Part shown: positions 1 to 53,918 of the stretch, piece after piece
Numbering within the stretch: position 1 is the stretch's first letter
Layout of the letters: every line of letters starts with the position of its first letter
DNA from: Oscillospiraceae bacterium
GTDB taxonomy: Bacteria > Bacillota > Clostridia > Oscillospirales > Oscillospiraceae
Reading direction: 5' to 3'
Assembly: GCA_017452505.1 (NCBI GenBank)
Contig: JAFTMI010000014.1
Span: forward strand, 1-53,918
Length of the DNA: 53,918 nucleotides
Translations under genes and position numbers: made by a program
Notes under the pieces: model-generated
Database searches by the model: none
The model's input: the letters and a program-made list of their open reading frames with translations, nothing else
Told to the model about the DNA's origin: nothing

Positions 1-118
1 AGTTCGTGTTGATTGTCATGAGGGTCCACCTGTTCCCATCCCGAACACAGAAGTTAAGCTCATGTACGCCGACAATACTTGGCGGGCGACTGCCCGGGAA
101 GATAGGTAACGCGAACAC
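1..118 (+). rRNA. rrf: 5S ribosomal RNA
   Basis: The conserved 5S core (GTCCACCTG, then CCCATCCCGAACACAGAAGTTAAGCT at 26-60) is clear. GTTCG at 2-6 pairs with CGAAC at 112-116 to form the terminal helix. The true 5' end could lie a base or two before the window. It is presumably the last gene of an rRNA operon whose other genes lie upstream. Confidence 0.95.
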
Positions 119-120
119 TG

Positions 121-152
121 AACCTCACTACTATGGTAGTGAGGTTTTTTAT
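121..152 (+). terminator. rRNA operon terminator
   Basis: An 11-bp perfect stem (121-131 with 136-146), a TATG loop and a run of T directly follow the 5S RNA. This is a strong intrinsic terminator ending the rRNA transcript. Confidence 0.93.
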
Positions 153-178
153 TATAAATTTTGTATAAATACAATGCC

Positions 179-210
179 GGTAGATTTTTGTTGTGTATAT
201 AGGTGAAAGG
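179..210 (+). promoter_or_regulatory. Candidate ECF-type promoter of the sigma gene
   Basis: The stretch GGTAGATTTTTGTTGTG-TATATAGGTGAA resembles the region upstream of the other ECF sigma gene in this window (minus strand, near 36106-36136), which reads GGTATTTTTTGTGTCTTATAAGTGAA. ECF genes are often autoregulated, so this may be the autoregulatory promoter. The assignment rests on this single pairwise similarity. Confidence 0.35.
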
Positions 211-241
211 CGTCTTTACACAGCAAGGAAAGGAGCGCACA

Positions 242-802
242 ATGAAAGACACAGAAATCATCGAGCTTTACTGGAACCGGAACGAAGCAGCCATTACTGC
301 CACCGCTGATACATACGGTAATTACTGCTACTGCATTGCTTATAACATTCTAAACAACAAAGAGGATGCAGAGGAGTGTGTCAACGATACCTGGCATAAC
401 GCATGGAATTCCATCCCACCCCATAGACCTAACCGGCTTTCCACATACTTGGGCAAACTCACACGCAATTTGGCCTTAAACCGCTACAAGCTGCTAACTA
501 CACAGAAACGGGGAGGCGGACAGGTAGAACTGGCGCTAAGCGAGTTAGAGGGATGTATCCCAGCCCAGCAGGATGTTGAGCAGGTTTTGGACGAAATGGT
601 ACTTGTAAGCGCCCTGGACAAATTCCTGCATGCCCAGCCCCGGACAGAGCGCAATATCTTCGTTGGGCGATACTGGTATCTGTATTCCATCCAGGAACTT
701 GCTGAGAGCTACCGTATGAGCGAGAGCAAGGTGGCATCCCTGCTGTACCGAATGAGAAGGAAACTGAAGCTGCACCTTGAAAAGGAGGGGATTTTTCTAT
801 GA
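242..802 (+). CDS. ECF-type RNA polymerase sigma factor
   Basis: A sigma-70 family factor of the extracytoplasmic-function type, 186 residues, which would direct RNA polymerase to a small stress or envelope regulon. Residues about 5-85 form the region-2 helices (the acidic EDAEECVNDTW segment is typical) and residues about 125-180 form region 4, whose helix-turn-helix reads SIQELAESYRMSESKVASLLYRMRRKL. The start at 242 is chosen over an in-frame ATG at 203 because AAAGGAG lies 7 bases before it. The stop overlaps the next gene as ATGA, so the two are translationally coupled, as is usual for a sigma factor and its controlling partner. The regulon is unknown. Confidence 0.9.
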   Translation: MKDTEIIELYWNRNEAAITATADTYGNYCYCIAYNILNNKEDAEECVNDTWHNAWNSIPPHRPNRLSTYLGKLTRNLALNRYKLLTTQKRGGGQVELALSELEGCIPAQQDVEQVLDEMVLVSALDKFLHAQPRTERNIFVGRYWYLYSIQELAESYRMSESKVASLLYRMRRKLKLHLEKEGIFL

Positions 803-1611
803 AAAATGAAAAAATGCTAAAGGCACTGGGTTCGATCAGCGACGAACTGATCGAGGAAGCCAATATTCAAAACTTGCACACTACACCAAATTCCAATACC
901 TCCGAAAGACGGAAACACCTGAGCTCCGGCAAAATACTTCGGTTTGGTCTCGCAGCTGTGCTGATTGCCGGTCTGCTGGGCGTTACCGCATTGGCTGTGG
1001 AGCAGTTCCGGCCCTTTAGGGGTTATGAGCCTCAGATCAGCGACCCTGTGGAGGTGGTCACACCCACCCGGGACGGTGTCTCCCACAGCGGACAAAAACA
1101 TAATGTCTCTTTCCGCCTTTCTCTGAATGAAGACGCCCCGGAGCTGATAGAACAGTACTATTTCCCCGATGTGCCGGAAATGTACGAGCAGAGCTTTGGA
1201 TACGCCTATGCGGGACTGAACCTCGACAGGCTTATGAAACTTGACTTTTTTTGGGATGTTCCAAATGGTCAAAAAAAGGGCATACGCTTCAGCCAGGAGT
1301 CTGTTGCCACCTTGGAGGACTCCGAAATTCATACAGTCCTAATTACCCCACCCGGCACCAAGCCCGAACTGATAGAGGTCACGCTGGGCGGCGTGGACGG
1401 CCTGCTGCTTGCAGATCACCCTATGCCCGGAAAGGCAGACTATCAGTATTTCTACTGGAGTGACGGGAATTATGTGTTCAGTATGTGGTTCCCTCTTGAC
1501 TTTACTGAGGAACAGATGGGAGAAATGATCGCCAGCGTAAGGGAAGTGGAGGACATCCGGCCCTACCTCATCAGTGAAACCGAAGAAGATATCAAGAAGA
1601 CCTTTGGATAA
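799..1611 (+). CDS. Membrane-anchored anti-sigma-like protein (DUF4367-like C-terminus)
   Basis: A 270-residue protein with a cytoplasmic N-terminus of about 48 residues, one transmembrane helix (residues about 49-68) and an extracellular domain of about 200 residues. The C-terminal part (YFYWSDGNYVFSMWFPLDF, then EEQMGEMIASV) looks like the DUF4367 type of domain found in clostridial partners of ECF sigma factors. Its 4-bp overlap with the sigma gene suggests it holds or tunes that factor. No canonical anti-sigma zinc motif is visible in the N-terminus, so the regulatory role is inferred from context. Confidence 0.7.
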   Translation: MKNEKMLKALGSISDELIEEANIQNLHTTPNSNTSERRKHLSSGKILRFGLAAVLIAGLLGVTALAVEQFRPFRGYEPQISDPVEVVTPTRDGVSHSGQKHNVSFRLSLNEDAPELIEQYYFPDVPEMYEQSFGYAYAGLNLDRLMKLDFFWDVPNGQKKGIRFSQESVATLEDSEIHTVLITPPGTKPELIEVTLGGVDGLLLADHPMPGKADYQYFYWSDGNYVFSMWFPLDFTEEQMGEMIASVREVEDIRPYLISETEEDIKKTFG

Positions 1612-1617
1612 ATGAAA

Positions 1618-1648
1618 AGGGGTGTCCCAAAATAAATGGGATACCCCT
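1618..1648 (+). other. Stem-loop after the sigma/anti-sigma pair
   Basis: A 12-bp stem (1618-1629 with 1637-1648, one G-T pair) lies 7 bases after the stop of the upstream gene. It lacks a T-run, so it could be a weak terminator or an mRNA 3'-stabilising hairpin. Confidence 0.4.
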
Positions 1649-1699
1649 AATGCAAGTACAATCCATTATGCAACAATGCATTTTGGGGAGGGAAGAAAA

Positions 1700-2032
1700 A
1701 TGGATAGTTTTGTAACCGGACGGGTCAAAATGATAATTCTAAAAGAACAACGAAAGTATGGCGGTGGCTGTTATGTGGCAACCGCCGTGTACGGTTCTTA
1801 TGATTGTCCCCAGGTATGGACACTGCGGAGATACAGAGATGATACCCTTGCCAAAACCTGGTACGGAAGAGCTTTTATCCGCACGTATTATGCAGTTAGC
1901 CCGCTTTTTGTAAAATGCTTTGGCCAAAAGCAGTGGTTTGTTAAATTTTGGAGAAGCTGTTTAGATCGGATGGTCTCTAAATTACAGGCAAAAGGCCTTG
2001 CATCCACACCTTATGAAGATATTACCTGGTAA
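1700..2032 (+). CDS. CFI-box-CTERM domain protein
   Basis: A 110-residue protein whose core CYVATAVYGSYDCPQVWTLR, followed by a RYRDDTLAKTWYGRAFIRTYY segment and SPLFVKCFG, matches the CFI-box-CTERM domain, a short conserved domain of unknown function at the ends of many clostridial proteins. Here nearly the whole protein is that domain, with only about 20 residues ahead of it. The ATG at 1700 is preferred over an upstream in-frame GTG because GGGGAGGG lies about 7 bases before it. No function can be assigned. Confidence 0.75.
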   Translation: MDSFVTGRVKMIILKEQRKYGGGCYVATAVYGSYDCPQVWTLRRYRDDTLAKTWYGRAFIRTYYAVSPLFVKCFGQKQWFVKFWRSCLDRMVSKLQAKGLASTPYEDITW

Positions 2033-2143
2033 TCGGAAGGCCGGGGAAGTGCTTTCCCGCGGATTTAGCCGTACCTCATTGCAGGTCATCAAGGAAGAAA
2101 CCGCGGCCATTGAAAACCGCTTCTTCCTGTTCTGGAGAAAGTA

Positions 2144-2176
2144 AAAGAAAGCGACCTCTTGAGAGGTCGCTTCATT
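2144..2176 (-). terminator. Terminator of the YgjV-like gene
   Basis: The palindrome GCGACCTC-TTGA-GAGGTCGC at 2151-2170 is followed on the minus strand by TTTCTTTT. It lies 14 bases past the stop of the minus-strand gene that ends at 2190. Confidence 0.75.
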
Positions 2177-2189
2177 CTTTACTTCTTGA

Positions 2190-2708
2190 TTATACAGCCT
2201 TGACAGATTTCTTTCGAGGTAAATCAAATTTATACATGGCAGTAAGCAGAGAGACCAGATTTAGGCAATCACCAATTGCGCCACCCAAAGAACCAATGTA
2301 CAGATTGTATATGCTCCAAAGAATGCAGGAGGGAAGCGTGATGTACCGCAGCAAACGCTCGTTCTTCATTCCGTAGGAGATCGTTGTCAGTAGCTTGGCG
2401 GCAATGAGCATCAAGCTGACAGGGCCATCAAATGTAAGAATACCTACGATCACAACAAACGCACCGAAGATATAGATCAGCGGCGTAGTGGAGCGACCTT
2501 TTTTTACCAATGCACAAAACAGCAGGTTTCTGGTGGCAGAAGTAAAATCCAGCAATGCGGCAGTCCAGGCGCCAAGGAGTAAGTACTGCAAAGAAAAGAC
2601 CAACTCTGAGGACATTTTGCACAGGACAATATGTCGGTGCTGCTTGAACTGGAAAGCCAGCACACCCAAGACCAAGCCAATGAAACCAATAAGTTGAATA
2701 ATAACCAT
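2190..2708 (-). CDS. YgjV-family inner membrane protein (copy 1)
   Basis: A 172-residue, very hydrophobic protein with about five or six predicted membrane helices. It resembles the YgjV family of uncharacterised bacterial membrane proteins: an N-terminal QLIGFIGLVLGVLAFQFK helix, then the conserved HRHIVLCKM and a central LLTTISYGMKNERLLRYITL. The start at 2708 is chosen because AAAAGAGA precedes it; the reading frame extends 20 residues further but without a site. A paralogue at 6697-7230 shares most of the sequence, including the motifs above. Function unknown; a transport or sensing role would be speculation. Confidence 0.8.
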   Translation of the reverse strand: MVIIQLIGFIGLVLGVLAFQFKQHRHIVLCKMSSELVFSLQYLLLGAWTAALLDFTSATRNLLFCALVKKGRSTTPLIYIFGAFVVIVGILTFDGPVSLMLIAAKLLTTISYGMKNERLLRYITLPSCILWSIYNLYIGSLGGAIGDCLNLVSLLTAMYKFDLPRKKSVKAV

Positions 2709-2772
2709 GATATAACATCTCTTTTCTGAATTTTGCGGTGCAATTATTTGTACCAATCTGAATGACAAAGGG

Positions 2773-2801
2773 AGTATATCATAGCGTCAAAACATTTGCA
2801 A
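2773..2801 (-). promoter_or_regulatory. Promoter of YgjV copy 1
   Basis: On the minus strand TTGCAA (2796-2801) and TATACT (2773-2778) are 17 bp apart. Directly upstream is an operator-like palindrome, TGTTG-T-CAACA (2804-2814), and a second TTGCAA (2818-2823). Confidence 0.65.
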
Positions 2802-2897
2802 GATGTTGTCAACAAGTTTGCAAAAGATTGTAAGTTGCGACGAAAAGACCTGATGGTTTTAGTTTAACTTTATATATTATGTATGGATAACGAAACG

Positions 2898-2917
2898 CCC
2901 CAACCTGTTGGTTGGGG
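2898..2917 (-). terminator. Likely terminator of the MFS gene
   Basis: CCCCAACC-TGTT-GGTTGGGG forms an 8-bp stem 29 bases past the minus-strand MFS stop. The tail on the minus strand (CGTTTCGTT) is only moderately T-rich. Confidence 0.55.
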
Positions 2918-2945
2918 GTTCGGTGTTTTAGTTTATAGATGTGTT

Positions 2946-4232
2946 TTAATTTACTTCCGCTTCTGCAGCAGCGAGGACTTTCTCTTTGTCCTTGTGGGCG
3001 GTTCTGACCACCAGCTGGAAGCCGATGGTGACCAAAACCATCAAACCGGTAAAGAACCAGTAGCAGGATCTGTAAGAGCCGCCTGTGAGATCACGGTAAA
3101 TGTCACACAGGGGAGAGCCCAGGCAAAGGCCCAGGGAGTTGGCGGCATAGAAAATGCCAAGCACCTTGGTGTAGGAGGCAGAGCCGAACAGATCGTTGGA
3201 CATTAGGGGAATCATAACGGTCTCCAGGGGCATTGCGATGGTTCCCAAAACCGTAGCCGTCATTGCCATCACCATACCAATGGTAGTATTAGATATGTTA
3301 GCCTTCAGCAAGTAAGCAACCAAGGAGCAGCAATGGCACATAAGAAGGGTGAAACCCAGCCCCTTTTTGTCATAGGAGAAACCGGTGAAGATCTTGGCAA
3401 AGGTAAGTACCAGAGATGATACAGTAGCCGTGGTGGCAACAAAGGTTGCATTCATGCCCAAATCTTCCATATACACAATGCTGATAGTGCCAACACTCTG
3501 CAGGCTGATGCCGGTGAGGAGAATCATAGCAAAGGTCAGATAGAAGTAGGGCTTTTTCTTAACCTGCTCAAAGGGAATACCGTCCCAAAGTGCGCCTTTG
3601 GCTTTTTTGGCGCTTTTGCTGGGGGGCGCATCCGCAGCAGGATTATCCCGAACAAAGATCAGAACAACTGTACTGATGATCACAGAAACGATAGCAGACA
3701 GCAGATAAGCCTTCCGATAACCAAAGGTCTCGCCGTTGTTGATGAGGGGGGAGATGATCTGCGCGGCAATTGCGCCGCCAATGCCGTTTGCGGACATCAC
3801 AATGCCGGTGACCTTGCCGATATCCTTATGGAACCAACGGCGCACCACAGTGCTGGCCATGGTGCCGCCGGCAAAGACGATGCCAAGACCCCAAAGAACA
3901 CAGCCAATGTAGTGATGCCAGATATTGGCGGTGAGATAGCGCATGGTGATGGATCCGCACAGGGAGAAAAGGCCTACACCCACCAATTTTTTGATGCCGA
4001 AGCGCTGGATCAGCGAGCCGAAGAAAAAGCCTACGATCACCTGCACGATGTAACGGATACTGGTGCCGATGGAGTAAAGACTGCGAGGGATATTCAATGC
4101 GCTTGTGACAGCACCGGTGTACAGACCGGGGTTGGAGCTGCAAAAGCCCAGGCAGACAAATTCCATCATAAAGCACATAATGAGGACGACCCATTTGTAG
4201 TCAAATCGGCGTTTTTGGATTTGCGTTTCCAT
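2946..4232 (-). CDS. MFS transporter, oxalate/formate-antiporter-like
   Basis: A 428-residue major facilitator superfamily permease with two six-helix halves and a cytoplasmic loop near the middle (residues about 200-225, rich in Ala, Lys and Ser). The N-terminal half carries the FFGSLIQRFGIKK loop between helices 2 and 3, which is the family signature region, and the overall pattern (NPGLYTGAVTSAL, GLGIVFAGGTMASTVVRRWF) resembles the OFA subgroup of carboxylate transporters. The start at 4232 has AGGAAG 8 bases upstream. A LysR gene lies just upstream in the same direction, with a dyad and a TATAAT box between them, so the transporter is probably its target. The substrate cannot be read from sequence; a small organic acid is the best guess. 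Confidence 0.85.
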   Translation of the reverse strand: METQIQKRRFDYKWVVLIMCFMMEFVCLGFCSSNPGLYTGAVTSALNIPRSLYSIGTSIRYIVQVIVGFFFGSLIQRFGIKKLVGVGLFSLCGSITMRYLTANIWHHYIGCVLWGLGIVFAGGTMASTVVRRWFHKDIGKVTGIVMSANGIGGAIAAQIISPLINNGETFGYRKAYLLSAIVSVIISTVVLIFVRDNPAADAPPSKSAKKAKGALWDGIPFEQVKKKPYFYLTFAMILLTGISLQSVGTISIVYMEDLGMNATFVATTATVSSLVLTFAKIFTGFSYDKKGLGFTLLMCHCCSLVAYLLKANISNTTIGMVMAMTATVLGTIAMPLETVMIPLMSNDLFGSASYTKVLGIFYAANSLGLCLGSPLCDIYRDLTGGSYRSCYWFFTGLMVLVTIGFQLVVRTAHKDKEKVLAAAEAEVN

Positions 4233-4265
4233 AATAGACACTTCCTAATATATTTTTACAGGCGT

Positions 4266-4336
4266 ATTATAGCACCGACAGCAGGGTGAATAAATTACAA
4301 CTTGCTTATCCTTGCATAACATAGACTTAATGCAAG
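4266..4336 (-). promoter_or_regulatory. LysR-controlled promoter and dyad
   Basis: On the minus strand TATAAT (4266-4271) has no good -35 box, which suits an activator-dependent promoter. A perfect 7-bp inverted repeat, CTTGCAT (4311-4317) and ATGCAAG (4330-4336), is centred about 64 bases upstream of the expected start of transcription, the usual place for the recognition site of LysR-type regulators. Part of the dyad overlaps the last codons of the LysR gene. Confidence 0.55.
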
Positions 4337-5217
4337 CTCTCGTAAAAATGCTGAAAGAATTCCTTGAGGATGGTTTCGTATTCTGTTAGCTGTTGGCCTT
4401 TGCGCCAGTAAAGGTTGGCTTTCCAAGGATCAAAGGGTGTTGCCAGGGGAATGTAGCGGATATTGGATGAGGGGATCGCCTGGATTGCGGAGCTGGTGAC
4501 AAAGGTGATACCTTGATTTTCAGAGACCATTTTCAGCCGGATCATCAGCGAGTAAACACTTTCTGGGGGCATAGGCAGGTCATAAAGGGTAAAAAGCTTT
4601 TGAAGCCGAATAAAAAGCGGATGGTCGGGGGAGGGCAGGAACAGCTTTTCCTCTGCAAGCATACGGATATCCAATTCTGCTTGGTTGGCAAGGGGATGAT
4701 CCTTGTGAATGGCAACAACAGGATAGGCGTGAAACAGAAAAATGCTGTCTAATTCTTCTGCCAAATAATCCGGCAAATCTGTGTCATAGGCCAGCAAAAA
4801 GCTGTATTCCGAGTCCAATCCCTGTTGGGCAAGCATAGGCAGAGAAACGGATGAGCTGGACAGGGTATATTGGGGATGTTCCGACAAAAATGCTGTAATG
4901 GGATTGACCCACATTGCAGTGTTGATGCTGAGAAGGGAAATACGGGGCTTTTGGGGCAGTAAACTCTGCTGCAGCTCCTGCTTTGCGCTCTCCAGGGAAG
5001 CAAAAATCTGATTCACATGCTTCAAAAAGATATGACCCTGGGTGTTGAGAATAATGCGGTTGTTTGTCCGGTCAAACAGGGGAAAACCCAACTCCTTTTC
5101 CAGCCGGGAAATGGATGTGCTGAGGGCGGGCGCAGATACGAATAAACTCTCCGCAGCCTCGGAAATTTTGCCGATATCTGCTGCAGCTTTGAAGTATTTT
5201 AATTGCTGAAGTTCCAT
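4327..5217 (-). CDS. LysR-family transcriptional regulator
   Basis: A 296-residue LysR-type regulator. The N-terminal winged helix-turn-helix (residues 1-60; QLKYFKAAADIGKISEAAE, then SAPALSTSISRLEKELG) is followed by a periplasmic-binding-protein-like effector domain that senses a small molecule. The start at 5217 has AAGGAGG 8 bases upstream; the reading frame continues 17 residues further without a better site. It lies upstream of, and co-directional with, the MFS gene, from which it is separated by 94 bases holding a promoter and dyad. The pairing suggests it activates uptake or export of its own effector. Confidence 0.92.
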   Translation of the reverse strand: MELQQLKYFKAAADIGKISEAAESLFVSAPALSTSISRLEKELGFPLFDRTNNRIILNTQGHIFLKHVNQIFASLESAKQELQQSLLPQKPRISLLSINTAMWVNPITAFLSEHPQYTLSSSSVSLPMLAQQGLDSEYSFLLAYDTDLPDYLAEELDSIFLFHAYPVVAIHKDHPLANQAELDIRMLAEEKLFLPSPDHPLFIRLQKLFTLYDLPMPPESVYSLMIRLKMVSENQGITFVTSSAIQAIPSSNIRYIPLATPFDPWKANLYWRKGQQLTEYETILKEFFQHFYESLH

Positions 5218-5239
5218 GATCCAAGCCTCCTTTTTGACC

Positions 5240-5268
5240 ATTATACACCCTTTTTGCATAAAGCGCAA
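5240..5268 (-). promoter_or_regulatory. Promoter of the LysR gene
   Basis: On the minus strand TTGCGC (5263-5268) and TATAAT (5240-5245) are 17 bp apart. The spacer and -35 box form TTGC-N7-GCAA (5254-5268), related to the TTGCAT half-sites of the dyad before the MFS gene, so autoregulation is plausible. Confidence 0.7.
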
Positions 5269-5288
5269 GTAAATCTGAAGCTTTGGAT

Positions 5289-5362
5289 GTCATTGCGAGG
5301 AGCGAAGCGACGTGGCGCCCTGAGCGCAAAGCGCGAGGAAGTGCCCTTGGGGTGCAATCTCC
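5289..5362. repeat. GTCATTGCGA-type intergenic repeat, copy 1
   Basis: It begins GTCATTGCGAGGAGCGAAGC and ends GCAATCTCC, the same ends as two other intergenic copies in this window (33410-33450 and 52865-52951). It has the look of a REP or MITE-like non-coding repeat common in Clostridia. Confidence 0.7.
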
Positions 5363-5370
5363 GAAGTGTT

Positions 5371-5399
5371 TTGACACTTGAAACTTATCCTTTGATTAT
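5371..5399 (+). promoter_or_regulatory. Promoter of the acetyltransferase gene
   Basis: A perfect TTGACA (5371-5376) is followed after 17 bp by GATTAT (5394-5399). A TATAAT at 5401-5406 is present but is 24 bp from the -35 box. Confidence 0.55.
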
Positions 5400-5424
5400 T
5401 TATAATGTTAGTTGAGGTGATCGT

Positions 5425-5955
5425 ATGGAATTTCGCATATTAAACAAATCTGAAAAGAACCAATACAGGGAAGAACTTTTAGAAATCCTGTCTATCAACG
5501 ATAAGAATTTTGTCCCGCCCCTGTCCCAGCGGAGTAGTACCACCCAGGCAAACCTCCAGGGTTCAGCAGAAAAAGCGGATATTCTGCCTTACTTTAATAA
5601 AATGATGGAACAAAATGTTCTGGCTATGTTCTTCGAGGGCAAGCTTTGTGGCTTTGTTTCCTATATTGATAATTATATTTCCGATGTAATTACCACCGAA
5701 ACGCACCCCAATATCTACCTGTCCACCCTTGCCCTGCGGCCGGAGACCCGGGGAATGGGCGCTACGAAAAAAGCGTATGCCCATCTGTTTTTTGAACGCT
5801 ACCCGGACCGAAATATCTATACCCGCACATGGTCTACCAATGGCCCGCACACCCATATTTTGGAGGGCTTTGGCTTTGGAGAACTGAAGCGGCTTCCCAA
5901 CGACCGGGGCGAGGGGATCGATACAGTGTATTTCTTTAAGAATCGGGAGCGGTAA
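5425..5955 (+). CDS. GNAT-family N-acetyltransferase
   Basis: A 176-residue protein of the GNAT fold, which moves an acetyl group from acetyl-CoA to an amine. The central strand and loop, YLSTLALRPETRGMGATKKA (residues about 92-111), is the acetyl-CoA pyrophosphate-binding motif in the form R-G-M-G-A instead of the more usual R-G-x-G-x. The tail (HILEGFGFGELKRLPNDRGEGIDTVYFF) is the typical end of the domain. A GAGGTGAT site precedes the ATG. The next gene starts directly after its stop codon, so the two form an operon. The substrate is unknown. Confidence 0.82.
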   Translation: MEFRILNKSEKNQYREELLEILSINDKNFVPPLSQRSSTTQANLQGSAEKADILPYFNKMMEQNVLAMFFEGKLCGFVSYIDNYISDVITTETHPNIYLSTLALRPETRGMGATKKAYAHLFFERYPDRNIYTRTWSTNGPHTHILEGFGFGELKRLPNDRGEGIDTVYFFKNRER

Positions 5956-6582
5956 ATGGAACTGATCTATCAGGATAAGGATATCGTAGTCTGTGTGAAG
6001 CCGGCCCGGGTGCTGTCCACTGATGAACCGGGAGGTATGCCGGAACTGGTGCGACAGGCCTTAGGAATTGAGAATGTACGGACTGTCCACCGCTTAGACA
6101 GAGTGGTTTCCGGGCTGATGGTGCTGGCGCTCTCAGCGGAAGCCGCATCGGAGTTGTCCCGGCAGATCCGGGAAGACCAATTTGAAAAGGAGTACCTTGC
6201 CGTAGTCCATGGCGCACCGGAACAGGGCGAAGGCAGACTTTGTGACTTGCTATTCCGGGACAAGGCGCGGAAAATGACTATGGTAGCCCAAGAGCCGGGG
6301 AAAGGCGTACAGCCAGCATCCTTGCGCTATCAGGTGTTAAAACAAGAAAATGGTATGAGCCGCATCCGTGTAGCCTTGGAGACAGGCCGTACCCATCAGA
6401 TCCGAGTACAGTTTGCCTCCCGAGGCCTGCCCTTGGTGGGAGAACGTAAGTACAGCACCATAGAAGACGATTGTGAGATCGCCCTGTGGTCCTACCGCTT
6501 GGCTTTCACCCATCCCACCACCGGTAAACCTATGGAATTTGTTTTAGAACCCCCGGAAATCTACCCCTGGACACAATGCTAA
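5956..6582 (+). CDS. RluA-family RNA pseudouridine synthase
   Basis: A 208-residue pseudouridine synthase of the RluA family, isomerising specific uridines in rRNA or tRNA. The catalytic motif HRLDRVVSGLMVLA (Asp in HRLD, residue about 48) and the second signature GRTHQIRVQFASRGLPLVGE are both intact. There is no S4 RNA-binding domain and the protein is shorter than RluC or RluD (about 300 residues), so it is the compact form. It begins immediately after the acetyltransferase stop, with GGGAGCGG as the ribosome site. The target uridine cannot be predicted. Confidence 0.9.
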   Translation: MELIYQDKDIVVCVKPARVLSTDEPGGMPELVRQALGIENVRTVHRLDRVVSGLMVLALSAEAASELSRQIREDQFEKEYLAVVHGAPEQGEGRLCDLLFRDKARKMTMVAQEPGKGVQPASLRYQVLKQENGMSRIRVALETGRTHQIRVQFASRGLPLVGERKYSTIEDDCEIALWSYRLAFTHPTTGKPMEFVLEPPEIYPWTQC

Positions 6583-6587
6583 CGGGT

Positions 6588-6738
6588 AAAAAAGCCTCCC
6601 TTGCCTAAAGGGAGGTGGATTCGCCAAAGGCGAAGACGGAGGGATATAATCCTTTTCGGACAATTGAAGTAGTTTGACAAACAGGATAATCCCCCGTCAG
6701 CTTTGCTGACAGCCCCCTTTAGGCAAGGGGGCCTTTTT
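6588..6738. mobile_element. MITE-like inverted-repeat element
   Basis: About 150 bp bounded by terminal inverted repeats: AAAAAGCCTCCCTTGCCTAA near 6588-6607 and, on the other strand, AAAAAGGCCCCCTTGCCTAA near 6719-6738. It has inner hairpins (CCTCCCTT/AAGGGAGG and GTCAGC/GCTGAC) and no coding capacity of its own, so it must be moved in trans. It lies between the convergent pseudouridine synthase and YgjV copy 2 and contains the stop codon of the latter. Confidence 0.7.
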
Positions 6739-7230
6739 AATGTCAAATTTATAAATGCCGATCAACAGGGAAATCAGCGCCAAAGTGTCACCCAGCGCGC
6801 CCCCCAAAGAACCTACCTGCAAATTGTAAATGCTCCACATAATGCAAGAGGGCAGGGTAATGAATCGCAAAAGCTTTTCGTTTTTCATACCGTAGGAAAT
6901 GGTGGTCAGCAGCTTTGCGACAATGGGCAGCAGGCTGGGCCAGCCGTCAAAGGTAGCAAAACCGGTAACAACCACAAACAGACCGAACCCGATGATCACC
7001 GGGGTAGTGGAACGACCCCGTTTTACAAAATTGGTGTACAGCGTATTGCGAATCACGGAGATGCCGTCTAAAATAGCAGCGGTCCAGGCGCCTAGCAATA
7101 TGTACTGTAGGGCGAAAATCAGCTCCGATGCCATTTTGCACAGGACGATGTTCCGATGTTTCTTAAATTGAAAAGCCGCAATGCTTGTGGCTAACCCCAC
7201 AAAGCCAATGAGCTGAATGAGAAAATCCAT
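6697..7230 (-). CDS. YgjV-family inner membrane protein (copy 2)
   Basis: A 177-residue hydrophobic membrane protein, paralogous to the one at 2190-2708. It shares the QLIGF start, HRNIVLCKMASELIFALQY, RGRSTTP, LLTTISYGMKNEKLLRFITL and the WSIYNL-GSLGGA-GD end. The start at 7230 has AAGAGGA just upstream. The last residues, KKAPLPKGGCQQS, are encoded by the terminal inverted repeat of the adjacent MITE-like element, whose sequence supplies the stop codon; copy 1 ends differently. Function unknown. Its own promoter lies 39 bases upstream. Confidence 0.82.
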   Translation of the reverse strand: MDFLIQLIGFVGLATSIAAFQFKKHRNIVLCKMASELIFALQYILLGAWTAAILDGISVIRNTLYTNFVKRGRSTTPVIIGFGLFVVVTGFATFDGWPSLLPIVAKLLTTISYGMKNEKLLRFITLPSCIMWSIYNLQVGSLGGALGDTLALISLLIGIYKFDIKKAPLPKGGCQQS

Positions 7231-7268
7231 AAAAATCCTCTTTTCTTTCTTGACGAGGTCCAAGCGGT

Positions 7269-7297
7269 ATTATACAATAAAAACAATAACCCGTCAA
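7269..7297 (-). promoter_or_regulatory. Promoter of YgjV copy 2
   Basis: On the minus strand TTGACG (7292-7297) and TATAAT (7269-7274) are 17 bp apart, a near-consensus vegetative promoter. Confidence 0.8.
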
Positions 7298-7310
7298 TAC
7301 GGATAGCCAC

Positions 7311-7343
7311 ATTGTAGGGGAGGGATACTATCCCTCCCACAAT
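7311..7343. other. GC-rich inverted repeat
   Basis: GGGAGGGATA and TATCCCTCCC flank a single base, with ATTGT/ACAAT outside, forming a hairpin before the Cys-rich gene. There is no T-run on either strand. It may be another small dispersed repeat or an RNA hairpin in the leader. Confidence 0.35.
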
Positions 7344-7363
7344 AACAGAAAGGGAAAAGGTAT

Positions 7364-7624
7364 ATGCCCCACTACGACTTTTTTCAACACAAAGAATGCG
7401 AATATTTCCCCTGCCATAAAGTGGAGGACGAAAGCAGATTTAGCTGCCTGTTTTGCTACTGCCCTCTGTACGCATTGGGGGATCAATGCGGTGGCAATTT
7501 TACTTATACGGAGTATGGCATCAAGGATTGCTCCAATTGCTTAGTTCCCCACAGACGGGAGAATTATAACAAAATCATGGCTAAGATCGGCGATGTGATG
7601 GAGCTTGCCAAAAAGAAGGACTGA
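7364..7624 (+). CDS. Cysteine-rich small domain protein
   Basis: An 86-residue protein with nine cysteines, in the order KECEYFPCH, SCLFCYCPLY, DQCGG and KDCSNCLVPH. This matches the Cys-rich small domain family (PF04071 type), a probable metal-binding protein of anaerobes sometimes found with cobalamin genes. AGAAAGGG lies upstream of the ATG. No neighbour points to a pathway. The metal is presumably zinc or an Fe-S cluster; its identity cannot be told from the sequence. Confidence 0.75.
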   Translation: MPHYDFFQHKECEYFPCHKVEDESRFSCLFCYCPLYALGDQCGGNFTYTEYGIKDCSNCLVPHRRENYNKIMAKIGDVMELAKKKD

Positions 7625-7627
7625 ACC

Positions 7628-7656
7628 TTGATTTTCAAGGGATACTTTGTTATAAT
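7628..7656 (+). promoter_or_regulatory. Promoter of tRNA-Ser
   Basis: TTGATT (7628-7633) and TATAAT (7651-7656) are 17 bp apart, 18 bp before the tRNA. Confidence 0.85.
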
Positions 7657-7673
7657 ATAACAGTTATGAATAC

Positions 7674-7765
7674 GGAGCAGTACTCAAGCTGGTCGAAGAG
7701 GCGTGACTCGAAATCTCGTAGGGCATGAAAGTGCCGCCAGGGTTCGAATCCCTGCTGCTCCGCCA
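7674..7765 (+). tRNA. tRNA-Ser (CGA)
   Basis: The acceptor stem GGAGCAG (7674-7680) pairs with CTGCTCC (7755-7761), followed by discriminator G and an encoded CCA. The long variable arm (GGGC-ATGAAAGT-GCC) is typical of class II tRNA-Ser. The anticodon loop CTCGAAA gives anticodon CGA for UCG codons. The anticodon stem (7702-7706 with 7714-7718) has one T-T mismatch in the middle. Confidence 0.93.
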
Positions 7766-7769
7766 AGCA

Positions 7770-7802
7770 AATCCGAACAGCTTGTTGCTGTTCGGATTTT
7801 AC
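7770..7802 (+). terminator. tRNA-Ser terminator or attenuator
   Basis: A 12-bp perfect stem (7770-7781 with 7787-7798) and a short T-run follow the tRNA. The next gene starts only 31 bases later. Confidence 0.8.
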
Positions 7803-7833
7803 TTTATGCTACAACATAAAGGTGGTGAAGGAC

Positions 7834-9201
7834 TTGGAAAACGAAACCGTAAACAAGAATATTCTGACACAGTTTGATCAATCCGCAAAGCAGTTCTGCG
7901 AAAAGACAAACGGCATTGCCTGCGATATAACCAATGTTTACAAAAACGAAGAAAAGAAGCAAAATCTGCAACATCGCTATGCCAAAATCTACTACAACAC
8001 TTTTACCCTGAAGTTTGTATATACACCCCACGGAATTATGGGTGTTGTGAATAGTGTTTTAAGCTGTTTGGTTTCTTTTGACAAAAATGAGGAGGCAATC
8101 GAGATACCACTGCCGCTAATGACGGACTATTGCGATATGAATGTGGCAATGCCAATGTGTGTTCCCCTCATTACCAATAAAACAGGAATGGCCCAAGCGT
8201 TTACCTGTTTGCAAACTGCCTTGATTGATTTGCTCCCTGTTGTAGCAGAGATTGGTGCAGATTCTCAACAGCGTGCGAAAATTTTAGCTGCATTTTGCAA
8301 TGAGATACTGTCCGTATTGGGAATAGAGCCTTCTGCCCAAATATCGCAGGCAATCATTGATTGGTCAGTGGTGAGGTTTGCTACCGGTGCTTTTTTGGTC
8401 AACCTAAAAGGAAACCGGAGGAAAGCAGCCAAAAAGTTAAGGAAAACAAAGAAATTGACCGGCTATGAGAAAAGGATGATTGCACTGTGGGAATCCAATG
8501 AAGCATACGATTATCCAGACATCTCTGCAATTGTTGAAAATGCGGAAGCGTATAACGAAAGCGGTGTGGAAAAGTTTTCACATAGAGAACTCTTTTCTGT
8601 GTTGACTTCAGCAGTTATTCTTACCCCTGTCATATCGGTGGCATACCTGGCGCTGTATTTCTTGTTGATGGCCTTGCAAAGCTGGAACGCGGTTTATCTT
8701 ATGGGGCCAATTTATAATTTCCCCATCGCCATCTTTGCGGCTTTTATGACAGGCTTTTCAGTAAGTTATTTTACGCGGCACAAAGCCTATAAATGGCTCT
8801 ATAAAAAGCATTATGACAAGTACTGCGAGATGGATCATATCCAAAACGGAGAAACAGCGGATAAAATAATGAAGTGGTTTACCGGGATCGTGATTGCGGG
8901 CAGCCTTGTGGTGTGCACACTGTTTCCTTATTGGAATTTGCGATTTTTGCCTGCTGGCTTCGTGGATAACTCCAAATTCCTTTCACTCAAAGGCCGGTAC
9001 TATGACTATAGCCAAGTGGAACGGGTCTATTATAAGGCGGACAGAGAAAATGATTTTGGCGAAGTGTTGGAGTTTCCATCCTATGTGCTTGTGCTGAAAG
9101 ACGGCAAAGAAATCGACCTTTACGAACATGGAGAAATCTCAGACTATGATCCCAAGTTGTTAGATCATCTTCGGGAAAAAGGTGTAAAAATAGAGAAATA
9201 A
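7834..9201 (+). CDS. Uncharacterised multi-helix membrane protein
   Basis: About 455 residues with no family I recognise. The first 200 residues are soluble-looking, followed by a basic stretch (NRRKAAKKLRKTKKL), two hydrophobic segments at residues about 258-320, a third at about 353-372, and a C-terminal domain of about 85 residues (residues about 370-455) that ends in charged residues. The C-terminal part (LKGRYYDYSQVERVYYKADR, then YVLVLKDGKEIDLYEHGEIS) resembles the small beta domains of bacterial-PH type proteins. The start is probably TTG at 7834, because AAAGGTGG sits 8 bases before it; the GTG codons at 7822 and 7825 lie inside that site. It heads an operon with glycerate kinase, 14 bases downstream. 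Confidence 0.65.
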   Translation: MENETVNKNILTQFDQSAKQFCEKTNGIACDITNVYKNEEKKQNLQHRYAKIYYNTFTLKFVYTPHGIMGVVNSVLSCLVSFDKNEEAIEIPLPLMTDYCDMNVAMPMCVPLITNKTGMAQAFTCLQTALIDLLPVVAEIGADSQQRAKILAAFCNEILSVLGIEPSAQISQAIIDWSVVRFATGAFLVNLKGNRRKAAKKLRKTKKLTGYEKRMIALWESNEAYDYPDISAIVENAEAYNESGVEKFSHRELFSVLTSAVILTPVISVAYLALYFLLMALQSWNAVYLMGPIYNFPIAIFAAFMTGFSVSYFTRHKAYKWLYKKHYDKYCEMDHIQNGETADKIMKWFTGIVIAGSLVVCTLFPYWNLRFLPAGFVDNSKFLSLKGRYYDYSQVERVYYKADRENDFGEVLEFPSYVLVLKDGKEIDLYEHGEISDYDPKLLDHLREKGVKIEK

Positions 9202-9215
9202 AAGGGGATGTTGTT

Positions 9216-10454
9216 ATGGATAAGTTATTGCTTTCTCACGCGGATACCATTGTTGCGAAAGCTATCCGGGCTGTCCAGCCGGATGCGGCTGTGGCAAGAG
9301 CCTTGGCGGGCAAGGAATTTCCCAGCAGAGTTTTGCTGGTTGCAGCAGGTAAAGCTGCCTGGCAGATGGCAAAAGCCGCCCATGACTGCATGGGCGACCG
9401 GATCGAGAAAGGCGTGGTTGTTACAAAATACTACCACGTAAAAGCCCCTATTGCCAATTTTGATTGTTATGAGGCCGGCCACCCTGTGCCTGATGCAAAT
9501 ACCTTCTCCGCGACCCAAAAGGCTTTGGAGCTGGTGACCGATTTGACCGAAACAGATACCGTGCTGTTTTTGCTGTCCGGTGGCGGCAGCGCTTTGTTTG
9601 AGAAGCCCTTGGTTCCCGGTGAGGAATTGCAGGACATTACCTCCCAGCTTTTGGCCTGTGGCGCGGATATCGTGGAGATGAACACTATCCGCAAGCGCCT
9701 GTCCGGTGTAAAGGGCGGACGCTTTGGGGAAGTCTGCGCCCCGGCAAAGGTCTTTGCGGTGGTGCTGTCGGATATTTTGGGTGACCCCTTGGATATGATC
9801 GCCTCAGGCCCGGCCTGCCCGGATAGCAGCACCTGCGAGCAGGCCATTGCCATTGCTAAGAAATATGATCTGCAATTAAGCGAAAAAGCCTGGGAACTTT
9901 TGAGCCGGGAAACCCCCAAGTCCCTTACCAATGTGGAAACGCAGATCACCGGTTCTGTCCGGGAGCTTTGCACCGCTGCGGCAAAAGTGTGTGAAGAATT
10001 GGGATATAAGCCTGTTTTACTTACCGATCAGCTTTCCTGCCAGGCAAAGGAGGCAGGTGCTTTCCTGGCAAGCATTCTCAAAACCCACGCAGGCAGCAAG
10101 GAGAACCTTGCCTTTATTGCCGGCGGTGAAACGGTGGTGCAGCTGACAGGCAAAGGCCTGGGCGGCCGTAACCAGGAGATCGCCCTGTCCGCAGCAGCGG
10201 GCATTGCCGGAGTTCCCGGCGCGGCGGTGTTCAGCGTTGGCTCCGATGGAACAGACGGCCCTACCGATGCCGCTGGCGGCTATGTGGATTTCCAAACTGC
10301 CGCAGCCCTCAAAGAAAAGGGCTGGGACATTTACGAAACCCTGCAAAATAATGATGCCTACCACGCATTGCAAGTAGTGGACGGGCTGATTATGACCGGA
10401 CCTACCGGCACCAATGTGAACGATGTAGCCGTAGCCCTGTTAAGAGGAGAATAA
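9216..10454 (+). CDS. Glycerate 2-kinase (MOFRL family)
   Basis: A 412-residue ATP-dependent glycerate kinase that converts glycerate to 2-phosphoglycerate and feeds glycolysis. The N-terminal domain has the conserved VAAGKAAWQMAKAA and LLSGGGSALFEKP segments; the C-terminal MOFRL domain has GGETVVQLTGKGLGGRNQE and SVGSDGTDGPTDAAGG. Length matches the family. It follows the unknown membrane protein by 14 bases and is followed 2 bases later by an aldo/keto reductase, so the operon probably handles a sugar acid or hydroxy-acid that ends as glycerate. Confidence 0.93.
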   Translation: MDKLLLSHADTIVAKAIRAVQPDAAVARALAGKEFPSRVLLVAAGKAAWQMAKAAHDCMGDRIEKGVVVTKYYHVKAPIANFDCYEAGHPVPDANTFSATQKALELVTDLTETDTVLFLLSGGGSALFEKPLVPGEELQDITSQLLACGADIVEMNTIRKRLSGVKGGRFGEVCAPAKVFAVVLSDILGDPLDMIASGPACPDSSTCEQAIAIAKKYDLQLSEKAWELLSRETPKSLTNVETQITGSVRELCTAAAKVCEELGYKPVLLTDQLSCQAKEAGAFLASILKTHAGSKENLAFIAGGETVVQLTGKGLGGRNQEIALSAAAGIAGVPGAAVFSVGSDGTDGPTDAAGGYVDFQTAAALKEKGWDIYETLQNNDAYHALQVVDGLIMTGPTGTNVNDVAVALLRGE

Positions 10455-10456
10455 TT

Positions 10457-11464
10457 ATGGAATACAGAGTTTTAGGAAAAACCGGTCTGAAAATATCCCG
10501 TATGGGTTTTGGCGGTATTCCCATTCAGAAGATCGATGCAGAAGGTACAAAAACCTTGATGGAGCAACTGATGGCCGCAGGTGTGAATTATATTGACACC
10601 GCCCGGGCCTACACCGTCAGCGAGGAATACTTAGGCTATGCCCTCCAAGGCATTCGCCAAAACTTTATCCTGGCCACAAAGAGCATGGCCCGCACCGCTG
10701 AAGCGATGGCAAAGGACATCGACCTGAGCCTGCAGAAGCTACAGACAGACTATATTGACCTGTATCAAATTCATAACCCCAACGCCAAGGACTTTGATGC
10801 TGTGCAGGCGCCCGGCGGTGCGCTGGAGGCTCTCCGGGCGGCTAAGGCGGCCGGCAAGATCGGCCATATCGGTATCACCCTCCACGCCGTTGATCTCTTT
10901 GAAAAAGCCGTGGAGCTTCCCTGGGTGGAAACCATTATGTTCCCCTATAACATCGTGGAAACCCAGGGTGAGGAACTGATCGCAAAATGCGCCGAGAAGA
11001 ACATTGGCTTTATCTGTATGAAGCCCCTGGCAGGCGGCGCCATCGATGATGCCACTACCGCTCTGCGGTTTATTGCCGCCAACCCCAATGTGACCGTGGT
11101 GATCCCCGGAATGGCGGAGGAAAAGGAAATAGGGCAGAACGTTGCTGCAATTTCCAATACCGCGCCTTTGTCCGAGGTAGAGCAGACAAAGATCAAGGAA
11201 ATCCGGGATTTCTTAGGCACAAATTTCTGCCGCCGCTGTAATTACTGCGCCCCCTGTGCAGCCGGCATCAATATTCCCATGATCTTCCTAATCGAGGGCT
11301 ATTTCAGCCGTTACAATCTAAAGGAGTGGGCGGAGACCCGTTACCGCAACTTAGAGAAGAAAGCATCAGACTGCATAGAGTGCGGCGTATGCGAGACCCG
11401 CTGCCCCTATAATCTCCCCATCCGTCAGATGATGCAAAATGCCAAGGAAGTCTTTGGGGAATAA
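10457..11464 (+). CDS. Aldo/keto reductase with C-terminal ferredoxin-like domain
   Basis: A 335-residue enzyme. Residues 1-250 form the aldo/keto reductase barrel with the catalytic tetrad visible: Asp and Tyr in YIDTARAYTVSE, Lys in ILATKS, His in YQIHNPN. The last 80 residues hold two cysteine clusters, CRRCNYCAPCAAGI and CIECGVCETRCPYNLP, which look like one complete and one atypical [4Fe-4S] site. Such fused enzymes can take electrons from ferredoxin-like partners as well as NAD(P)H. It lies between glycerate kinase and an SGNH hydrolase. The substrate is unknown. Confidence 0.88.
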   Translation: MEYRVLGKTGLKISRMGFGGIPIQKIDAEGTKTLMEQLMAAGVNYIDTARAYTVSEEYLGYALQGIRQNFILATKSMARTAEAMAKDIDLSLQKLQTDYIDLYQIHNPNAKDFDAVQAPGGALEALRAAKAAGKIGHIGITLHAVDLFEKAVELPWVETIMFPYNIVETQGEELIAKCAEKNIGFICMKPLAGGAIDDATTALRFIAANPNVTVVIPGMAEEKEIGQNVAAISNTAPLSEVEQTKIKEIRDFLGTNFCRRCNYCAPCAAGINIPMIFLIEGYFSRYNLKEWAETRYRNLEKKASDCIECGVCETRCPYNLPIRQMMQNAKEVFGE

Positions 11465-11476
11465 GGAAGTGTTTTC

Positions 11477-12532
11477 ATGAGCGATATTGCTGCCATTGAT
11501 GCCAATTTTAAGGTGGAAACGAAAATAGCACAAGAGGACTTGCGGTTCTACGATTCTCGACAAGCCCCCTTTCAGATTTGTGGTGTGTATTTTGAAGATG
11601 GGAAATTCCGCCGTATGCCGGAATCCGTGGCCAAAGATGTCAACCCCGGTGTTCTGCGCCTGCATGCCAATACTGCCGGCGGCCGTATCCGTTTCCAAAC
11701 GGACAGCCCCTATGTTGCCATTCATACCAAAATGCCAAGCATTGGGAAAATGCCGCATTTTGCCTTGACCGGCTCTGCGGGCTTTGACCTGTACGGCAAG
11801 GAAGAAGGGGAGCAGGAGCGGTATATGGGAACCTTTACGCCGCCCTTTGCCATAACTGATGGCTATGAAAGCATCCTCCGTTTCCCTGGGGCAAAAATGC
11901 GGGAGATCACCATCCATATGCCCTTGTATAGTGAGGTAAGTGCGCTGTATATCGGTTTGCAGGAGGGGGCAATTATCCTGCCGCCCAAGCCCTATAAGGC
12001 GCAGAAACCCATCGTCTATTACGGCTCCTCCATTACTCAGGGTGGTTGTGCATCCCGGCCGGGCAATGCATACCAAAATCCCATTGCCCGAAGATTGAAT
12101 GTGGATTATGTAAACCTCGGCTTTTCGGGAAGTGCCCAAGGCGAACAGGTGATAGCGGACTATATTGCAGGACTTCCTATGTCTGTTTTTGTCTATGACT
12201 ATGACCATAATGCGCCTACGCCGGAGCATTTGCAGGAAACCCATGAGAAAATGTTCCTGACAATTCGTAAGGCACACCCGGATATCCCCGTCGTCATGAT
12301 GTCAAGACCCAGAGCATATTTAAGCACAGAAGACCAGCGACGATTGGAAATCATTACGGCTACCTATGAAAATGCGAAAGCCCGGGGGGATCAAAATGTG
12401 TACCTGCTTACCGGCCCGGAACTGATGCGTGATGCAGGTAGCGACGGTAACGTGGACGGCACACACCCCACAGATTACGGCTTTGCCTCCATGGCCCGTG
12501 CCTTGGGAGACTTGCTTGAAAAATTGCAATAA
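11477..12532 (+). CDS. SGNH/GDSL-family hydrolase
   Basis: A 351-residue esterase-type hydrolase. Residues about 1-170 form a beta-rich N-terminal domain (GVLRLHANTAGGRIRFQTDS) of the kind found before carbohydrate-esterase SGNH domains. The catalytic half contains block I YYGSSITQGGCASRPGNAY with the nucleophile Ser, NLGFSGSAQGE, DYDHNAPTPE, and the final DGTHPTDYGF with Asp and His. No signal peptide is seen, so it acts in the cytoplasm. Deacetylation of an imported sugar derivative is plausible given the neighbouring glycerate kinase. It is the last gene of the operon. Confidence 0.85.
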   Translation: MSDIAAIDANFKVETKIAQEDLRFYDSRQAPFQICGVYFEDGKFRRMPESVAKDVNPGVLRLHANTAGGRIRFQTDSPYVAIHTKMPSIGKMPHFALTGSAGFDLYGKEEGEQERYMGTFTPPFAITDGYESILRFPGAKMREITIHMPLYSEVSALYIGLQEGAIILPPKPYKAQKPIVYYGSSITQGGCASRPGNAYQNPIARRLNVDYVNLGFSGSAQGEQVIADYIAGLPMSVFVYDYDHNAPTPEHLQETHEKMFLTIRKAHPDIPVVMMSRPRAYLSTEDQRRLEIITATYENAKARGDQNVYLLTGPELMRDAGSDGNVDGTHPTDYGFASMARALGDLLEKLQ

Positions 12533-12566
12533 AAATATCGCCGAGTCATTTGACTTGGCGATATTT
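12533..12566. terminator. Bidirectional terminator between SGNH hydrolase and ileS
   Basis: AAATATCGCCGAGTCA (12533-12548) pairs with TGACTTGGCGATATTT (12551-12566). The A/T flanks give a T-run on both strands, so it serves both convergent genes. Confidence 0.88.
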
Positions 12567-12574
12567 CATTTTGA

Positions 12575-15367
12575 TTAGATTTCCAGATCTAACTGAGAGA
12601 TAACAGCTGCGCAGCGGGGGCACAGGCCATTTTCGTCAGCTTCCGTGGAGTGCATCCAGCAGCGGGGACACTTCTTGCCCCGGGCTTCGGTAACACCTAC
12701 GGTCAAACCGGGCAGGTTGGTGCCGGTGCCGACGGTAGCACCCTCGGGAGCAGCTTCCCAATCGCAGGAGGACACAATGCAGATCTCAGCCAAGTTGAGG
12801 CCTTCGCAGGCAGCCTTCACAGCAGCATCCTGAATATCAAGGCTCACATGAGCCTCCAAAGCCTTGCCGATACGCTTGTCGGCACGGGCAACCTCCAGCA
12901 CGCCGTTTACATCCTGGCGCAGCTTCATCACAGTATCCCACTTAGCCATAGCAGCCTCGTCCAGGCAGTAAGCAGCAAAATCGGTGGGCATCTGATTCAG
13001 CAGAATGTTCCGGGCGTCGTCGCCATCGCGATGGGGCATTGCCTGCCAGATCTCATCGCAGGTAAAGGCCAGGATGGGAGCAAACAGCTTAGCCAAAGCA
13101 TCCACGATCAGGAACAGAGCGCTCTGTGCGCTGCGGCGGCGCAGGCCACCCGGCAGCTCGCAGTACAGCCGATCCTTGATAATATCCAGATAGAAAGAGG
13201 ACAGCTCCACAACGCAGAAATCGTTGATGATGTGGGAAACCACATGGAACTCGTAGTTGTCGTAAGCCTTCTTGCAGGCAGCAACCAAGTCATTCAGCTT
13301 GGTGAGCGCCCACTTGTCCAGCTCCTCCATCTCAGCGGGAGCAACCAAGTTGTTGGGGTCAAACTCGTTCAAGTTGCCCAGGCAGTACCGGGCGGTGTTA
13401 CGGAACTTCAGATAGTTCTGGGCGATCTGCTTGAAGATCTCCTTGGAGCAGCGTACATCTGCGTGGTAGTCAGAAGATGCAGCCCACAGACGGACGATGT
13501 CCGCACCGAAGTCCTTAATAAGGTCAGCGGGATCAACGCCATTGCCCAAAGACTTGTGCATAGCCCGGCCCTGGCCGTCAACGACCCAGCCGTGGGTCAG
13601 CACCTGCTTGAAGGGTGCGCCCTGGTCCAGCGCGCCAACGGAGGTCAGCAGACTGGACTGGAACCAACCACGATACTGGTCAGCACCTTCCAAATATACA
13701 TCTGCAGGCCATAGCTCGGGAGTGCGATGCATCAAAGAGGCAAAGTGGGTGGAACCGGAGTCAAACCAGCAGTCCAGGGTGTCGGTCTCCTTGTCGAAGT
13801 CTTTGCCACCGCAGTGGGGGCAGGTGAAGCCTTCCGGAACAAGTTCCATAGCTTCCTTCTCGAACCATACATTGGAGCCGTGCTCATCAAACAGGGCAGA
13901 GATCTTGGAGATGGACTCGGGGGTGGAAACAGGCTTGCCACAGTCCTTGCAGTAGAACACAGGGATGGGCAGACCCCAGCGGCGCTGACGGCTGATACAC
14001 CAGTCGGCACGCTCCCGGATCATGCTTTCCATCCGGTCGCCGCCCCAGGCAGGGAACCACTTCACATTCTCGATAGCCTTAACAGCCTGATCCTTGAAGG
14101 ACTCCACGGAGCAGAACCACTGAGGGGTAGCCCGGAAGATAACGGGCTTCTTGCAGCGGTCGTGGTGGGGGTAGGAGTGAACGATCTCTTCGGAAGCGAA
14201 CAGAGCACCGCTTTCCTTCATATCTGCCAAAATCACAGGATTGGACTCTTCGGTCTTCATGCCGGCATATTTGCCTGCATAGTCGGTGTGGCGGCCGTAA
14301 TCATCCACAGGCACAACCAGCTCCATGCCGTAACGCATACAGGTCTGATAGTCGTCAGCACCAAAGCCGGGCGCGGTGTGAACACAACCGGTACCACTGT
14401 CCATGGTAACATACTCAGCGTAAACCAGACGGGAGGTCTTGTCCAGGAAGGGGTGCTTAGCCAGCATATTCTCGAAGAATGCGCCGGGATAGGTAGCCAA
14501 AATTTCATAGCTGGTATAGCCGCCGATGCCCATAACCTTTTCGCACAGAGCCTCTGCCACAATAAAGATCTCATCGCTGTAGTCAGGCTTCACCAGCACA
14601 TAATTATCACGAGGATGCAGGCAGATAGCCATATTGCCGGGCAGGGTCCAAATGGTGGTGGTCCAAATGACGAATTTGACCTTGCTCAGATCAAAGCCCT
14701 CCAGCTTGCCCAAATCGTCGGCAATGGGGAACTTTACATAGACGGAAGTACAGGGATCGTCCTTGTACTCGATATCAGCTTCCGCAACGGCGGTAGCGCA
14801 GAAGGGACACCAGGTAACGGGCTTCAGACCCTTGTAGATGTAGCCCTTGTCGAACATCCGGCCAAAGACCTTGACCTCCTGGGCCTCGAAATGCTTGTCC
14901 ATGGTACGGTAGGGATGCTCCCAATCGCCCACAACACCCAGGCGCTTGAAGCCGCCCATCTGCTTCTGAATGAAGTCCTCGGCGAAATCCTCACAAGCCT
15001 TCCGGAATTCCGGCACGGACATGTCCTTGTTCAGCTTTTTCTTGGAGTTTTCGATGGCGCGTTCGATGGGCAGACCGTGGTTATCCCAGCCGGGAACGTA
15101 GGGAGTGTAGAAGCCCATCATAGCGTGGCTGCGGACGATGAAGTCCTTCAGAGCTTTGTTCAGCGCGTGACCCATGTGAATGTAGCCGTTACTGAAGGGA
15201 GGGCCATCGTGAAGAATAAAGGGGGGCAGACCCTTATTTTTTTCCAGCAGCGCGTTGTAAAGATCCAACTCGTTCCACCGCTCCAGCATACCCGGTTCCC
15301 GGGCAGGCAGACCGGCCTTCATGGGGAAGTCGGTCTTGGGGGTGATAATGGTGTTTTTGTATTCCAT
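12575..15367 (-). CDS. ileS: Isoleucyl-tRNA synthetase
   Basis: A 930-residue class Ia aminoacyl-tRNA synthetase that charges tRNA-Ile. The HIGH-type motif is in PPFSNGYIHMGHALNK (residue about 60) and the KMSKS-type motif in GRAMHKSLGNGVDP (residue about 605). Between them lies the editing domain. The C-terminus has a zinc site, CPRCW and CPRC. The start at 15367 has GGAGGT 7 bases upstream; the frame runs five residues further without a site. A T-box leader for isoleucine lies directly upstream, followed by divIVA, sepF and ylmE in the usual Firmicutes order. Confidence 0.96.
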   Translation of the reverse strand: MEYKNTIITPKTDFPMKAGLPAREPGMLERWNELDLYNALLEKNKGLPPFILHDGPPFSNGYIHMGHALNKALKDFIVRSHAMMGFYTPYVPGWDNHGLPIERAIENSKKKLNKDMSVPEFRKACEDFAEDFIQKQMGGFKRLGVVGDWEHPYRTMDKHFEAQEVKVFGRMFDKGYIYKGLKPVTWCPFCATAVAEADIEYKDDPCTSVYVKFPIADDLGKLEGFDLSKVKFVIWTTTIWTLPGNMAICLHPRDNYVLVKPDYSDEIFIVAEALCEKVMGIGGYTSYEILATYPGAFFENMLAKHPFLDKTSRLVYAEYVTMDSGTGCVHTAPGFGADDYQTCMRYGMELVVPVDDYGRHTDYAGKYAGMKTEESNPVILADMKESGALFASEEIVHSYPHHDRCKKPVIFRATPQWFCSVESFKDQAVKAIENVKWFPAWGGDRMESMIRERADWCISRQRRWGLPIPVFYCKDCGKPVSTPESISKISALFDEHGSNVWFEKEAMELVPEGFTCPHCGGKDFDKETDTLDCWFDSGSTHFASLMHRTPELWPADVYLEGADQYRGWFQSSLLTSVGALDQGAPFKQVLTHGWVVDGQGRAMHKSLGNGVDPADLIKDFGADIVRLWAASSDYHADVRCSKEIFKQIAQNYLKFRNTARYCLGNLNEFDPNNLVAPAEMEELDKWALTKLNDLVAACKKAYDNYEFHVVSHIINDFCVVELSSFYLDIIKDRLYCELPGGLRRRSAQSALFLIVDALAKLFAPILAFTCDEIWQAMPHRDGDDARNILLNQMPTDFAAYCLDEAAMAKWDTVMKLRQDVNGVLEVARADKRIGKALEAHVSLDIQDAAVKAACEGLNLAEICIVSSCDWEAAPEGATVGTGTNLPGLTVGVTEARGKKCPRCWMHSTEADENGLCPRCAAVISQLDLEI

Positions 15368-15375
15368 TGGAAATA

Positions 15376-15636
15376 CCTCCATAGTGTAATCATAATAAAA
15401 ATGCCTTTGTCCCTATATAAGAGACAAAGGCATTGTGACCTCTGCGGTACCACTCTCATTCCGGGAATATCCCGGCACTCGAATGCACGGTATCGGGTGC
15501 AACCGGCGCAGCCTACTTACATAAAGTGTTGGGTGCGCTGCTCAAAGGGGATGCAAAGTGTTGGATACCTGCTGCCTTGCACCGTCCGGCAGCTCTCTGT
15601 TGGCATTGCCAAGCTTTGCGTGTCCTTGTCTAAGCG
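15376..15636 (-). promoter_or_regulatory. T-box leader of ileS
   Basis: On the minus strand the conserved T-box AGAGTGGTACCGCAGAGGTC (15433-15453 region) lies just before an intrinsic terminator, and a long structured stem I region lies upstream. A candidate specifier is ATC (complement of 15564-15566, in GGTATCCAAC), an isoleucine codon. Uncharged tRNA-Ile would pair with specifier and T-box and prevent termination, raising ileS expression. The 5' end is approximate because the leader abuts the divIVA stop codon. Confidence 0.9.
15400..15434 (-). terminator. T-box terminator
   Basis: AATGCCTTTGTC (15400-15411) pairs with GACAAAGGCATT (15423-15434), followed on the minus strand by TTTTTATT. 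This is the conditional terminator of the ileS leader. Confidence 0.92.
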
Positions 15637-15640
15637 TTAA

Positions 15641-16318
15641 TTATCCTTTTGTGGGGTCGTAATTGGGGCCAAATTTCAAATCCTTAAATTTCTCCGTTGC
15701 GTCGGAAACAGGGGGCTTGGGCTCAGCAGTAGCTACAGGTTCTTCGGCAGTGCCGATTAAGTTCTGCAGGGTTGCGGAGATCTCGTCAGCCATAGTGTCG
15801 GTTTCATCACGCTTGCCTTCTACCTGGTCGAAATCAAATAAACCGGTTTCGGCAGTGGGAGAGGGGGGATTTGCGGCCTTGATGCGGTCGAGCGCCTTCA
15901 CACAGGAGAGAATCTGCTCTCTCAGCTCGTCGATCTTCGCGCAAGCGGTCTTCCGGGCTTCTTCCACCCGAGCCTCCTCAGCTGCGATCATAAGATTTGC
16001 GTTCTTTGCGCTTTCGATAGCGGCAGCGTTGGCTTCGTTCAGCATCTCGGCGCACTTGGCTTCAGCCTCTTCCAACATTACGTCACAGGTCTTTTGCGCG
16101 TTGACGATGGCATCTTTCATGCTGGTTTCGTTGTCCCGGTATTCTTCCAGCTTGCTGACCAAAACCTTCATCTTGCTCTTGAGCAGAGCGTTTTCCTTAT
16201 GCAAGGTGGTGAAGTCTTCCAACAGCGGTTCCAGGAACTGGTCTACGGATTCCATATCATAGCCGCCAAAGGTGGCGCGGCCAAAGGAAACCTGTTCAAG
16301 ATCTTGGGGTGTTAACAT
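15641..16318 (-). CDS. divIVA: DivIVA-domain cell division protein
   Basis: A 225-residue DivIVA-family protein that binds curved membrane at poles and septum and organises division. The N-terminal lipid-binding domain (LTPQDLEQVSFGRATFGGYD, residues 2-21, then ESVDQFLEPL) is followed by a long coiled coil to about residue 145 and a low-complexity tail with Pro-Thr-Glu and Lys. It lies 22 bases after sepF and abuts the ileS leader. The order ylmE-sepF-divIVA-ileS matches Firmicutes division clusters, although the usual ylmG and ylmH are absent. Confidence 0.92.
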   Translation of the reverse strand: MLTPQDLEQVSFGRATFGGYDMESVDQFLEPLLEDFTTLHKENALLKSKMKVLVSKLEEYRDNETSMKDAIVNAQKTCDVMLEEAEAKCAEMLNEANAAAIESAKNANLMIAAEEARVEEARKTACAKIDELREQILSCVKALDRIKAANPPSPTAETGLFDFDQVEGKRDETDTMADEISATLQNLIGTAEEPVATAEPKPPVSDATEKFKDLKFGPNYDPTKG

Positions 16319-16340
16319 AGTAAATCCTCACGGTTTCGTA

Positions 16341-16829
16341 TTACATATAGGACTCGGACTCAGCCTGCAGGCTCTCCAAATCGCCGATTACTTCCATGTT
16401 GTGGGGGCAGAACAGATAGGTAGCCTGCGCAACCTTCTTAACACGGCCGTCCAGCGCATAAACGCTGCCGGAGAGGAAGTCCACGACACGACGGGTCAGT
16501 GCCTTGTCCACATTTTCCATGTTCAAAATAACAGCCTTCTTCTTCCGCAGCTCGTCAGCGGCCTTGGCGGTGTCGTCAAAGGACTTGGCGTGGAAGAGAA
16601 CAACTTCCTGCTTGCCGGACATGCTCAAAACCTGGCCGCCAAAGCTGGAAGAAGTTGCAGCGGGAGCAGCAGGAGCAGCGTCCTGCGCAGTGCCGGCAAA
16701 GGGAGAGGTGCGGCGGCTGCTGCGGGGAGCGGGCTCTTCTTCGTACTGATCTACTTCGTCCTCGTAATCTTCATACTCGTCGTCGGAGTAAGGCTGGGTG
16801 AATTTCTTGACATTGTCCCAAAAACTCAT
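16341..16829 (-). CDS. sepF: SepF, FtsZ-bundling division protein
   Basis: A 162-residue SepF. The N-terminal amphipathic membrane-binding helix (MSFWDNVKKFTQ) leads into an acidic then Ala/Pro-rich linker (residues about 15-65), and the C-terminal SepF domain carries DTAKAADELRKKKAVILNME and the RRVVDFLSGSVYALDG segment. It bends and bundles FtsZ filaments at the septum. TAGGAGG lies upstream of the ATG. It sits between ylmE and divIVA in one transcript. Confidence 0.94.
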   Translation of the reverse strand: MSFWDNVKKFTQPYSDDEYEDYEDEVDQYEEEPAPRSSRRTSPFAGTAQDAAPAAPAATSSSFGGQVLSMSGKQEVVLFHAKSFDDTAKAADELRKKKAVILNMENVDKALTRRVVDFLSGSVYALDGRVKKVAQATYLFCPHNMEVIGDLESLQAESESYM

Positions 16830-16879
16830 ATGTCTATATCCTCCTAATATGTTCGTGTTCTTTACGAACTAAAAATTAC

Positions 16880-17572
16880 TCAATAATGTCTTGGGCCGAA
16901 GATAGCGGTGCCAACACGGATCATGGTACTGCCGCAGGCAATGGCATCGGCATAATCACCGGACATACCCATAGACAAAATATCGACACATACATTATCG
17001 TATTTTTTTGCCGTTATGTCAACAGAAAGGTTATATATTTTTTGAAAAAATTTATGATTTTCTGTAGAAATTTGGCAAATTGGGGGGATTGCCATGAGTC
17101 CACGGACACGAATCGCGGAAAATTCACCGATTTTTTCCAAAAGAGGATGGATATCCTCCTCAGCGAAACCGGACTTGCTTTCTTCGCCGGCAATGTTGAT
17201 TTCCAGAAGCACATCCTGGCAGATACCCTGGCGGACAGCTTCCTTGTTGACAGCCTCCAAAAGCCGGATAGAATCGATGCTCTGAATGATGCCCACCTTA
17301 CCCACAACTTGCTTGACCTTGTTGGTCTGCAAATGGCCGATAAAATGAATGGGAACACCCTCATAGGCGTTTTCCGACAGCTTTTGGGTCAGCTCCTGTA
17401 CCCGGTTCTCACCGCAGCAATCAATGCCGGCGGCAATGGCCTCACGGACAGCAGCTGTATCGTTCATTTTGGTGGCGGCGCATAGCTGGATATCCTTAGG
17501 ATCCCGGCCTGCGGCAATGGCGGCCCGGGCGATTTCCTCTTTGATGCGGGCTACATTTTCTGCAATAGACAT
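16880..17572 (-). CDS. ylmE: YggS/YlmE-type PLP homeostasis protein
   Basis: A 230-residue pyridoxal-phosphate-binding protein of the YggS/PROSC family, which keeps PLP levels and amino-acid pools in balance without a known catalytic activity. The PLP-binding lysine is in LCAATKMN (residue about 37), with GENRVQEL, HFIGHLQTNKVK and the phosphate-binding SMGMSGD and GSTMIRVGTAIFG motifs further on. The start at 17572 has GGAGAGA upstream; the frame extends 8 residues further. It begins the division cluster, with the hfq terminator just upstream. Confidence 0.93.
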   Translation of the reverse strand: MSIAENVARIKEEIARAAIAAGRDPKDIQLCAATKMNDTAAVREAIAAGIDCCGENRVQELTQKLSENAYEGVPIHFIGHLQTNKVKQVVGKVGIIQSIDSIRLLEAVNKEAVRQGICQDVLLEINIAGEESKSGFAEEDIHPLLEKIGEFSAIRVRGLMAIPPICQISTENHKFFQKIYNLSVDITAKKYDNVCVDILSMGMSGDYADAIACGSTMIRVGTAIFGPRHY

Positions 17573-17596
17573 TTTCTCTCTCCTTTGGTAATACAC

Positions 17597-17630
17597 AAAA
17601 AAGCGGCGAAGCTTTGCTCCGCCGCCTTTT
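17597..17630 (-). terminator. Terminator after hfq
   Basis: On the minus strand GGCGGCGGAGC and GCTTCGCCGC form a stem followed by TTTTTT, three bases past the hfq stop codon. It closes the miaB-hfq operon. Confidence 0.92.
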
Positions 17631-17632
17631 TG

Positions 17633-17857
17633 TTACGCAGTCACTGCTTTGATCGGCTTCATTGGGGCCAGTGTGGAAATAGCGTGCTTGTAGATCATCT
17701 GCTGTTTCCCTTCACTGATGAGAACCACCACAAAGCTGTCAAAGCCTGCGACGGTGCCCCGGAGCTGAAAGCCATTCATCAAAAAGAGGGTGACGGGAAC
17801 TTTATCCCGGCAAACCTCCTGCAAGATGGCTTCCTGTAAATTGTTTGGTTCAGACAT
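17633..17857 (-). CDS. hfq: RNA chaperone Hfq
   Basis: A 74-residue Hfq, which forms hexameric rings that bind small RNAs and mRNA. The Sm1 motif ([20 protein letters not shown]) and Sm2 motif (YKHAISTL, in place of the usual YKHAIST) are intact. There is almost no C-terminal tail, as is common in Firmicutes. The start at 17857 has GAAGGT upstream. It follows miaA by 43 bases, as in the classic mutL-miaA-hfq order. Confidence 0.95.
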
Positions 17858-17900
17858 ATGTATACCTTCTTTCTTTGGGATACACAAATCTTACCATTAT

Positions 17901-18836
17901 TCACTTGTCACATTCTGCTAAAACCTGTCGAGCCTTTGAAAGAATTTCAGAAGTTCCCTCGCCGGACTCCCGGCGGAGCCAGTGAATGGCCGGATTCCGC
18001 CGGAACCAGGTCAATTGCCGCTTGGCATATTTCCGGGAGGCTTGCTGCACAAGCTCTGTGGCAGTCTCAATGGAACTGCGCCCGGCCAAAGCATCCACAA
18101 ATTCCTTGTAGCCGATTGCCTGCATGGCGGTACATTTTTCGGGAACACCCTCTGCAAGCAGAGATTTAATTTCTTCCAATAAGCCCTGGCGGAGCATTTC
18201 CTCCACCCGGCGGTCGATGCGTTCATACAAAGTCGCCCGGTCAGCATCCTCTAAGGCAAACCACACAGGGTTATACCGTGGCGGGATCTGCTGGGTTTCC
18301 AAATTGTGTTGGGTAATGGTTTTGCCGGTTTCCAAATAGACCTCCATTGCCCGGATGATCCGCTTTTGGTCAGAGGGGTGCAGTCGCTGTGCAGATTCTG
18401 GGTCTACTTCCCGAAGCTGTGCAATTACGGCATCAATGCCTTCTTCGCTTGCTAACTTTTCTAAGCGCTCCCGGCAGCCGGTGGAAGGGCAGGGGGCAAA
18501 GGCGTTACCCCGTATCAATGCATCCATATAAAGCCCCGTGCCGCCGACGATAATAGCGGTTTTTCCCCGGGCTATAATGTCATCCACAATGGGCGTTGCC
18601 ATGTCACAGTACTTGCCCACAGAGAAATCCTCCCAGGGCTCGGCAACGGATAGCATATGATGGGGGATATTTTCCATTTCGGGGGCAGTGGGCTTGGCGG
18701 TGCCAATGTCCATCCGCTTGTAAACCTGCATAGAGTCACAGGAAACAATCTCGCCGCCTAACTCCTTTGCTAAGGCAATGGAAAGAGCGGTTTTGCCGGA
18801 GGCCGTCGGCCCGGCGATACAGATGAGATTCTTCAT
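17901..18836 (-). CDS. miaA: tRNA dimethylallyltransferase MiaA
   Basis: A 311-residue enzyme that attaches a dimethylallyl group to A37 of tRNAs reading codons that begin with U. The P-loop is GPTASGKT (residues 9-16), followed by SCDSMQVYKRMDIGTAK and IIVGGTGLYMDAL; the C-terminal AIGYKEF and KRQLTWFRR are typical. It provides the substrate for MiaB, encoded in the same operon. The start lies 9 bases after the mutL stop. Confidence 0.96.
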   Translation of the reverse strand: MKNLICIAGPTASGKTALSIALAKELGGEIVSCDSMQVYKRMDIGTAKPTAPEMENIPHHMLSVAEPWEDFSVGKYCDMATPIVDDIIARGKTAIIVGGTGLYMDALIRGNAFAPCPSTGCRERLEKLASEEGIDAVIAQLREVDPESAQRLHPSDQKRIIRAMEVYLETGKTITQHNLETQQIPPRYNPVWFALEDADRATLYERIDRRVEEMLRQGLLEEIKSLLAEGVPEKCTAMQAIGYKEFVDALAGRSSIETATELVQQASRKYAKRQLTWFRRNPAIHWLRRESGEGTSEILSKARQVLAECDK

Positions 18837-18845
18837 AGATTCTCC

Positions 18846-20720
18846 TTAGCTGCGCTTAAACTGCTTTTCCAGCTGCTTTTTGCTTAAGGAAACGCAAATG
18901 GGTCTGCCGTGGGGGCAGTGCTTCAAATCTTCCCGGCTCAGCACCTGCTTGGCAAGTACCAGCAGCTCTTCCTCGCTGCTCTTCCAGCCGGCCTTGATAG
19001 CGGCCTTGCAGGCTACTGTGTGCAGTAGCTCATCCCGGACGGAGTCCTTCCGCTCCTTGCGGCCGTTCAGTAGATCGGCAGCCAAGGTCTGTAACGCATC
19101 CACAGCCTGGGAGCTGTCCAAATCCATGGGAATCTGCCGAATGAGCAATGTGTTCTCGCCAAATTCCTGGATCTCAAAGCCCAATTCTTCCAAAAGGGCT
19201 TGATTGTCCAGCAGGATCGCAATTTCGTCGGGGCTGGACCGATGGGTAATGGGGGTCAGCAGGGTTTGGGCGGAAATGGCCTCCTGCTCCGCTTTCAGCT
19301 TTTCGAAGAGGATCCGCTCATGGGCGGCGTGCTTGTCGATAAGATAGGCCTCCTCGCCTTGCTCCACCAAAATATAGCTGCTATACAGCTCGCCCACATA
19401 CCGCCAGGGAATATCCTGGGGCACAGCCTCCATTACTACCTGTTCCGGCTCGGGAGCAGGCGCAGCTGCAGGAATGGGCGCAGGTGCAGGCGCGGGGCAG
19501 GGGATCTGCACAGATTCCCGCACAGGAGGAATAGCCGTCTGTTCCACCGCAGCGGCCACAGCGGCAGCCGCCAGGGGAGAGGGCTTGGGAGCTTCTTTCA
19601 CCGCAGTTGCAAAATTTTTATACTCCTGGGCGCTCATAGTGCGGAAGAAATTTTCCTGCTTGGGCGCGGGCTTTGCAGCTGTGGGAGCGGGAGCAGGGGC
19701 AGCAGGCTTTTGAAACTGCACCTGGGGGCGATCCGGGGTCTTGTTCAGTGCGCCCAAAACACCGTAGTGAATGCAGTCAAAAACTGCCTTTTCGTTGAGG
19801 AATTTCACTTCCGTTTTTGCCGGGTGGACATTCACATCCACGGCGCTTGCCGGCAGGGTCAAATGTAACACACAGGCAGGGAATTTGCCTGTCATGATCT
19901 GATTGCGATAGGCTTCTTCCAAAGCGGCGATCATGAGCCGGGATTTTACAGGCCGGCCGTTGACAAAGAAGGTCTGCAACGCCCGGCTGGGCCGTGCATC
20001 GGTGGGCTTGGACACGAAGCCGGAGAGGGTATAGTTTTCCCACTTGCTTTCCAGGGGGACAAGCCGCCCGGAATCCCGGCCATACACGCAGTACACAGCC
20101 GCTTCCAAACTGCCCGTGCCGGGGGTGGACAGGACTTCCTTGCCGTCCCGGAGGAAACGGAAAGCGACCTCCGGGTGAGCCAAAGCCTGCATTTGGATGG
20201 CGGCAGCGACCTTGCTACCCTCCACTGTATCAGACTTCATAAATTTCATTCTTGCCGGGGTGTTGAAAAACAGATCCCGGACGATGATGGTAGTGCCGTC
20301 GGGGCAGCCAGCCTCAGACTCCTCGGTAATGACACCAGCCTCCAAGCTGAGGCTTGTGCCGCTGATAGCGCCGGGGGTTTTGGTCATCACATCGATGCGG
20401 CTGACAGAAGCCACTGCCGCCAAAGCTTCACCGCGGAAGCCCATGGTAACGATGGCAGCCAAATCCTCGGCGGTTTTTAATTTGGAGGTGGCATGGCGGA
20501 GAAATGCGGTCTTCACATCCTCACTGCTCATACCGCAGCCGTTGTCGGTAACACGCAAAAAGGTCATACCGCCGTCCCGGATCTCCAAAGTGATTTGGGA
20601 TGCGCCGGCATCCACGGCGTTTTCCAGCAATTCCTTCACAACGGAGGCTGGCCGTTCCACCACTTCACCGGCGGCGATTAAGTTAGCAATATGGGGAGAA
20701 AGCTGAATGATTTTAGGCAT
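18846..20720 (-). CDS. mutL: DNA mismatch repair protein MutL
   Basis: A 624-residue MutL. The N-terminal GHKL ATPase has ELLENAVDAGA, DNGCGM and GFRGEAL. A long Pro/Ala-rich linker (residues about 345-435) separates it from the C-terminal dimerisation and endonuclease domain, whose metal-binding motifs are present: DKHAAHERILFEKL (a variant of DQHA-x2-E), ACKAAIKAG and CPHGRPI. That makes it the endonuclease type found where MutH is missing. It lies 4 bases after the CPBP protease gene. Confidence 0.96.
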   Translation of the reverse strand: MPKIIQLSPHIANLIAAGEVVERPASVVKELLENAVDAGASQITLEIRDGGMTFLRVTDNGCGMSSEDVKTAFLRHATSKLKTAEDLAAIVTMGFRGEALAAVASVSRIDVMTKTPGAISGTSLSLEAGVITEESEAGCPDGTTIIVRDLFFNTPARMKFMKSDTVEGSKVAAAIQMQALAHPEVAFRFLRDGKEVLSTPGTGSLEAAVYCVYGRDSGRLVPLESKWENYTLSGFVSKPTDARPSRALQTFFVNGRPVKSRLMIAALEEAYRNQIMTGKFPACVLHLTLPASAVDVNVHPAKTEVKFLNEKAVFDCIHYGVLGALNKTPDRPQVQFQKPAAPAPAPTAAKPAPKQENFFRTMSAQEYKNFATAVKEAPKPSPLAAAAVAAAVEQTAIPPVRESVQIPCPAPAPAPIPAAAPAPEPEQVVMEAVPQDIPWRYVGELYSSYILVEQGEEAYLIDKHAAHERILFEKLKAEQEAISAQTLLTPITHRSSPDEIAILLDNQALLEELGFEIQEFGENTLLIRQIPMDLDSSQAVDALQTLAADLLNGRKERKDSVRDELLHTVACKAAIKAGWKSSEEELLVLAKQVLSREDLKHCPHGRPICVSLSKKQLEKQFKRS

Positions 20721-20724
20721 AAGA

Positions 20725-21411
20725 TCACCTCATGGCAGACATACCGATTTGGTTGATAATCATGTGAATAAGAATCGGAGCGACAATGGTGTCGGCCCGC
20801 TCGTAAGCCAGGGCAAGGGCAATACCTGCCGGGAGATATTGCATAAAGCAAAGCAGAAGCGTTAACCAGCCTGCGCTGCCGATAAAACCGACAACGTGAA
20901 TGGAAGAAAACACCACAGCAGATACAATGTAAGCCAAAATGCGATGCTTTCGCTGTAACTGCTGAAAAATTAAGCCACGGTACAAGGTTTCTTCCACCAC
21001 CGGCACGAGACAAACAGTGCAAAGACCCATAATTACGGGATTCTCCTGAACCATTCCGGTCACAGCTTGGTCGTTTACATTGGCAAAACTGGGGTCTATC
21101 CGGGTGATCAAAAGGCCCAAAAGGATCGTGCCCCAGTAGTACACACCAAAGCCTATCAAAACATTTATCAGGCATTTGGGGATGTTTTTCCAGGCAGCTT
21201 GCAGAGACCGACCCAAAAACCGGTGAAAAATCGCCACAACGCTCACAAAATTCACCAGAAAATAGATGATGTTCAGTGTGGTAATAGATAGGGGATATCC
21301 CCATAAATAGGCAACGATGGCGATTAAGGAAGATAAAAGGATCTGACTAAAGGCCAGGTAGATATAGCCCAAGATGTTTTCCTGGCGGGTGGTGGCAATG
21401 GAAAGTTTCAT
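20725..21411 (-). CDS. CPBP-family intramembrane metalloprotease
   Basis: A 228-residue membrane protein with about seven helices, of the CAAX prenyl endopeptidase/bacteriocin-processing (CPBP) family. The active-site motifs are complete: EETLYRG, FSSIH and HMIINQ. Substrates of bacterial members are mostly unknown; some process bacteriocins or confer immunity. Here it sits between mutS (1 base away) and mutL (4 bases away), so it is in the repair operon, which is not its usual setting. Whether it has a link with repair is unknown. Confidence 0.88.
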   Translation of the reverse strand: MKLSIATTRQENILGYIYLAFSQILLSSLIAIVAYLWGYPLSITTLNIIYFLVNFVSVVAIFHRFLGRSLQAAWKNIPKCLINVLIGFGVYYWGTILLGLLITRIDPSFANVNDQAVTGMVQENPVIMGLCTVCLVPVVEETLYRGLIFQQLQRKHRILAYIVSAVVFSSIHVVGFIGSAGWLTLLLCFMQYLPAGIALALAYERADTIVAPILIHMIINQIGMSAMR

Positions 21412-21412
21412 A

Positions 21413-24019
21413 TTACTCCAGCATTTTCTTCAGTTTGTACAATTCGTTCATAGCTTCGATGGGTGTCAGTGTTTCCACACTGATGGCGGCCAGAGCCTGA
21501 GCGACCTGCTGAGAACTTAAGTCCAGCATACTGATCTGGTCGTCCATTTCCGGCTGGCGTACCTTCACAGGCCGGGGGCTGTCGTCATTTTCCAGTTCTT
21601 CAAGGATTTGTCTTGCCCGGTTGATGACACCGCTCGGCAGACCTGCCAGCTTGGCAACCTCCACACCGAAGCTGTCGTCGGTGGCACCGGGAACGATCTT
21701 GCGCAGGAAAATCATTTTGTCGCCCCGCTTTTTTACAGCGATATTGTAATTCTTGATACCGGGGAGCTGCTCTTCAATGACGCTCAGCTCGTGGTAATGG
21801 GTGGCAAAAAGGGTTTTAGCGCCCAACTGCCGGGGATTGGCCACATACTCCAAAACAGCCCGGGCAATGGCCATACCGTCATAGGTGGAAGTGCCACGGC
21901 CGATCTCATCTAAGATCAGCAGGCTCTTGGCGGTGGCATACTTCAAAATGGAAGCCATCTCCGCCATCTCCACCATAAAGGTGGACTGGCCGGAGGCCAA
22001 ATCATCGCTGGCGCCGATACGGGTAAAAATCCTGTCCACAAGGCCGATTTTGGCGGACTTTGCCGGCACGAAAGAGCCCATTTGCGCCATCAAAGTGATG
22101 AGAGCCACTTGGCGCATGTAGGTAGATTTACCGGCCATATTGGGGCCTGTGATGATAGAAACGAGATTCTCACTTGTGCCCAACTGGGTGTTGTTGGGAA
22201 CAAACAGAGTGTCCTTGAGCATTTTTTCCACCACAGGGTGACGGCCCTCACTGATGGAGATTTCATTGCCCAAAGAGATCTCCGGGCGGCAGTAGTTATT
22301 CTTAACAGCAACGGTTGCCAAGCTGCACAGGGTATCCACCGCAGCCACAGCGGCGGCAGAAACTTGCACCCGGACAGCCTGCTGGGCCAAATGCTCCCGC
22401 AGATTGTTAAAGATCTCGTATTCCAAAGCAGTGCAGCGCTCTTTTGCGGTGAGCACCTGCTCTTCCAGTTCCTTCAGTTCCGGGGTGATGTAACGCTCGT
22501 TGTTGGTAAGGGTCTGACGGCGGATGTAATGGGCAGGAACTTGGTCTACAAAGGACTTGGAAACCTCAATATAGTAACCAAAGACCCGGTTGTAGTTGAC
22601 ACGCAAGGTGCGGATACCGGTCTTTTCCCGTTCCTCGGCCTCAATGGCAGCCATAATGCCGGCGCCGCCGTCCATAATATCGTTGAGGCGGTCTACTTCT
22701 GCATTGGCACCTTTTTTGATAATACCACCCTCGCGAACAGTCAGAGGGGGCTTTTCCGTAATGGTGTTTTCAATCAGATCAGCGCAGTCCGTAAGGGGGT
22801 CGATGGCCTCCTGTAATTTCTGCAGCATAGGAGATTTGCTCTGCTGCAAAAGCCGCTTAATATCCGGCAGGCTGCGCAAACCGCCAGCCAGGGACAGCAG
22901 ATCCCGGCAGTTGACAGTGCCGGTAACGATCCGGGTCATCACCCGCTCAAAATCGGTGACGTATTTGAGCGCCTCGGTGAGCTCGCCCCGGGTGACAGTA
23001 TCATTTACCAGTTCTTCCACAGCATTCTGACGGCTGATGATCTCGCCGGCATCCAGAAGAGGCTTTTCCAGCCAGCTGCGAAGAAGTCTGCCGCCCATAG
23101 GGGTCTGGGTCTTGTCCAGTACCCACAGAAGCGTACCCTTTTTGTCCTTGGCACGGAGGGTCTCTGCCAATTCCAAATTCCGCCGGGCATCCAAATCCAG
23201 CTCCATAAATACACCGGTGGTATAGTAATGCAGTTCGTTGATATGAGAAAGATCGTTTTTCTGCAGTTCAATGAGCAGTAGCAACAAGCTGCCCGCAGCC
23301 ATCACAGCCTCGGGAAGACCGGCAAGCCCCAACTCTGCAACAGATTTTGCAAAGTGCTTTTCCAAAAGAGTTTCCGCGGATTCAGCCATAAACTGCTCAG
23401 GCTTGCCCTCATCCAAACAGCAATGCAGCCGATGGCGCAGCGCATCGTTAAGTACATCGTCGGAAGTGGCCTTGCCGTAACGGATGACCTCCGTGGGGGC
23501 AAAGCGGCCCAGCTCCGAGGCAGCGGCCTGGGAATCAGCGCACACGGTCACATAGAACGCACCGGTGGAAACATCGCAGAATGCCACGCCGATCCGGGTG
23601 TCTTCGCCGTACATACAGGCCATATAGTTGTTGCGGCTTTCCTCCAGCATGCAGCTTTCCGTGACCGTGCCGGGGGTGACGATCCGGGTGATCTCCCGCT
23701 GCACAATACCCTTGGCCTGCGCCGGGTCTTCCACCTGTTCGCAGATAGCTACCTTGTAGCCCTTCTGTACCAGCCGGGCAATGTAGGCATCCACGCTGTG
23801 ATAGGGCACACCGCACATGGGGGTCTGCTCCTCCACAGGCTTATTCCGATCCCGGGTGGTCAGGGTCAGATCCAGTTCCTTGGCGGCAAGACGGGCGTCC
23901 TCGTCGAACATCTCATAGAAGTCACCCAGCCGGAAGAACAGGATGCAATCCTGGTTTTGCTCTTTAATATCAAAATACTGACGCCGCATTGGGGTCATTT
24001 CGTTGGTTTTCGTTGCCAT
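21413..24019 (-). CDS. mutS: DNA mismatch repair protein MutS
   Basis: An 868-residue MutS, which recognises mispaired bases. The mismatch-binding FFRLGDFYEMFDED motif (residues about 30-43), with Phe and Glu of the F-x-E type, is near the N-terminus, and the C-terminal ABC ATPase has GPNMAGKSTYMRQ and DEIGRGTSTYDG. The final helix-turn-helix is present. The start at 24019 has AGAGAGGA upstream; the frame extends 13 residues further without a site. It begins 5 bases after the miaB stop. Confidence 0.96.
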   Translation of the reverse strand: MATKTNEMTPMRRQYFDIKEQNQDCILFFRLGDFYEMFDEDARLAAKELDLTLTTRDRNKPVEEQTPMCGVPYHSVDAYIARLVQKGYKVAICEQVEDPAQAKGIVQREITRIVTPGTVTESCMLEESRNNYMACMYGEDTRIGVAFCDVSTGAFYVTVCADSQAAASELGRFAPTEVIRYGKATSDDVLNDALRHRLHCCLDEGKPEQFMAESAETLLEKHFAKSVAELGLAGLPEAVMAAGSLLLLLIELQKNDLSHINELHYYTTGVFMELDLDARRNLELAETLRAKDKKGTLLWVLDKTQTPMGGRLLRSWLEKPLLDAGEIISRQNAVEELVNDTVTRGELTEALKYVTDFERVMTRIVTGTVNCRDLLSLAGGLRSLPDIKRLLQQSKSPMLQKLQEAIDPLTDCADLIENTITEKPPLTVREGGIIKKGANAEVDRLNDIMDGGAGIMAAIEAEEREKTGIRTLRVNYNRVFGYYIEVSKSFVDQVPAHYIRRQTLTNNERYITPELKELEEQVLTAKERCTALEYEIFNNLREHLAQQAVRVQVSAAAVAAVDTLCSLATVAVKNNYCRPEISLGNEISISEGRHPVVEKMLKDTLFVPNNTQLGTSENLVSIITGPNMAGKSTYMRQVALITLMAQMGSFVPAKSAKIGLVDRIFTRIGASDDLASGQSTFMVEMAEMASILKYATAKSLLILDEIGRGTSTYDGMAIARAVLEYVANPRQLGAKTLFATHYHELSVIEEQLPGIKNYNIAVKKRGDKMIFLRKIVPGATDDSFGVEVAKLAGLPSGVINRARQILEELENDDSPRPVKVRQPEMDDQISMLDLSSQQVAQALAAISVETLTPIEAMNELYKLKKMLE

Positions 24020-24024
24020 AGGAT

Positions 24025-25434
24025 TCAATCCTCTCTCAGTTCTCCTGTTAAGCTCCAAGTGGTTGCACCGGTGACGGTGATATCGGCAAAGCTGCCAATC
24101 AGGCTTTTATCGCCCATCAGCCGTACCAGCCGGCCGCCCTCGGTGCGGGCGGTGAGGAATTCCTTGTCAGTGCCGTCGATGAGGCACCGCATCGTCTTTC
24201 CAATGTATTCTTTGTGCAGCTCCTCGGAAATTCCGTTCTGCACAGCGCACAGCCGGTCAAATCGGCGGTTCTTTTCTTCTTTTGGGGTGGGGTCATCCAT
24301 AGATGCCGCAGGTGTGCCGGGCCGGGGAGAGAAGATGAATGTGAACAGAGAATCGTAGCGAACCTGTTCAATCAAAGTGATGGTCTCTTCAAATTCTTCC
24401 TCTGTTTCTCCGGGGAAGCCCACGATCACATCGGAGGTCAGTACCAAGCCGGGCATAACGGACTTGGCGTAATTCACCTTTTCCAAATAAGTTTCCCGGT
24501 CATAGTGGCGGTTCATCGCCTTCAGAACCCGGGAAGAACCGGACTGGAAGGGAAGATGCAGCTGCTTTGCAATCTTGGGACTTGCCGCCATAGTATCAAA
24601 GAGCTTCTTGGAAGCATCTCTGGGATGGCTGGTCATAAACCGGATGAGAAAATCTCCGGGGATCTCAGCGATTTTTTTAAGTAAATCAGCAAAATCCACA
24701 CCCTGATCCAAGTCCTTGCCGTAAGAGTTTACATTCTGACCTAAGAGGGTAATGTCCTTTACACCGCTTTCCACAAGGGCCTGGCACTCGGCTAAAATAT
24801 CTTCCCATTTCCGGCTTCGCTCCCGACCCCGGACATAGGGTACAATGCAATAGGTGCAGAAATTATTGCACCCGTACATAATGGATACCCAGGCCTTTAA
24901 GCCGCTGTCGCGTTGCTGGGGCAAGCCCTCTACAATAGAGCCGGGCTCATCAGCGGTGAAATAAGTCCGTTTACCGGTGAACAGCACCCGGCGGAGAATC
25001 TCCGGGAACTGCCACAAATGATGGGTGGAGAACACGCCGTCCACATGGGGATAGCTGTTCTTGATCCGGGTAACCACCTGCTCCTGGCCGGCCATACAGC
25101 CACACAGGAAAATCTTCTGTCGGGGATGGCGGCGCTTGGTGTGGGTGAGAGCGCCCAAATTGCCGAAGACACGCTGCTGGGCGTGCTCCCGGATGGCGCA
25201 GGTGTTCATGACCACCACATCCGCGCCCTCAGCTTCTTGCACAATGGCATAACCGGCTTCGATCAGCAGACCCCGGATCCGTTCGGAATCTGCCTCATTC
25301 TGCTGACAGCCGTAGGTTTCCACATAGGCAGTGGGGGTGATGTTTTGCTCCAGCCAAAAGGCTTTTATTTCCGCGCAGAAAGCAAGCTGACTATTCACTT
25401 GTTCCTGCTGTATTACTGTGGTTTTTCCGTTCAT
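24025..25434 (-). CDS. miaB: tRNA-2-methylthio-N6-dimethylallyladenosine synthase MiaB
   Basis: A 469-residue radical SAM methylthiotransferase that converts i6A37 to ms2i6A37 in tRNA. The N-terminal UPF0004 domain has the auxiliary-cluster cysteines (ETYGCQQNEADSERI, NTCAIREHAQQRV, CGCMAGQ), the radical SAM cluster is CNNFCTYCIVP, and the C-terminal TRAM domain is present. It heads the operon that also encodes MiaA, which makes its substrate. Upstream is its own promoter, divergent from that of a foldase gene. Confidence 0.96.
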   Translation of the reverse strand: MNGKTTVIQQEQVNSQLAFCAEIKAFWLEQNITPTAYVETYGCQQNEADSERIRGLLIEAGYAIVQEAEGADVVVMNTCAIREHAQQRVFGNLGALTHTKRRHPRQKIFLCGCMAGQEQVVTRIKNSYPHVDGVFSTHHLWQFPEILRRVLFTGKRTYFTADEPGSIVEGLPQQRDSGLKAWVSIMYGCNNFCTYCIVPYVRGRERSRKWEDILAECQALVESGVKDITLLGQNVNSYGKDLDQGVDFADLLKKIAEIPGDFLIRFMTSHPRDASKKLFDTMAASPKIAKQLHLPFQSGSSRVLKAMNRHYDRETYLEKVNYAKSVMPGLVLTSDVIVGFPGETEEEFEETITLIEQVRYDSLFTFIFSPRPGTPAASMDDPTPKEEKNRRFDRLCAVQNGISEELHKEYIGKTMRCLIDGTDKEFLTARTEGGRLVRLMGDKSLIGSFADITVTGATTWSLTGELRED

Positions 25435-25471
25435 GGGAAAGCTCCTTGCAGATATAATATATCAATATAGT

Positions 25472-25500
25472 ATAATAGCATTTTTCTTGTTTTTTTGCAA
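25472..25500 (-). promoter_or_regulatory. Promoter of miaB
   Basis: On the minus strand TTGCAA (25495-25500) and TATTAT (25472-25477) are 17 bp apart, 38 bases before the start codon. Confidence 0.7.
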
Positions 25501-25514
25501 GGGTTAGCTGAAAT

Positions 25515-25530
25515 TTTACGGAATCGTAAA
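25515..25530. promoter_or_regulatory. Dyad between divergent promoters
   Basis: TTTACG-GAAT-CGTAAA is a perfect 6-bp inverted repeat between the -35 regions of the divergent miaB and foldase promoters. It may be an operator. Confidence 0.4.
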
Positions 25531-25545
25531 TTTTTGTAAATAATC

Positions 25546-25574
25546 TTGCTTTTGGGTATCTTCCGTGGTAAACT
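25546..25574 (+). promoter_or_regulatory. Promoter of the foldase gene
   Basis: TTGCTT (25546-25551) and TAAACT (25569-25574) are 17 bp apart, 42 bases before the start codon. Confidence 0.65.
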
Positions 25575-25616
25575 ATGGGGGAATTACTCATAAAGTAAGA
25601 AACGAGGAAATGTTTT

Positions 25617-27077
25617 ATGAAATGTAAATTCTGTTTTGCAGAGGTGGACGATGATGTGACCGTCTGCCCCGTCTGCGGAAAAGCATTGAAAGAAACCGAG
25701 GAGACTCCCGTGGAGGAAACTGTAGAAATTCCTGCGGAAGAAGCTGAGGAAACTCCCGTGGAAGAAACCGCAGAAGAAACCGAGGAAGCCCCGGTTGCGG
25801 AAGAAGTCCCCGCAAAGAAGAAATCCAAAACCCTATTGGTGGTTTTGGCAGCTTTGGGTGGCTTGGTGCTGGCGGCAGCTTTGGTGATTGCGGTGCTGTA
25901 TGGTATGGGCTTTAAGCTCAGCAGTATTGGCGCGTTTTTGGGTTTACAGGAAGCTAAACTGGATTACAAGAACAATTACACTGTCTCTGATAAAAAGGTA
26001 GAGAAAAAGGCCGATGAGGTGATTGCCAGGGTTGGCGATCAGACCCTCACCAACGAGCAGCTGCAGGTCTACTACTGGCTCACCGTCCAGGATTATGTGT
26101 ATCAGTATGAATATGCTATCAATATGGGCGCAGATACCGAGCTGGGTTTTGATTTGAAAAAGCCTTTGAGCGAACAGGTTTATGACCTGAAAACCGGCAA
26201 GACCTTTGAGCAATTCTTCTTGGAAAATGCCCTGGAGAGCTGGCGCAGATATGCAAGCTTTGTTCAGTTGTCTAAGGATGTTGACTATGTGCTGAGTAAG
26301 GATATTCAGGACTTCCTGGATGGTTATAAAGAAGATTTGGAAGCCGCTGCAAAGGAAGAAGGCTTTGCTGATGCAGAAGCCTATGTAGATGCAGAAATTT
26401 CCAAGGGAAGCTCTGCGGATGCCTATTATGATTATGTATGCACGCAGTATACAGCCTTGGGTTACCTGCAGACCAAAGAACCTGAAATGGCACCTACGCA
26501 GAAGGAAATCGAAGATTACTACAAAGCCCACGAGAAAGAGCTGGTGGATGCCGGCTATGACAAGAGCGTCGGCAAGTACTACGATGTGCGCCACATTTTC
26601 GTTACTGTGCAAGGAGAGATGGGCGAAAAGGGCTATACCGATGCCCAGTGGAAAGAATGCCTTGCTAAGGCACAGAAGCTTTTGGACGATTTCCTGGCAA
26701 ATGAGCCCACGGAGCAGAAATTTGCTGAGCTGGCTATAAAGAATTCTGAGGATCCCGGCTCTGCTGCCAACGGCGGCCTGTATGCGAACCTGACCAAGGA
26801 TTATGGCTTCATCAAGGAGTTCGAGGATTGGTATACGGATGAGAGCAGAAAGCCCGGCGATACCGGCATTGTGAAGAATACCGGCAGCTCCAAGGTGGGC
26901 TACCATGTTATGTACTTCTCCGGCTCCCGGGAGATTTGGAAGGACCAGGTGGAAACACTGATCCTTTCGGAAAAAATGGGTGAGCTTTTGGAGCAGACCA
27001 AGGAAACATATCCTATGACTGTAAACTATAAGAAGATCGTCCTGGGCAAGGCTGACCTCGCAACCGAAACAAAGTAA
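25617..27077 (+). CDS. Zinc-ribbon, membrane-anchored PpiC-type foldase
   Basis: A 486-residue protein with three parts: an N-terminal zinc ribbon (KCKFC and CPVCGK, residues 2-24), an acidic Glu/Pro/Thr linker with near-repeats (residues about 25-65, TPVEET appears twice), one transmembrane helix (about 70-94), and a long extracellular part. The latter has a SurA-type chaperone region and a PpiC rotamase domain at residues about 315-435 (YDVRHIFVTV, then SEDPGSAANGGLY and GYHVMYF). It would fold secreted proteins outside the cell. A zinc ribbon on the cytoplasmic side is unusual, since PrsA foldases are normally lipoproteins. AACGAGGA is the ribosome site. Confidence 0.85.
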   Translation: MKCKFCFAEVDDDVTVCPVCGKALKETEETPVEETVEIPAEEAEETPVEETAEETEEAPVAEEVPAKKKSKTLLVVLAALGGLVLAAALVIAVLYGMGFKLSSIGAFLGLQEAKLDYKNNYTVSDKKVEKKADEVIARVGDQTLTNEQLQVYYWLTVQDYVYQYEYAINMGADTELGFDLKKPLSEQVYDLKTGKTFEQFFLENALESWRRYASFVQLSKDVDYVLSKDIQDFLDGYKEDLEAAAKEEGFADAEAYVDAEISKGSSADAYYDYVCTQYTALGYLQTKEPEMAPTQKEIEDYYKAHEKELVDAGYDKSVGKYYDVRHIFVTVQGEMGEKGYTDAQWKECLAKAQKLLDDFLANEPTEQKFAELAIKNSEDPGSAANGGLYANLTKDYGFIKEFEDWYTDESRKPGDTGIVKNTGSSKVGYHVMYFSGSREIWKDQVETLILSEKMGELLEQTKETYPMTVNYKKIVLGKADLATETK

Positions 27078-27083
27078 ATTATA

Positions 27084-27127
27084 GAAACCCCTGTCATCTC
27101 GCGTGAAGTGCGATGACAGGGGTTTTA
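27084..27127 (+). terminator. Terminator of the foldase gene
   Basis: AAACCCCTGTCATC (27085-27098) pairs with GATGACAGGGGTTT (27112-27125), ending in TTTTA, 7 bases past the stop. Confidence 0.9.
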
Positions 27128-27177
27128 GCATTTTGTTGGGTAGTTTTACCTTTTTGTATGTTTGTTTTTGCAATTTC

Positions 27178-27206
27178 TTGACAGCGGGATAGGGGTGTGC
27201 TATAAA
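27178..27206 (+). promoter_or_regulatory. Promoter of the alpha-galactosidase-like gene
   Basis: A consensus TTGACA (27178-27183) and TATAAA (27201-27206) are 17 bp apart. Confidence 0.88.
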
Positions 27207-27252
27207 AGACTTGTTAGGAAGCGCGACTTCCAACTGAATGGAGGAAAGCAAA

Positions 27253-29490
27253 ATGCTGGAAAACATCTTGAAAGATTTGCAGTGCGGCAATATCTCCCTG
27301 CGTCCCTTTGTGGTAATGGCTGACGAGACCGAGCGGCCTCTGGAGTACACCGTTTCTGTAAATGAAAACTCCCAAAATTGCACCATTTCCGCTACCGATG
27401 GCATTGTGCGCGACTACCTGTTTCTGGAGTACGACGGCGATGAAATTACCTGCCGCCGCAGCTTTGAAAACCAGTCTAAGCAGACCGTTGCCATCAAAGA
27501 GCTTGGCCTGGAGCTGAAGGGTATCACCTTTGGCCAAAAGCCCCGTGATGACTACTTCTACCACAATGAAAACCCCCGTATTTACGAGGCAATGACCTTC
27601 CCCATCGACTATAACCGTACCGCTGAGGATGCCAAGGATTCCGAGTTTGATATCGAGGCCGGTAACCGCTGGGCAGACCCCGGTGTTGTGTCCGAGCGTA
27701 TCGGTGCCAGCCCCTATCAGCCTTTCCCCGCAATCATCATCAGTAACTATAAGACTAAGAAGGGCCTGGTCCACGGCACGCTGAGCCAGCGGGTTTGCTA
27801 CCATAACTACCTGGCAAAGCACGCCGATGACACCGTCACCCTCACCGTCTTCTCTTCCTTTAAGGGTACCCACTGGCTGACGGTGCAGCCCCACCGCGTG
27901 ATTAAGGATGAGTGGTACTTAGGTGCTACCGACGAGGCTCACGACATTGAAAAGATCTTTGAGAAGTACACCAAGGTCCTGCGTACCAAGCTGCCCGCTA
28001 ACTACGGCGCATCCAACCTGAACCGGGACAATATGGTATGGGGTACTTGGAACGACGGCATTTACCGCGCCGTCAGCGAGGATTTGATCTTCCGGGAGAC
28101 GAAGTTCTTAAAGGAAAACTTCCCCACTGTGCGCTGGATTCAGCTGGATGACGGCTACCACACCCACGCAAGAGATGCCCGTGGCATCAGCGTGCCCTAT
28201 GAGGGTCCTGCCGGCGTTCACCAGGAGAAGTTCCCCAACGGTCTGCGGCATTTGACCGACGGCATTCGGGAGATCGGCCTGCGTCCCGCCCTTTGGATTG
28301 GCTTGAAGGTCCCCCGTGACGAGAAACTGTTTATTGACAAGGAAGCCGATGGCTGGTTCCTGGATTACAGCAACCGTATGGGCGAAAAGGGCTTTGGTAT
28401 TTTGGACGTGAGCCGCGAGGATATCCGGGAATATATGGAGTCCGCTGTGAATACCCTTTGCCGGGAGTACGGCTTTGAGGGCGTCAAGCACGATTTCTGG
28501 TCCTATGCCTTTGAGGCCAGCGATGATCTGAAATATGCAAACCGGGATAAATCCGGTTATGAGTACCGGGATTGGTGGCTGAAGATGATCCGGGAAGCTA
28601 TCTGCGACGACGGCTACCTGCAGACCGGTTGCGATATCGTGATGGGCAACCCCTTCCTGGGCCGGTATTTCACCAACTACCGCTACGGCATTGATGTTGG
28701 CGGCGGCAGATGGGATTTGGTGAAGACCAATTATATGTGGGGCTGTGCCTGCTTTGCTACCCACACCGGCGACCTGATCGTGCCCAACAGCGATGCTGTC
28801 GGTCGTTTTGCCAACCTCAGCGATGACGATTGCTTCTTCCTCACCAACTACTGCCTGGTCACCCACACCATGGTGGAGATCGCCGGCAAGCTCAGCCAGG
28901 CTCCCGAGGATGCTCGTATGCGCCAGCTGAGAAAGGCCTGTTGTAACCCCAATAATGGCCAGGATGTGTACTTCGTTGGCTATGATTACCGCAGCCCTGT
29001 CTATTCTGTTCCCGAGATTATGTACTTCAAGACTCCCCACTTCTCCGTGGAAGAAAACAACGAGGTTATTCCTCTGCGTACTGTGGGTCTGTTCAATATC
29101 GAGGAAGAGGCCAAGGATATGACCTTTACTCTGGCAGACCTGGGTCTGGAGCAGGGCGAGTACATCATCACCGATGTGTGGGGCGGCGAGCAGTTCACCG
29201 TTACTGACAGCTTCACTGTCAATGTGAATAAGCATGGCAGCCGCCTGTTTGCTGTGACCAAGGCCGGTGGCCTGAAGCTCCACGATGCCAATGTCCGCGT
29301 GAACGCGGCAAAGGTCTGCGATAATGTGATGACCCTGGACATTGACTATGCCTACAAGGCTGCAGAGCTGACCTTCAGCGCAGCACCCAAGTCCATCGTG
29401 TGCGATGGCAAGGAACTGCCCTTTACCGTAGAAAACGGTGTGACCAAGCTGGCCATCCCCGGCAAGAAGACCCTGAGCGTTACATTCTGA
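27253..29490 (+). CDS. Clan GH-D glycoside hydrolase, alpha-galactosidase-like
   Basis: A 745-residue enzyme built like family GH36 alpha-galactosidases: an N-terminal beta-sandwich (residues about 1-260), a TIM barrel (about 270-580) and a C-terminal beta domain. In the barrel, VRWIQLDDGYHTH and the strand VKHDFW, whose Asp (residue 414) is the probable nucleophile, are diagnostic. No signal peptide is present, so it would cleave imported alpha-linked oligosaccharides in the cytoplasm. It is monocistronic, with its own strong promoter and terminator; no sugar transporter or regulator is adjacent. The start at 27253 has GGAGG upstream. The exact sugar specificity is uncertain. Confidence 0.85.
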   Translation: MLENILKDLQCGNISLRPFVVMADETERPLEYTVSVNENSQNCTISATDGIVRDYLFLEYDGDEITCRRSFENQSKQTVAIKELGLELKGITFGQKPRDDYFYHNENPRIYEAMTFPIDYNRTAEDAKDSEFDIEAGNRWADPGVVSERIGASPYQPFPAIIISNYKTKKGLVHGTLSQRVCYHNYLAKHADDTVTLTVFSSFKGTHWLTVQPHRVIKDEWYLGATDEAHDIEKIFEKYTKVLRTKLPANYGASNLNRDNMVWGTWNDGIYRAVSEDLIFRETKFLKENFPTVRWIQLDDGYHTHARDARGISVPYEGPAGVHQEKFPNGLRHLTDGIREIGLRPALWIGLKVPRDEKLFIDKEADGWFLDYSNRMGEKGFGILDVSREDIREYMESAVNTLCREYGFEGVKHDFWSYAFEASDDLKYANRDKSGYEYRDWWLKMIREAICDDGYLQTGCDIVMGNPFLGRYFTNYRYGIDVGGGRWDLVKTNYMWGCACFATHTGDLIVPNSDAVGRFANLSDDDCFFLTNYCLVTHTMVEIAGKLSQAPEDARMRQLRKACCNPNNGQDVYFVGYDYRSPVYSVPEIMYFKTPHFSVEENNEVIPLRTVGLFNIEEEAKDMTFTLADLGLEQGEYIITDVWGGEQFTVTDSFTVNVNKHGSRLFAVTKAGGLKLHDANVRVNAAKVCDNVMTLDIDYAYKAAELTFSAAPKSIVCDGKELPFTVENGVTKLAIPGKKTLSVTF

Positions 29491-29501
29491 TAAAACAGCA
29501 G

Positions 29502-29536
29502 AAAGCCCTTGCACCATGCGGTGCAAGGGCTTTTTT
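29502..29536 (+). terminator. Terminator of the alpha-galactosidase-like gene
   Basis: AAGCCCTTGCAC pairs with GTGCAAGGGCTT around a short loop, followed by TTTTTT. Confidence 0.93.
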
Positions 29537-29675
29537 GACGGTAGAATTTGCCTGCTACCTGGGGTAGAATTCGCAAAACGGGGTTTCTACAGACCGTAGA
29601 GTGGGGATATTGGCAGTAGGTAGCCTTTTTAACGGGAATGTGCTACAGTTTTGGCAGAAAGGAAAGGAGATCACA

Positions 29676-30512
29676 ATGAGAACTGTAAAAATCGTGGCAG
29701 ACTCCTCTGCCAATCTGCTGAAACTGGAAAATATACCATTTGCCTGCGCGCCCCTCAGGATCATCACAGCCCAGCGGGAATTTGTGGATGACGAGACTTT
29801 GAATGTGGCGGAGATGGTGGCATTTTTTGATGCCTATAAAGGAAGATCCCAAACCTCCTGCCCCAATCCAGGCGATTGGCTGTCTGCTTTTGCAGATGCG
29901 GATGACCTGTTTTGCGTTACCATCACCAGCGGCCTGTCCGGCAGCTATAACGCCGCCCTTGCCGCAAAGCAAATGTATGAAAGTGAGAACCCCGGCAAGC
30001 GTGTGCACGTGATCGATTCCCTGTCAGCCGGCCCGGAACTTAAGCTGATCGTGGAGAAACTGCAGGAGCTGATCGCCCAAGGGTTATCCTATGAAGACAT
30101 CTGTGACCAAATCCAGGCCTATACCCAAAAGACCGGCCTGCTGTTTATGCTGGAGTCCCTCAAAAACTTTGCCGCCAACGGCAGAGTATCACCCGCGGTT
30201 GCGAAGATCACGGGCTTGCTGGGTATCCGCATTGTGGGTAAAGCCAGTGACCAGGGAACGTTGGAACCATTGGATAAATGCCGGGGCGAAAGCAAATCTC
30301 TGGAGAAAATCATTGCCCACTTAAAGGAGCTCGGTTTGCAGGAGGGCAAGGTGCGTATCGCCCATTGCCAAAATCCCGGCGCGGCGGAGAAGTTGCAAAA
30401 GCTGATCGCAGAGCAGTTTCCCAAAGCACAGACGGAAATCTCCCAATGCCTGGGCCTGTGCAGCTATTACGCAGAAAAAGGCGGCCTGCTGGTTGGCTTT
30501 GAAAAGCTATAA
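29676..30512 (+). CDS. DegV-family fatty-acid-binding protein
   Basis: A 278-residue DegV-type protein. These bind fatty acids and in Gram-positive bacteria (FakB) present exogenous fatty acids to the kinase FakA. Family motifs seen are VADSSANL (residues 7-14), SCPNPGDW, TITSGLSGSYNAA and VIDSLSAGPEL. The start at 29676 has AAAGGAGA 6 bases before it; the frame extends 25 residues further without a site. Upstream, between 29537 and 29675, are two direct copies of GGTAGAATT(T/C)GC (29540 and 29563) and no clear promoter. No fakA is adjacent. Confidence 0.9.
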   Translation: MRTVKIVADSSANLLKLENIPFACAPLRIITAQREFVDDETLNVAEMVAFFDAYKGRSQTSCPNPGDWLSAFADADDLFCVTITSGLSGSYNAALAAKQMYESENPGKRVHVIDSLSAGPELKLIVEKLQELIAQGLSYEDICDQIQAYTQKTGLLFMLESLKNFAANGRVSPAVAKITGLLGIRIVGKASDQGTLEPLDKCRGESKSLEKIIAHLKELGLQEGKVRIAHCQNPGAAEKLQKLIAEQFPKAQTEISQCLGLCSYYAEKGGLLVGFEKL

Positions 30513-30515
30513 TAT

Positions 30516-30548
30516 AACCCTCCACTGACAATTCAGTGGAGGGTTTTC
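30516..30548. terminator. Bidirectional terminator between DegV and DUF362 genes
   Basis: AACCCTCCACTGA (30516-30528) pairs with TCAGTGGAGGGTT (30533-30545) around CAAT. T-runs lie on both sides, serving the convergent genes. Confidence 0.9.
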
Positions 30549-30549
30549 C

Positions 30550-31536
30550 TTAAATTTCAAAGGGCTCTACATGATCTACCGCATCCGCAGCAGTAATGAT
30601 GGCATCGTTGTTGTCGATATCGATCAGCTGATACCGGTCGTTGCCCATGCCCAGCTCCTTCATATAACTCAGCTGGCGCAGACCGTGGCGAGTCTCAATC
30701 CGTTCTACCATCGCGTGGCGGAAGTGGGGAGGCATTGCGTAAATCATATCCACACAGGCTTGGTCTGCCGCCAAAATATCCACAGATGCGCAGATGCCCA
30801 CATTGGGCGTTACCACCGGCTGCGCCTCGACACCTTCGCAGTCGCAGGAAACGGACATATTCCGCATCACATTGATATACACGATCTTCTCACCAAAATA
30901 ATCGGTGACGGACTTGGTGGACTCGGTGATCCGTTCCATAAATTCCTCTTTGTTCATGCCCCACATCTTACCGTTCAGGGCGTGGATCATGCCCTTGCCG
31001 ATCTTTCCGTCGGCGCATCCAATGCCGATATTCTTGTTAGAGCCGCCGAAACCGCCCAGGGTATGACCCTTAAAATGGGTGAGCACCAGCATAGAATCGT
31101 AATTCACAATATGCTTACCCACGGACATTTCCGTCAGCCATTTGCCACCCTTTACCGGCAGCATCATAGCCCCGTCCTCGTCCAAAATATCCACAGGGGC
31201 AAAGGTCCAGCCGTTGGCTTTGAGCACTTCCCGATGGCCTTCGGTGGTTTGCCGTTCACCCTCGTAATAGGAATTGGTTTCCACAATTGCAGCGCCGGGC
31301 AGGGCATTGTCCGTAAGCTGCTTTACCCAGGGGCGGGGGATAATGTTAGGGCCGTTCCGCTCACCGGTGTGGACCTTGATGGCAACCTTGCCGGTTAAAT
31401 GGGAGGAGATTCGCTTATAAAGCTTTTCCAATCCGTCAGCAGACAGATCCCGGGTGAAATATACCACAGATTCTGCGCCGCTACGCTCGTTGTAGGGAAT
31501 GTAGTGTTCGCCACCAGTACCTGCAATGGGTTTCAT
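30550..31536 (-). CDS. DUF362-domain protein
   Basis: A 328-residue protein of the DUF362 family, uncharacterised proteins of anaerobes often found with Fe-S or reductase genes. The conserved core includes VAIKVHTGERNGPNIIPRPW, VETNSYYEGERQTTEGH, LTHFKGHTLGGFGGSNKNIG and a Cys-containing C-terminal region (SCDCEGVEAQPVV, ADQACVDMIYAMPP). Many relatives also carry a ferredoxin domain; this one does not. The start at 31536 has CAGGAGG upstream. It follows glutamine synthetase, separated by a stem-loop. Confidence 0.82.
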   Translation of the reverse strand: MKPIAGTGGEHYIPYNERSGAESVVYFTRDLSADGLEKLYKRISSHLTGKVAIKVHTGERNGPNIIPRPWVKQLTDNALPGAAIVETNSYYEGERQTTEGHREVLKANGWTFAPVDILDEDGAMMLPVKGGKWLTEMSVGKHIVNYDSMLVLTHFKGHTLGGFGGSNKNIGIGCADGKIGKGMIHALNGKMWGMNKEEFMERITESTKSVTDYFGEKIVYINVMRNMSVSCDCEGVEAQPVVTPNVGICASVDILAADQACVDMIYAMPPHFRHAMVERIETRHGLRQLSYMKELGMGNDRYQLIDIDNNDAIITAADAVDHVEPFEI

Positions 31537-31564
31537 AAAATACCTCCTGTTCTCAATGGGCAAA

Positions 31565-31593
31565 GTACCCGGAATCGTGCTGATTCCGGGTAC
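31565..31593 (-). terminator. Stem-loop after glnA
   Basis: GTACCCGGAATC (31565-31576) pairs with GATTCCGGGTAC (31582-31593), nine bases past the glnA stop. The following minus-strand tail (TTTGCCC) is short, so it may terminate only partly and allow read-through to the DUF362 gene. Confidence 0.6.
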
Positions 31594-31601
31594 AGTTTCG
31601 T

Positions 31602-33026
31602 TTACAGATTGTAGTACTTGTCAAATTCAGCGGGGTGGGGGATCTTGGACATCTCGCTGCACTCGGCACGCTTGGTCTTGATAAAGTTGGCAATCAGCTC
31701 CTCGGGGAAGACACCACCGGCGGTCAGATAGTCGTGGTCTGCCTCCAAAGCATCCAGCGCATCCTCCAGCCGTACAGGCAGATGGCTGAGCTTTGCCTTC
31801 TCCTCGTCGCTGAGATGGTACAGATTGAAGTCATAGGGACCCCAGCCGTTCTCGTGGGGATCGATCTTGTTCTTGATGCCGTCCAGACCGGCCATCAGAA
31901 TGGCCGCATAGCAGAAGTAGGGGTTGCAGGTGGCATCGGGGTTACGCAGCTCAAAGCGGCGCTTGTCGGGGCTCTTGGCGTAAGCGGGGATGCGGATAAC
32001 AGCGCTCCGGTTGGAGGTAGCATAACCCACAGTTACAGGCGCCTCAAAGCCGGGCACCAAACGCTTAAAGGAGTTGGTGCTGGGGTTTGTGATGGCGCAC
32101 AGGGAAGAAATATGCTTCAGCAGACCGCCCATGAAGTAGTGGGCTTCCTTGCTCAAATGGGCATAGCCGTTGTCGTCAGCAAACACGGGCTGGCCGTCCT
32201 TGAACAGGATCATATGCACGTGCATACCGCTGCCGGCCTCGCCGTAAATGGGCTTGGGCATAAAGGTAGCGCTCTTGCCGTACTTGAGGGCGGTGTTGTG
32301 GATGATGTACTTGATCATCATGGTAGCGTCAGCCATGTGGACCACTTCGCCCAGCTGGGGCTCGATCTCAAACTGACCGCTGGCAGCCACCTCGGGGTGA
32401 TGATAGTTGATCTCAATGCCGGCATCCAGCATATGCATACACATCTCACTGCGGCACTCATAGGCCACATCAAAGGGCTTGGCAATGTGATAATTCTTCT
32501 GTTTGGGAACGATGACGCCCTTGCCGTCAACGGCGGAGTTCCAGTAGGACTGCTGCGCATCCACGGATGCGCCAATGTAGTTGCCCTGGACACCCCAGGT
32601 CACATCGTCAAACAGATAAAATTCAAACTCGGGGAGAATCTTCATCTCGTCAGCAACGCCACTGTCCTTCATATACTGCACAGCAGCCTTGATGATGTTC
32701 CGGGGATACTGAGCCAGAGGACGGTTCTGAGGATAATCGATGATCATGGCATTGCCGGTCATAGTCAGCGTAGGAATGGTGCAGAAGGGGTCGATCATGG
32801 CGGTGTCGGGATCGGGAATGAACACCATATCGCTCTTTTCCACCACTGCATAGCCGTAGTTGGATGCATCGAAGCCGATGCCGGCCTTCATGGTTTCCTC
32901 GGAGAAGTTTTCAGCGGGGATGGTCACATGGCGGTACTGTCCGTTGATGTCCACCATCTTAAAGTCTACCATCTTAATATCATGCTCTTTGATGATGTTA
33001 AGAACGTCCTGAATGCTTTTTGCCAT
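31602..33026 (-). CDS. glnA: Glutamine synthetase, type I
   Basis: A 474-residue glutamine synthetase I that condenses glutamate and ammonia with ATP. Visible signatures are the ATP and metal site GSGMHVHMILF, the ammonia and glutamate region NRSAVIRIP, and RRFELRNPDATCNPY. The length fits the GSI-alpha type of Gram-positive bacteria. Much of the frame upstream of 33026 is open, but AAAGGAG and a promoter fix the start there. The nearest genes do not include glnR, so its regulation cannot be told from this window. Confidence 0.96.
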   Translation of the reverse strand: MAKSIQDVLNIIKEHDIKMVDFKMVDINGQYRHVTIPAENFSEETMKAGIGFDASNYGYAVVEKSDMVFIPDPDTAMIDPFCTIPTLTMTGNAMIIDYPQNRPLAQYPRNIIKAAVQYMKDSGVADEMKILPEFEFYLFDDVTWGVQGNYIGASVDAQQSYWNSAVDGKGVIVPKQKNYHIAKPFDVAYECRSEMCMHMLDAGIEINYHHPEVAASGQFEIEPQLGEVVHMADATMMIKYIIHNTALKYGKSATFMPKPIYGEAGSGMHVHMILFKDGQPVFADDNGYAHLSKEAHYFMGGLLKHISSLCAITNPSTNSFKRLVPGFEAPVTVGYATSNRSAVIRIPAYAKSPDKRRFELRNPDATCNPYFCYAAILMAGLDGIKNKIDPHENGWGPYDFNLYHLSDEEKAKLSHLPVRLEDALDALEADHDYLTAGGVFPEELIANFIKTKRAECSEMSKIPHPAEFDKYYNL

Positions 33027-33062
33027 TTTCAGATTCTCCTTTGTTATGTATTTTATGGAATT

Positions 33063-33092
33063 AGTATAACAATGCAGTGGGGTATAAGTCAA
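33063..33092 (-). promoter_or_regulatory. Promoter of glnA
   Basis: On the minus strand TTGACT (33087-33092) and TATACT (33063-33068) are 18 bp apart, 37 bases before the start codon. The -35 box lies just past the stop codon of the upstream 74-residue gene. Confidence 0.75.
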
Positions 33093-33102
33093 GAAAAAAT
33101 GC

Positions 33103-33327
33103 TCAGATCTCCGTAAACTCGTAAATGTAGCAGACAGTGCCCCTGTAGGCATAGACCACTCGGCCGTCAGGCAGGTCTTCTCTTGTGAATTTGGCAAAGT
33201 CCGCGCTGTGCTTTTGCCGAATATAATCGGCGGGGTCATTCAGCTCTGCTTCTTCAAAGGTGGTCTGCGGATGGGCCTCCCCGGCGCACCCATTTAGAAA
33301 TGTAGCAACGATCTCGTATTCTTTCAT
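33103..33327 (-). CDS. Small hypothetical protein
   Basis: A 74-residue acidic protein with no family I recognise. It contains a compact mix of predicted strands and helices, with DFAKFTREDLPDGRVVYAYR in its second half and a C-terminal CYIYEFTEI strand. AAGGAGC precedes the ATG at a good distance, and the codon usage resembles its neighbours, so it is likely expressed. It lies just upstream of glnA, whose promoter starts within 11 bases of its stop, so the two may be separate transcripts. Confidence 0.65.
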   Translation of the reverse strand: MKEYEIVATFLNGCAGEAHPQTTFEEAELNDPADYIRQKHSADFAKFTREDLPDGRVVYAYRGTVCYIYEFTEI

Positions 33328-33409
33328 AGAAATGCTCCTTGGGTTTATTTGCTATCATTATACCACAGTTTCCTGCAAAAGAAAAGCAAAAAGGCTTCCC
33401 CTTCCAATT

Positions 33410-33450
33410 GTCATTGCGAAACCAGTCCGCAGACTGGTTGTGGCAGTCTC
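33410..33450. repeat. GTCATTGCGA-type intergenic repeat, copy 2
   Basis: GTCATTGCGA-AACCAGTC-CGCA-GACTGGTT-GTGGCAGTCTC, a short hairpin form with the same ends as the copies at 5289 and 52865. It lies between the small hypothetical gene and the sigma fusion gene. Confidence 0.75.
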
Positions 33451-33512
33451 AAAAAACTGAATGCAAAACCGCCATCCAAAATATGGACAGCGGCTTCACT
33501 ATAGAGAGTATA

Positions 33513-36071
33513 TTATTTGTTGGCTTCTCTTGCGGCTTTGTCGGCCTCGTAATTGGCGCGGTCCTGTGTGCCCAAGGCGTTGCGGAACAGGACAGTTCCC
33601 GTTTCATCTGCATCAAAGGTGTATTCCACAGATGCATGCCAGCCGTCACGCAGGCAGGTAGGCTCGTAGCGGCGGAACAGGCCGTCATTGGTGGGGAAGT
33701 AGCCCTCTCCCGTGCCTTTATACTCCGTCAGCTCCCAAATGCAGTCCAATTCTTTCTCTTTGCCGTAAGGCCGGGAGAATTTTACGATACCCACCCCCGG
33801 CGCAAACCAGTAGTCCATCGTACCGCCCCGGTAGCCGTAACCACCGCTTTTACCGGTGAGGGTAAAGGTAATGTGGCGGCAATTTTCAAATTTTTCTGCA
33901 GCCGTGGTGACGCTTTCATCCTCCAGCACATCGAAGATCAGATGTTCCTTCTCCTGCCAACCATCAATGTCCTTTTCAATGTGATACCCCGGCACCCAGG
34001 CATCATCCCATACGCATCCTGCTGCATCCTTGAGAATGTCATACAGGAAATTGTACAGCACCTTAGAGCCTTCGTTGCCCCGCACACGATCCTTCCACTC
34101 AAAACTGTATTCCCGATTGTCAGAGATGGATACCTTCCCGTTTGAGGAAGAGATATCAATTTTTTCAAAAAAGTTCCAAAAGCCTTTTTCTGTGTAGTCA
34201 GGATTGGTTTGCGGAGAGGTAGCAAAGATCCGATCCATCACATTGGTGGCGATAGCGGTATGTACTTTTTCTCGTTTGGTTTTGGCAAGCTGTGATGCCC
34301 GGGCCAAGGGCTGGCTCACATCCACAAGCTTGTGTTTGTCAGCGCTTTCGGCTATGGCATATTCCCTCCGAGCTTGCAGTATATTGCCTTCCCAGGTGTT
34401 TTCATCGTATGCAGCTACATAAACAAAACTGCTTGCCATTATCGTTACACTGTCTTCGTTTGCTGCAGTAACTTCAAATATGTTATCCGAGTGGTAGCGC
34501 AAGCCTTTCGGAGAATCGGTCGTGTAGTGCCATTTGTTGCCGGCTGCAAAGGGGAGAAGACCTGTGCCGCCCTGTACGGTGTAGCTTTCCAATTTCCAGA
34601 TTCTGGGCTGACCCCATATTACCTTTTGATACACGATACCCACATTGGGGCAAAAAGCGGTTTCACAGTAGGTAAGACCGTGGCTGTTGCCCTCGAAAAC
34701 AAATACAGAGCAGTCTTCAAAGACTCCGGCAGGTGTGTCAATGGTGATACCCGTTTCCCGATAAGTAAGATTATTACCGTTACTTGAGGTTGCCACATCG
34801 CCCACTTTCATATCCGGGTCGTAGATCAAGTTTCCTAAGCGAGAGGCGTTGTAAAACAGACTTCCGTGACCGGAGAGATTACCTCTGCCATAACCGGGCT
34901 GTGTCCAGAAATACAGTTTGCCATCGATGTACTTGTATATTTCGCCTGTGGCATGCAGTTCACATTGCTCTTCCGATGAGCTTAGATTATGGAGCTTCTC
35001 TTCCACATCCAGCGCAGCCAAAGCGTTGGCATAATACACATCCTCAGGCTCAAGTATTTCTACTACCTTTTTGTATGCTTTGATGCATTCTTCGTAGTTG
35101 CGTTCATCCCTGTAAGCAAAACCTAACCAAAAATAAACGTAGGCCAAAGTTTTAGGAAAGCCTTCTTCTTCCAACCAAGGAATTTGGGTCTCCCTCATAA
35201 ATTCAATGAGCTTTGCACCGCTGTATTTGTCATTTTCACAGGCAATAACGCACTGCATAACTTCTTCGTTGTGGCCTTGCAGCGCGGCTTCTTTCATTCG
35301 GGCAAGGACGGTATCGTTCCGTTCTCCGGGCAGCCACCAGTAGCCTGCCATCAATGTGTCCGCCAAAGCATACTGCTTTTCCTTGGACTCTGTTAAGTCC
35401 TCCACAGCCTGCAAAACCCGCCGGTATTCTTCTTCAAACCCGGTCTTATCGTCCTTCAGCCGCCACAGCTTCAGCTGCTCCACCTGCCGCATGACCCGGG
35501 CAAGTACACGCTCATTATCGTCATATTGCTTTTCCATAAGACCATATTCCTTTCTCAGTTGTTTCCGCCCCTGGCTGAGCCGCCATTTCACCGTTCCCGC
35601 CGGCAGGGAAAGGCGCTTGGCAATCTCTGCAATGGAAAGGCCCTCGAAATAGTGGAGTTTGATGGCCTCCCGGACCTTCTCACTAAGAGATTCCACAGTT
35701 TCGTGAAGCTCCGCGGCTTCGAGCATTTTCGTAAGCTCGTCGTCCTCTGACACATTGTGTAGTGGATCCAGGCTGATATCCGGGATGGCATTGCGGTAGT
35801 GGACAATCAAAGTCCGCGCCTTGTTTTTGGCAATGCTGCATACCCACGGGCCGAACTTAGTCCGTTCCTTCAGTCGGTCTAAGTTGATCCAGGCAGAAAC
35901 AAAGGCATCTTGGGATGCATCCTGGGCTGAAAACTGATTCTCGGTGATCTTGAAGGCAGTGCCCATCACGGCGCGCTCGTGCCTGCTCACCAGCTCCTCA
36001 AAAGCAGCTTGATCTCCCAACAGGGAAAGCTCCACCAAGGTATCATCTGAATGGTTTACATAATGTGTCAT
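33513..36071 (-). CDS. ECF sigma factor fused to a helical-repeat and duplicated beta domain
   Basis: An 852-residue protein. Residues 1-175 form a complete ECF sigma factor: region 2 (DQAAFEELVSRHERAVMGTA, then DASQDAFVSAWINL, then FGPWVCSIAKNKA) and region 4 (SIAEIAKRLSLPAGTVKWRL). Residues about 180-365 are mainly helical, with a TPR-like unit (TLAYVYFWLGFAYRDERNYE). The rest is beta-rich and contains a diverged internal duplication: GVFEDCSVFVFEG...CPNVGIV at 449-480 and KFENCRHITFTLTG...APGVGIV at 727-763. No transmembrane helix or signal peptide was seen. Ordinary ECF factors are under 200 residues and end after region 4. There is no adjacent anti-sigma gene, so the extension probably controls it in cis. 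AGAGAGGA precedes the ATG at 36071. Confidence 0.85.
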   Translation of the reverse strand: MTHYVNHSDDTLVELSLLGDQAAFEELVSRHERAVMGTAFKITENQFSAQDASQDAFVSAWINLDRLKERTKFGPWVCSIAKNKARTLIVHYRNAIPDISLDPLHNVSEDDELTKMLEAAELHETVESLSEKVREAIKLHYFEGLSIAEIAKRLSLPAGTVKWRLSQGRKQLRKEYGLMEKQYDDNERVLARVMRQVEQLKLWRLKDDKTGFEEEYRRVLQAVEDLTESKEKQYALADTLMAGYWWLPGERNDTVLARMKEAALQGHNEEVMQCVIACENDKYSGAKLIEFMRETQIPWLEEEGFPKTLAYVYFWLGFAYRDERNYEECIKAYKKVVEILEPEDVYYANALAALDVEEKLHNLSSSEEQCELHATGEIYKYIDGKLYFWTQPGYGRGNLSGHGSLFYNASRLGNLIYDPDMKVGDVATSSNGNNLTYRETGITIDTPAGVFEDCSVFVFEGNSHGLTYCETAFCPNVGIVYQKVIWGQPRIWKLESYTVQGGTGLLPFAAGNKWHYTTDSPKGLRYHSDNIFEVTAANEDSVTIMASSFVYVAAYDENTWEGNILQARREYAIAESADKHKLVDVSQPLARASQLAKTKREKVHTAIATNVMDRIFATSPQTNPDYTEKGFWNFFEKIDISSSNGKVSISDNREYSFEWKDRVRGNEGSKVLYNFLYDILKDAAGCVWDDAWVPGYHIEKDIDGWQEKEHLIFDVLEDESVTTAAEKFENCRHITFTLTGKSGGYGYRGGTMDYWFAPGVGIVKFSRPYGKEKELDCIWELTEYKGTGEGYFPTNDGLFRRYEPTCLRDGWHASVEYTFDADETGTVLFRNALGTQDRANYEADKAAREANK

Positions 36072-36105
36072 TTGCGGTTCCTCTCTTATCTTTTTGGGGC
36101 GTTCA

Positions 36106-36136
36106 CTTATAAGACACAAAAAATACCAAAAAGGTT
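36106..36136 (-). promoter_or_regulatory. Candidate ECF-type autoregulated promoter
   Basis: On the minus strand AACCTTTTTGG (36126-36136) is followed by GTCTTATAAG (36106-36115). The AACC-plus-T-run and GTC blocks recall ECF -35 and -10 elements, and the same arrangement is seen before the other ECF gene near 179-210. Confidence 0.45.
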
Positions 36137-36193
36137 GGCTTTTGCGAAAAAATTTTGTGTAGGGCGGGGGCTTGCTCCCGCCGTAGTTCAGCA

Positions 36194-36223
36194 AAGCCGC
36201 TGCCTGTTACCGGGCAGCGGCTT
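36194..36223 (-). terminator. Stem-loop after the MATE gene
   Basis: AAGCCGCTGCC (36194-36204) and GGCAGCGGCTT (36213-36223) form an 11-bp stem five bases past the MATE stop. The T-run is weak. A further GC-rich hairpin (GGGCGGG-GGCTTGCT-CCCGCC) lies at about 36163-36182. Confidence 0.5.
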
Positions 36224-36227
36224 GCAG

Positions 36228-37592
36228 TTAAACATTTATCAATTTGTTATAGACCCGGCGGTAGATAAAGGTAGCCAGGATGAATGTGCAGGTGTCGGAT
36301 ATGGCCTGGGCTGCCACTACGCCGTACAGACCCACAAAATGGTTGAGGATCAGCAAAATGGGAATGGCGAACAGACCCTGCCGGCAAACGCCTAACAGCA
36401 GGGATTCCTTGCCCTTGCCCATAGCCTGCAGGCAGAAGACCTTTTGGAAATTGGCGATCATAAAGGGGGTTGCCAAACAGGCGATCCGCAAAAATTCCGT
36501 GCCGTATTTCACAGTTTCCGCATCCCGGATGAACAGGGTAACGATCTGCCGGGGCAGCAGCTGAAAGACAGCAATAAAGAAACAAGCGGTAACCATGCCG
36601 TAGATCTGTGCCCTGCGGGCAAAATCCCGCATCCGGGGGTAATTCTTGGCGGCGTAGTTGTAGGCGACCAAGGGCATCATGCCCTGGCACAGGCCCATAC
36701 CGATGTTCAGCGGCAGCATATCCGCTTTGGTTACAATGCCGTAGGCAGCCAGTTTCACTTCTCCGTAGCTGACAGTAAGGTTGTTTTTGATAATGGCAGT
36801 GATGTTTGCCAAAAGGGTTGTCATTGTGGAGGGCAGACCGATAGCCAAAATTGCACCCAGGGTCTTCCTGTCCACCCTTGCTAGCTTGGGAGAGAAGGTC
36901 AGAACGGACTTGTTTCTGAGCCGATAGTAAGTAAAAATAAAGAAGAGAAGGGAAATGACATTAGAAAGCAGTGTGGCCATAGCCGCACCGGTTACTTCGT
37001 TGCCGGGAGGCAGGATCACAAACATAAACAGCGGATCCAAAATGATATTGGAAACACCGCCCAAAGCAAGGCCGAAACCGGATTCCTTGGAATAGCCGGC
37101 GCTGCGGAGCAGATGGGACATGGTCAGACCCACAGTGGAGGGAATAGCGCCTACGACCAGGACCCAAAACAGATAGCTGGTGGCATAATCCAAGATAGCA
37201 TCGGTAGCGCCCAACAGCCGTGCCAACGGCTCGGTAAACAGCAGGCAAATAAGGGAGTATACCGCGGCAAGAGCCAATGAGCCGTAAATACTGAAAGCGC
37301 CTACCCGGCGGGCGTCATCCTCTTTCTTTTCACCCAGTAAACGAGACAGCAGACTGCCACCGCCCACGCCAAAAAGATTGGACAGGGCATTGAGCATAAA
37401 GAACAAAATGCCCACCACACTGGCAGCGGCCACCTTGTTGGGATCGTTGCTCATACCGATGAAGACCGTGTCGGCCATGTTGTAGATCATGGTAATGAGC
37501 TGGCTGACGATGGTGGGGATGGCCATTGTCAGCAGAGCCTTGCCCACCGGCATTGTTTCAAACAGCTCGGTTTTACTGTATTTCTCTTTCAC
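36228..37592 (-). CDS. MATE-family efflux transporter
   Basis: A 454-residue multidrug and toxin extrusion protein with twelve predicted membrane helices in two similar halves, driven by Na+ or H+. Family signatures include PTIVSQLITMIYNMADTVFIG near the N-terminus, GVGGGSLLSRLLGEKKEDDA, and PLVAYNYAAKNYPRMRDFAR in the second half. The start is GTG at 37592, fixed by GGAGG six bases before it; no ATG lies nearby. It lies 156 bases upstream of the sigma fusion gene, on the same strand. Its substrate is unknown. Confidence 0.92.
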   Translation of the reverse strand: MKEKYSKTELFETMPVGKALLTMAIPTIVSQLITMIYNMADTVFIGMSNDPNKVAAASVVGILFFMLNALSNLFGVGGGSLLSRLLGEKKEDDARRVGAFSIYGSLALAAVYSLICLLFTEPLARLLGATDAILDYATSYLFWVLVVGAIPSTVGLTMSHLLRSAGYSKESGFGLALGGVSNIILDPLFMFVILPPGNEVTGAAMATLLSNVISLLFFIFTYYRLRNKSVLTFSPKLARVDRKTLGAILAIGLPSTMTTLLANITAIIKNNLTVSYGEVKLAAYGIVTKADMLPLNIGMGLCQGMMPLVAYNYAAKNYPRMRDFARRAQIYGMVTACFFIAVFQLLPRQIVTLFIRDAETVKYGTEFLRIACLATPFMIANFQKVFCLQAMGKGKESLLLGVCRQGLFAIPILLILNHFVGLYGVVAAQAISDTCTFILATFIYRRVYNKLINV

Positions 37593-37654
37593 CTTGCGCC
37601 TCCGTCAAAAAGGAAAATATTTTGCATATTATAGCACAAAAGCGCCCAAAACAC

Positions 37655-37684
37655 AAGGTCCGGCGCTGCATAGCGCCGAACCTT
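37655..37684 (-). terminator. Terminator of the flavin reductase gene
   Basis: On the minus strand AAGGTTCGGCGCT-ATGC-AGCGCCGGACCTT forms a 13-bp stem with one G-T pair, followed by GTGTTTT. It lies six bases past the stop. Confidence 0.82.
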
Positions 37685-37690
37685 CTAAGG

Positions 37691-38251
37691 TTATTTTAAG
37701 GTCAAACCGTCACTGAAGGCCTTGCCGACCTTTTCGCCCAGCACCAAATACTGATGATGGACCGGGTCAAAGGTAATGGGCTGCAGCTTGGCAACATCTA
37801 CCTTGCCGGCTTTGTCCAAATAGGCCTCGTCAACGCAAACATTGATGACTTTGCCAACCAAACGGCAGGATTCGGGATCGTAGGAAAGCATTTCGCATTC
37901 CAGCGCCATAGGCAGCTCGTCGATCAGCGGTGCATCCACAAACTCTGATTTTGTTGCGTGAAAACCGGCTTTTGCAAACTTATTAGGCTCCTTATTGCCA
38001 CTGACAATGCCCACATAGTCGCAGGCCTTTACATACTGCGCAGTGCCCATAGACACCGTAAATGCCTTGCGTGCCTGAATGTTCTTGGCGGTCTTGTGCT
38101 CAGCCTCCACGCAGATGGTAAGCTGCGCTTCTTCCGTCACACCGCCCCAGGCCGCGTTCATGGCGTTGGGCGTGCCGTCTTCATTGTAAGTGCCGATAAT
38201 AAACACCGGCATAGGATAACACATTTCTTTTGCACCAAAATTTTTCCGCAT
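37691..38251 (-). CDS. Flavin reductase-family protein (FMN-binding split barrel)
   Basis: A 186-residue protein of the flavin reductase/flavoredoxin type, which binds FMN in a split barrel. The start region MCYPMPVFIIGTYNEDGTPN, AWGGVTEE, HKTAKNI and HHQYLVLGEKVGKAFSDG are characteristic. Members transfer electrons to flavins, ferric chelates or partner enzymes. TAGGAGG lies upstream of the ATG. It is divergently transcribed from the seven-gene redox operon, with which it shares a -35 box, so co-regulation is likely. Confidence 0.9.
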   Translation of the reverse strand: MRKNFGAKEMCYPMPVFIIGTYNEDGTPNAMNAAWGGVTEEAQLTICVEAEHKTAKNIQARKAFTVSMGTAQYVKACDYVGIVSGNKEPNKFAKAGFHATKSEFVDAPLIDELPMALECEMLSYDPESCRLVGKVINVCVDEAYLDKAGKVDVAKLQPITFDPVHHQYLVLGEKVGKAFSDGLTLK

Positions 38252-38282
38252 AATAGGTTCCTCCTAATGTAGTACAGTATGT

Positions 38283-38335
38283 ATTATACTGCCAAGGACA
38301 CAGCTATTGCAAGAGGTAATTTGCCATGATATAAT
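38283..38335. promoter_or_regulatory. Divergent promoters sharing a palindromic -35 box
   Basis: TTGCAA at 38307-38312 reads the same on both strands. On the plus strand TATAAT (38330-38335) is 17 bp away and serves the PAS operon; on the minus strand TATAAT (38283-38288) is 18 bp away and serves the flavin reductase. RNA polymerase could only occupy one direction at a time. Confidence 0.75.
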
Positions 38336-38358
38336 ATCAAAGAAAAGGAAGTGAGAAT

Positions 38359-38733
38359 ATGGATTGTTATGCGATTTTGAAAAGCTTGGTGGATCAAGAT
38401 ACCAGCGCGGTGGTCATCTGTGATATGGATCACAAGATTGTTTATATGAATCCAGCCGCCTGCCAGCGGTATGCCCAATACGGGGGTGCAGCATTGCTGG
38501 GAAAAAGTCTGCTCCATTGCCATAACGGGAAGTCCGGAGAATTGATCAAGCGGGTGCTTGATTGGTTTGCTGTTAGCCCGACCAACAACCGGGTACATAC
38601 CTTCTATAATGAGAAAGAGAACAAGGACGTGTATATGGTTGCGTTGCGTGACGAAAAGGGCGCATTGATCGGCTATTATGAAAAGCATGCGTACCGCAAC
38701 CGGGATATGACACCCTTTTATGAGCTTACTTAA
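38359..38733 (+). CDS. Single-domain PAS protein
   Basis: A 124-residue protein that consists of one PAS domain: VVICDMDHKIVYMNPAACQR is the typical early strand pair, followed by LLGKSLLHCHNGKSGELIKR and a C-terminal MVALRDEKGALIGYYEKH strand. The CHN-type motif is common in PAS domains of anaerobes and might bind a cofactor, but none can be named. No output domain is attached, so it may sense redox state or a small molecule and act on a partner. It is the first gene of a tightly packed operon of seven; AAGGAAGTGAG is the ribosome site. Confidence 0.8.
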   Translation: MDCYAILKSLVDQDTSAVVICDMDHKIVYMNPAACQRYAQYGGAALLGKSLLHCHNGKSGELIKRVLDWFAVSPTNNRVHTFYNEKENKDVYMVALRDEKGALIGYYEKHAYRNRDMTPFYELT

Positions 38734-38744
38734 GGGGTGGTAAA

Positions 38745-39257
38745 ATGATCATTTTGATTGCCGGTGCGACCCATACGGGAAAGACTGCCTATGCGCAAAA
38801 GCTTTTGGAAAAATACAAGTACCCCTACCTGTCCATCGACCACTTGAAGATGGGCCTTATCCGTAGCGGACAAACGGAGCTGACCCCTATGGATGACGAC
38901 AAGCTGACCGACTACCTGTGGCCCATTGTCCGGGAGATGGTAAAAACAGCCATCAAGAATAAGCAAAATCTCATTGTGGAGGGGTGCTATATTCCCTTTG
39001 ATTGGCAGAAAGATTTTTCCCGGGAGTACTTGGAACATATCCGATATGTGTGCCTTGTGATGTCCGCGGACTATATTGAAAACCACTTTGCGGACATTGT
39101 GGAAAAGGCAAGCGTCATTGAGTGCCGCCTGGACGATTCTGACCTGGATAAGGCTGAACTGATTGCTGAAAACACATATAATCTTACCCAATGTGTTGCC
39201 TACAACTTGCCCTACATATGCATTGACAGGTCATATGACCGGATGGAGCTGATTTGA
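38745..39257 (+). CDS. P-loop kinase-like NTPase
   Basis: A 170-residue protein with a Walker A motif, LIAGATHTGKTAYAQKLL (residues 4-21), and an architecture like small kinases of the adenylate or phosphoglycerate kinase type, including NLIVEGCYIPFDW, a Walker-B-like strand. It is likely to phosphorylate a small metabolite or act as a nucleotide-dependent switch, but the substrate is unknown. It lies 11 bases after the PAS gene and directly abuts the DUF3786 gene. Confidence 0.7.
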   Translation: MIILIAGATHTGKTAYAQKLLEKYKYPYLSIDHLKMGLIRSGQTELTPMDDDKLTDYLWPIVREMVKTAIKNKQNLIVEGCYIPFDWQKDFSREYLEHIRYVCLVMSADYIENHFADIVEKASVIECRLDDSDLDKAELIAENTYNLTQCVAYNLPYICIDRSYDRMELI

Positions 39258-39905
39258 ATGGATAATTATGACTTGCAGGTGGATATCGGCAAGCGGATAT
39301 TTTTGGAGCACGACCAGGAAAAACTGATACGCAAATTCCGACTTGAAACGGACGAACGGCATATCTATCTGATATATATGAACACCCCCTGCCGCATCAA
39401 CAGAAACGACGGGGGAGTGGAAGAATACATCAAAGGCGCGTGGAAGAATTGCCGTTCCTTCAGCACGGTGATGACCGTCTATGATTTGCTGTGCTATCAC
39501 CAAGGTGTTGATGCTCCTGCATTGGCGGGACAATGGTGCGCAGTGGGCACATTTGTTGTTACCGGCGTTACGAATACGGAAACCTTTACAAAGCGGTATG
39601 CCGCGATATTTGACGGCCACCTTGACGAATTGAAAGCAGCTTGTGAAAGCTTAGGCGGTATCCTGCAGGCGCCTATGGCAGGCGCGGATCTGACCTGCTG
39701 CTTTGGGGTGACGCCGTTCTTCCCGGTCCTTTTGCAATTTTGGCAAGGCGACGATGAATTTCCGCCCAAGCTGATGCTTCTGTGGGATCGGAATACGGAC
39801 AAATTTCTGCATTTTGAAACAACATTCTATCTGCAGGGCGACCTGCTGGAACGGCTGAAAAACTGTATGGAGGAAACCTATGACCCTAAACGAAATGATC
39901 TATAA
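39258..39905 (+). CDS. DUF3786-domain protein
   Basis: A 215-residue protein that matches the DUF3786 type, an uncharacterised family of strict anaerobes. Features that support this are the RIFLEHDQEKLIRKFRLETD segment near the start, TVMTVYDLLCYHQGVDAPAL, and a central Cys pair before FPVLLQFWQGDDEFPPKLM. It begins one base after the kinase-like gene and overlaps the nitroreductase gene by 26 bases, so it is translated as part of one operon. There is no known biochemical role. Confidence 0.75.
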   Translation: MDNYDLQVDIGKRIFLEHDQEKLIRKFRLETDERHIYLIYMNTPCRINRNDGGVEEYIKGAWKNCRSFSTVMTVYDLLCYHQGVDAPALAGQWCAVGTFVVTGVTNTETFTKRYAAIFDGHLDELKAACESLGGILQAPMAGADLTCCFGVTPFFPVLLQFWQGDDEFPPKLMLLWDRNTDKFLHFETTFYLQGDLLERLKNCMEETYDPKRNDL

Positions 39906-40584
39906 GCGCAAATCCTGCCGCAGTTTTACGAATGTGCCTGTAGACAGTGCGATGCTCGAGACCATCAAGGCTTTTCCAATGAAACCCCTGTACCCGGAAA
40001 TCAAAGTTCCCTGGGATATCGTACGCAGAAATCAAGTGAAGTGCATTTGCCCGTGGACCACACCGCAGCTGATCGCTGTTTACTCCGAGGAAACCGATGG
40101 ATGGCTGGAAAATGTGGGCTTTCTGTTTCAGCAGATGGACCTGTATTTGCAAAGCCTTGGTCTGGGTGTTTGTTGGCTGGGTATGGGAAGGATGAATCCC
40201 AAGACCACTGCCCGGGTGGCGGGCATGCAGTTTGTCATTATGCTGGCCTTTGGCCATTCCAAGGGCGACCAGCTGCGCCACGATTTCATGGCATTCAAGC
40301 GGAAAACACCGGAACAAATTGCAGACCAAGCCGATCCTAAGCTGGAGCCCGCCCGGTTAGCTCCTTCCGCGGTAAACGGTCAGCCCTGGCATTTTGTTCA
40401 CGATGGCGACACCGTCCATGCCTACTGCAAGCATAAGGGAAACCGCTTGGATGTGGGCATTGCTTTGGCGCACCTGTATGTGGCAAATGCGGAAGCCTTC
40501 CGCTTTTTCAAGGCGGATCATATACCTTTTGTGCCGGGATATGAATACATCGGCAGCGTGGTGCTGGGAAAGGAAATGATATGA
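39880..40584 (+). CDS. Nitroreductase-family protein (TM1586 type)
   Basis: A 234-residue flavoprotein of the TM1586-type nitroreductases, in which two halves of the nitroreductase fold lie in one chain. The N-terminal MIYKRKSCRSFTNVPVD is the FMN-phosphate region, GFLFQQMDLYLQSLGLGVCW the dimer helix, and LAPSAVNGQPWHFV the second-half FMN site. It probably reduces quinones, nitro groups or flavins with NAD(P)H. It overlaps both neighbours (26 bases upstream, 4 bases downstream). Confidence 0.87.
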   Translation: MTLNEMIYKRKSCRSFTNVPVDSAMLETIKAFPMKPLYPEIKVPWDIVRRNQVKCICPWTTPQLIAVYSEETDGWLENVGFLFQQMDLYLQSLGLGVCWLGMGRMNPKTTARVAGMQFVIMLAFGHSKGDQLRHDFMAFKRKTPEQIADQADPKLEPARLAPSAVNGQPWHFVHDGDTVHAYCKHKGNRLDVGIALAHLYVANAEAFRFFKADHIPFVPGYEYIGSVVLGKEMI

Positions 40585-41246
40585 AACTGCTGACAAATGC
40601 ATTGACAAAATTTGTCTGCGGCCTGCTTTTGGTGGGGATGTTGATTTTCCTCCCGGCAGGCACACTGCATTATTGCAAAGGCTGGCTGTTCATCGGTCTA
40701 CTGTTTATTCCTATGCTGATTGCCGGTTTTGTGATGTTCTGCAAATCTCCGGATTTCCTTGCCAAGCGCCTGGACGCAAAGGAAAAGCAGGCAACCCAGA
40801 AAGGCGTGGTTGCTTTCTCAGGTCTTATGTTCATTGCCGGCTTTGTGGTGGCGGGATTGGACTTCCGTTTTGGTTGGTCTGCAATGCCCGCTTGGGTGGT
40901 CACTGCCGCATCAGTGCTGTTTTTGACTGCCTATGCCCTGTATGCCGAGGTGATGCGGGAAAATGCTTACCTTAGCCGTACCATCAAGGTAGAGGAGGGG
41001 CAGAGAGTGGTGGATACCGGCCTGTACGGCATCGTCCGCCATCCTATGTACGCAGTGACCATCCTGCTGTTTTTGATGATCCCGCTGGTGCTGGGATCTT
41101 GGTATGCGCTGATTGCCTTTGCGTTCTACCCGGCAATTATCCTTGTTCGGCTGAAGGACGAGGAAGCCTTGCTGACAAAGGAACTCCCCGGCTATGAAGC
41201 CTATAAACAGAAAGTAAAGTACAGAATATTTCCATTTGTGTGGTGA
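40581..41246 (+). CDS. Isoprenylcysteine carboxyl methyltransferase-like membrane protein
   Basis: A 221-residue membrane protein with about five helices. The C-terminal part, VVDTGLYGIVRHPMYAVTIL followed by DEEALLTKELPGYEAYKQKV, is the SAM-binding signature of the ICMT/phosphatidylethanolamine methyltransferase-like group. It probably methylates a lipid or a membrane-bound group. The start overlaps the nitroreductase stop as ATGA. Confidence 0.88.
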   Translation: MKLLTNALTKFVCGLLLVGMLIFLPAGTLHYCKGWLFIGLLFIPMLIAGFVMFCKSPDFLAKRLDAKEKQATQKGVVAFSGLMFIAGFVVAGLDFRFGWSAMPAWVVTAASVLFLTAYALYAEVMRENAYLSRTIKVEEGQRVVDTGLYGIVRHPMYAVTILLFLMIPLVLGSWYALIAFAFYPAIILVRLKDEEALLTKELPGYEAYKQKVKYRIFPFVW

Positions 41247-41257
41247 AAGGAACAAAA

Positions 41258-42346
41258 ATGATCAACAAGCTTGGTTTTGGTTTTTTGCATTTGCCGAAAA
41301 AGGGCGAAGAATTTGACTGGGATACGATCTGCGATTTGGTGGACGCCTACATGGCCGGTGGCGGTAAATTCTTCGACACCTGTTATACTTACTTAGACGG
41401 CAACAGCGAGCGGGCCATCAAAGAATGCGTGGTCCAACGGAAAGCACGGGAGAGCTTCGAGATTTGCGAAAAACTGCCCGGCTATCTGTGCAAAAGCTAC
41501 GCCGATTGCCAGAAGTATTTCGATGAAGAGCTGGCCCGTTGTGGCGTGGAGTATTTTGATATACTGATGCTCCATTATTTGAAGGAAGAGAACTATGCCA
41601 TTGCGGAAAAGTATGACGAGTTTCGTTTTCTCCGGGAGAAAAAGGCTCAGGGCCTTGCCAAGCGGATCGGCTTTTCCTTCCACGGCAGAGCGGCCTTGCT
41701 GGAGGAGATTCTCACTGCCCACCCGGAGGTGGATGTGGTGCTGATCCAGCTGAATTATTTGGATTGGGAGAGCGAAGGGGTGCAGTCCCGGCTCTGTTAC
41801 GAAACCTGCCTGCGCCACGGTAAAAAGGTAATGGCCATGGAACCGCTGAAGGGCGGCACGATTGCCAATATTCCCCCGGAGGCGGAAGAGGTTCTTCGGA
41901 GTGTCCACCCGGATTGGACACCTGCCGATTGGGGTCTGCGGTTTGTGCAGTCCCTGCCCGGCGTGGAGGTTTGCCTCAGCGGTATGAATGCCATGGAGCA
42001 GGTGCGCGCCAATATCCGCCCCTTTGCACCCCTTGGCGATAGAGAAAATGCTGCGCTGATGCAGGCCCGGGAAATTATTTGCAGCAAAACCGCTGTTGGT
42101 TGCAGCGGCTGTGGCTATTGTGAGCCCCATTGTCCCAAAGGGATTCCCATCCCTCGATACTTTAAACTCTATAACGAGGTCAGCCGCTACCCCGGTGACG
42201 GATGGAAGATCAAAATCAGTTATCGGCAGGTTTTAGGCGGAAAGGCATCTGCGTGTATCGGATGTCATAGCTGCGAGAAACATTGCCCACAGAACCTGGA
42301 GATTGCCGACCTTATGAAAACCATTGCCCAGCGGTTTGAGGGCTGA
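41258..42346 (+). CDS. Aldo/keto reductase with two C-terminal [4Fe-4S] clusters
   Basis: A 362-residue enzyme. The barrel domain keeps Asp and Tyr in FFDTCYTYLDG, a Lys in CEKLPG and a His in LMLHYLKEENY. The C-terminal domain has two full ferredoxin motifs, CSGCGYCEPHCPKGIPIP and CIGCHSCEKHCPQNLEI, so it should hold two [4Fe-4S] clusters. It differs from the aldo/keto reductase at 10457 in its barrel, and its clusters are complete. The start at 41258 has GAAAGGA upstream; the frame extends six residues further. Confidence 0.9.
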   Translation: MINKLGFGFLHLPKKGEEFDWDTICDLVDAYMAGGGKFFDTCYTYLDGNSERAIKECVVQRKARESFEICEKLPGYLCKSYADCQKYFDEELARCGVEYFDILMLHYLKEENYAIAEKYDEFRFLREKKAQGLAKRIGFSFHGRAALLEEILTAHPEVDVVLIQLNYLDWESEGVQSRLCYETCLRHGKKVMAMEPLKGGTIANIPPEAEEVLRSVHPDWTPADWGLRFVQSLPGVEVCLSGMNAMEQVRANIRPFAPLGDRENAALMQAREIICSKTAVGCSGCGYCEPHCPKGIPIPRYFKLYNEVSRYPGDGWKIKISYRQVLGGKASACIGCHSCEKHCPQNLEIADLMKTIAQRFEG

Positions 42347-42358
42347 AAGGGAAAACCG

Positions 42359-42559
42359 ATGTTGATAAAAGGATGTCAAGAGGGAAAGGGAACGCCCCGG
42401 CTCACGGAAGTGAAATGCCCCAACTGTGGCGAGCTTGTGGAAGTGTTTGTTTTGATGGGAGGTCCAGTCGGTAAGACCGGTACCCTGGTCAGCGACGAAA
42501 CCTGCACCTGCGGACATATCCTTCCTGCCGGCAGTTTTGAATCAAATTACAAACAATAA
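42359..42559 (+). CDS. Small zinc-ribbon protein
   Basis: A 66-residue protein with CPNCGEL (residues 20-26) and a CTCGH knuckle (about 48-52), a probable four-cysteine zinc site with a Gly-rich loop between (MGGPVGKTG). It lies 12 bases after the Fe-S reductase and is the last gene of the operon. GAAAGGG lies upstream of its ATG. It may be an accessory or delivery protein for one of the enzymes; nothing more can be said. Confidence 0.72.
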   Translation: MLIKGCQEGKGTPRLTEVKCPNCGELVEVFVLMGGPVGKTGTLVSDETCTCGHILPAGSFESNYKQ

Positions 42560-42601
42560 GAAAAGGCACGGGATCTTTTTGATCCTGTGCCTTTTCTTAT
42601 T
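42555..42601. terminator. Bidirectional terminator of the redox operon
   Basis: AATAAGAAAAGGCACGGGAT (from 42555) pairs, with one extra pair, with the segment ending at 42601 around a TTTTT loop. The stem is 21 bp and serves the convergent DUF3021 gene as well. Confidence 0.92.
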
Positions 42602-43019
42602 GTTCTTTCAGTTTTTCGTTGATTTTCTTGGCTTTGGCACGGGTGACATTGTAGATAACAGTCCATATTGCACCGTAGCAGCCGATAAAAATGCCGGTAA
42701 ACACCAAAATGGGCTTTAATTGATTCAGCAGCCAGCCGTTTACCAGATAGGTGAGGATATAGGCTATATACAGCACACCGCCGTGGAGCAGGATCATAGT
42801 GGGCAGGGGCAGCTGCTCTGTTTGATAGATGGCTGTCATACCCGCTGCTACAAAGGCAAGCGCTGTGATGGTTAGAATACCTTTGCATACTTCTCCGGGG
42901 GCAAGGGATTCCGCAGTACCGGTAGCACCCAAAATGCCGTAAATGATAGCCAAAACCACCGGACCGCCGGCAGCGCAGAGTAGTCCCCGGAGGAGAAATT
43001 CTTTGATGAATTTTTTCAT
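42597..43019 (-). CDS. DUF3021-family membrane protein
   Basis: A 140-residue protein with four predicted helices, typical of DUF3021, small membrane proteins encoded next to LytTR regulators in Firmicutes. The start at 43019 (MKKFIKEFLLRG) has AAGGAGG upstream and overlaps the end of the LytTR gene by 4 bases. In known pairs the membrane protein inhibits the LytTR regulator, so the same is likely here. Confidence 0.85.
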   Translation of the reverse strand: MKKFIKEFLLRGLLCAAGGPVVLAIIYGILGATGTAESLAPGEVCKGILTITALAFVAAGMTAIYQTEQLPLPTMILLHGGVLYIAYILTYLVNGWLLNQLKPILVFTGIFIGCYGAIWTVIYNVTRAKAKKINEKLKEQ

Positions 43020-43453
43020 TTGTTGTCGAACCTCCTTTTGATTTGGGCGAAACACCGCCGGGATACATACTCCCGGTAGCCGCATTTGAACACAGCATCC
43101 ACCGCGCCGGTATACGCCACAGCAAATCGATCCAGTGCCTGCTCGTTTGCCAATGCGCTTTTGTTGATGCGGATAAAAGAGGCGGGGAGAGTGCTTTCCA
43201 ATTCGTATAGCCGCCCCTTCAGCCGATAGCGCTGGTTGTTAGAATCGATGGCATAGGTCTTGCCGTCTAATACGGTAACGCATTCTATGTCCGAAATCGC
43301 CAGCATTTTGATGTCATCTTCTGTATAGCCGGGAATGCGGTCTAAGTGCTTGGAAATTAACGCTTCGATCTCGTCGATAAGCGGGGAGCGTTCCCGTGCA
43401 GTGATAACAATTTCTTCGTCCTTGTCCTTATCGATGATGAGCCTGAATTTCAT
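43016..43453 (-). CDS. LytTR-domain DNA-binding regulator
   Basis: A 145-residue protein with a 45-residue N-terminal part and a LytTR DNA-binding domain (IKMLAISDIECVTVLDGKTY, then RYRLKGRLYELESTLP, then FIRINKSALAN). There is no response-regulator domain, which is the rule for the LytTR-DUF3021 membrane-regulated type. A TATAAT box (43475-43480 on the minus strand) lies upstream; no good -35 was found. The stop overlaps the DUF3021 start. Confidence 0.9.
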   Translation of the reverse strand: MKFRLIIDKDKDEEIVITARERSPLIDEIEALISKHLDRIPGYTEDDIKMLAISDIECVTVLDGKTYAIDSNNQRYRLKGRLYELESTLPASFIRINKSALANEQALDRFAVAYTGAVDAVFKCGYREYVSRRCFAQIKRRFDNK

Positions 43454-43560
43454 CCTGTCACCTCCTGTGACTGTATTATATCATAACCGGGATGAAAAAT
43501 GTTACAAAATGTGTTTATCGGTCGTTTTGATATGATAAGTGGTAAAATCGGATAAAAAAA

Positions 43561-44243
43561 GGAACCCCCCGGTAAAACCGGGGGTTCTTCATATGCGGGC
43601 ATAGCCCTATGTTTCTTGCGTAATACGTAAACGCATAATAACAGCCCGCCAACTGCATTGTTCTACTTGCGACCCGTAAACGGGCTGGCGGACGGGATTA
43701 CTAATTGTTCACCCATTTCATCTTCTTTAAGTTGATTCTCGATATACTCCGCAATTCGGCTCTCGTTCTTACCTACCGTATCCACATAATAGCCTCTGCA
43801 CCAGAACTCTTTGTTGCGATATCGATATTTAAGATCGCCAAATTGCTCATACATCATTGCAGCACTCTTTCCCTTAAGATATCCCATAAACCCCGAAACG
43901 GATATCTTAGGTGGGATTTCTACGAAAAGATGTATGTGGTCGGGACACGCTTCCGCTGCTATGATAGTTACTCCCTTCCATTCACATAGTTGTCGTAAGA
44001 TTTTCCCTATTGCTCCTCTTTTAGCTTGGTAGAAAACTTTTCTGCGGTATTTGGGTGCGAATACGATATGGTATTTGCAATTCCATTTCGTGTGTGATAA
44101 ACTATTGATGTCATTCATACTCATATGAGTGCCTCCCTGTTTTGATTGTTTGTGCAGTTGGCGGACCGCACCTATAATCTTAACAGGGATTTTTACTCGC
44201 CGCCATAGGCTTTATTGAACCACGCGTCTAACGCGTGGTTTTC
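43561..44243 (-). mobile_element. IS200-type insertion sequence
   Basis: About 680 bp with one transposase gene and a hairpin near each end: GAACCCCCCGGT/ACCGGGGGTTC (43562-43587) and AACCACGCGT/ACGCGTGGTT (44218-44240). IS200/IS605 elements have such sub-terminal hairpins rather than inverted repeats and move as single strands. No tnpB is present. The boundaries are approximate. Confidence 0.75.
43663..44124 (-). CDS. tnpA: IS200/IS605-family transposase TnpA
   Basis: A 153-residue HUH-type Y1 transposase. The His-hydrophobic-His pair is in CPDHIHLFVEIPPK (residues about 60-73) and the catalytic Tyr lies in the C-terminal GYYVDTVGKNE helix region. The start KWNCKYHIVFAPKYRRKVFY is highly typical. 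Length is normal and the reading frame is intact, so the element may be active. GGGAGG lies upstream of the ATG. Confidence 0.95.
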   Translation of the reverse strand: MSMNDINSLSHTKWNCKYHIVFAPKYRRKVFYQAKRGAIGKILRQLCEWKGVTIIAAEACPDHIHLFVEIPPKISVSGFMGYLKGKSAAMMYEQFGDLKYRYRNKEFWCRGYYVDTVGKNESRIAEYIENQLKEDEMGEQLVIPSASPFTGRK

Positions 44244-44253
44244 TTTATACAAT

Positions 44254-44283
44254 AAGCCGGCAGCCATTTAGTGCTGCCGGCTT
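44254..44283 (-). terminator. Terminator of the DUF3892 gene
   Basis: AAGCCGGCAGC (44254-44264) pairs with GCTGCCGGCTT (44273-44283), 11 bases past the stop. The tail on the minus strand is TTATTGT. Confidence 0.65.
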
Positions 44284-44294
44284 GTAGTTACACG

Positions 44295-44585
44295 TCATTG
44301 CGTATCCGGTGAGACAGAGGGCAGATTGCCCAAATTGTTGTTTTCGCTGCCGTCGGGGATGGATTTGAGGTATTCCGTATCGCCCCGATGGGCAATACCC
44401 ACCCCGGCAATTTGCCCTTGCTTGGCCATGTTCACTGCCTGCTGCTTTTCGACAAAACTGTTATCAGAGAGCTGATAGCCGGTGATTCGACCGCCCTCTT
44501 TCACAAGCCCCACGATTCGCTTTGCATTGTTGTTTGCATGGGGAATTTGATCTAAAGTCTGCTTTACAAGCTCTTGCCCGTCCAT
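44295..44585 (-). CDS. DUF3892-domain protein
   Basis: A 96-residue protein with the pattern of DUF3892, a short family of unknown function: KRIVGLVKEGGRITGYQLSD followed by an AVNMAKQGQIAGVGIAHRGDTEYL segment. The start at 44585 has AAAGGAG eight bases upstream; the frame runs 17 residues further. It lies downstream of a 26-codon membrane ORF in one likely transcript. Confidence 0.78.
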   Translation of the reverse strand: MDGQELVKQTLDQIPHANNNAKRIVGLVKEGGRITGYQLSDNSFVEKQQAVNMAKQGQIAGVGIAHRGDTEYLKSIPDGSENNNLGNLPSVSPDTQ

Positions 44586-44654
44586 AAAAACCACTCCTTT
44601 GGACATAGTTTTTACGCGTTCCAAGAGAATATACAAAATTGTCGGATGCAGGAA

Positions 44655-44735
44655 CTAATTTGTAAACCAATTCTCTAAAAGACAAAAACCAAATAGGGAA
44701 AGGGTGAAAAACAGGATGGTAATGAATGTAAACAT
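44655..44735 (-). CDS. 26-residue membrane microprotein
   Basis: A short ORF of 26 codons, mostly Phe, Leu, Ile and Thr, that begins MFTFITILFF and ends ENWFTN: one hydrophobic helix with a polar end. The site AAGGAGG seven bases before its ATG is perfect and a promoter lies 64 bases upstream, so translation is likely. It precedes DUF3892 by 69 bases. I know no homologue; it could be a small membrane regulator or a toxin-like peptide. Confidence 0.6.
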   Translation of the reverse strand: MFTFITILFFTLSLFGFCLLENWFTN

Positions 44736-44798
44736 AGTGATTCCTCCTTTTTGCGCATCAAATTGTTCTTTACTTCCATAAGGATTCCTGCTAATATT

Positions 44799-44848
44799 AT
44801 TATATAAAATGATTTGCGGTTTGCAATTATTATACGGACGAATAATAT
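44799..44848. promoter_or_regulatory. Second divergent promoter pair with a shared palindromic -35 box
   Basis: TTGCAA at 44821-44826 is its own reverse complement. It is 16 bp from TAATAT (44843-44848) on the plus strand, for the AraC gene, and 16 bp from TATAAT (44799-44804) on the minus strand, for the microprotein and DUF3892. Confidence 0.7.
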
Positions 44849-44894
44849 AACAATATCGCCAAAGCTTGCGAAATTATGAAAGGATATTGCGGAA

Positions 44895-45782
44895 ATGAAG
44901 TTACGGATTCTGAACAATAAGATGGAGCAGGTCGAGGGGCTTTATAATGAATACCCCTATGTGTTTCACCATGTGGATTTAAGTAAGACGGCCATTCCCT
45001 GGCATTGGCACGAGGAACTGGAGTTTTGTTATGTGCAGGCCGGCAGTGTGAAGGTTTCTACAGCAGGACAGTCGCAGGTTTTCAAAAAAGGAGAGGGCTT
45101 TTATATCAACAGCAATGTGCTGACTTCCATGACAGACGGGGCTGATTGCGTTATAGATTCTCATTTGTTTCATCCGGTATTTCTCGGCGGGCATTTCAAA
45201 AGTGTATTTGAGACAAAGTATCTGAATCCGGTCCTGCAGAACAGGAACTTGGATATGTTACCCATTCGCGGCGAAACAGAAACGCAAAGGCATCTTCTGC
45301 AAAAGCTTCGTCAGCTGTCCAAGCTGCAAGAGGGGCAGGATGTGGAATTGCAAACCCGCAATCTTCTCAGTGAGATATGGCTGCTGCTTTTGGAGACATT
45401 AAAGAACACGCAGCTCAAATCCTTGCCGCCGAAGAATCAGGACAGAATCCTCACCATGATGGCGTTTATACAGGAAAACTATGCAAGAAAGATAACCTTG
45501 CAGGAGATTGCCGATGCAAGCGCGGTCAGCACCCGTGAATGTTTGCGGTGTTTCCAAACATCGATTCACCAGTCGCCGATGGAGTATTTGGTGGAGTATC
45601 GTGTCCAAATGGCCGCAAGGCTGTTGGAGACCACGGACCTGTCGGTTACAGAGATCGCAATGCGGACCGGCTGGGGGAGTAACTCCTATTTCACAAAAAT
45701 GTTCCACCGGATTCGCGGAAAGACCCCCAACGCCTACCGTAGAGATTACCTTGCGCTGAAAAAACAGGCGCTGAATAAATAA
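44895..45782 (+). CDS. AraC-family transcriptional regulator
   Basis: A 295-residue regulator with an N-terminal cupin-like ligand-binding domain (IPWHWHEELEFCYVQAGSVK, residues about 34-53) and a C-terminal AraC domain with two helix-turn-helix units (KITLQEIADASAVSTRECLR and LSVTEIAMRTGWGSNSYFTK). The HWHEELEF motif suggests binding of a sugar or similar ligand. It is divergently transcribed from the microprotein-DUF3892 pair and may control it. Followed by a strong terminator. Confidence 0.92.
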   Translation: MKLRILNNKMEQVEGLYNEYPYVFHHVDLSKTAIPWHWHEELEFCYVQAGSVKVSTAGQSQVFKKGEGFYINSNVLTSMTDGADCVIDSHLFHPVFLGGHFKSVFETKYLNPVLQNRNLDMLPIRGETETQRHLLQKLRQLSKLQEGQDVELQTRNLLSEIWLLLLETLKNTQLKSLPPKNQDRILTMMAFIQENYARKITLQEIADASAVSTRECLRCFQTSIHQSPMEYLVEYRVQMAARLLETTDLSVTEIAMRTGWGSNSYFTKMFHRIRGKTPNAYRRDYLALKKQALNK

Positions 45783-45813
45783 TGAGGTAGATTAAAACAG
45801 CATGCTTCCAATC

Positions 45814-45850
45814 AAAAAGCAGGAATGGCTAAATGCCATTCCTGCTTTTT
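45814..45850 (+). terminator. Terminator of the AraC gene
   Basis: AAAAAGCAGGAATGGC (45814-45829) pairs with GCCATTCCTGCTTTTT (45835-45850), 31 bases past the stop. Confidence 0.92.
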
Positions 45851-45938
45851 GGTCCGAGTTGTTTTATAGGATTCAAGCAAAAAGTGAGTAATACCAACGT
45901 TTTTTGGTGGCGGTGATTCGCTTTTATCTTAACTATTA

Positions 45939-46044
45939 GTGATATTTCGCCTTGCGACGGAGTGATATTTTCGTGATAGTCATATTTCTACTAAAGCAGA
46001 AGTGATATTATATTCGCCCAAAAACTGCCCGAAGGCGAATATAA
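45939..46044. repeat. GTGATATT repeat block with inverted repeat
   Basis: The 318-base gap between AraC and the XRE gene holds three GTGATATT copies at 45939, 45962 and 46002 and a related GTGATAGT at 45973. The block ends in the inverted repeat TTATATTCGCC (46008-46018) and GGCGAATATAA (46034-46044). Nothing codes for a protein. Similar AGTGATATT-rich blocks occur in gut Clostridia as non-coding repeats; that comparison is from memory. Confidence 0.6.
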
Positions 46045-46100
46045 CTGAAAAAGCACGCCAAGGTATGCTTTTCTGGCACGTCAGCCTAAAAAGAAAGTCG

Positions 46101-47273
46101 TTACTTTCCGGCAAGTTTCTTTGCTCTTGCGTACAGCTCCGTGTATCTGTTATCTTCTTTTACACTATTGAACCAACGCCATTGGCCCATAGCTACTGCA
46201 ATGTCTCCGGGAAGCTGCCAGAAAAGCCACAAATATGGTGTCCACACTTTTCTTCCGTCCTGAAAATGAATATGAACCGTACTGCTTTCTTTGTCAAACT
46301 TTGTGATTTTTGCGCCGCCAAAAACAGTATCACAACCTGCGTCCATCAAGGATCCGTCAGGGATTTTCAGCCAGCGCTCATATAGCGGAAATGCTTTTTC
46401 TAGCAGTGCAAAACCCTCGTCAATCTTTCCGCAGCCGATCAACGCACCTGCTGCTTTCAGCGTGAACTCGGCATAGCAACCACTCCATGCTTCCGGAACC
46501 TCTCCGTTATCCGAAAAGTTTTCCAACAGACGCAATTTGTGAAGTTCCCACGCAGCAGTCCGTTCCGGTTCGGCAAACACAAAAGCATCTTCTTTTTTGT
46601 AGTAATTCATATTATTACGCCCAATATACTGCATAAATATCAAAAGATCGTTGGAATTGCGCTGGCTGTAGTATTCCGGGATACGGTTCTGCAAAAGATA
46701 TCTATCCTCACGGATTTCACCAATTGATACTGCTTCGGACCAGTCAAGTTCGCTGTTCCCAATACGGTCTTCAAGTTCCTCATCGGTACAGGCATAGCAC
46801 ATATAATGGATGGAATCGCGGCGGTATCCCTCGTCTGTACACCCTGCCATAATCTTTTCGTGAATTTCCTTCATCAGATCTGCATCCTGGGCAATGGTTT
46901 CCATATTATTCACAATTGCATAACCCAGTGCGTGCATGATCTCATAGTCACCGGGGTATTTTTGATAGTATTCCTTGGCAAGGGAAAGTCGATCAGCAAA
47001 ACCCTGCTTGGTTTCTGTGATGGACCAGAATCTCTTGCAGAAATCTTTAATATCTTCTTTGCGGTTGGTTTCGTCATTTCCGATGAGTTCATCAACGGAA
47101 ATGCCAAAAAAGTTAGCAATACGGGGAAGCAGGGTGATATCCGGATATCCGCCCCGTTCCCAGTTGGATATGGACTGGGGGGAAACACCCAGTTGAGCAG
47201 CAAGTTCTTCTTGGGTAAGTCCTTTTTTCCGTCTTTCGCGGAGAATGACCTCGGGAATTCTGAGTTCTGTCAT
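46101..47273 (-). CDS. XRE-family regulator with a large C-terminal helical domain
   Basis: A 390-residue protein. Residues about 8-66 form an XRE helix-turn-helix (ILRERRKKGLTQEELAAQLG, then SPQSISNWERGGYPDITLL). The remaining 320 residues look helical and TPR-like in part (ADRLSLAKEYYQKYPGDYEI, then GALIGCGKIDEGFALLEKAF) and probably bind a ligand or protein partner. Such regulators are common in Clostridia; no target is evident. The promoter upstream is near-consensus. Confidence 0.88.
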   Translation of the reverse strand: MTELRIPEVILRERRKKGLTQEELAAQLGVSPQSISNWERGGYPDITLLPRIANFFGISVDELIGNDETNRKEDIKDFCKRFWSITETKQGFADRLSLAKEYYQKYPGDYEIMHALGYAIVNNMETIAQDADLMKEIHEKIMAGCTDEGYRRDSIHYMCYACTDEELEDRIGNSELDWSEAVSIGEIREDRYLLQNRIPEYYSQRNSNDLLIFMQYIGRNNMNYYKKEDAFVFAEPERTAAWELHKLRLLENFSDNGEVPEAWSGCYAEFTLKAAGALIGCGKIDEGFALLEKAFPLYERWLKIPDGSLMDAGCDTVFGGAKITKFDKESSTVHIHFQDGRKVWTPYLWLFWQLPGDIAVAMGQWRWFNSVKEDNRYTELYARAKKLAGK

Positions 47274-47322
47274 CGTTTTTCTCCTTCATGTTATGATTTA
47301 GAAGGCGCGCTTTCTGACTATC

Positions 47323-47351
47323 ATTATATATTCTCAATCACCGCAAATCAA
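47323..47351 (-). promoter_or_regulatory. Promoter of the XRE gene
   Basis: On the minus strand TTGATT (47346-47351) and TATAAT (47323-47328) are 17 bp apart. Confidence 0.8.
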
Positions 47352-47525
47352 TAACGCCGCTTGGGAGATAACTAAAGCACAGCGGGAATTTTTCGAGTAT
47401 GACGTTAGTCGGACATTTCTTTTTTTGCAATCGAATAACAGTATATTCCCTTAAATAACGAATTATAAATCATCCGCGAAGCGGATACCACAACTTCTTC
47501 ACTATTCACTATTACTTATTACTTC

Positions 47526-47609
47526 AAAGCCCTAAAGGCATTTTTCTTGAAAAGTAAAGAGTGAAGAGGTAATAAGTAAAGCCCCAAAGGCTGTTGCCTT
47601 TAGGGCTTT
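47526..47609. repeat. Inverted repeat downstream of tRNA-Pro
   Basis: AAAGCCCTAAAGGCA (47526-47540) and TGCCTTTAGGGCTTT (47595-47609) are a perfect 15-bp inverted repeat in the 335-base gap between the XRE gene and tRNA-Pro. Between them are A/T-rich repeats (TTACTTATTAC type) that also recur inverted. It could be a MITE-like remnant. Nothing codes for a protein here. Confidence 0.6.
47578..47608 (-). terminator. Terminator of tRNA-Pro
   Basis: On the minus strand, directly after the tRNA CCA, AAGCCCTAAAGGC-AACA-GCCTTTGGGGCTT forms a hairpin with two non-Watson-Crick positions and a T-rich end. It competes with the longer inverted repeat at 47526-47609. Confidence 0.65.
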
Positions 47610-47683
47610 GGTCCAAGTGACAGGACTCGAACCTGCAGCATCCTGCTCCCAAAGCAGGCGCGCTACCATTGCGCTACACCTGG
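47609..47683 (-). tRNA. tRNA-Pro (TGG)
   Basis: Read on the minus strand: the acceptor stem CCAGGTG pairs with CACTTGG (one G-T), the anticodon stem-loop CCTGC-TTTGGGA-GCAGG gives anticodon TGG for proline, and the T-arm is CAGGTTCGAGTCCTG. Discriminator A and CCA are encoded. The gene is intact, but its promoter lies about 200 bp upstream, beyond a duplication of its 5' part. Confidence 0.93.
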
Positions 47684-47869
47684 ATAGATATGTTGTTGTA
47701 AGTGTTAGGGCCAAAGCAGGTGCGCTTCCTGTTGCGGTGCCCGGCATCTGCCTGCGTCGACGGTGCTCCTTGGCATCTGCCGACCGCGGCCACCCGCTCG
47801 GCTCCCTGTTTCCGCCACCGGCGGCGGTCGCCTCGCTCCCCAATTGCGCTACACCTGGATAGATGTGTT
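47668..47869 (-). repeat. Duplicated 5' part of tRNA-Pro around a GC-rich insert
   Basis: ATTGCGCTACACCTGGATAG plus seven further bases occurs at 47668-47694 (5' end of the tRNA and its leader) and again at 47843-47869, with one mismatch. Between them is a GC-rich segment that begins with a third, degenerate copy of the tRNA middle (CCAAAGCAGGTGCGCT at about 47712) and holds the GC-rich palindrome CCGCCACCGGCGGCGG. No gene is present in the remaining gap to 48030 besides the two promoters. Confidence 0.8.
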
Positions 47870-47884
47870 ATTTACAACGCCCTT

Positions 47885-47913
47885 ATTATATAGTACCCGG
47901 CCATAAAAATCAA
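47885..47913 (-). promoter_or_regulatory. Promoter of tRNA-Pro
   Basis: On the minus strand TTGATT (47908-47913) and TATAAT (47885-47890) are 17 bp apart. It lies just before the partial tRNA copy, so the transcript must pass through the insert to reach the intact tRNA. Confidence 0.8.
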
Positions 47914-47958
47914 CCCAAAAAATCTGCGTTTCTTCGAGATTGTGCAAGGGATTTCCTG

Positions 47959-47986
47959 TTGACTATTGTGCTAAAAATGTTATAAT
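47959..47986 (+). promoter_or_regulatory. Promoter of the [FeFe] hydrogenase gene
   Basis: TTGACT (47959-47964) and TATAAT (47981-47986) are 16 bp apart, 44 bases before the start codon. Confidence 0.82.
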
Positions 47987-48030
47987 TACATACATAAAGA
48001 GCTATTCTTATCAAAATGAAGGAGAAACCA

Positions 48031-49536
48031 ATGAGAGGCATACCGTCTTTGATAACCGATATTCGCAAAAAAGTGTTCACCGAGGTGGCAAAAATGGCCT
48101 ATGCCGGTGGCGATTACTCCAAGGCAGAGGATCTGCCCTACGTGATCGTGCCCGGAGACCGGCCTTTGCACCGGGAGTCTGTGTTCCTGGAGCGGGCTAT
48201 CGCCGGTGAGCGTGTCCGTTTGGCTATGGGCCTGTCCATTCGGTCGGTGCAGACCCGCACTTTGATGACCGAGGGAATGGATGCAGCAGCCGGAGCGGAG
48301 CAGTATTACGAGCCCCCGCTCATTAACATTATCCCTTACGCCTGTCATGCCTGCCCCACCAACCAGTACAAGGTCAGCAACTACTGTCAGAACTGCCTTG
48401 CGGCATCCTGTCAGAAGGTTTGCCCCAAGGATGCCATTTCTTTCCGGAACAACCGTTCCTATATTGACTTGGATAAGTGTATCCGTTGCGGAAAATGCGC
48501 CACAGCCTGCCCCTATAATGCCATTGTTCACTTAGAGCGGCCTTGCCAGGCTGCTTGCGGTATGGATGCCATTACTTCCGATGAGCATGGCCGGGCGGTG
48601 ATCAACCAGGAAAAGTGCGTGGCTTGCGGCCAGTGCCTTGTGAGCTGTCCCTTCGGCGCCATTGTGGATAAAGGCCAGATTTTCCAGGTGATCCAGTCCA
48701 TTCTGAAAGGCGATAAAGTCATTGCAGTGGTTGCCCCGGCCTTTATCGGCCAGTTTGGCAAGCACTCCACCCCCGGTAAATTCATTGCAGCTATGAAGAA
48801 ATTAGGCTTTGCAAGAATCGTGGAGGTGGCGGTAGGAGCGGACATCTGTACTATCGAAGAAGCCAAAGACTTTATGGAGCGAGTGCCCAACGAACAGGAC
48901 TATATGGCGACATCTTGCTGTCCGGCCTGGCAGTCGATGATCTATAAGCTGTTCCCGGGGGAAACCAAAAACATTTCCATGACACTGACACCGATGGTCT
49001 TCACAGCCCGCTTGATGAAAAAAAAGTACCCCGGCTGTAAGGTGGTTTTCGTCGGCCCTTGCGCGGCTAAGAAGCTGGAGGCAATGCGGGAGGATATCCG
49101 TTCTGATGTGGACTTTGTCCTGACCTTTGAAGAACTGCAGGGTATGTTCGAGGCTAAGGAGATCGATTTTGAAACCATTGAGCCCTTGGACGATTTGAAT
49201 GAAGGCTCTGCTGCCGGCCGTGGCTTCGCGGTAGCCGGTGGCGTTGCCAAGGCGGTGGAGGATATGGTCCACCAGCTTGACCCCGACCGGGAGATCAAGA
49301 CTGCCCGGGCGGAGGGCCTGCGGGATTGCCGGAAGCTGATGGCAATGGCAAAAGCAGGTAAGTACGACGGTTACCTTTTGGAAGGTATGGCTTGTCCTGG
49401 TGGCTGCGTGGCAGGTGCAGGAACGCTGCTCCCTGTAAACCTGGCTACCAATGTGGTAGGCCGCTACCAGTCGGAGACTGACCGGGTCAGCCCCACAGAC
49501 AGCGCCTACCGGGACACCGGCAGAATCCTGGATTAA
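48031..49536 (+). CDS. Monomeric [FeFe] hydrogenase (group-B-like)
   Basis: A 501-residue iron hydrogenase that interconverts H2 with protons and electrons. The three H-cluster motifs are present: TSCCPAW (residues 294-300), VGPCAAKK (Cys 344) and EGMACPGGCVAGAG (Cys 455 and 459). Upstream are ferredoxin-like clusters: C-HAC-PTNQY, YCQNCLAASCQKVCP, CIRCGKCATACP and CVACGQCLVSCP, for at least two to three [4Fe-4S] centres. The first 90 residues are typical of the group B form, which lacks the [2Fe-2S] domain and NADH-linked partners. The start at 48031 has AAGGAG upstream. No maturation genes (hydE, hydF, hydG) lie in this window. Confidence 0.93.
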   Translation: MRGIPSLITDIRKKVFTEVAKMAYAGGDYSKAEDLPYVIVPGDRPLHRESVFLERAIAGERVRLAMGLSIRSVQTRTLMTEGMDAAAGAEQYYEPPLINIIPYACHACPTNQYKVSNYCQNCLAASCQKVCPKDAISFRNNRSYIDLDKCIRCGKCATACPYNAIVHLERPCQAACGMDAITSDEHGRAVINQEKCVACGQCLVSCPFGAIVDKGQIFQVIQSILKGDKVIAVVAPAFIGQFGKHSTPGKFIAAMKKLGFARIVEVAVGADICTIEEAKDFMERVPNEQDYMATSCCPAWQSMIYKLFPGETKNISMTLTPMVFTARLMKKKYPGCKVVFVGPCAAKKLEAMREDIRSDVDFVLTFEELQGMFEAKEIDFETIEPLDDLNEGSAAGRGFAVAGGVAKAVEDMVHQLDPDREIKTARAEGLRDCRKLMAMAKAGKYDGYLLEGMACPGGCVAGAGTLLPVNLATNVVGRYQSETDRVSPTDSAYRDTGRILD

Positions 49537-49619
49537 GAGAAAACCATACGGCATATTGCTGTATACCAAAAGAATCGCACTGTGGACAAAAACTGTTTAA
49601 TTCAGAAAGGGGAAGCATC

Positions 49620-50582
49620 ATGAAAAAAGCAACAAAGATTTGGTTGGGTATAGCAGCTTCCCTTATCTTGCTTGGAGGCATCGTATTTGGAGGTGTAATG
49701 TCAATGCTTCAATGGGATTTTACAAAACTTTCTACGGTGAATATGGAGACAAATGAATACCAGATCAGCGAAGAATTCAGTGGAATTGCGGTGGGAACGG
49801 ATGTTGCGGATGTGGCGTTTGCTGTGTCCGAGGATGGGAAATGTGCAGTAAAATGCGAGGAAGAGAGCAAGCGGAAGCACACCGTCACCGTGAAAGAGAA
49901 TACCCTTGTGATCAAGATGGAAGATAACCTGAAATGGTTTGAGCGGATCGGCATTCACTTTGCTGCGCCGAAGATAACCGTATATCTGCCCAAGGGGGAA
50001 TACAATGAGATTCTCATTCGGGAAGCCACCGGAGATGTACAGATCCCCAAGGATTTTACATTCAAAACGGTGGATATTTCGCTGAGTACAGGCAAAGTGG
50101 ATTTTTCCGCGTCTGTTTCTGAATCTATGAAAATAAGAAGCAGCACAGGGCATATCTGCGTGAAGAATATATCTGCCGGTTCGCTTGATCTTGTTGCTAC
50201 AACTGGCAGAATTACCGTTTCCAATGTGGTCTGCCGAGAGGATGCTGCGATTCAGGTTTCCACGGGAAAAACTGATCTGACCCAAATGTCCTGTAAAAAT
50301 CTTACATCCAACGGCAGTACTGGAGATATTACCTTAACGGATGTGATCGTTACAGAAAAGCTGTCGGTAAAGAGAAGTACAGGCGATGTGAGATTCGAAA
50401 GCTCCGATGCCGGGGAAATCTTTATGAAAACAAGCACCGGCGCAGTTACCGGAAACTTGCTCTCGGAAAAGGTCTTTGTCACAAAAACCAACACAGGCAA
50501 GGTAAATGTTCCTGGGACGGTCAGCGGCGGAAAATGTGAGATCACTACAAGCACCGGCAATATTAAGATAACAATGAAATAA
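49620..50582 (+). CDS. DUF4097-type membrane-anchored beta-repeat protein
   Basis: A 320-residue protein with an N-terminal membrane helix (residues about 7-29) and a long repetitive extracellular beta-structure. Repeats of about 20 residues each carry an S-T-G turn (SLSTGKVDF, SSTGHICV, ATTGRITV, VSTGKTDL, GSTGDITL, RSTGDVRF, TSTGAVTG, TNTGKVNV, TSTGNIKI), typical of the DUF4097 beta-helix family. Relatives are encoded near PadR or PspC regulators in Firmicutes; here no such gene is next to it. GAAAGGGGAAG is its ribosome site. It lies 83 bases after the hydrogenase, with no clear promoter. Confidence 0.87.
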   Translation: MKKATKIWLGIAASLILLGGIVFGGVMSMLQWDFTKLSTVNMETNEYQISEEFSGIAVGTDVADVAFAVSEDGKCAVKCEEESKRKHTVTVKENTLVIKMEDNLKWFERIGIHFAAPKITVYLPKGEYNEILIREATGDVQIPKDFTFKTVDISLSTGKVDFSASVSESMKIRSSTGHICVKNISAGSLDLVATTGRITVSNVVCREDAAIQVSTGKTDLTQMSCKNLTSNGSTGDITLTDVIVTEKLSVKRSTGDVRFESSDAGEIFMKTSTGAVTGNLLSEKVFVTKTNTGKVNVPGTVSGGKCEITTSTGNIKITMK

Positions 50583-50590
50583 GCAAAAAT

Positions 50591-50636
50591 AAAAAGTTGG
50601 CAGGTTCACTTTGCATTTTGATCTGCCAGCTTTTTT
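50591..50636 (+). terminator. Terminator of the DUF4097 gene
   Basis: AAAAAGTTGGCAG (50591-50603) pairs with CTGCCAGCTTTTT (50623-50635), with one G-T pair, ending in a T-run. Confidence 0.85.
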
Positions 50637-50655
50637 AATAGCCTTATAATATGAC

Positions 50656-50690
50656 GAAAAACGGACCTGCCGAAAGGCAGGTCCGTTTTA
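50656..50690 (-). terminator. Terminator of acsB
   Basis: AAAACGGACCTGCC-GAAA-GGCAGGTCCGTTTT, with TTTTT on the minus strand, lies 16 bases past the acsB stop. Confidence 0.92.
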
Positions 50691-50705
50691 ACTTATGGAA
50701 AGGAA

Positions 50706-52841
50706 TTACATATCGAAGGGTTCCATACCCAGAACAGGGTGACCGACAGTGCCCAGGTACTCCAGCAGCTGCTCGGGGTCTTCCTGGCAAATGGTCTCGT
50801 CGGCGACCATATCGGTGAAGTTCTCAACACCGTACATCTCCAGAACGGTAGCATCCAGACGCTCACGCATCTGATCCTTCAGCATCTTGGGCATCCAGAC
50901 GATACGGCCGGGGCCGCCTTCGGCTGCGATGAACTTCTTGGAAGAGATGAAGTGCTTGCCGTGGCCCATAAAGCCGGGAGTCTGCACACCGCCACCGGTC
51001 ATAGAAGCCATCTCGGAGAAGCTCATGCCCAGAGGTGTGATGCCGGGGTGCTCACGGCAGGTGATGACCACGCCCATGGAGCAGGGCTCAACGCCGCAGA
51101 TACACTCGAAGCAACCACAGGAGGTCATGGGATCCTGGAACAGGGAGTACAGAGTGATCTTCTCAACAGCACCCTGGGAGTACTTGCAGACAGCCTCGTC
51201 CATGGAATCGTAACGACCCAGCTTCTCGTCCTGGCAGCCGGTCTTGAGGATGGGCTGGCAGGGACCTGCGGGATCCAGCTCCTGGGTAGCCTTAGCATCC
51301 AGCCAGGAAACAGCGCCACACAGACCCAGACGCTCGGGAGTAACGATACAAACGTGGCTGGGGGAGAAGGCCTGACACATAATACAGGTGTAGAAGGTGT
51401 CAACGGATTCGTCAGTCATAGAAGCCAAACGGGCATCGCGCTTGTTGAAGATCTCGTTAGCCTGCGCGCGCAGCTCCTTGTTCTTGTCAGCGTCAACAAC
51501 GATGGTGACCTGGCACTTATCCACAACAGCCTCGAACTCGCTCATGACCTTGGCGTACAGCACTTCGCCCAGGTGAGCAAACTTGAAGCCAGCCTCAAAA
51601 TCGGCCTTGGAGATACGGACACGGATCATATCACGCTGACCGGTGTGCATAACGCCCTCGATGCAGTTGATCCAGGCGTGGATCTTACGCTCCATAACGG
51701 ACTCGAAGTCAGCCTGCATAGCCTTGCCGGCAACCTCAATGGTGTAGGACAGGGAGATCTTGGAGCCGACGGGGATCTCGTCGATCTCGGGGCCGATAAC
51801 GGTGATCTTGTGATCCTCGACTTCCTGCATGGTCTTGGTCTGCACCAGCTCGAAGCAGTCCACACGGGAGCCGTCCACTTCCACCTGCATATCGCCCTTA
51901 CGGATGATCTCACCCTCGAAGGCGGTAGCGTAGGAAACGGGAATGTCGATCTTGGTGATCTTCAGCTTGATGTCGCGGGCTTCCAGAGAAGTTGCATTCC
52001 ACTTCTCGGTATCCAGCTGCTGAATCAGGCTCTTGGGAACGCGGAACATATTCTCGGTCTCGTTGGAGATAACGGGGAAGCCCAGCTGAATAGCGCCGGC
52101 ACCGTAGGAAACGATCTCGTCGGACAGGGACTTGTAAGCATTAACAAAAGCGCGGATACGGTCCATGGTGTACTGATACAGAGCCTTGGTATCACCGGGG
52201 GTGATGTTACCGAAGATCAAAGCAGCACGCAGAGCCACGGAAACCACGTGGATAACGGACTGATCCTCATAACCCAGGGGCACAACACGCACGCCCTCGC
52301 CCAGATTCATACCGGCATCAGCACAGTGCTTGACGGAGCTGCCGGTCAGGGTGACCAGCAGGCCCTGTGCCTGGTAGGACTTGGCCAAAGCAACGGTCTC
52401 AGCGGGATCCTCAGCGCCGCCGATGATAACAGCAACACCGGGAATATCGCCGGTAACCAGAGGCAGACCCAGGTTACGGACGAATGCGTCGGACAGGAAG
52501 CCCATCTCGGGCTCTGCGTAGGGCTCAGCGCCCTGCAGATACTTCAGAACTTCCAGGAATTCTGCGCACAGGGCAGAGGCAACGCCACTGTCAAATGCGT
52601 CCTGCAGACGGGGGTTGCGGGTCATCATGGGCTTGATGTCATTTTCCAGAGCGGCCTTCAGCTCACCCAGGTTGTTGATCTTCTTGCCGGTGATGGAATA
52701 GTAGCAGGGGATATTGTAAGCGGTGTTGGGGAAAGCGACGGCTTCGGCCTCGCCGAACTTGGCGATGGCAGCGTCGATAGCGGTTACGGTACGCTCGTAG
52801 TTGTAGTCGTTACCGCTGAAAACTCTATCAAAAAGTGTCAC
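50706..52841 (-). CDS. acsB: Acetyl-CoA synthase (CODH/ACS beta subunit)
   Basis: A 711-residue acetyl-CoA synthase that joins CO, a corrinoid-bound methyl group and CoA in the Wood-Ljungdahl pathway. The A-cluster ligands match the known pattern: C-x2-C-x8-C-x9-C (CIMCQAFSPSHVC...GLC, residues about 485-507) for the [4Fe-4S] cubane and the CGC of SCGCFECICG (about 573) for the distal nickel. The N-terminal CODH-binding domain is present, as in full-length bacterial enzymes. The start is GTG at 52841 with AGGAGG upstream. It is downstream of cooC and the CODH catalytic gene. Confidence 0.97.
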   Translation of the reverse strand: MTLFDRVFSGNDYNYERTVTAIDAAIAKFGEAEAVAFPNTAYNIPCYYSITGKKINNLGELKAALENDIKPMMTRNPRLQDAFDSGVASALCAEFLEVLKYLQGAEPYAEPEMGFLSDAFVRNLGLPLVTGDIPGVAVIIGGAEDPAETVALAKSYQAQGLLVTLTGSSVKHCADAGMNLGEGVRVVPLGYEDQSVIHVVSVALRAALIFGNITPGDTKALYQYTMDRIRAFVNAYKSLSDEIVSYGAGAIQLGFPVISNETENMFRVPKSLIQQLDTEKWNATSLEARDIKLKITKIDIPVSYATAFEGEIIRKGDMQVEVDGSRVDCFELVQTKTMQEVEDHKITVIGPEIDEIPVGSKISLSYTIEVAGKAMQADFESVMERKIHAWINCIEGVMHTGQRDMIRVRISKADFEAGFKFAHLGEVLYAKVMSEFEAVVDKCQVTIVVDADKNKELRAQANEIFNKRDARLASMTDESVDTFYTCIMCQAFSPSHVCIVTPERLGLCGAVSWLDAKATQELDPAGPCQPILKTGCQDEKLGRYDSMDEAVCKYSQGAVEKITLYSLFQDPMTSCGCFECICGVEPCSMGVVITCREHPGITPLGMSFSEMASMTGGGVQTPGFMGHGKHFISSKKFIAAEGGPGRIVWMPKMLKDQMRERLDATVLEMYGVENFTDMVADETICQEDPEQLLEYLGTVGHPVLGMEPFDM

Positions 52842-52864
52842 GGTTTTTCCTCCTATAATTTTTT

Positions 52865-52951
52865 GTCATTCCGAGGGAACGAAGTGACCGTGGGAATCCC
52901 CATCTTAAAAGGGAGATTGCCACACCAGCGTGAGCGCTGGTTCGCAATGAC
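52865..52951. repeat. GTCATTGCGA-type intergenic repeat, copy 3
   Basis: A longer, composite form: it begins GTCATTCCGAGGGAACGAAG, and ends, inverted, with CACACCAGCG-TGAG-CGCTGGTTCGCAATGAC. The whole is an imperfect palindrome of about 87 bp between acsB and cooC, within what is otherwise one operon. Confidence 0.8.
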
Positions 52952-52961
52952 CATGTGTTGT

Positions 52962-53726
52962 TTACTCACGATCTAAGATCGCTTTGATGTTGCGAATTTC
53001 TTCGATTGCTTTGGGACTGAAATCGTAGGGTGATTTACCCTGGCGGTCTGCGTCGATGATATCGGTGTTGTAGTGGATGCAGCCCAAGAAGTCCTCAGCG
53101 GGAATGGCGTTGCGGACGAATTCTTCGTCCTGGGCATCCCGGACCTTGTTGGCAACCACACGCACCTGCTTGACACCCAAATCCTTTGCAAGACGCTTTA
53201 CATTCCGGTAGGTCTGTACGCTGCGGGCGCCGGGCTCAATGACCACGATAAACTGGTCCATATTCGCCGCAGTGCCTCGGCCCAAATGCTCCAACCCCGC
53301 TTCCATGTCCATAATGACCACATCGTTTTTCCGATAGGTCAGTGCAGACAGGATGGACTTGAGCATCACATGCTCGGGACAGACACAACCGCTGCCACCC
53401 ACATCCACAGTGCCCATCACCAAAAGCTTTACACCGTTGATCTCCTTGGAAAAGGTATCCGGAATGTCGGAAACCTGGGGATTCAACTTAAAAAACTTAT
53501 TGGCGGCGGTAGCGCCGGTGCGTTCTTCAACCAAAGTACGCATTTTGGAAATGGGGACGATGGCGTCTACTTCTTCCTGCGTAAGGCCTAAGGCCAAGCC
53601 CAGATTTGCATCGGGGTCTACATCGGCGGCCAGGACGGTGCGTCCTTCGTCGGCGTAGAGTCTTGCCAGGGTAGAGGACAGGGTGGTTTTACCCACACCG
53701 CCCTTACCGGTAATCGCTACTTTCAT
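52962..53726 (-). CDS. cooC: CooC-type nickel-insertion ATPase
   Basis: A 254-residue P-loop ATPase of the MinD/SIMIBI type that inserts nickel into CO dehydrogenase. The deviant Walker A GKGGVGKTT (residues 7-15) and DVDPDANLGLALG, with the CVCPEH cysteine pair (residues about 115-120) that binds metal at the dimer interface, identify it. The start codon overlaps the stop codon of the upstream CODH gene as TGATG on this strand, so translation is coupled. Confidence 0.94.
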   Translation of the reverse strand: MKVAITGKGGVGKTTLSSTLARLYADEGRTVLAADVDPDANLGLALGLTQEEVDAIVPISKMRTLVEERTGATAANKFFKLNPQVSDIPDTFSKEINGVKLLVMGTVDVGGSGCVCPEHVMLKSILSALTYRKNDVVIMDMEAGLEHLGRGTAANMDQFIVVIEPGARSVQTYRNVKRLAKDLGVKQVRVVANKVRDAQDEEFVRNAIPAEDFLGCIHYNTDIIDADRQGKSPYDFSPKAIEEIRNIKAILDRE

Positions 53727-53918
53727 CAGATACCCAAAGCCTGGCGCTTAGCCTCAATGCAAGCGATCATCTTGTCGCCCAAAGCCTCGATATCGGTGTC
53801 CACAACGAACTTAGCCTCAACCCACTTGTTGACGCCGTTCTCGCCCTGGAGCAGCTCGGTGACTTCGGTAGAGCCCTTGGAGTAGGGATCCACGCCCAGG
53901 AAGGTCTCGATACCGGTA
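53726..53918 (-). CDS. cooS: CO dehydrogenase catalytic subunit (C-terminal part)
   Basis: The last 63 residues of a gene that runs off the window, ending IEAKRQALGI. The pattern (FLGVDPYSKGSTEVTELL, then WVEAKFVVDTDIEALGDKMI) agrees with the end of Ni-Fe-S CO dehydrogenase catalytic subunits (AcsA/CooS). With cooC and acsB directly downstream this is very likely the CODH subunit of the CODH/ACS complex. The active-site cysteines and histidines lie outside the window. Confidence 0.78.
   Translation of the reverse strand, partial: TGIETFLGVDPYSKGSTEVTELLQGENGVNKWVEAKFVVDTDIEALGDKMIACIEAKRQALGI

Follow-up and report, generated by a model that had tools for sequence, protein, structure and literature searches.

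We describe a gene family in which an ECF sigma factor is fused to a long C-terminal extension that contains two copies of a beta domain, apparently of the DUF3108-like type. The member studied here lies in a stretch of 53,918 nucleotides from an Oscillospiraceae bacterium, which at its whole length is called the window (Table 1). We propose, with a probability of about 0.6, that the protein works as a stand-alone ECF sigma factor that activates its own expression and has a built-in regulator. A promoter is conserved before 40 of 40 family genes, so the fused sigma factor probably activates its own gene, and no regulon was seen.

Table 1. Features of the fused sigma factor gene and its flanks in the window
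Feature	Position	Strand	Basis or remark
Fused sigma factor gene (P0001)	33513..36071	-	ATG at 36071, 852 aa; alignment of 26 members
ECF sigma domains 2 and 4, residues 1-180	35532..36071	-	Pfam, NCBIfam
Helical TPR-like part, residues 183-365	34977..35525	-	Pfam, profile comparison, conservation
Beta domain copy A, residues 366-505, DUF3108-like (predicted)	34557..34976	-	hhalign to copy B; lipoprotein-like matches
Beta domain copy B, residues 506-790	33702..34556	-	Insert at ~556-690; hhalign, DUF3108_like and PDB matches
C-terminal tail, residues 791-852, GYFPxxDGLFRRYEP...	33516..33701	-	Family alignment
ECF-type promoter: CCAACC (36138-36133), 17 nt, GTCTTAT (36115-36109)	36109..36138	-	Conserved element
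Terminator-like hairpin, 16 pairs	33463..33499	-	Directly 3' of the stop codon
Hairpin between the MATE gene and the promoter	36194..36223	-	By eye; short T run only

The fused protein and its family

The stop codon of the fused gene ends at 33513 on the minus strand, a strand that the initial annotation had not named. A ribosome-binding-like GAGAGGAA was seen by eye immediately 5' of the ATG. The frame could also open at a TTG at 36194, and this longer form is unlikely because the promoter sits between the TTG and the ATG. The region has five terminator-like sites against a shuffle mean of 4.1, so that only its position supports the hairpin behind the gene, and the hairpin upstream of the promoter is absent from the terminator-scan list.

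Sigma70_r2 (residues 27-88) and Sigma70_r4_2 (residues 121-172) both exceeded their Pfam cut-offs, and TIGR02937 scored 81.8 bits in the sigma part (cut-off 42.9), in agreement with the complete ECF sigma factor first read at the N-terminus. The TPR-like nature proposed for the helical part was borne out by a TPR match at residues 310-339, below the Pfam cut-off, and by the family profile of residues 183-365, which matched designed and natural TPR proteins. Mean pairwise identity among 26 members was 54% in the sigma part, 56% in residues 183-260, 37% in copy A, 40% in the core of copy B and 47% in tail residues 791-835. This alignment (A1) contained 26 of 32 sequences; three near copies (L038, L045 and L048), two incomplete sequences (L046 and L051) and one with an extra copy (L061) were dropped. 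Helices in the copy-B insert (~556-690) appeared only in a low-confidence AlphaFold2 model that was built from two sequences (the window protein and its relative L003) and had a mean pLDDT of 36.4.

A domain duplication had been proposed from motifs that the two beta regions share, and profile-profile comparison confirmed that the copies are homologous, diverged duplicates of one domain. Hhalign of residues 366-505 against 505-852 gave a probability of 98.4% (E 4e-15), pairing ~435-505 with 712-790, and copy A against the copy-B core gave 98.7% (E 2.6e-16). Pfam DUF3108_like (PF21347) matched the beta region in 25 of the 26 members at E <=0.1 (best 5e-12); the window beta region scored 21.2 bits, below the 27-bit cut-off, and relatives L059 (42.1 bits) and L061 (40.1 bits) exceeded it. 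Over the AGtFenC...GvGiv part, the family profile matched PDB entries 4fvs, a 'putative lipoprotein' (E 4e-5), and 3fzx, a 'putative exported protein' (E 2.4e-4). Each copy carries one invariant cysteine (Cys-454 and Cys-731 in the 26-member alignment), which is also found in the lipoprotein-like relatives.

Outside the sigma family, a part of the beta region was matched in at least 46 genomes besides the source genome when 398 genomes of the phylum were searched, and no other match spanning the whole beta region was among the matches listed. Reading 29 of the matched loci revealed a motif-bearing protein in 23, and at least 10 of these 23 had a lipobox-like signal by eye. The beta domain thus appears to be DUF3108-like, with relatives elsewhere that are mostly small lipoprotein-like proteins, and the suspected link to secreted-type domains is supported by the Pfam, relative and PDB matches together. 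Two of the 23 proteins, from L113 (550-1785) and L121, appear to be M56 (BlaR1-type) peptidases in which the peptidase part is followed by a DUF3108-like domain; Pfam found both domains in L113 (DUF3108_like at 24.7, below the cut-off of 27), and L121 was assigned by reading. These peptidases suggest that the domain can serve as a sensor.

The fused protein itself is predicted to be cytoplasmic. Its N-terminus is a sigma domain, and none of 40 family proteins had a stretch of transmembrane strength (the top 19-residue Kyte-Doolittle mean was 1.54, and 1.01 in the window protein), as had been expected for a protein free of a signal peptide and of transmembrane helices. Pfam gave no match to an enzyme family in the extension of the window protein or of family members.

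The extension was present in at least 46 of 394 genomes of the order, and the fused family in at least 10 of the 391 examined at class level, the source genome included in both counts. Most order-level open frames were 851-911 aa or 1044-1155 aa. In 40 loci the frame including the sigma part could be read as a single uninterrupted frame (845-1141 aa from the chosen start), which supports a constant fusion, and identity to the window protein ranged from 29 to 86% among the 26 aligned members. It is therefore practically out of the question that a sigma gene and a downstream gene were joined here by an assembly or sequencing error. That explanation, named beforehand as one that could overturn the fusion, gains something from two relatives split into two frames (G166 and G978), but it is refuted by the recurrence of the fused frame. 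The extension is ~670-960 aa long across the family, larger than the sigma part. A longer form, recognized by length in 18 of the 40 members (1030-1091 aa) and aligned in 8 of the 26, adds ~200 C-terminal residues; in member G084, region 554-836 is repeated in place of this addition.

The fused gene is patchy, since no full-length match was found in 36 other genomes of the window's genus. The L003 relative, from an 'Oscillospiraceae bacterium' MAG of roe-deer rectum, shares 86% identity and seven neighbour clusters with the window. In a midpoint-rooted tree of 106 ECF sequences the family sigma domains grouped into a single clade (support 0.89), as expected if the sigma part and the extension were inherited together. 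The fusion is an old family. In the same tree, sequences from the loci of a second extended sigma family (described below) formed no single clade, and at least one of them was another gene. A contaminating contig was rejected as the source: the window MutS was 64-76% identical to near full-length matches of the same genus and 48-57% to those of other families (partial matches reached 77% in one same-genus case and up to 63% in other families). A good MutS match was missing from 2 of the 36 same-genus genomes (G008 and G027). From these identities, the window fits its genus. A viral origin was also rejected, as a scan of viral contigs gave five loci that matched sigma regions only.

The conserved promoter and the search for targets

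The promoter of the window gene ends 37 nt 5' of the ATG. Family genes share an upstream element consisting of CCAACCTTTT, a spacer, and then either GTCT(T)ATA or a sequence close to it, for example CTCTTATA. A promoter-like site (CCAACC-N16-18-GTCT) stands before all 40 family genes with scores of 25.1-35.7, and the distance from CCAACC to the -10 box is 17 nt in 34, 18 nt in five and 16 nt in one. Among the other genes of these loci, only 1 of 362 scored >=20. Because the scoring matrix was built from the same 40 promoters, nine members found later were used as a separate test: the promoter was clear in seven and partial in two (L230 and L233), with 5 of the 6 that were scored at 26.7-34.3, and L232 and L227 having the promoter by reading. 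Two diverged members outside the 40 had sites scoring 30.3 (L102) and a weak 18.7 (L091, gene 9047-11662). Neighbouring genes generally differ between loci, so the promoter has stayed with the gene and not with the region. An AAC -35 box and positive autoregulation are among the early defining features of ECF sigma factors, as stated in the part of PMC8103513 available to us, and the predicted family promoter fits this pattern. Such conservation attests selection on the promoter, not its reading by the fused sigma factor itself.

Half of the family promoters (20 of 40; shuffle mean 1.8) contain a perfect palindrome of at least 8 bp, for example in L100, L087 and L081, and 19 of the 20 lie at nearly one position just after the -10 box. 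The palindromes vary in sequence and keep their symmetry (AAGCGCTT, GAAAGCTTTC, GAGTACTC, CAGATGCATCTG). Their form resembles an operator, close to the start site, for a protein that binds as a dimer. The window's own promoter has no palindrome after its -10 box.

We then consider where else the promoter occurs. In the source genome, which is 82.5% complete, no site besides the promoter of the fused gene matched with at most 1 mismatch. A regulon with degenerate sites was rejected there, as <=3 mismatches gave 41 sites and the backward control 48. Across 46 genomes, 50 sites with <=1 mismatch were found against 8 control sites, and 37 of the 50 precede a family gene by coordinates. Two of the remaining 13 (G105:C27 and G201:C84) match a relative's family promoter in sequence, a third (G166:C28) may also be a family promoter and one belongs to a solute-binding protein gene, which leaves nine, near the control number. 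That gene (L179:3331-4740, genome G237) is divergent from a fused sigma gene, has the same promoter (33.5) and was the only convincing second target seen, in one genome. The comparison by coordinates covered 57 of 60 family match rows, and a strict-pattern site was missing for 19 of the 57; an 18-nt spacer accounts for at least five of these. Thus no regulon was detected for the fused sigma factor among the 46 genomes, where candidate sites beyond the family stay near the control level. Since only near-perfect matches to the gene's own promoter could be separated from chance, and the source genome is 82.5% complete, targets may be missed.

A scan with variable spacing gave 54 sites against 15 control sites and revealed a second site group. 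It belongs to a second extended ECF family, read as 552-564 aa in 7 of 10 loci (L169:544-2232, L172:574-2244, L173:2389-4053, L174:551-2242, L175:621-2282, L176:2073-3728 and L177:540-2222); L170 and L178 run off the stretch and L171 stops at 168 aa. The sigma part is followed by ~380 residues, winged-helix-like by eye with a further part, and the extension of L173 had no match above the Pfam cut-off. Its promoter, CCAACCTTTT...GTGTCTATA, occurs at ten sites with a spacer shorter by 2 nt (7 of 10) or 1 nt (3 of 10), and its palindrome is TGAAAGCTTTCA in eight, TGAATGCATTCA in one and imperfect in one. Another extended ECF sigma factor of the source genome (613 aa; contig C31, L002:1483-3324) is of a membrane-type design, with a hydrophobic stretch seen by eye and sub-threshold matches to SH3 and zinc-ribbon domains.

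The fused gene is flanked by a MATE transporter gene and, downstream, a glutamine synthetase gene. The four nearest genes tested encode MATE, flavin reductase-like, glutamine synthetase and DUF362 proteins; as first noted, no anti-sigma factor is among these four, and none was among the 25 neighbour families, out of 89, that were listed for the relatives. Over 40 loci, neighbour blocks were common only to close relatives, with a few distant loci sharing one gene cluster. The commonest Pfam family occurred in at most 3 of 80 neighbours (proteins of 150-700 aa from 31 of the 40 loci). An operon or a partner deduced from synteny was therefore rejected: no neighbour is generally conserved, and the divergent solute-binding gene with a site was seen in G237 only. 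Glutamine synthetase had a strong match (E <=1e-100) in 10 of 37 genomes, the source genome included, and in the glutamine synthetase loci read we neither saw the window's gene arrangement nor identified an empty site. Elsewhere in the window, positions 38745-39257 (+) encode 170 residues whose matches to AAA_33 and to zeta-toxin-type kinases stay below the cut-off, and a T-box leader lies at 15417-15641 (-), just 5' of a 935-aa frame (12575-15382).

Possible modes of action

In the proposed mechanism, the sigma part would read the CCAACC-N17-GTCT promoter before its own gene, a step to which the conservation strongly points. The helical part after the sigma domain would couple it to two cytoplasmic DUF3108-like beta domains, and these would keep the sigma part inactive or incomplete until a ligand or protein in the cytoplasm engages them. 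Active sigma factor would then make more of itself, giving a steep response, and further targets, if any, would use promoters too weak for detection here. The initial annotation had put forward a cytoplasmic ligand as the switch of the sigma part through the extension, and we find such a switch plausible. In favour of a built-in regulator, residues 183-260 (56% identity) equal the sigma part (54%) in conservation, and in ECF41, ECF42 and CorE the sigma part is governed by the extension, according to the text of PMC8999054 at hand. Against it, neither genome scans nor the neighbourhood yielded a ligand, partner or regulon; we also count the two partial promoters among later members, the weak L091 site, the 19 of 57 rows lacking a site and the patchiness of the gene.

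The main alternative is that the extension is the working product and the sigma domain serves only to express it, the protein being its own only target. We consider this unlikely. It agrees with the absence of a second target above control in the source genome and, across 46 genomes, of any beyond family genes and the second sigma family; the terminator-like hairpin after the gene fits a single-gene unit, and the extension is larger than the sigma part. However, targets may have escaped scans that recover near-perfect sites only in a genome that is 82.5% complete, the sigma domains are counted as the best-conserved parts, and the extension has no enzyme family match in Pfam. That the beta domains would then do the work, for example by binding a small molecule or a lipid, is not a likely role either. 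A system resembling ECF42, in which activity needs the extension as a scaffold for binding proteins while a separate partner carries the signal, seems quite improbable to us. The TPR-like part does follow the sigma domain directly, the TPR extension of ECF42 is essential as described in the available part of PMC8999054, and 18 of 40 members by length add a further C-terminal module; yet no generally conserved neighbour offers a candidate partner, and the beta domains look more like those of lipoproteins than like any known scaffold.

Returning to the self-activating sigma factor with a built-in regulator, we can sketch a stricter form, which we hold to be rather doubtful. It would be a closed one-gene positive-feedback circuit whose target set is essentially its own gene, and in which DUF3108-like domains, moved from the cell surface to the cytoplasm, would detect a ligand and determine how much of the sensor is made. 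If this self-only circuit were true, the sister promoter of the second extended family may point to a recurrent design. That no other target is apparent poses a concrete puzzle about the purpose of a sigma factor that reads only its own promoter. With a predicted promoter in hand, reporter assays can start at once.

Comparison with known extended ECF sigma factors

While classical ECF sigma factors have a neighbouring anti-sigma factor, the window gene has none among its four nearest genes; its predicted promoter, CCAACC-N17-GTCT, has an AAC-type -35 box as in this class. ECF42 shares with the window protein the ECF sigma domains, the lack of an adjacent anti-sigma factor and a TPR-like helical region directly after sigma domain 4. 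However, its extension is ~200 residues long (PMC8999054, part available) against ~670-960 residues with DUF3108-like beta domains here. A YCII-related gene, a trait of ECF42 neighbourhoods, was not seen in the window genes that were tested or in the 25 families, out of 89, listed for 80 neighbours of relatives. One-protein regulation by a fused, soluble and perhaps ligand-binding domain, as we suppose for the window protein, is also the principle of ECF41, but the window protein has no SnoaL-type Pfam match at E <=1. Similarly, CorE (ECF238) has an extension that senses without a membrane part, as may be the case here, but in the window protein, which has one invariant cysteine per beta copy, no cysteine-rich domain was seen.

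Ruminococcus is near the Oscillospiraceae. The type protein of ECF262, SFB89493.1, is from Ruminococcus albus, and Table 2 of PMC8999054 (part available) lists this group with a regulatory extension and without an anti-sigma factor, a profile that the window protein may share. The layout had been held to be unlike known groups. This stands for the extended groups described in the accessible text of PMC8999054, none of which matches, and is weakened by ECF262, which is listed there without a description. An ECF sigma factor with DUF3108-like domains is likewise not described in the portions of PMC8999054 and PMC8103513 at our disposal. The fused family would thus be an extended ECF family whose layout may already have a group number, possibly ECF262.

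The beta copies share the motif TPAGxFxNC ... GVGIV with DUF3108-like proteins (PF21347; 4fvs and 3fzx). Elsewhere, these proteins are mostly small and lipoprotein-like, with two joined to M56, whereas here the domain lies inside a sigma factor without a signal peptide. Extended ECF sigma factors are one-protein signal switches, most groups of which are unstudied (15 of 26 in the part of PMC8999054 seen), and the family adds to them a lipoprotein-type domain that the same part of that paper does not describe for extended ECF sigma factors.
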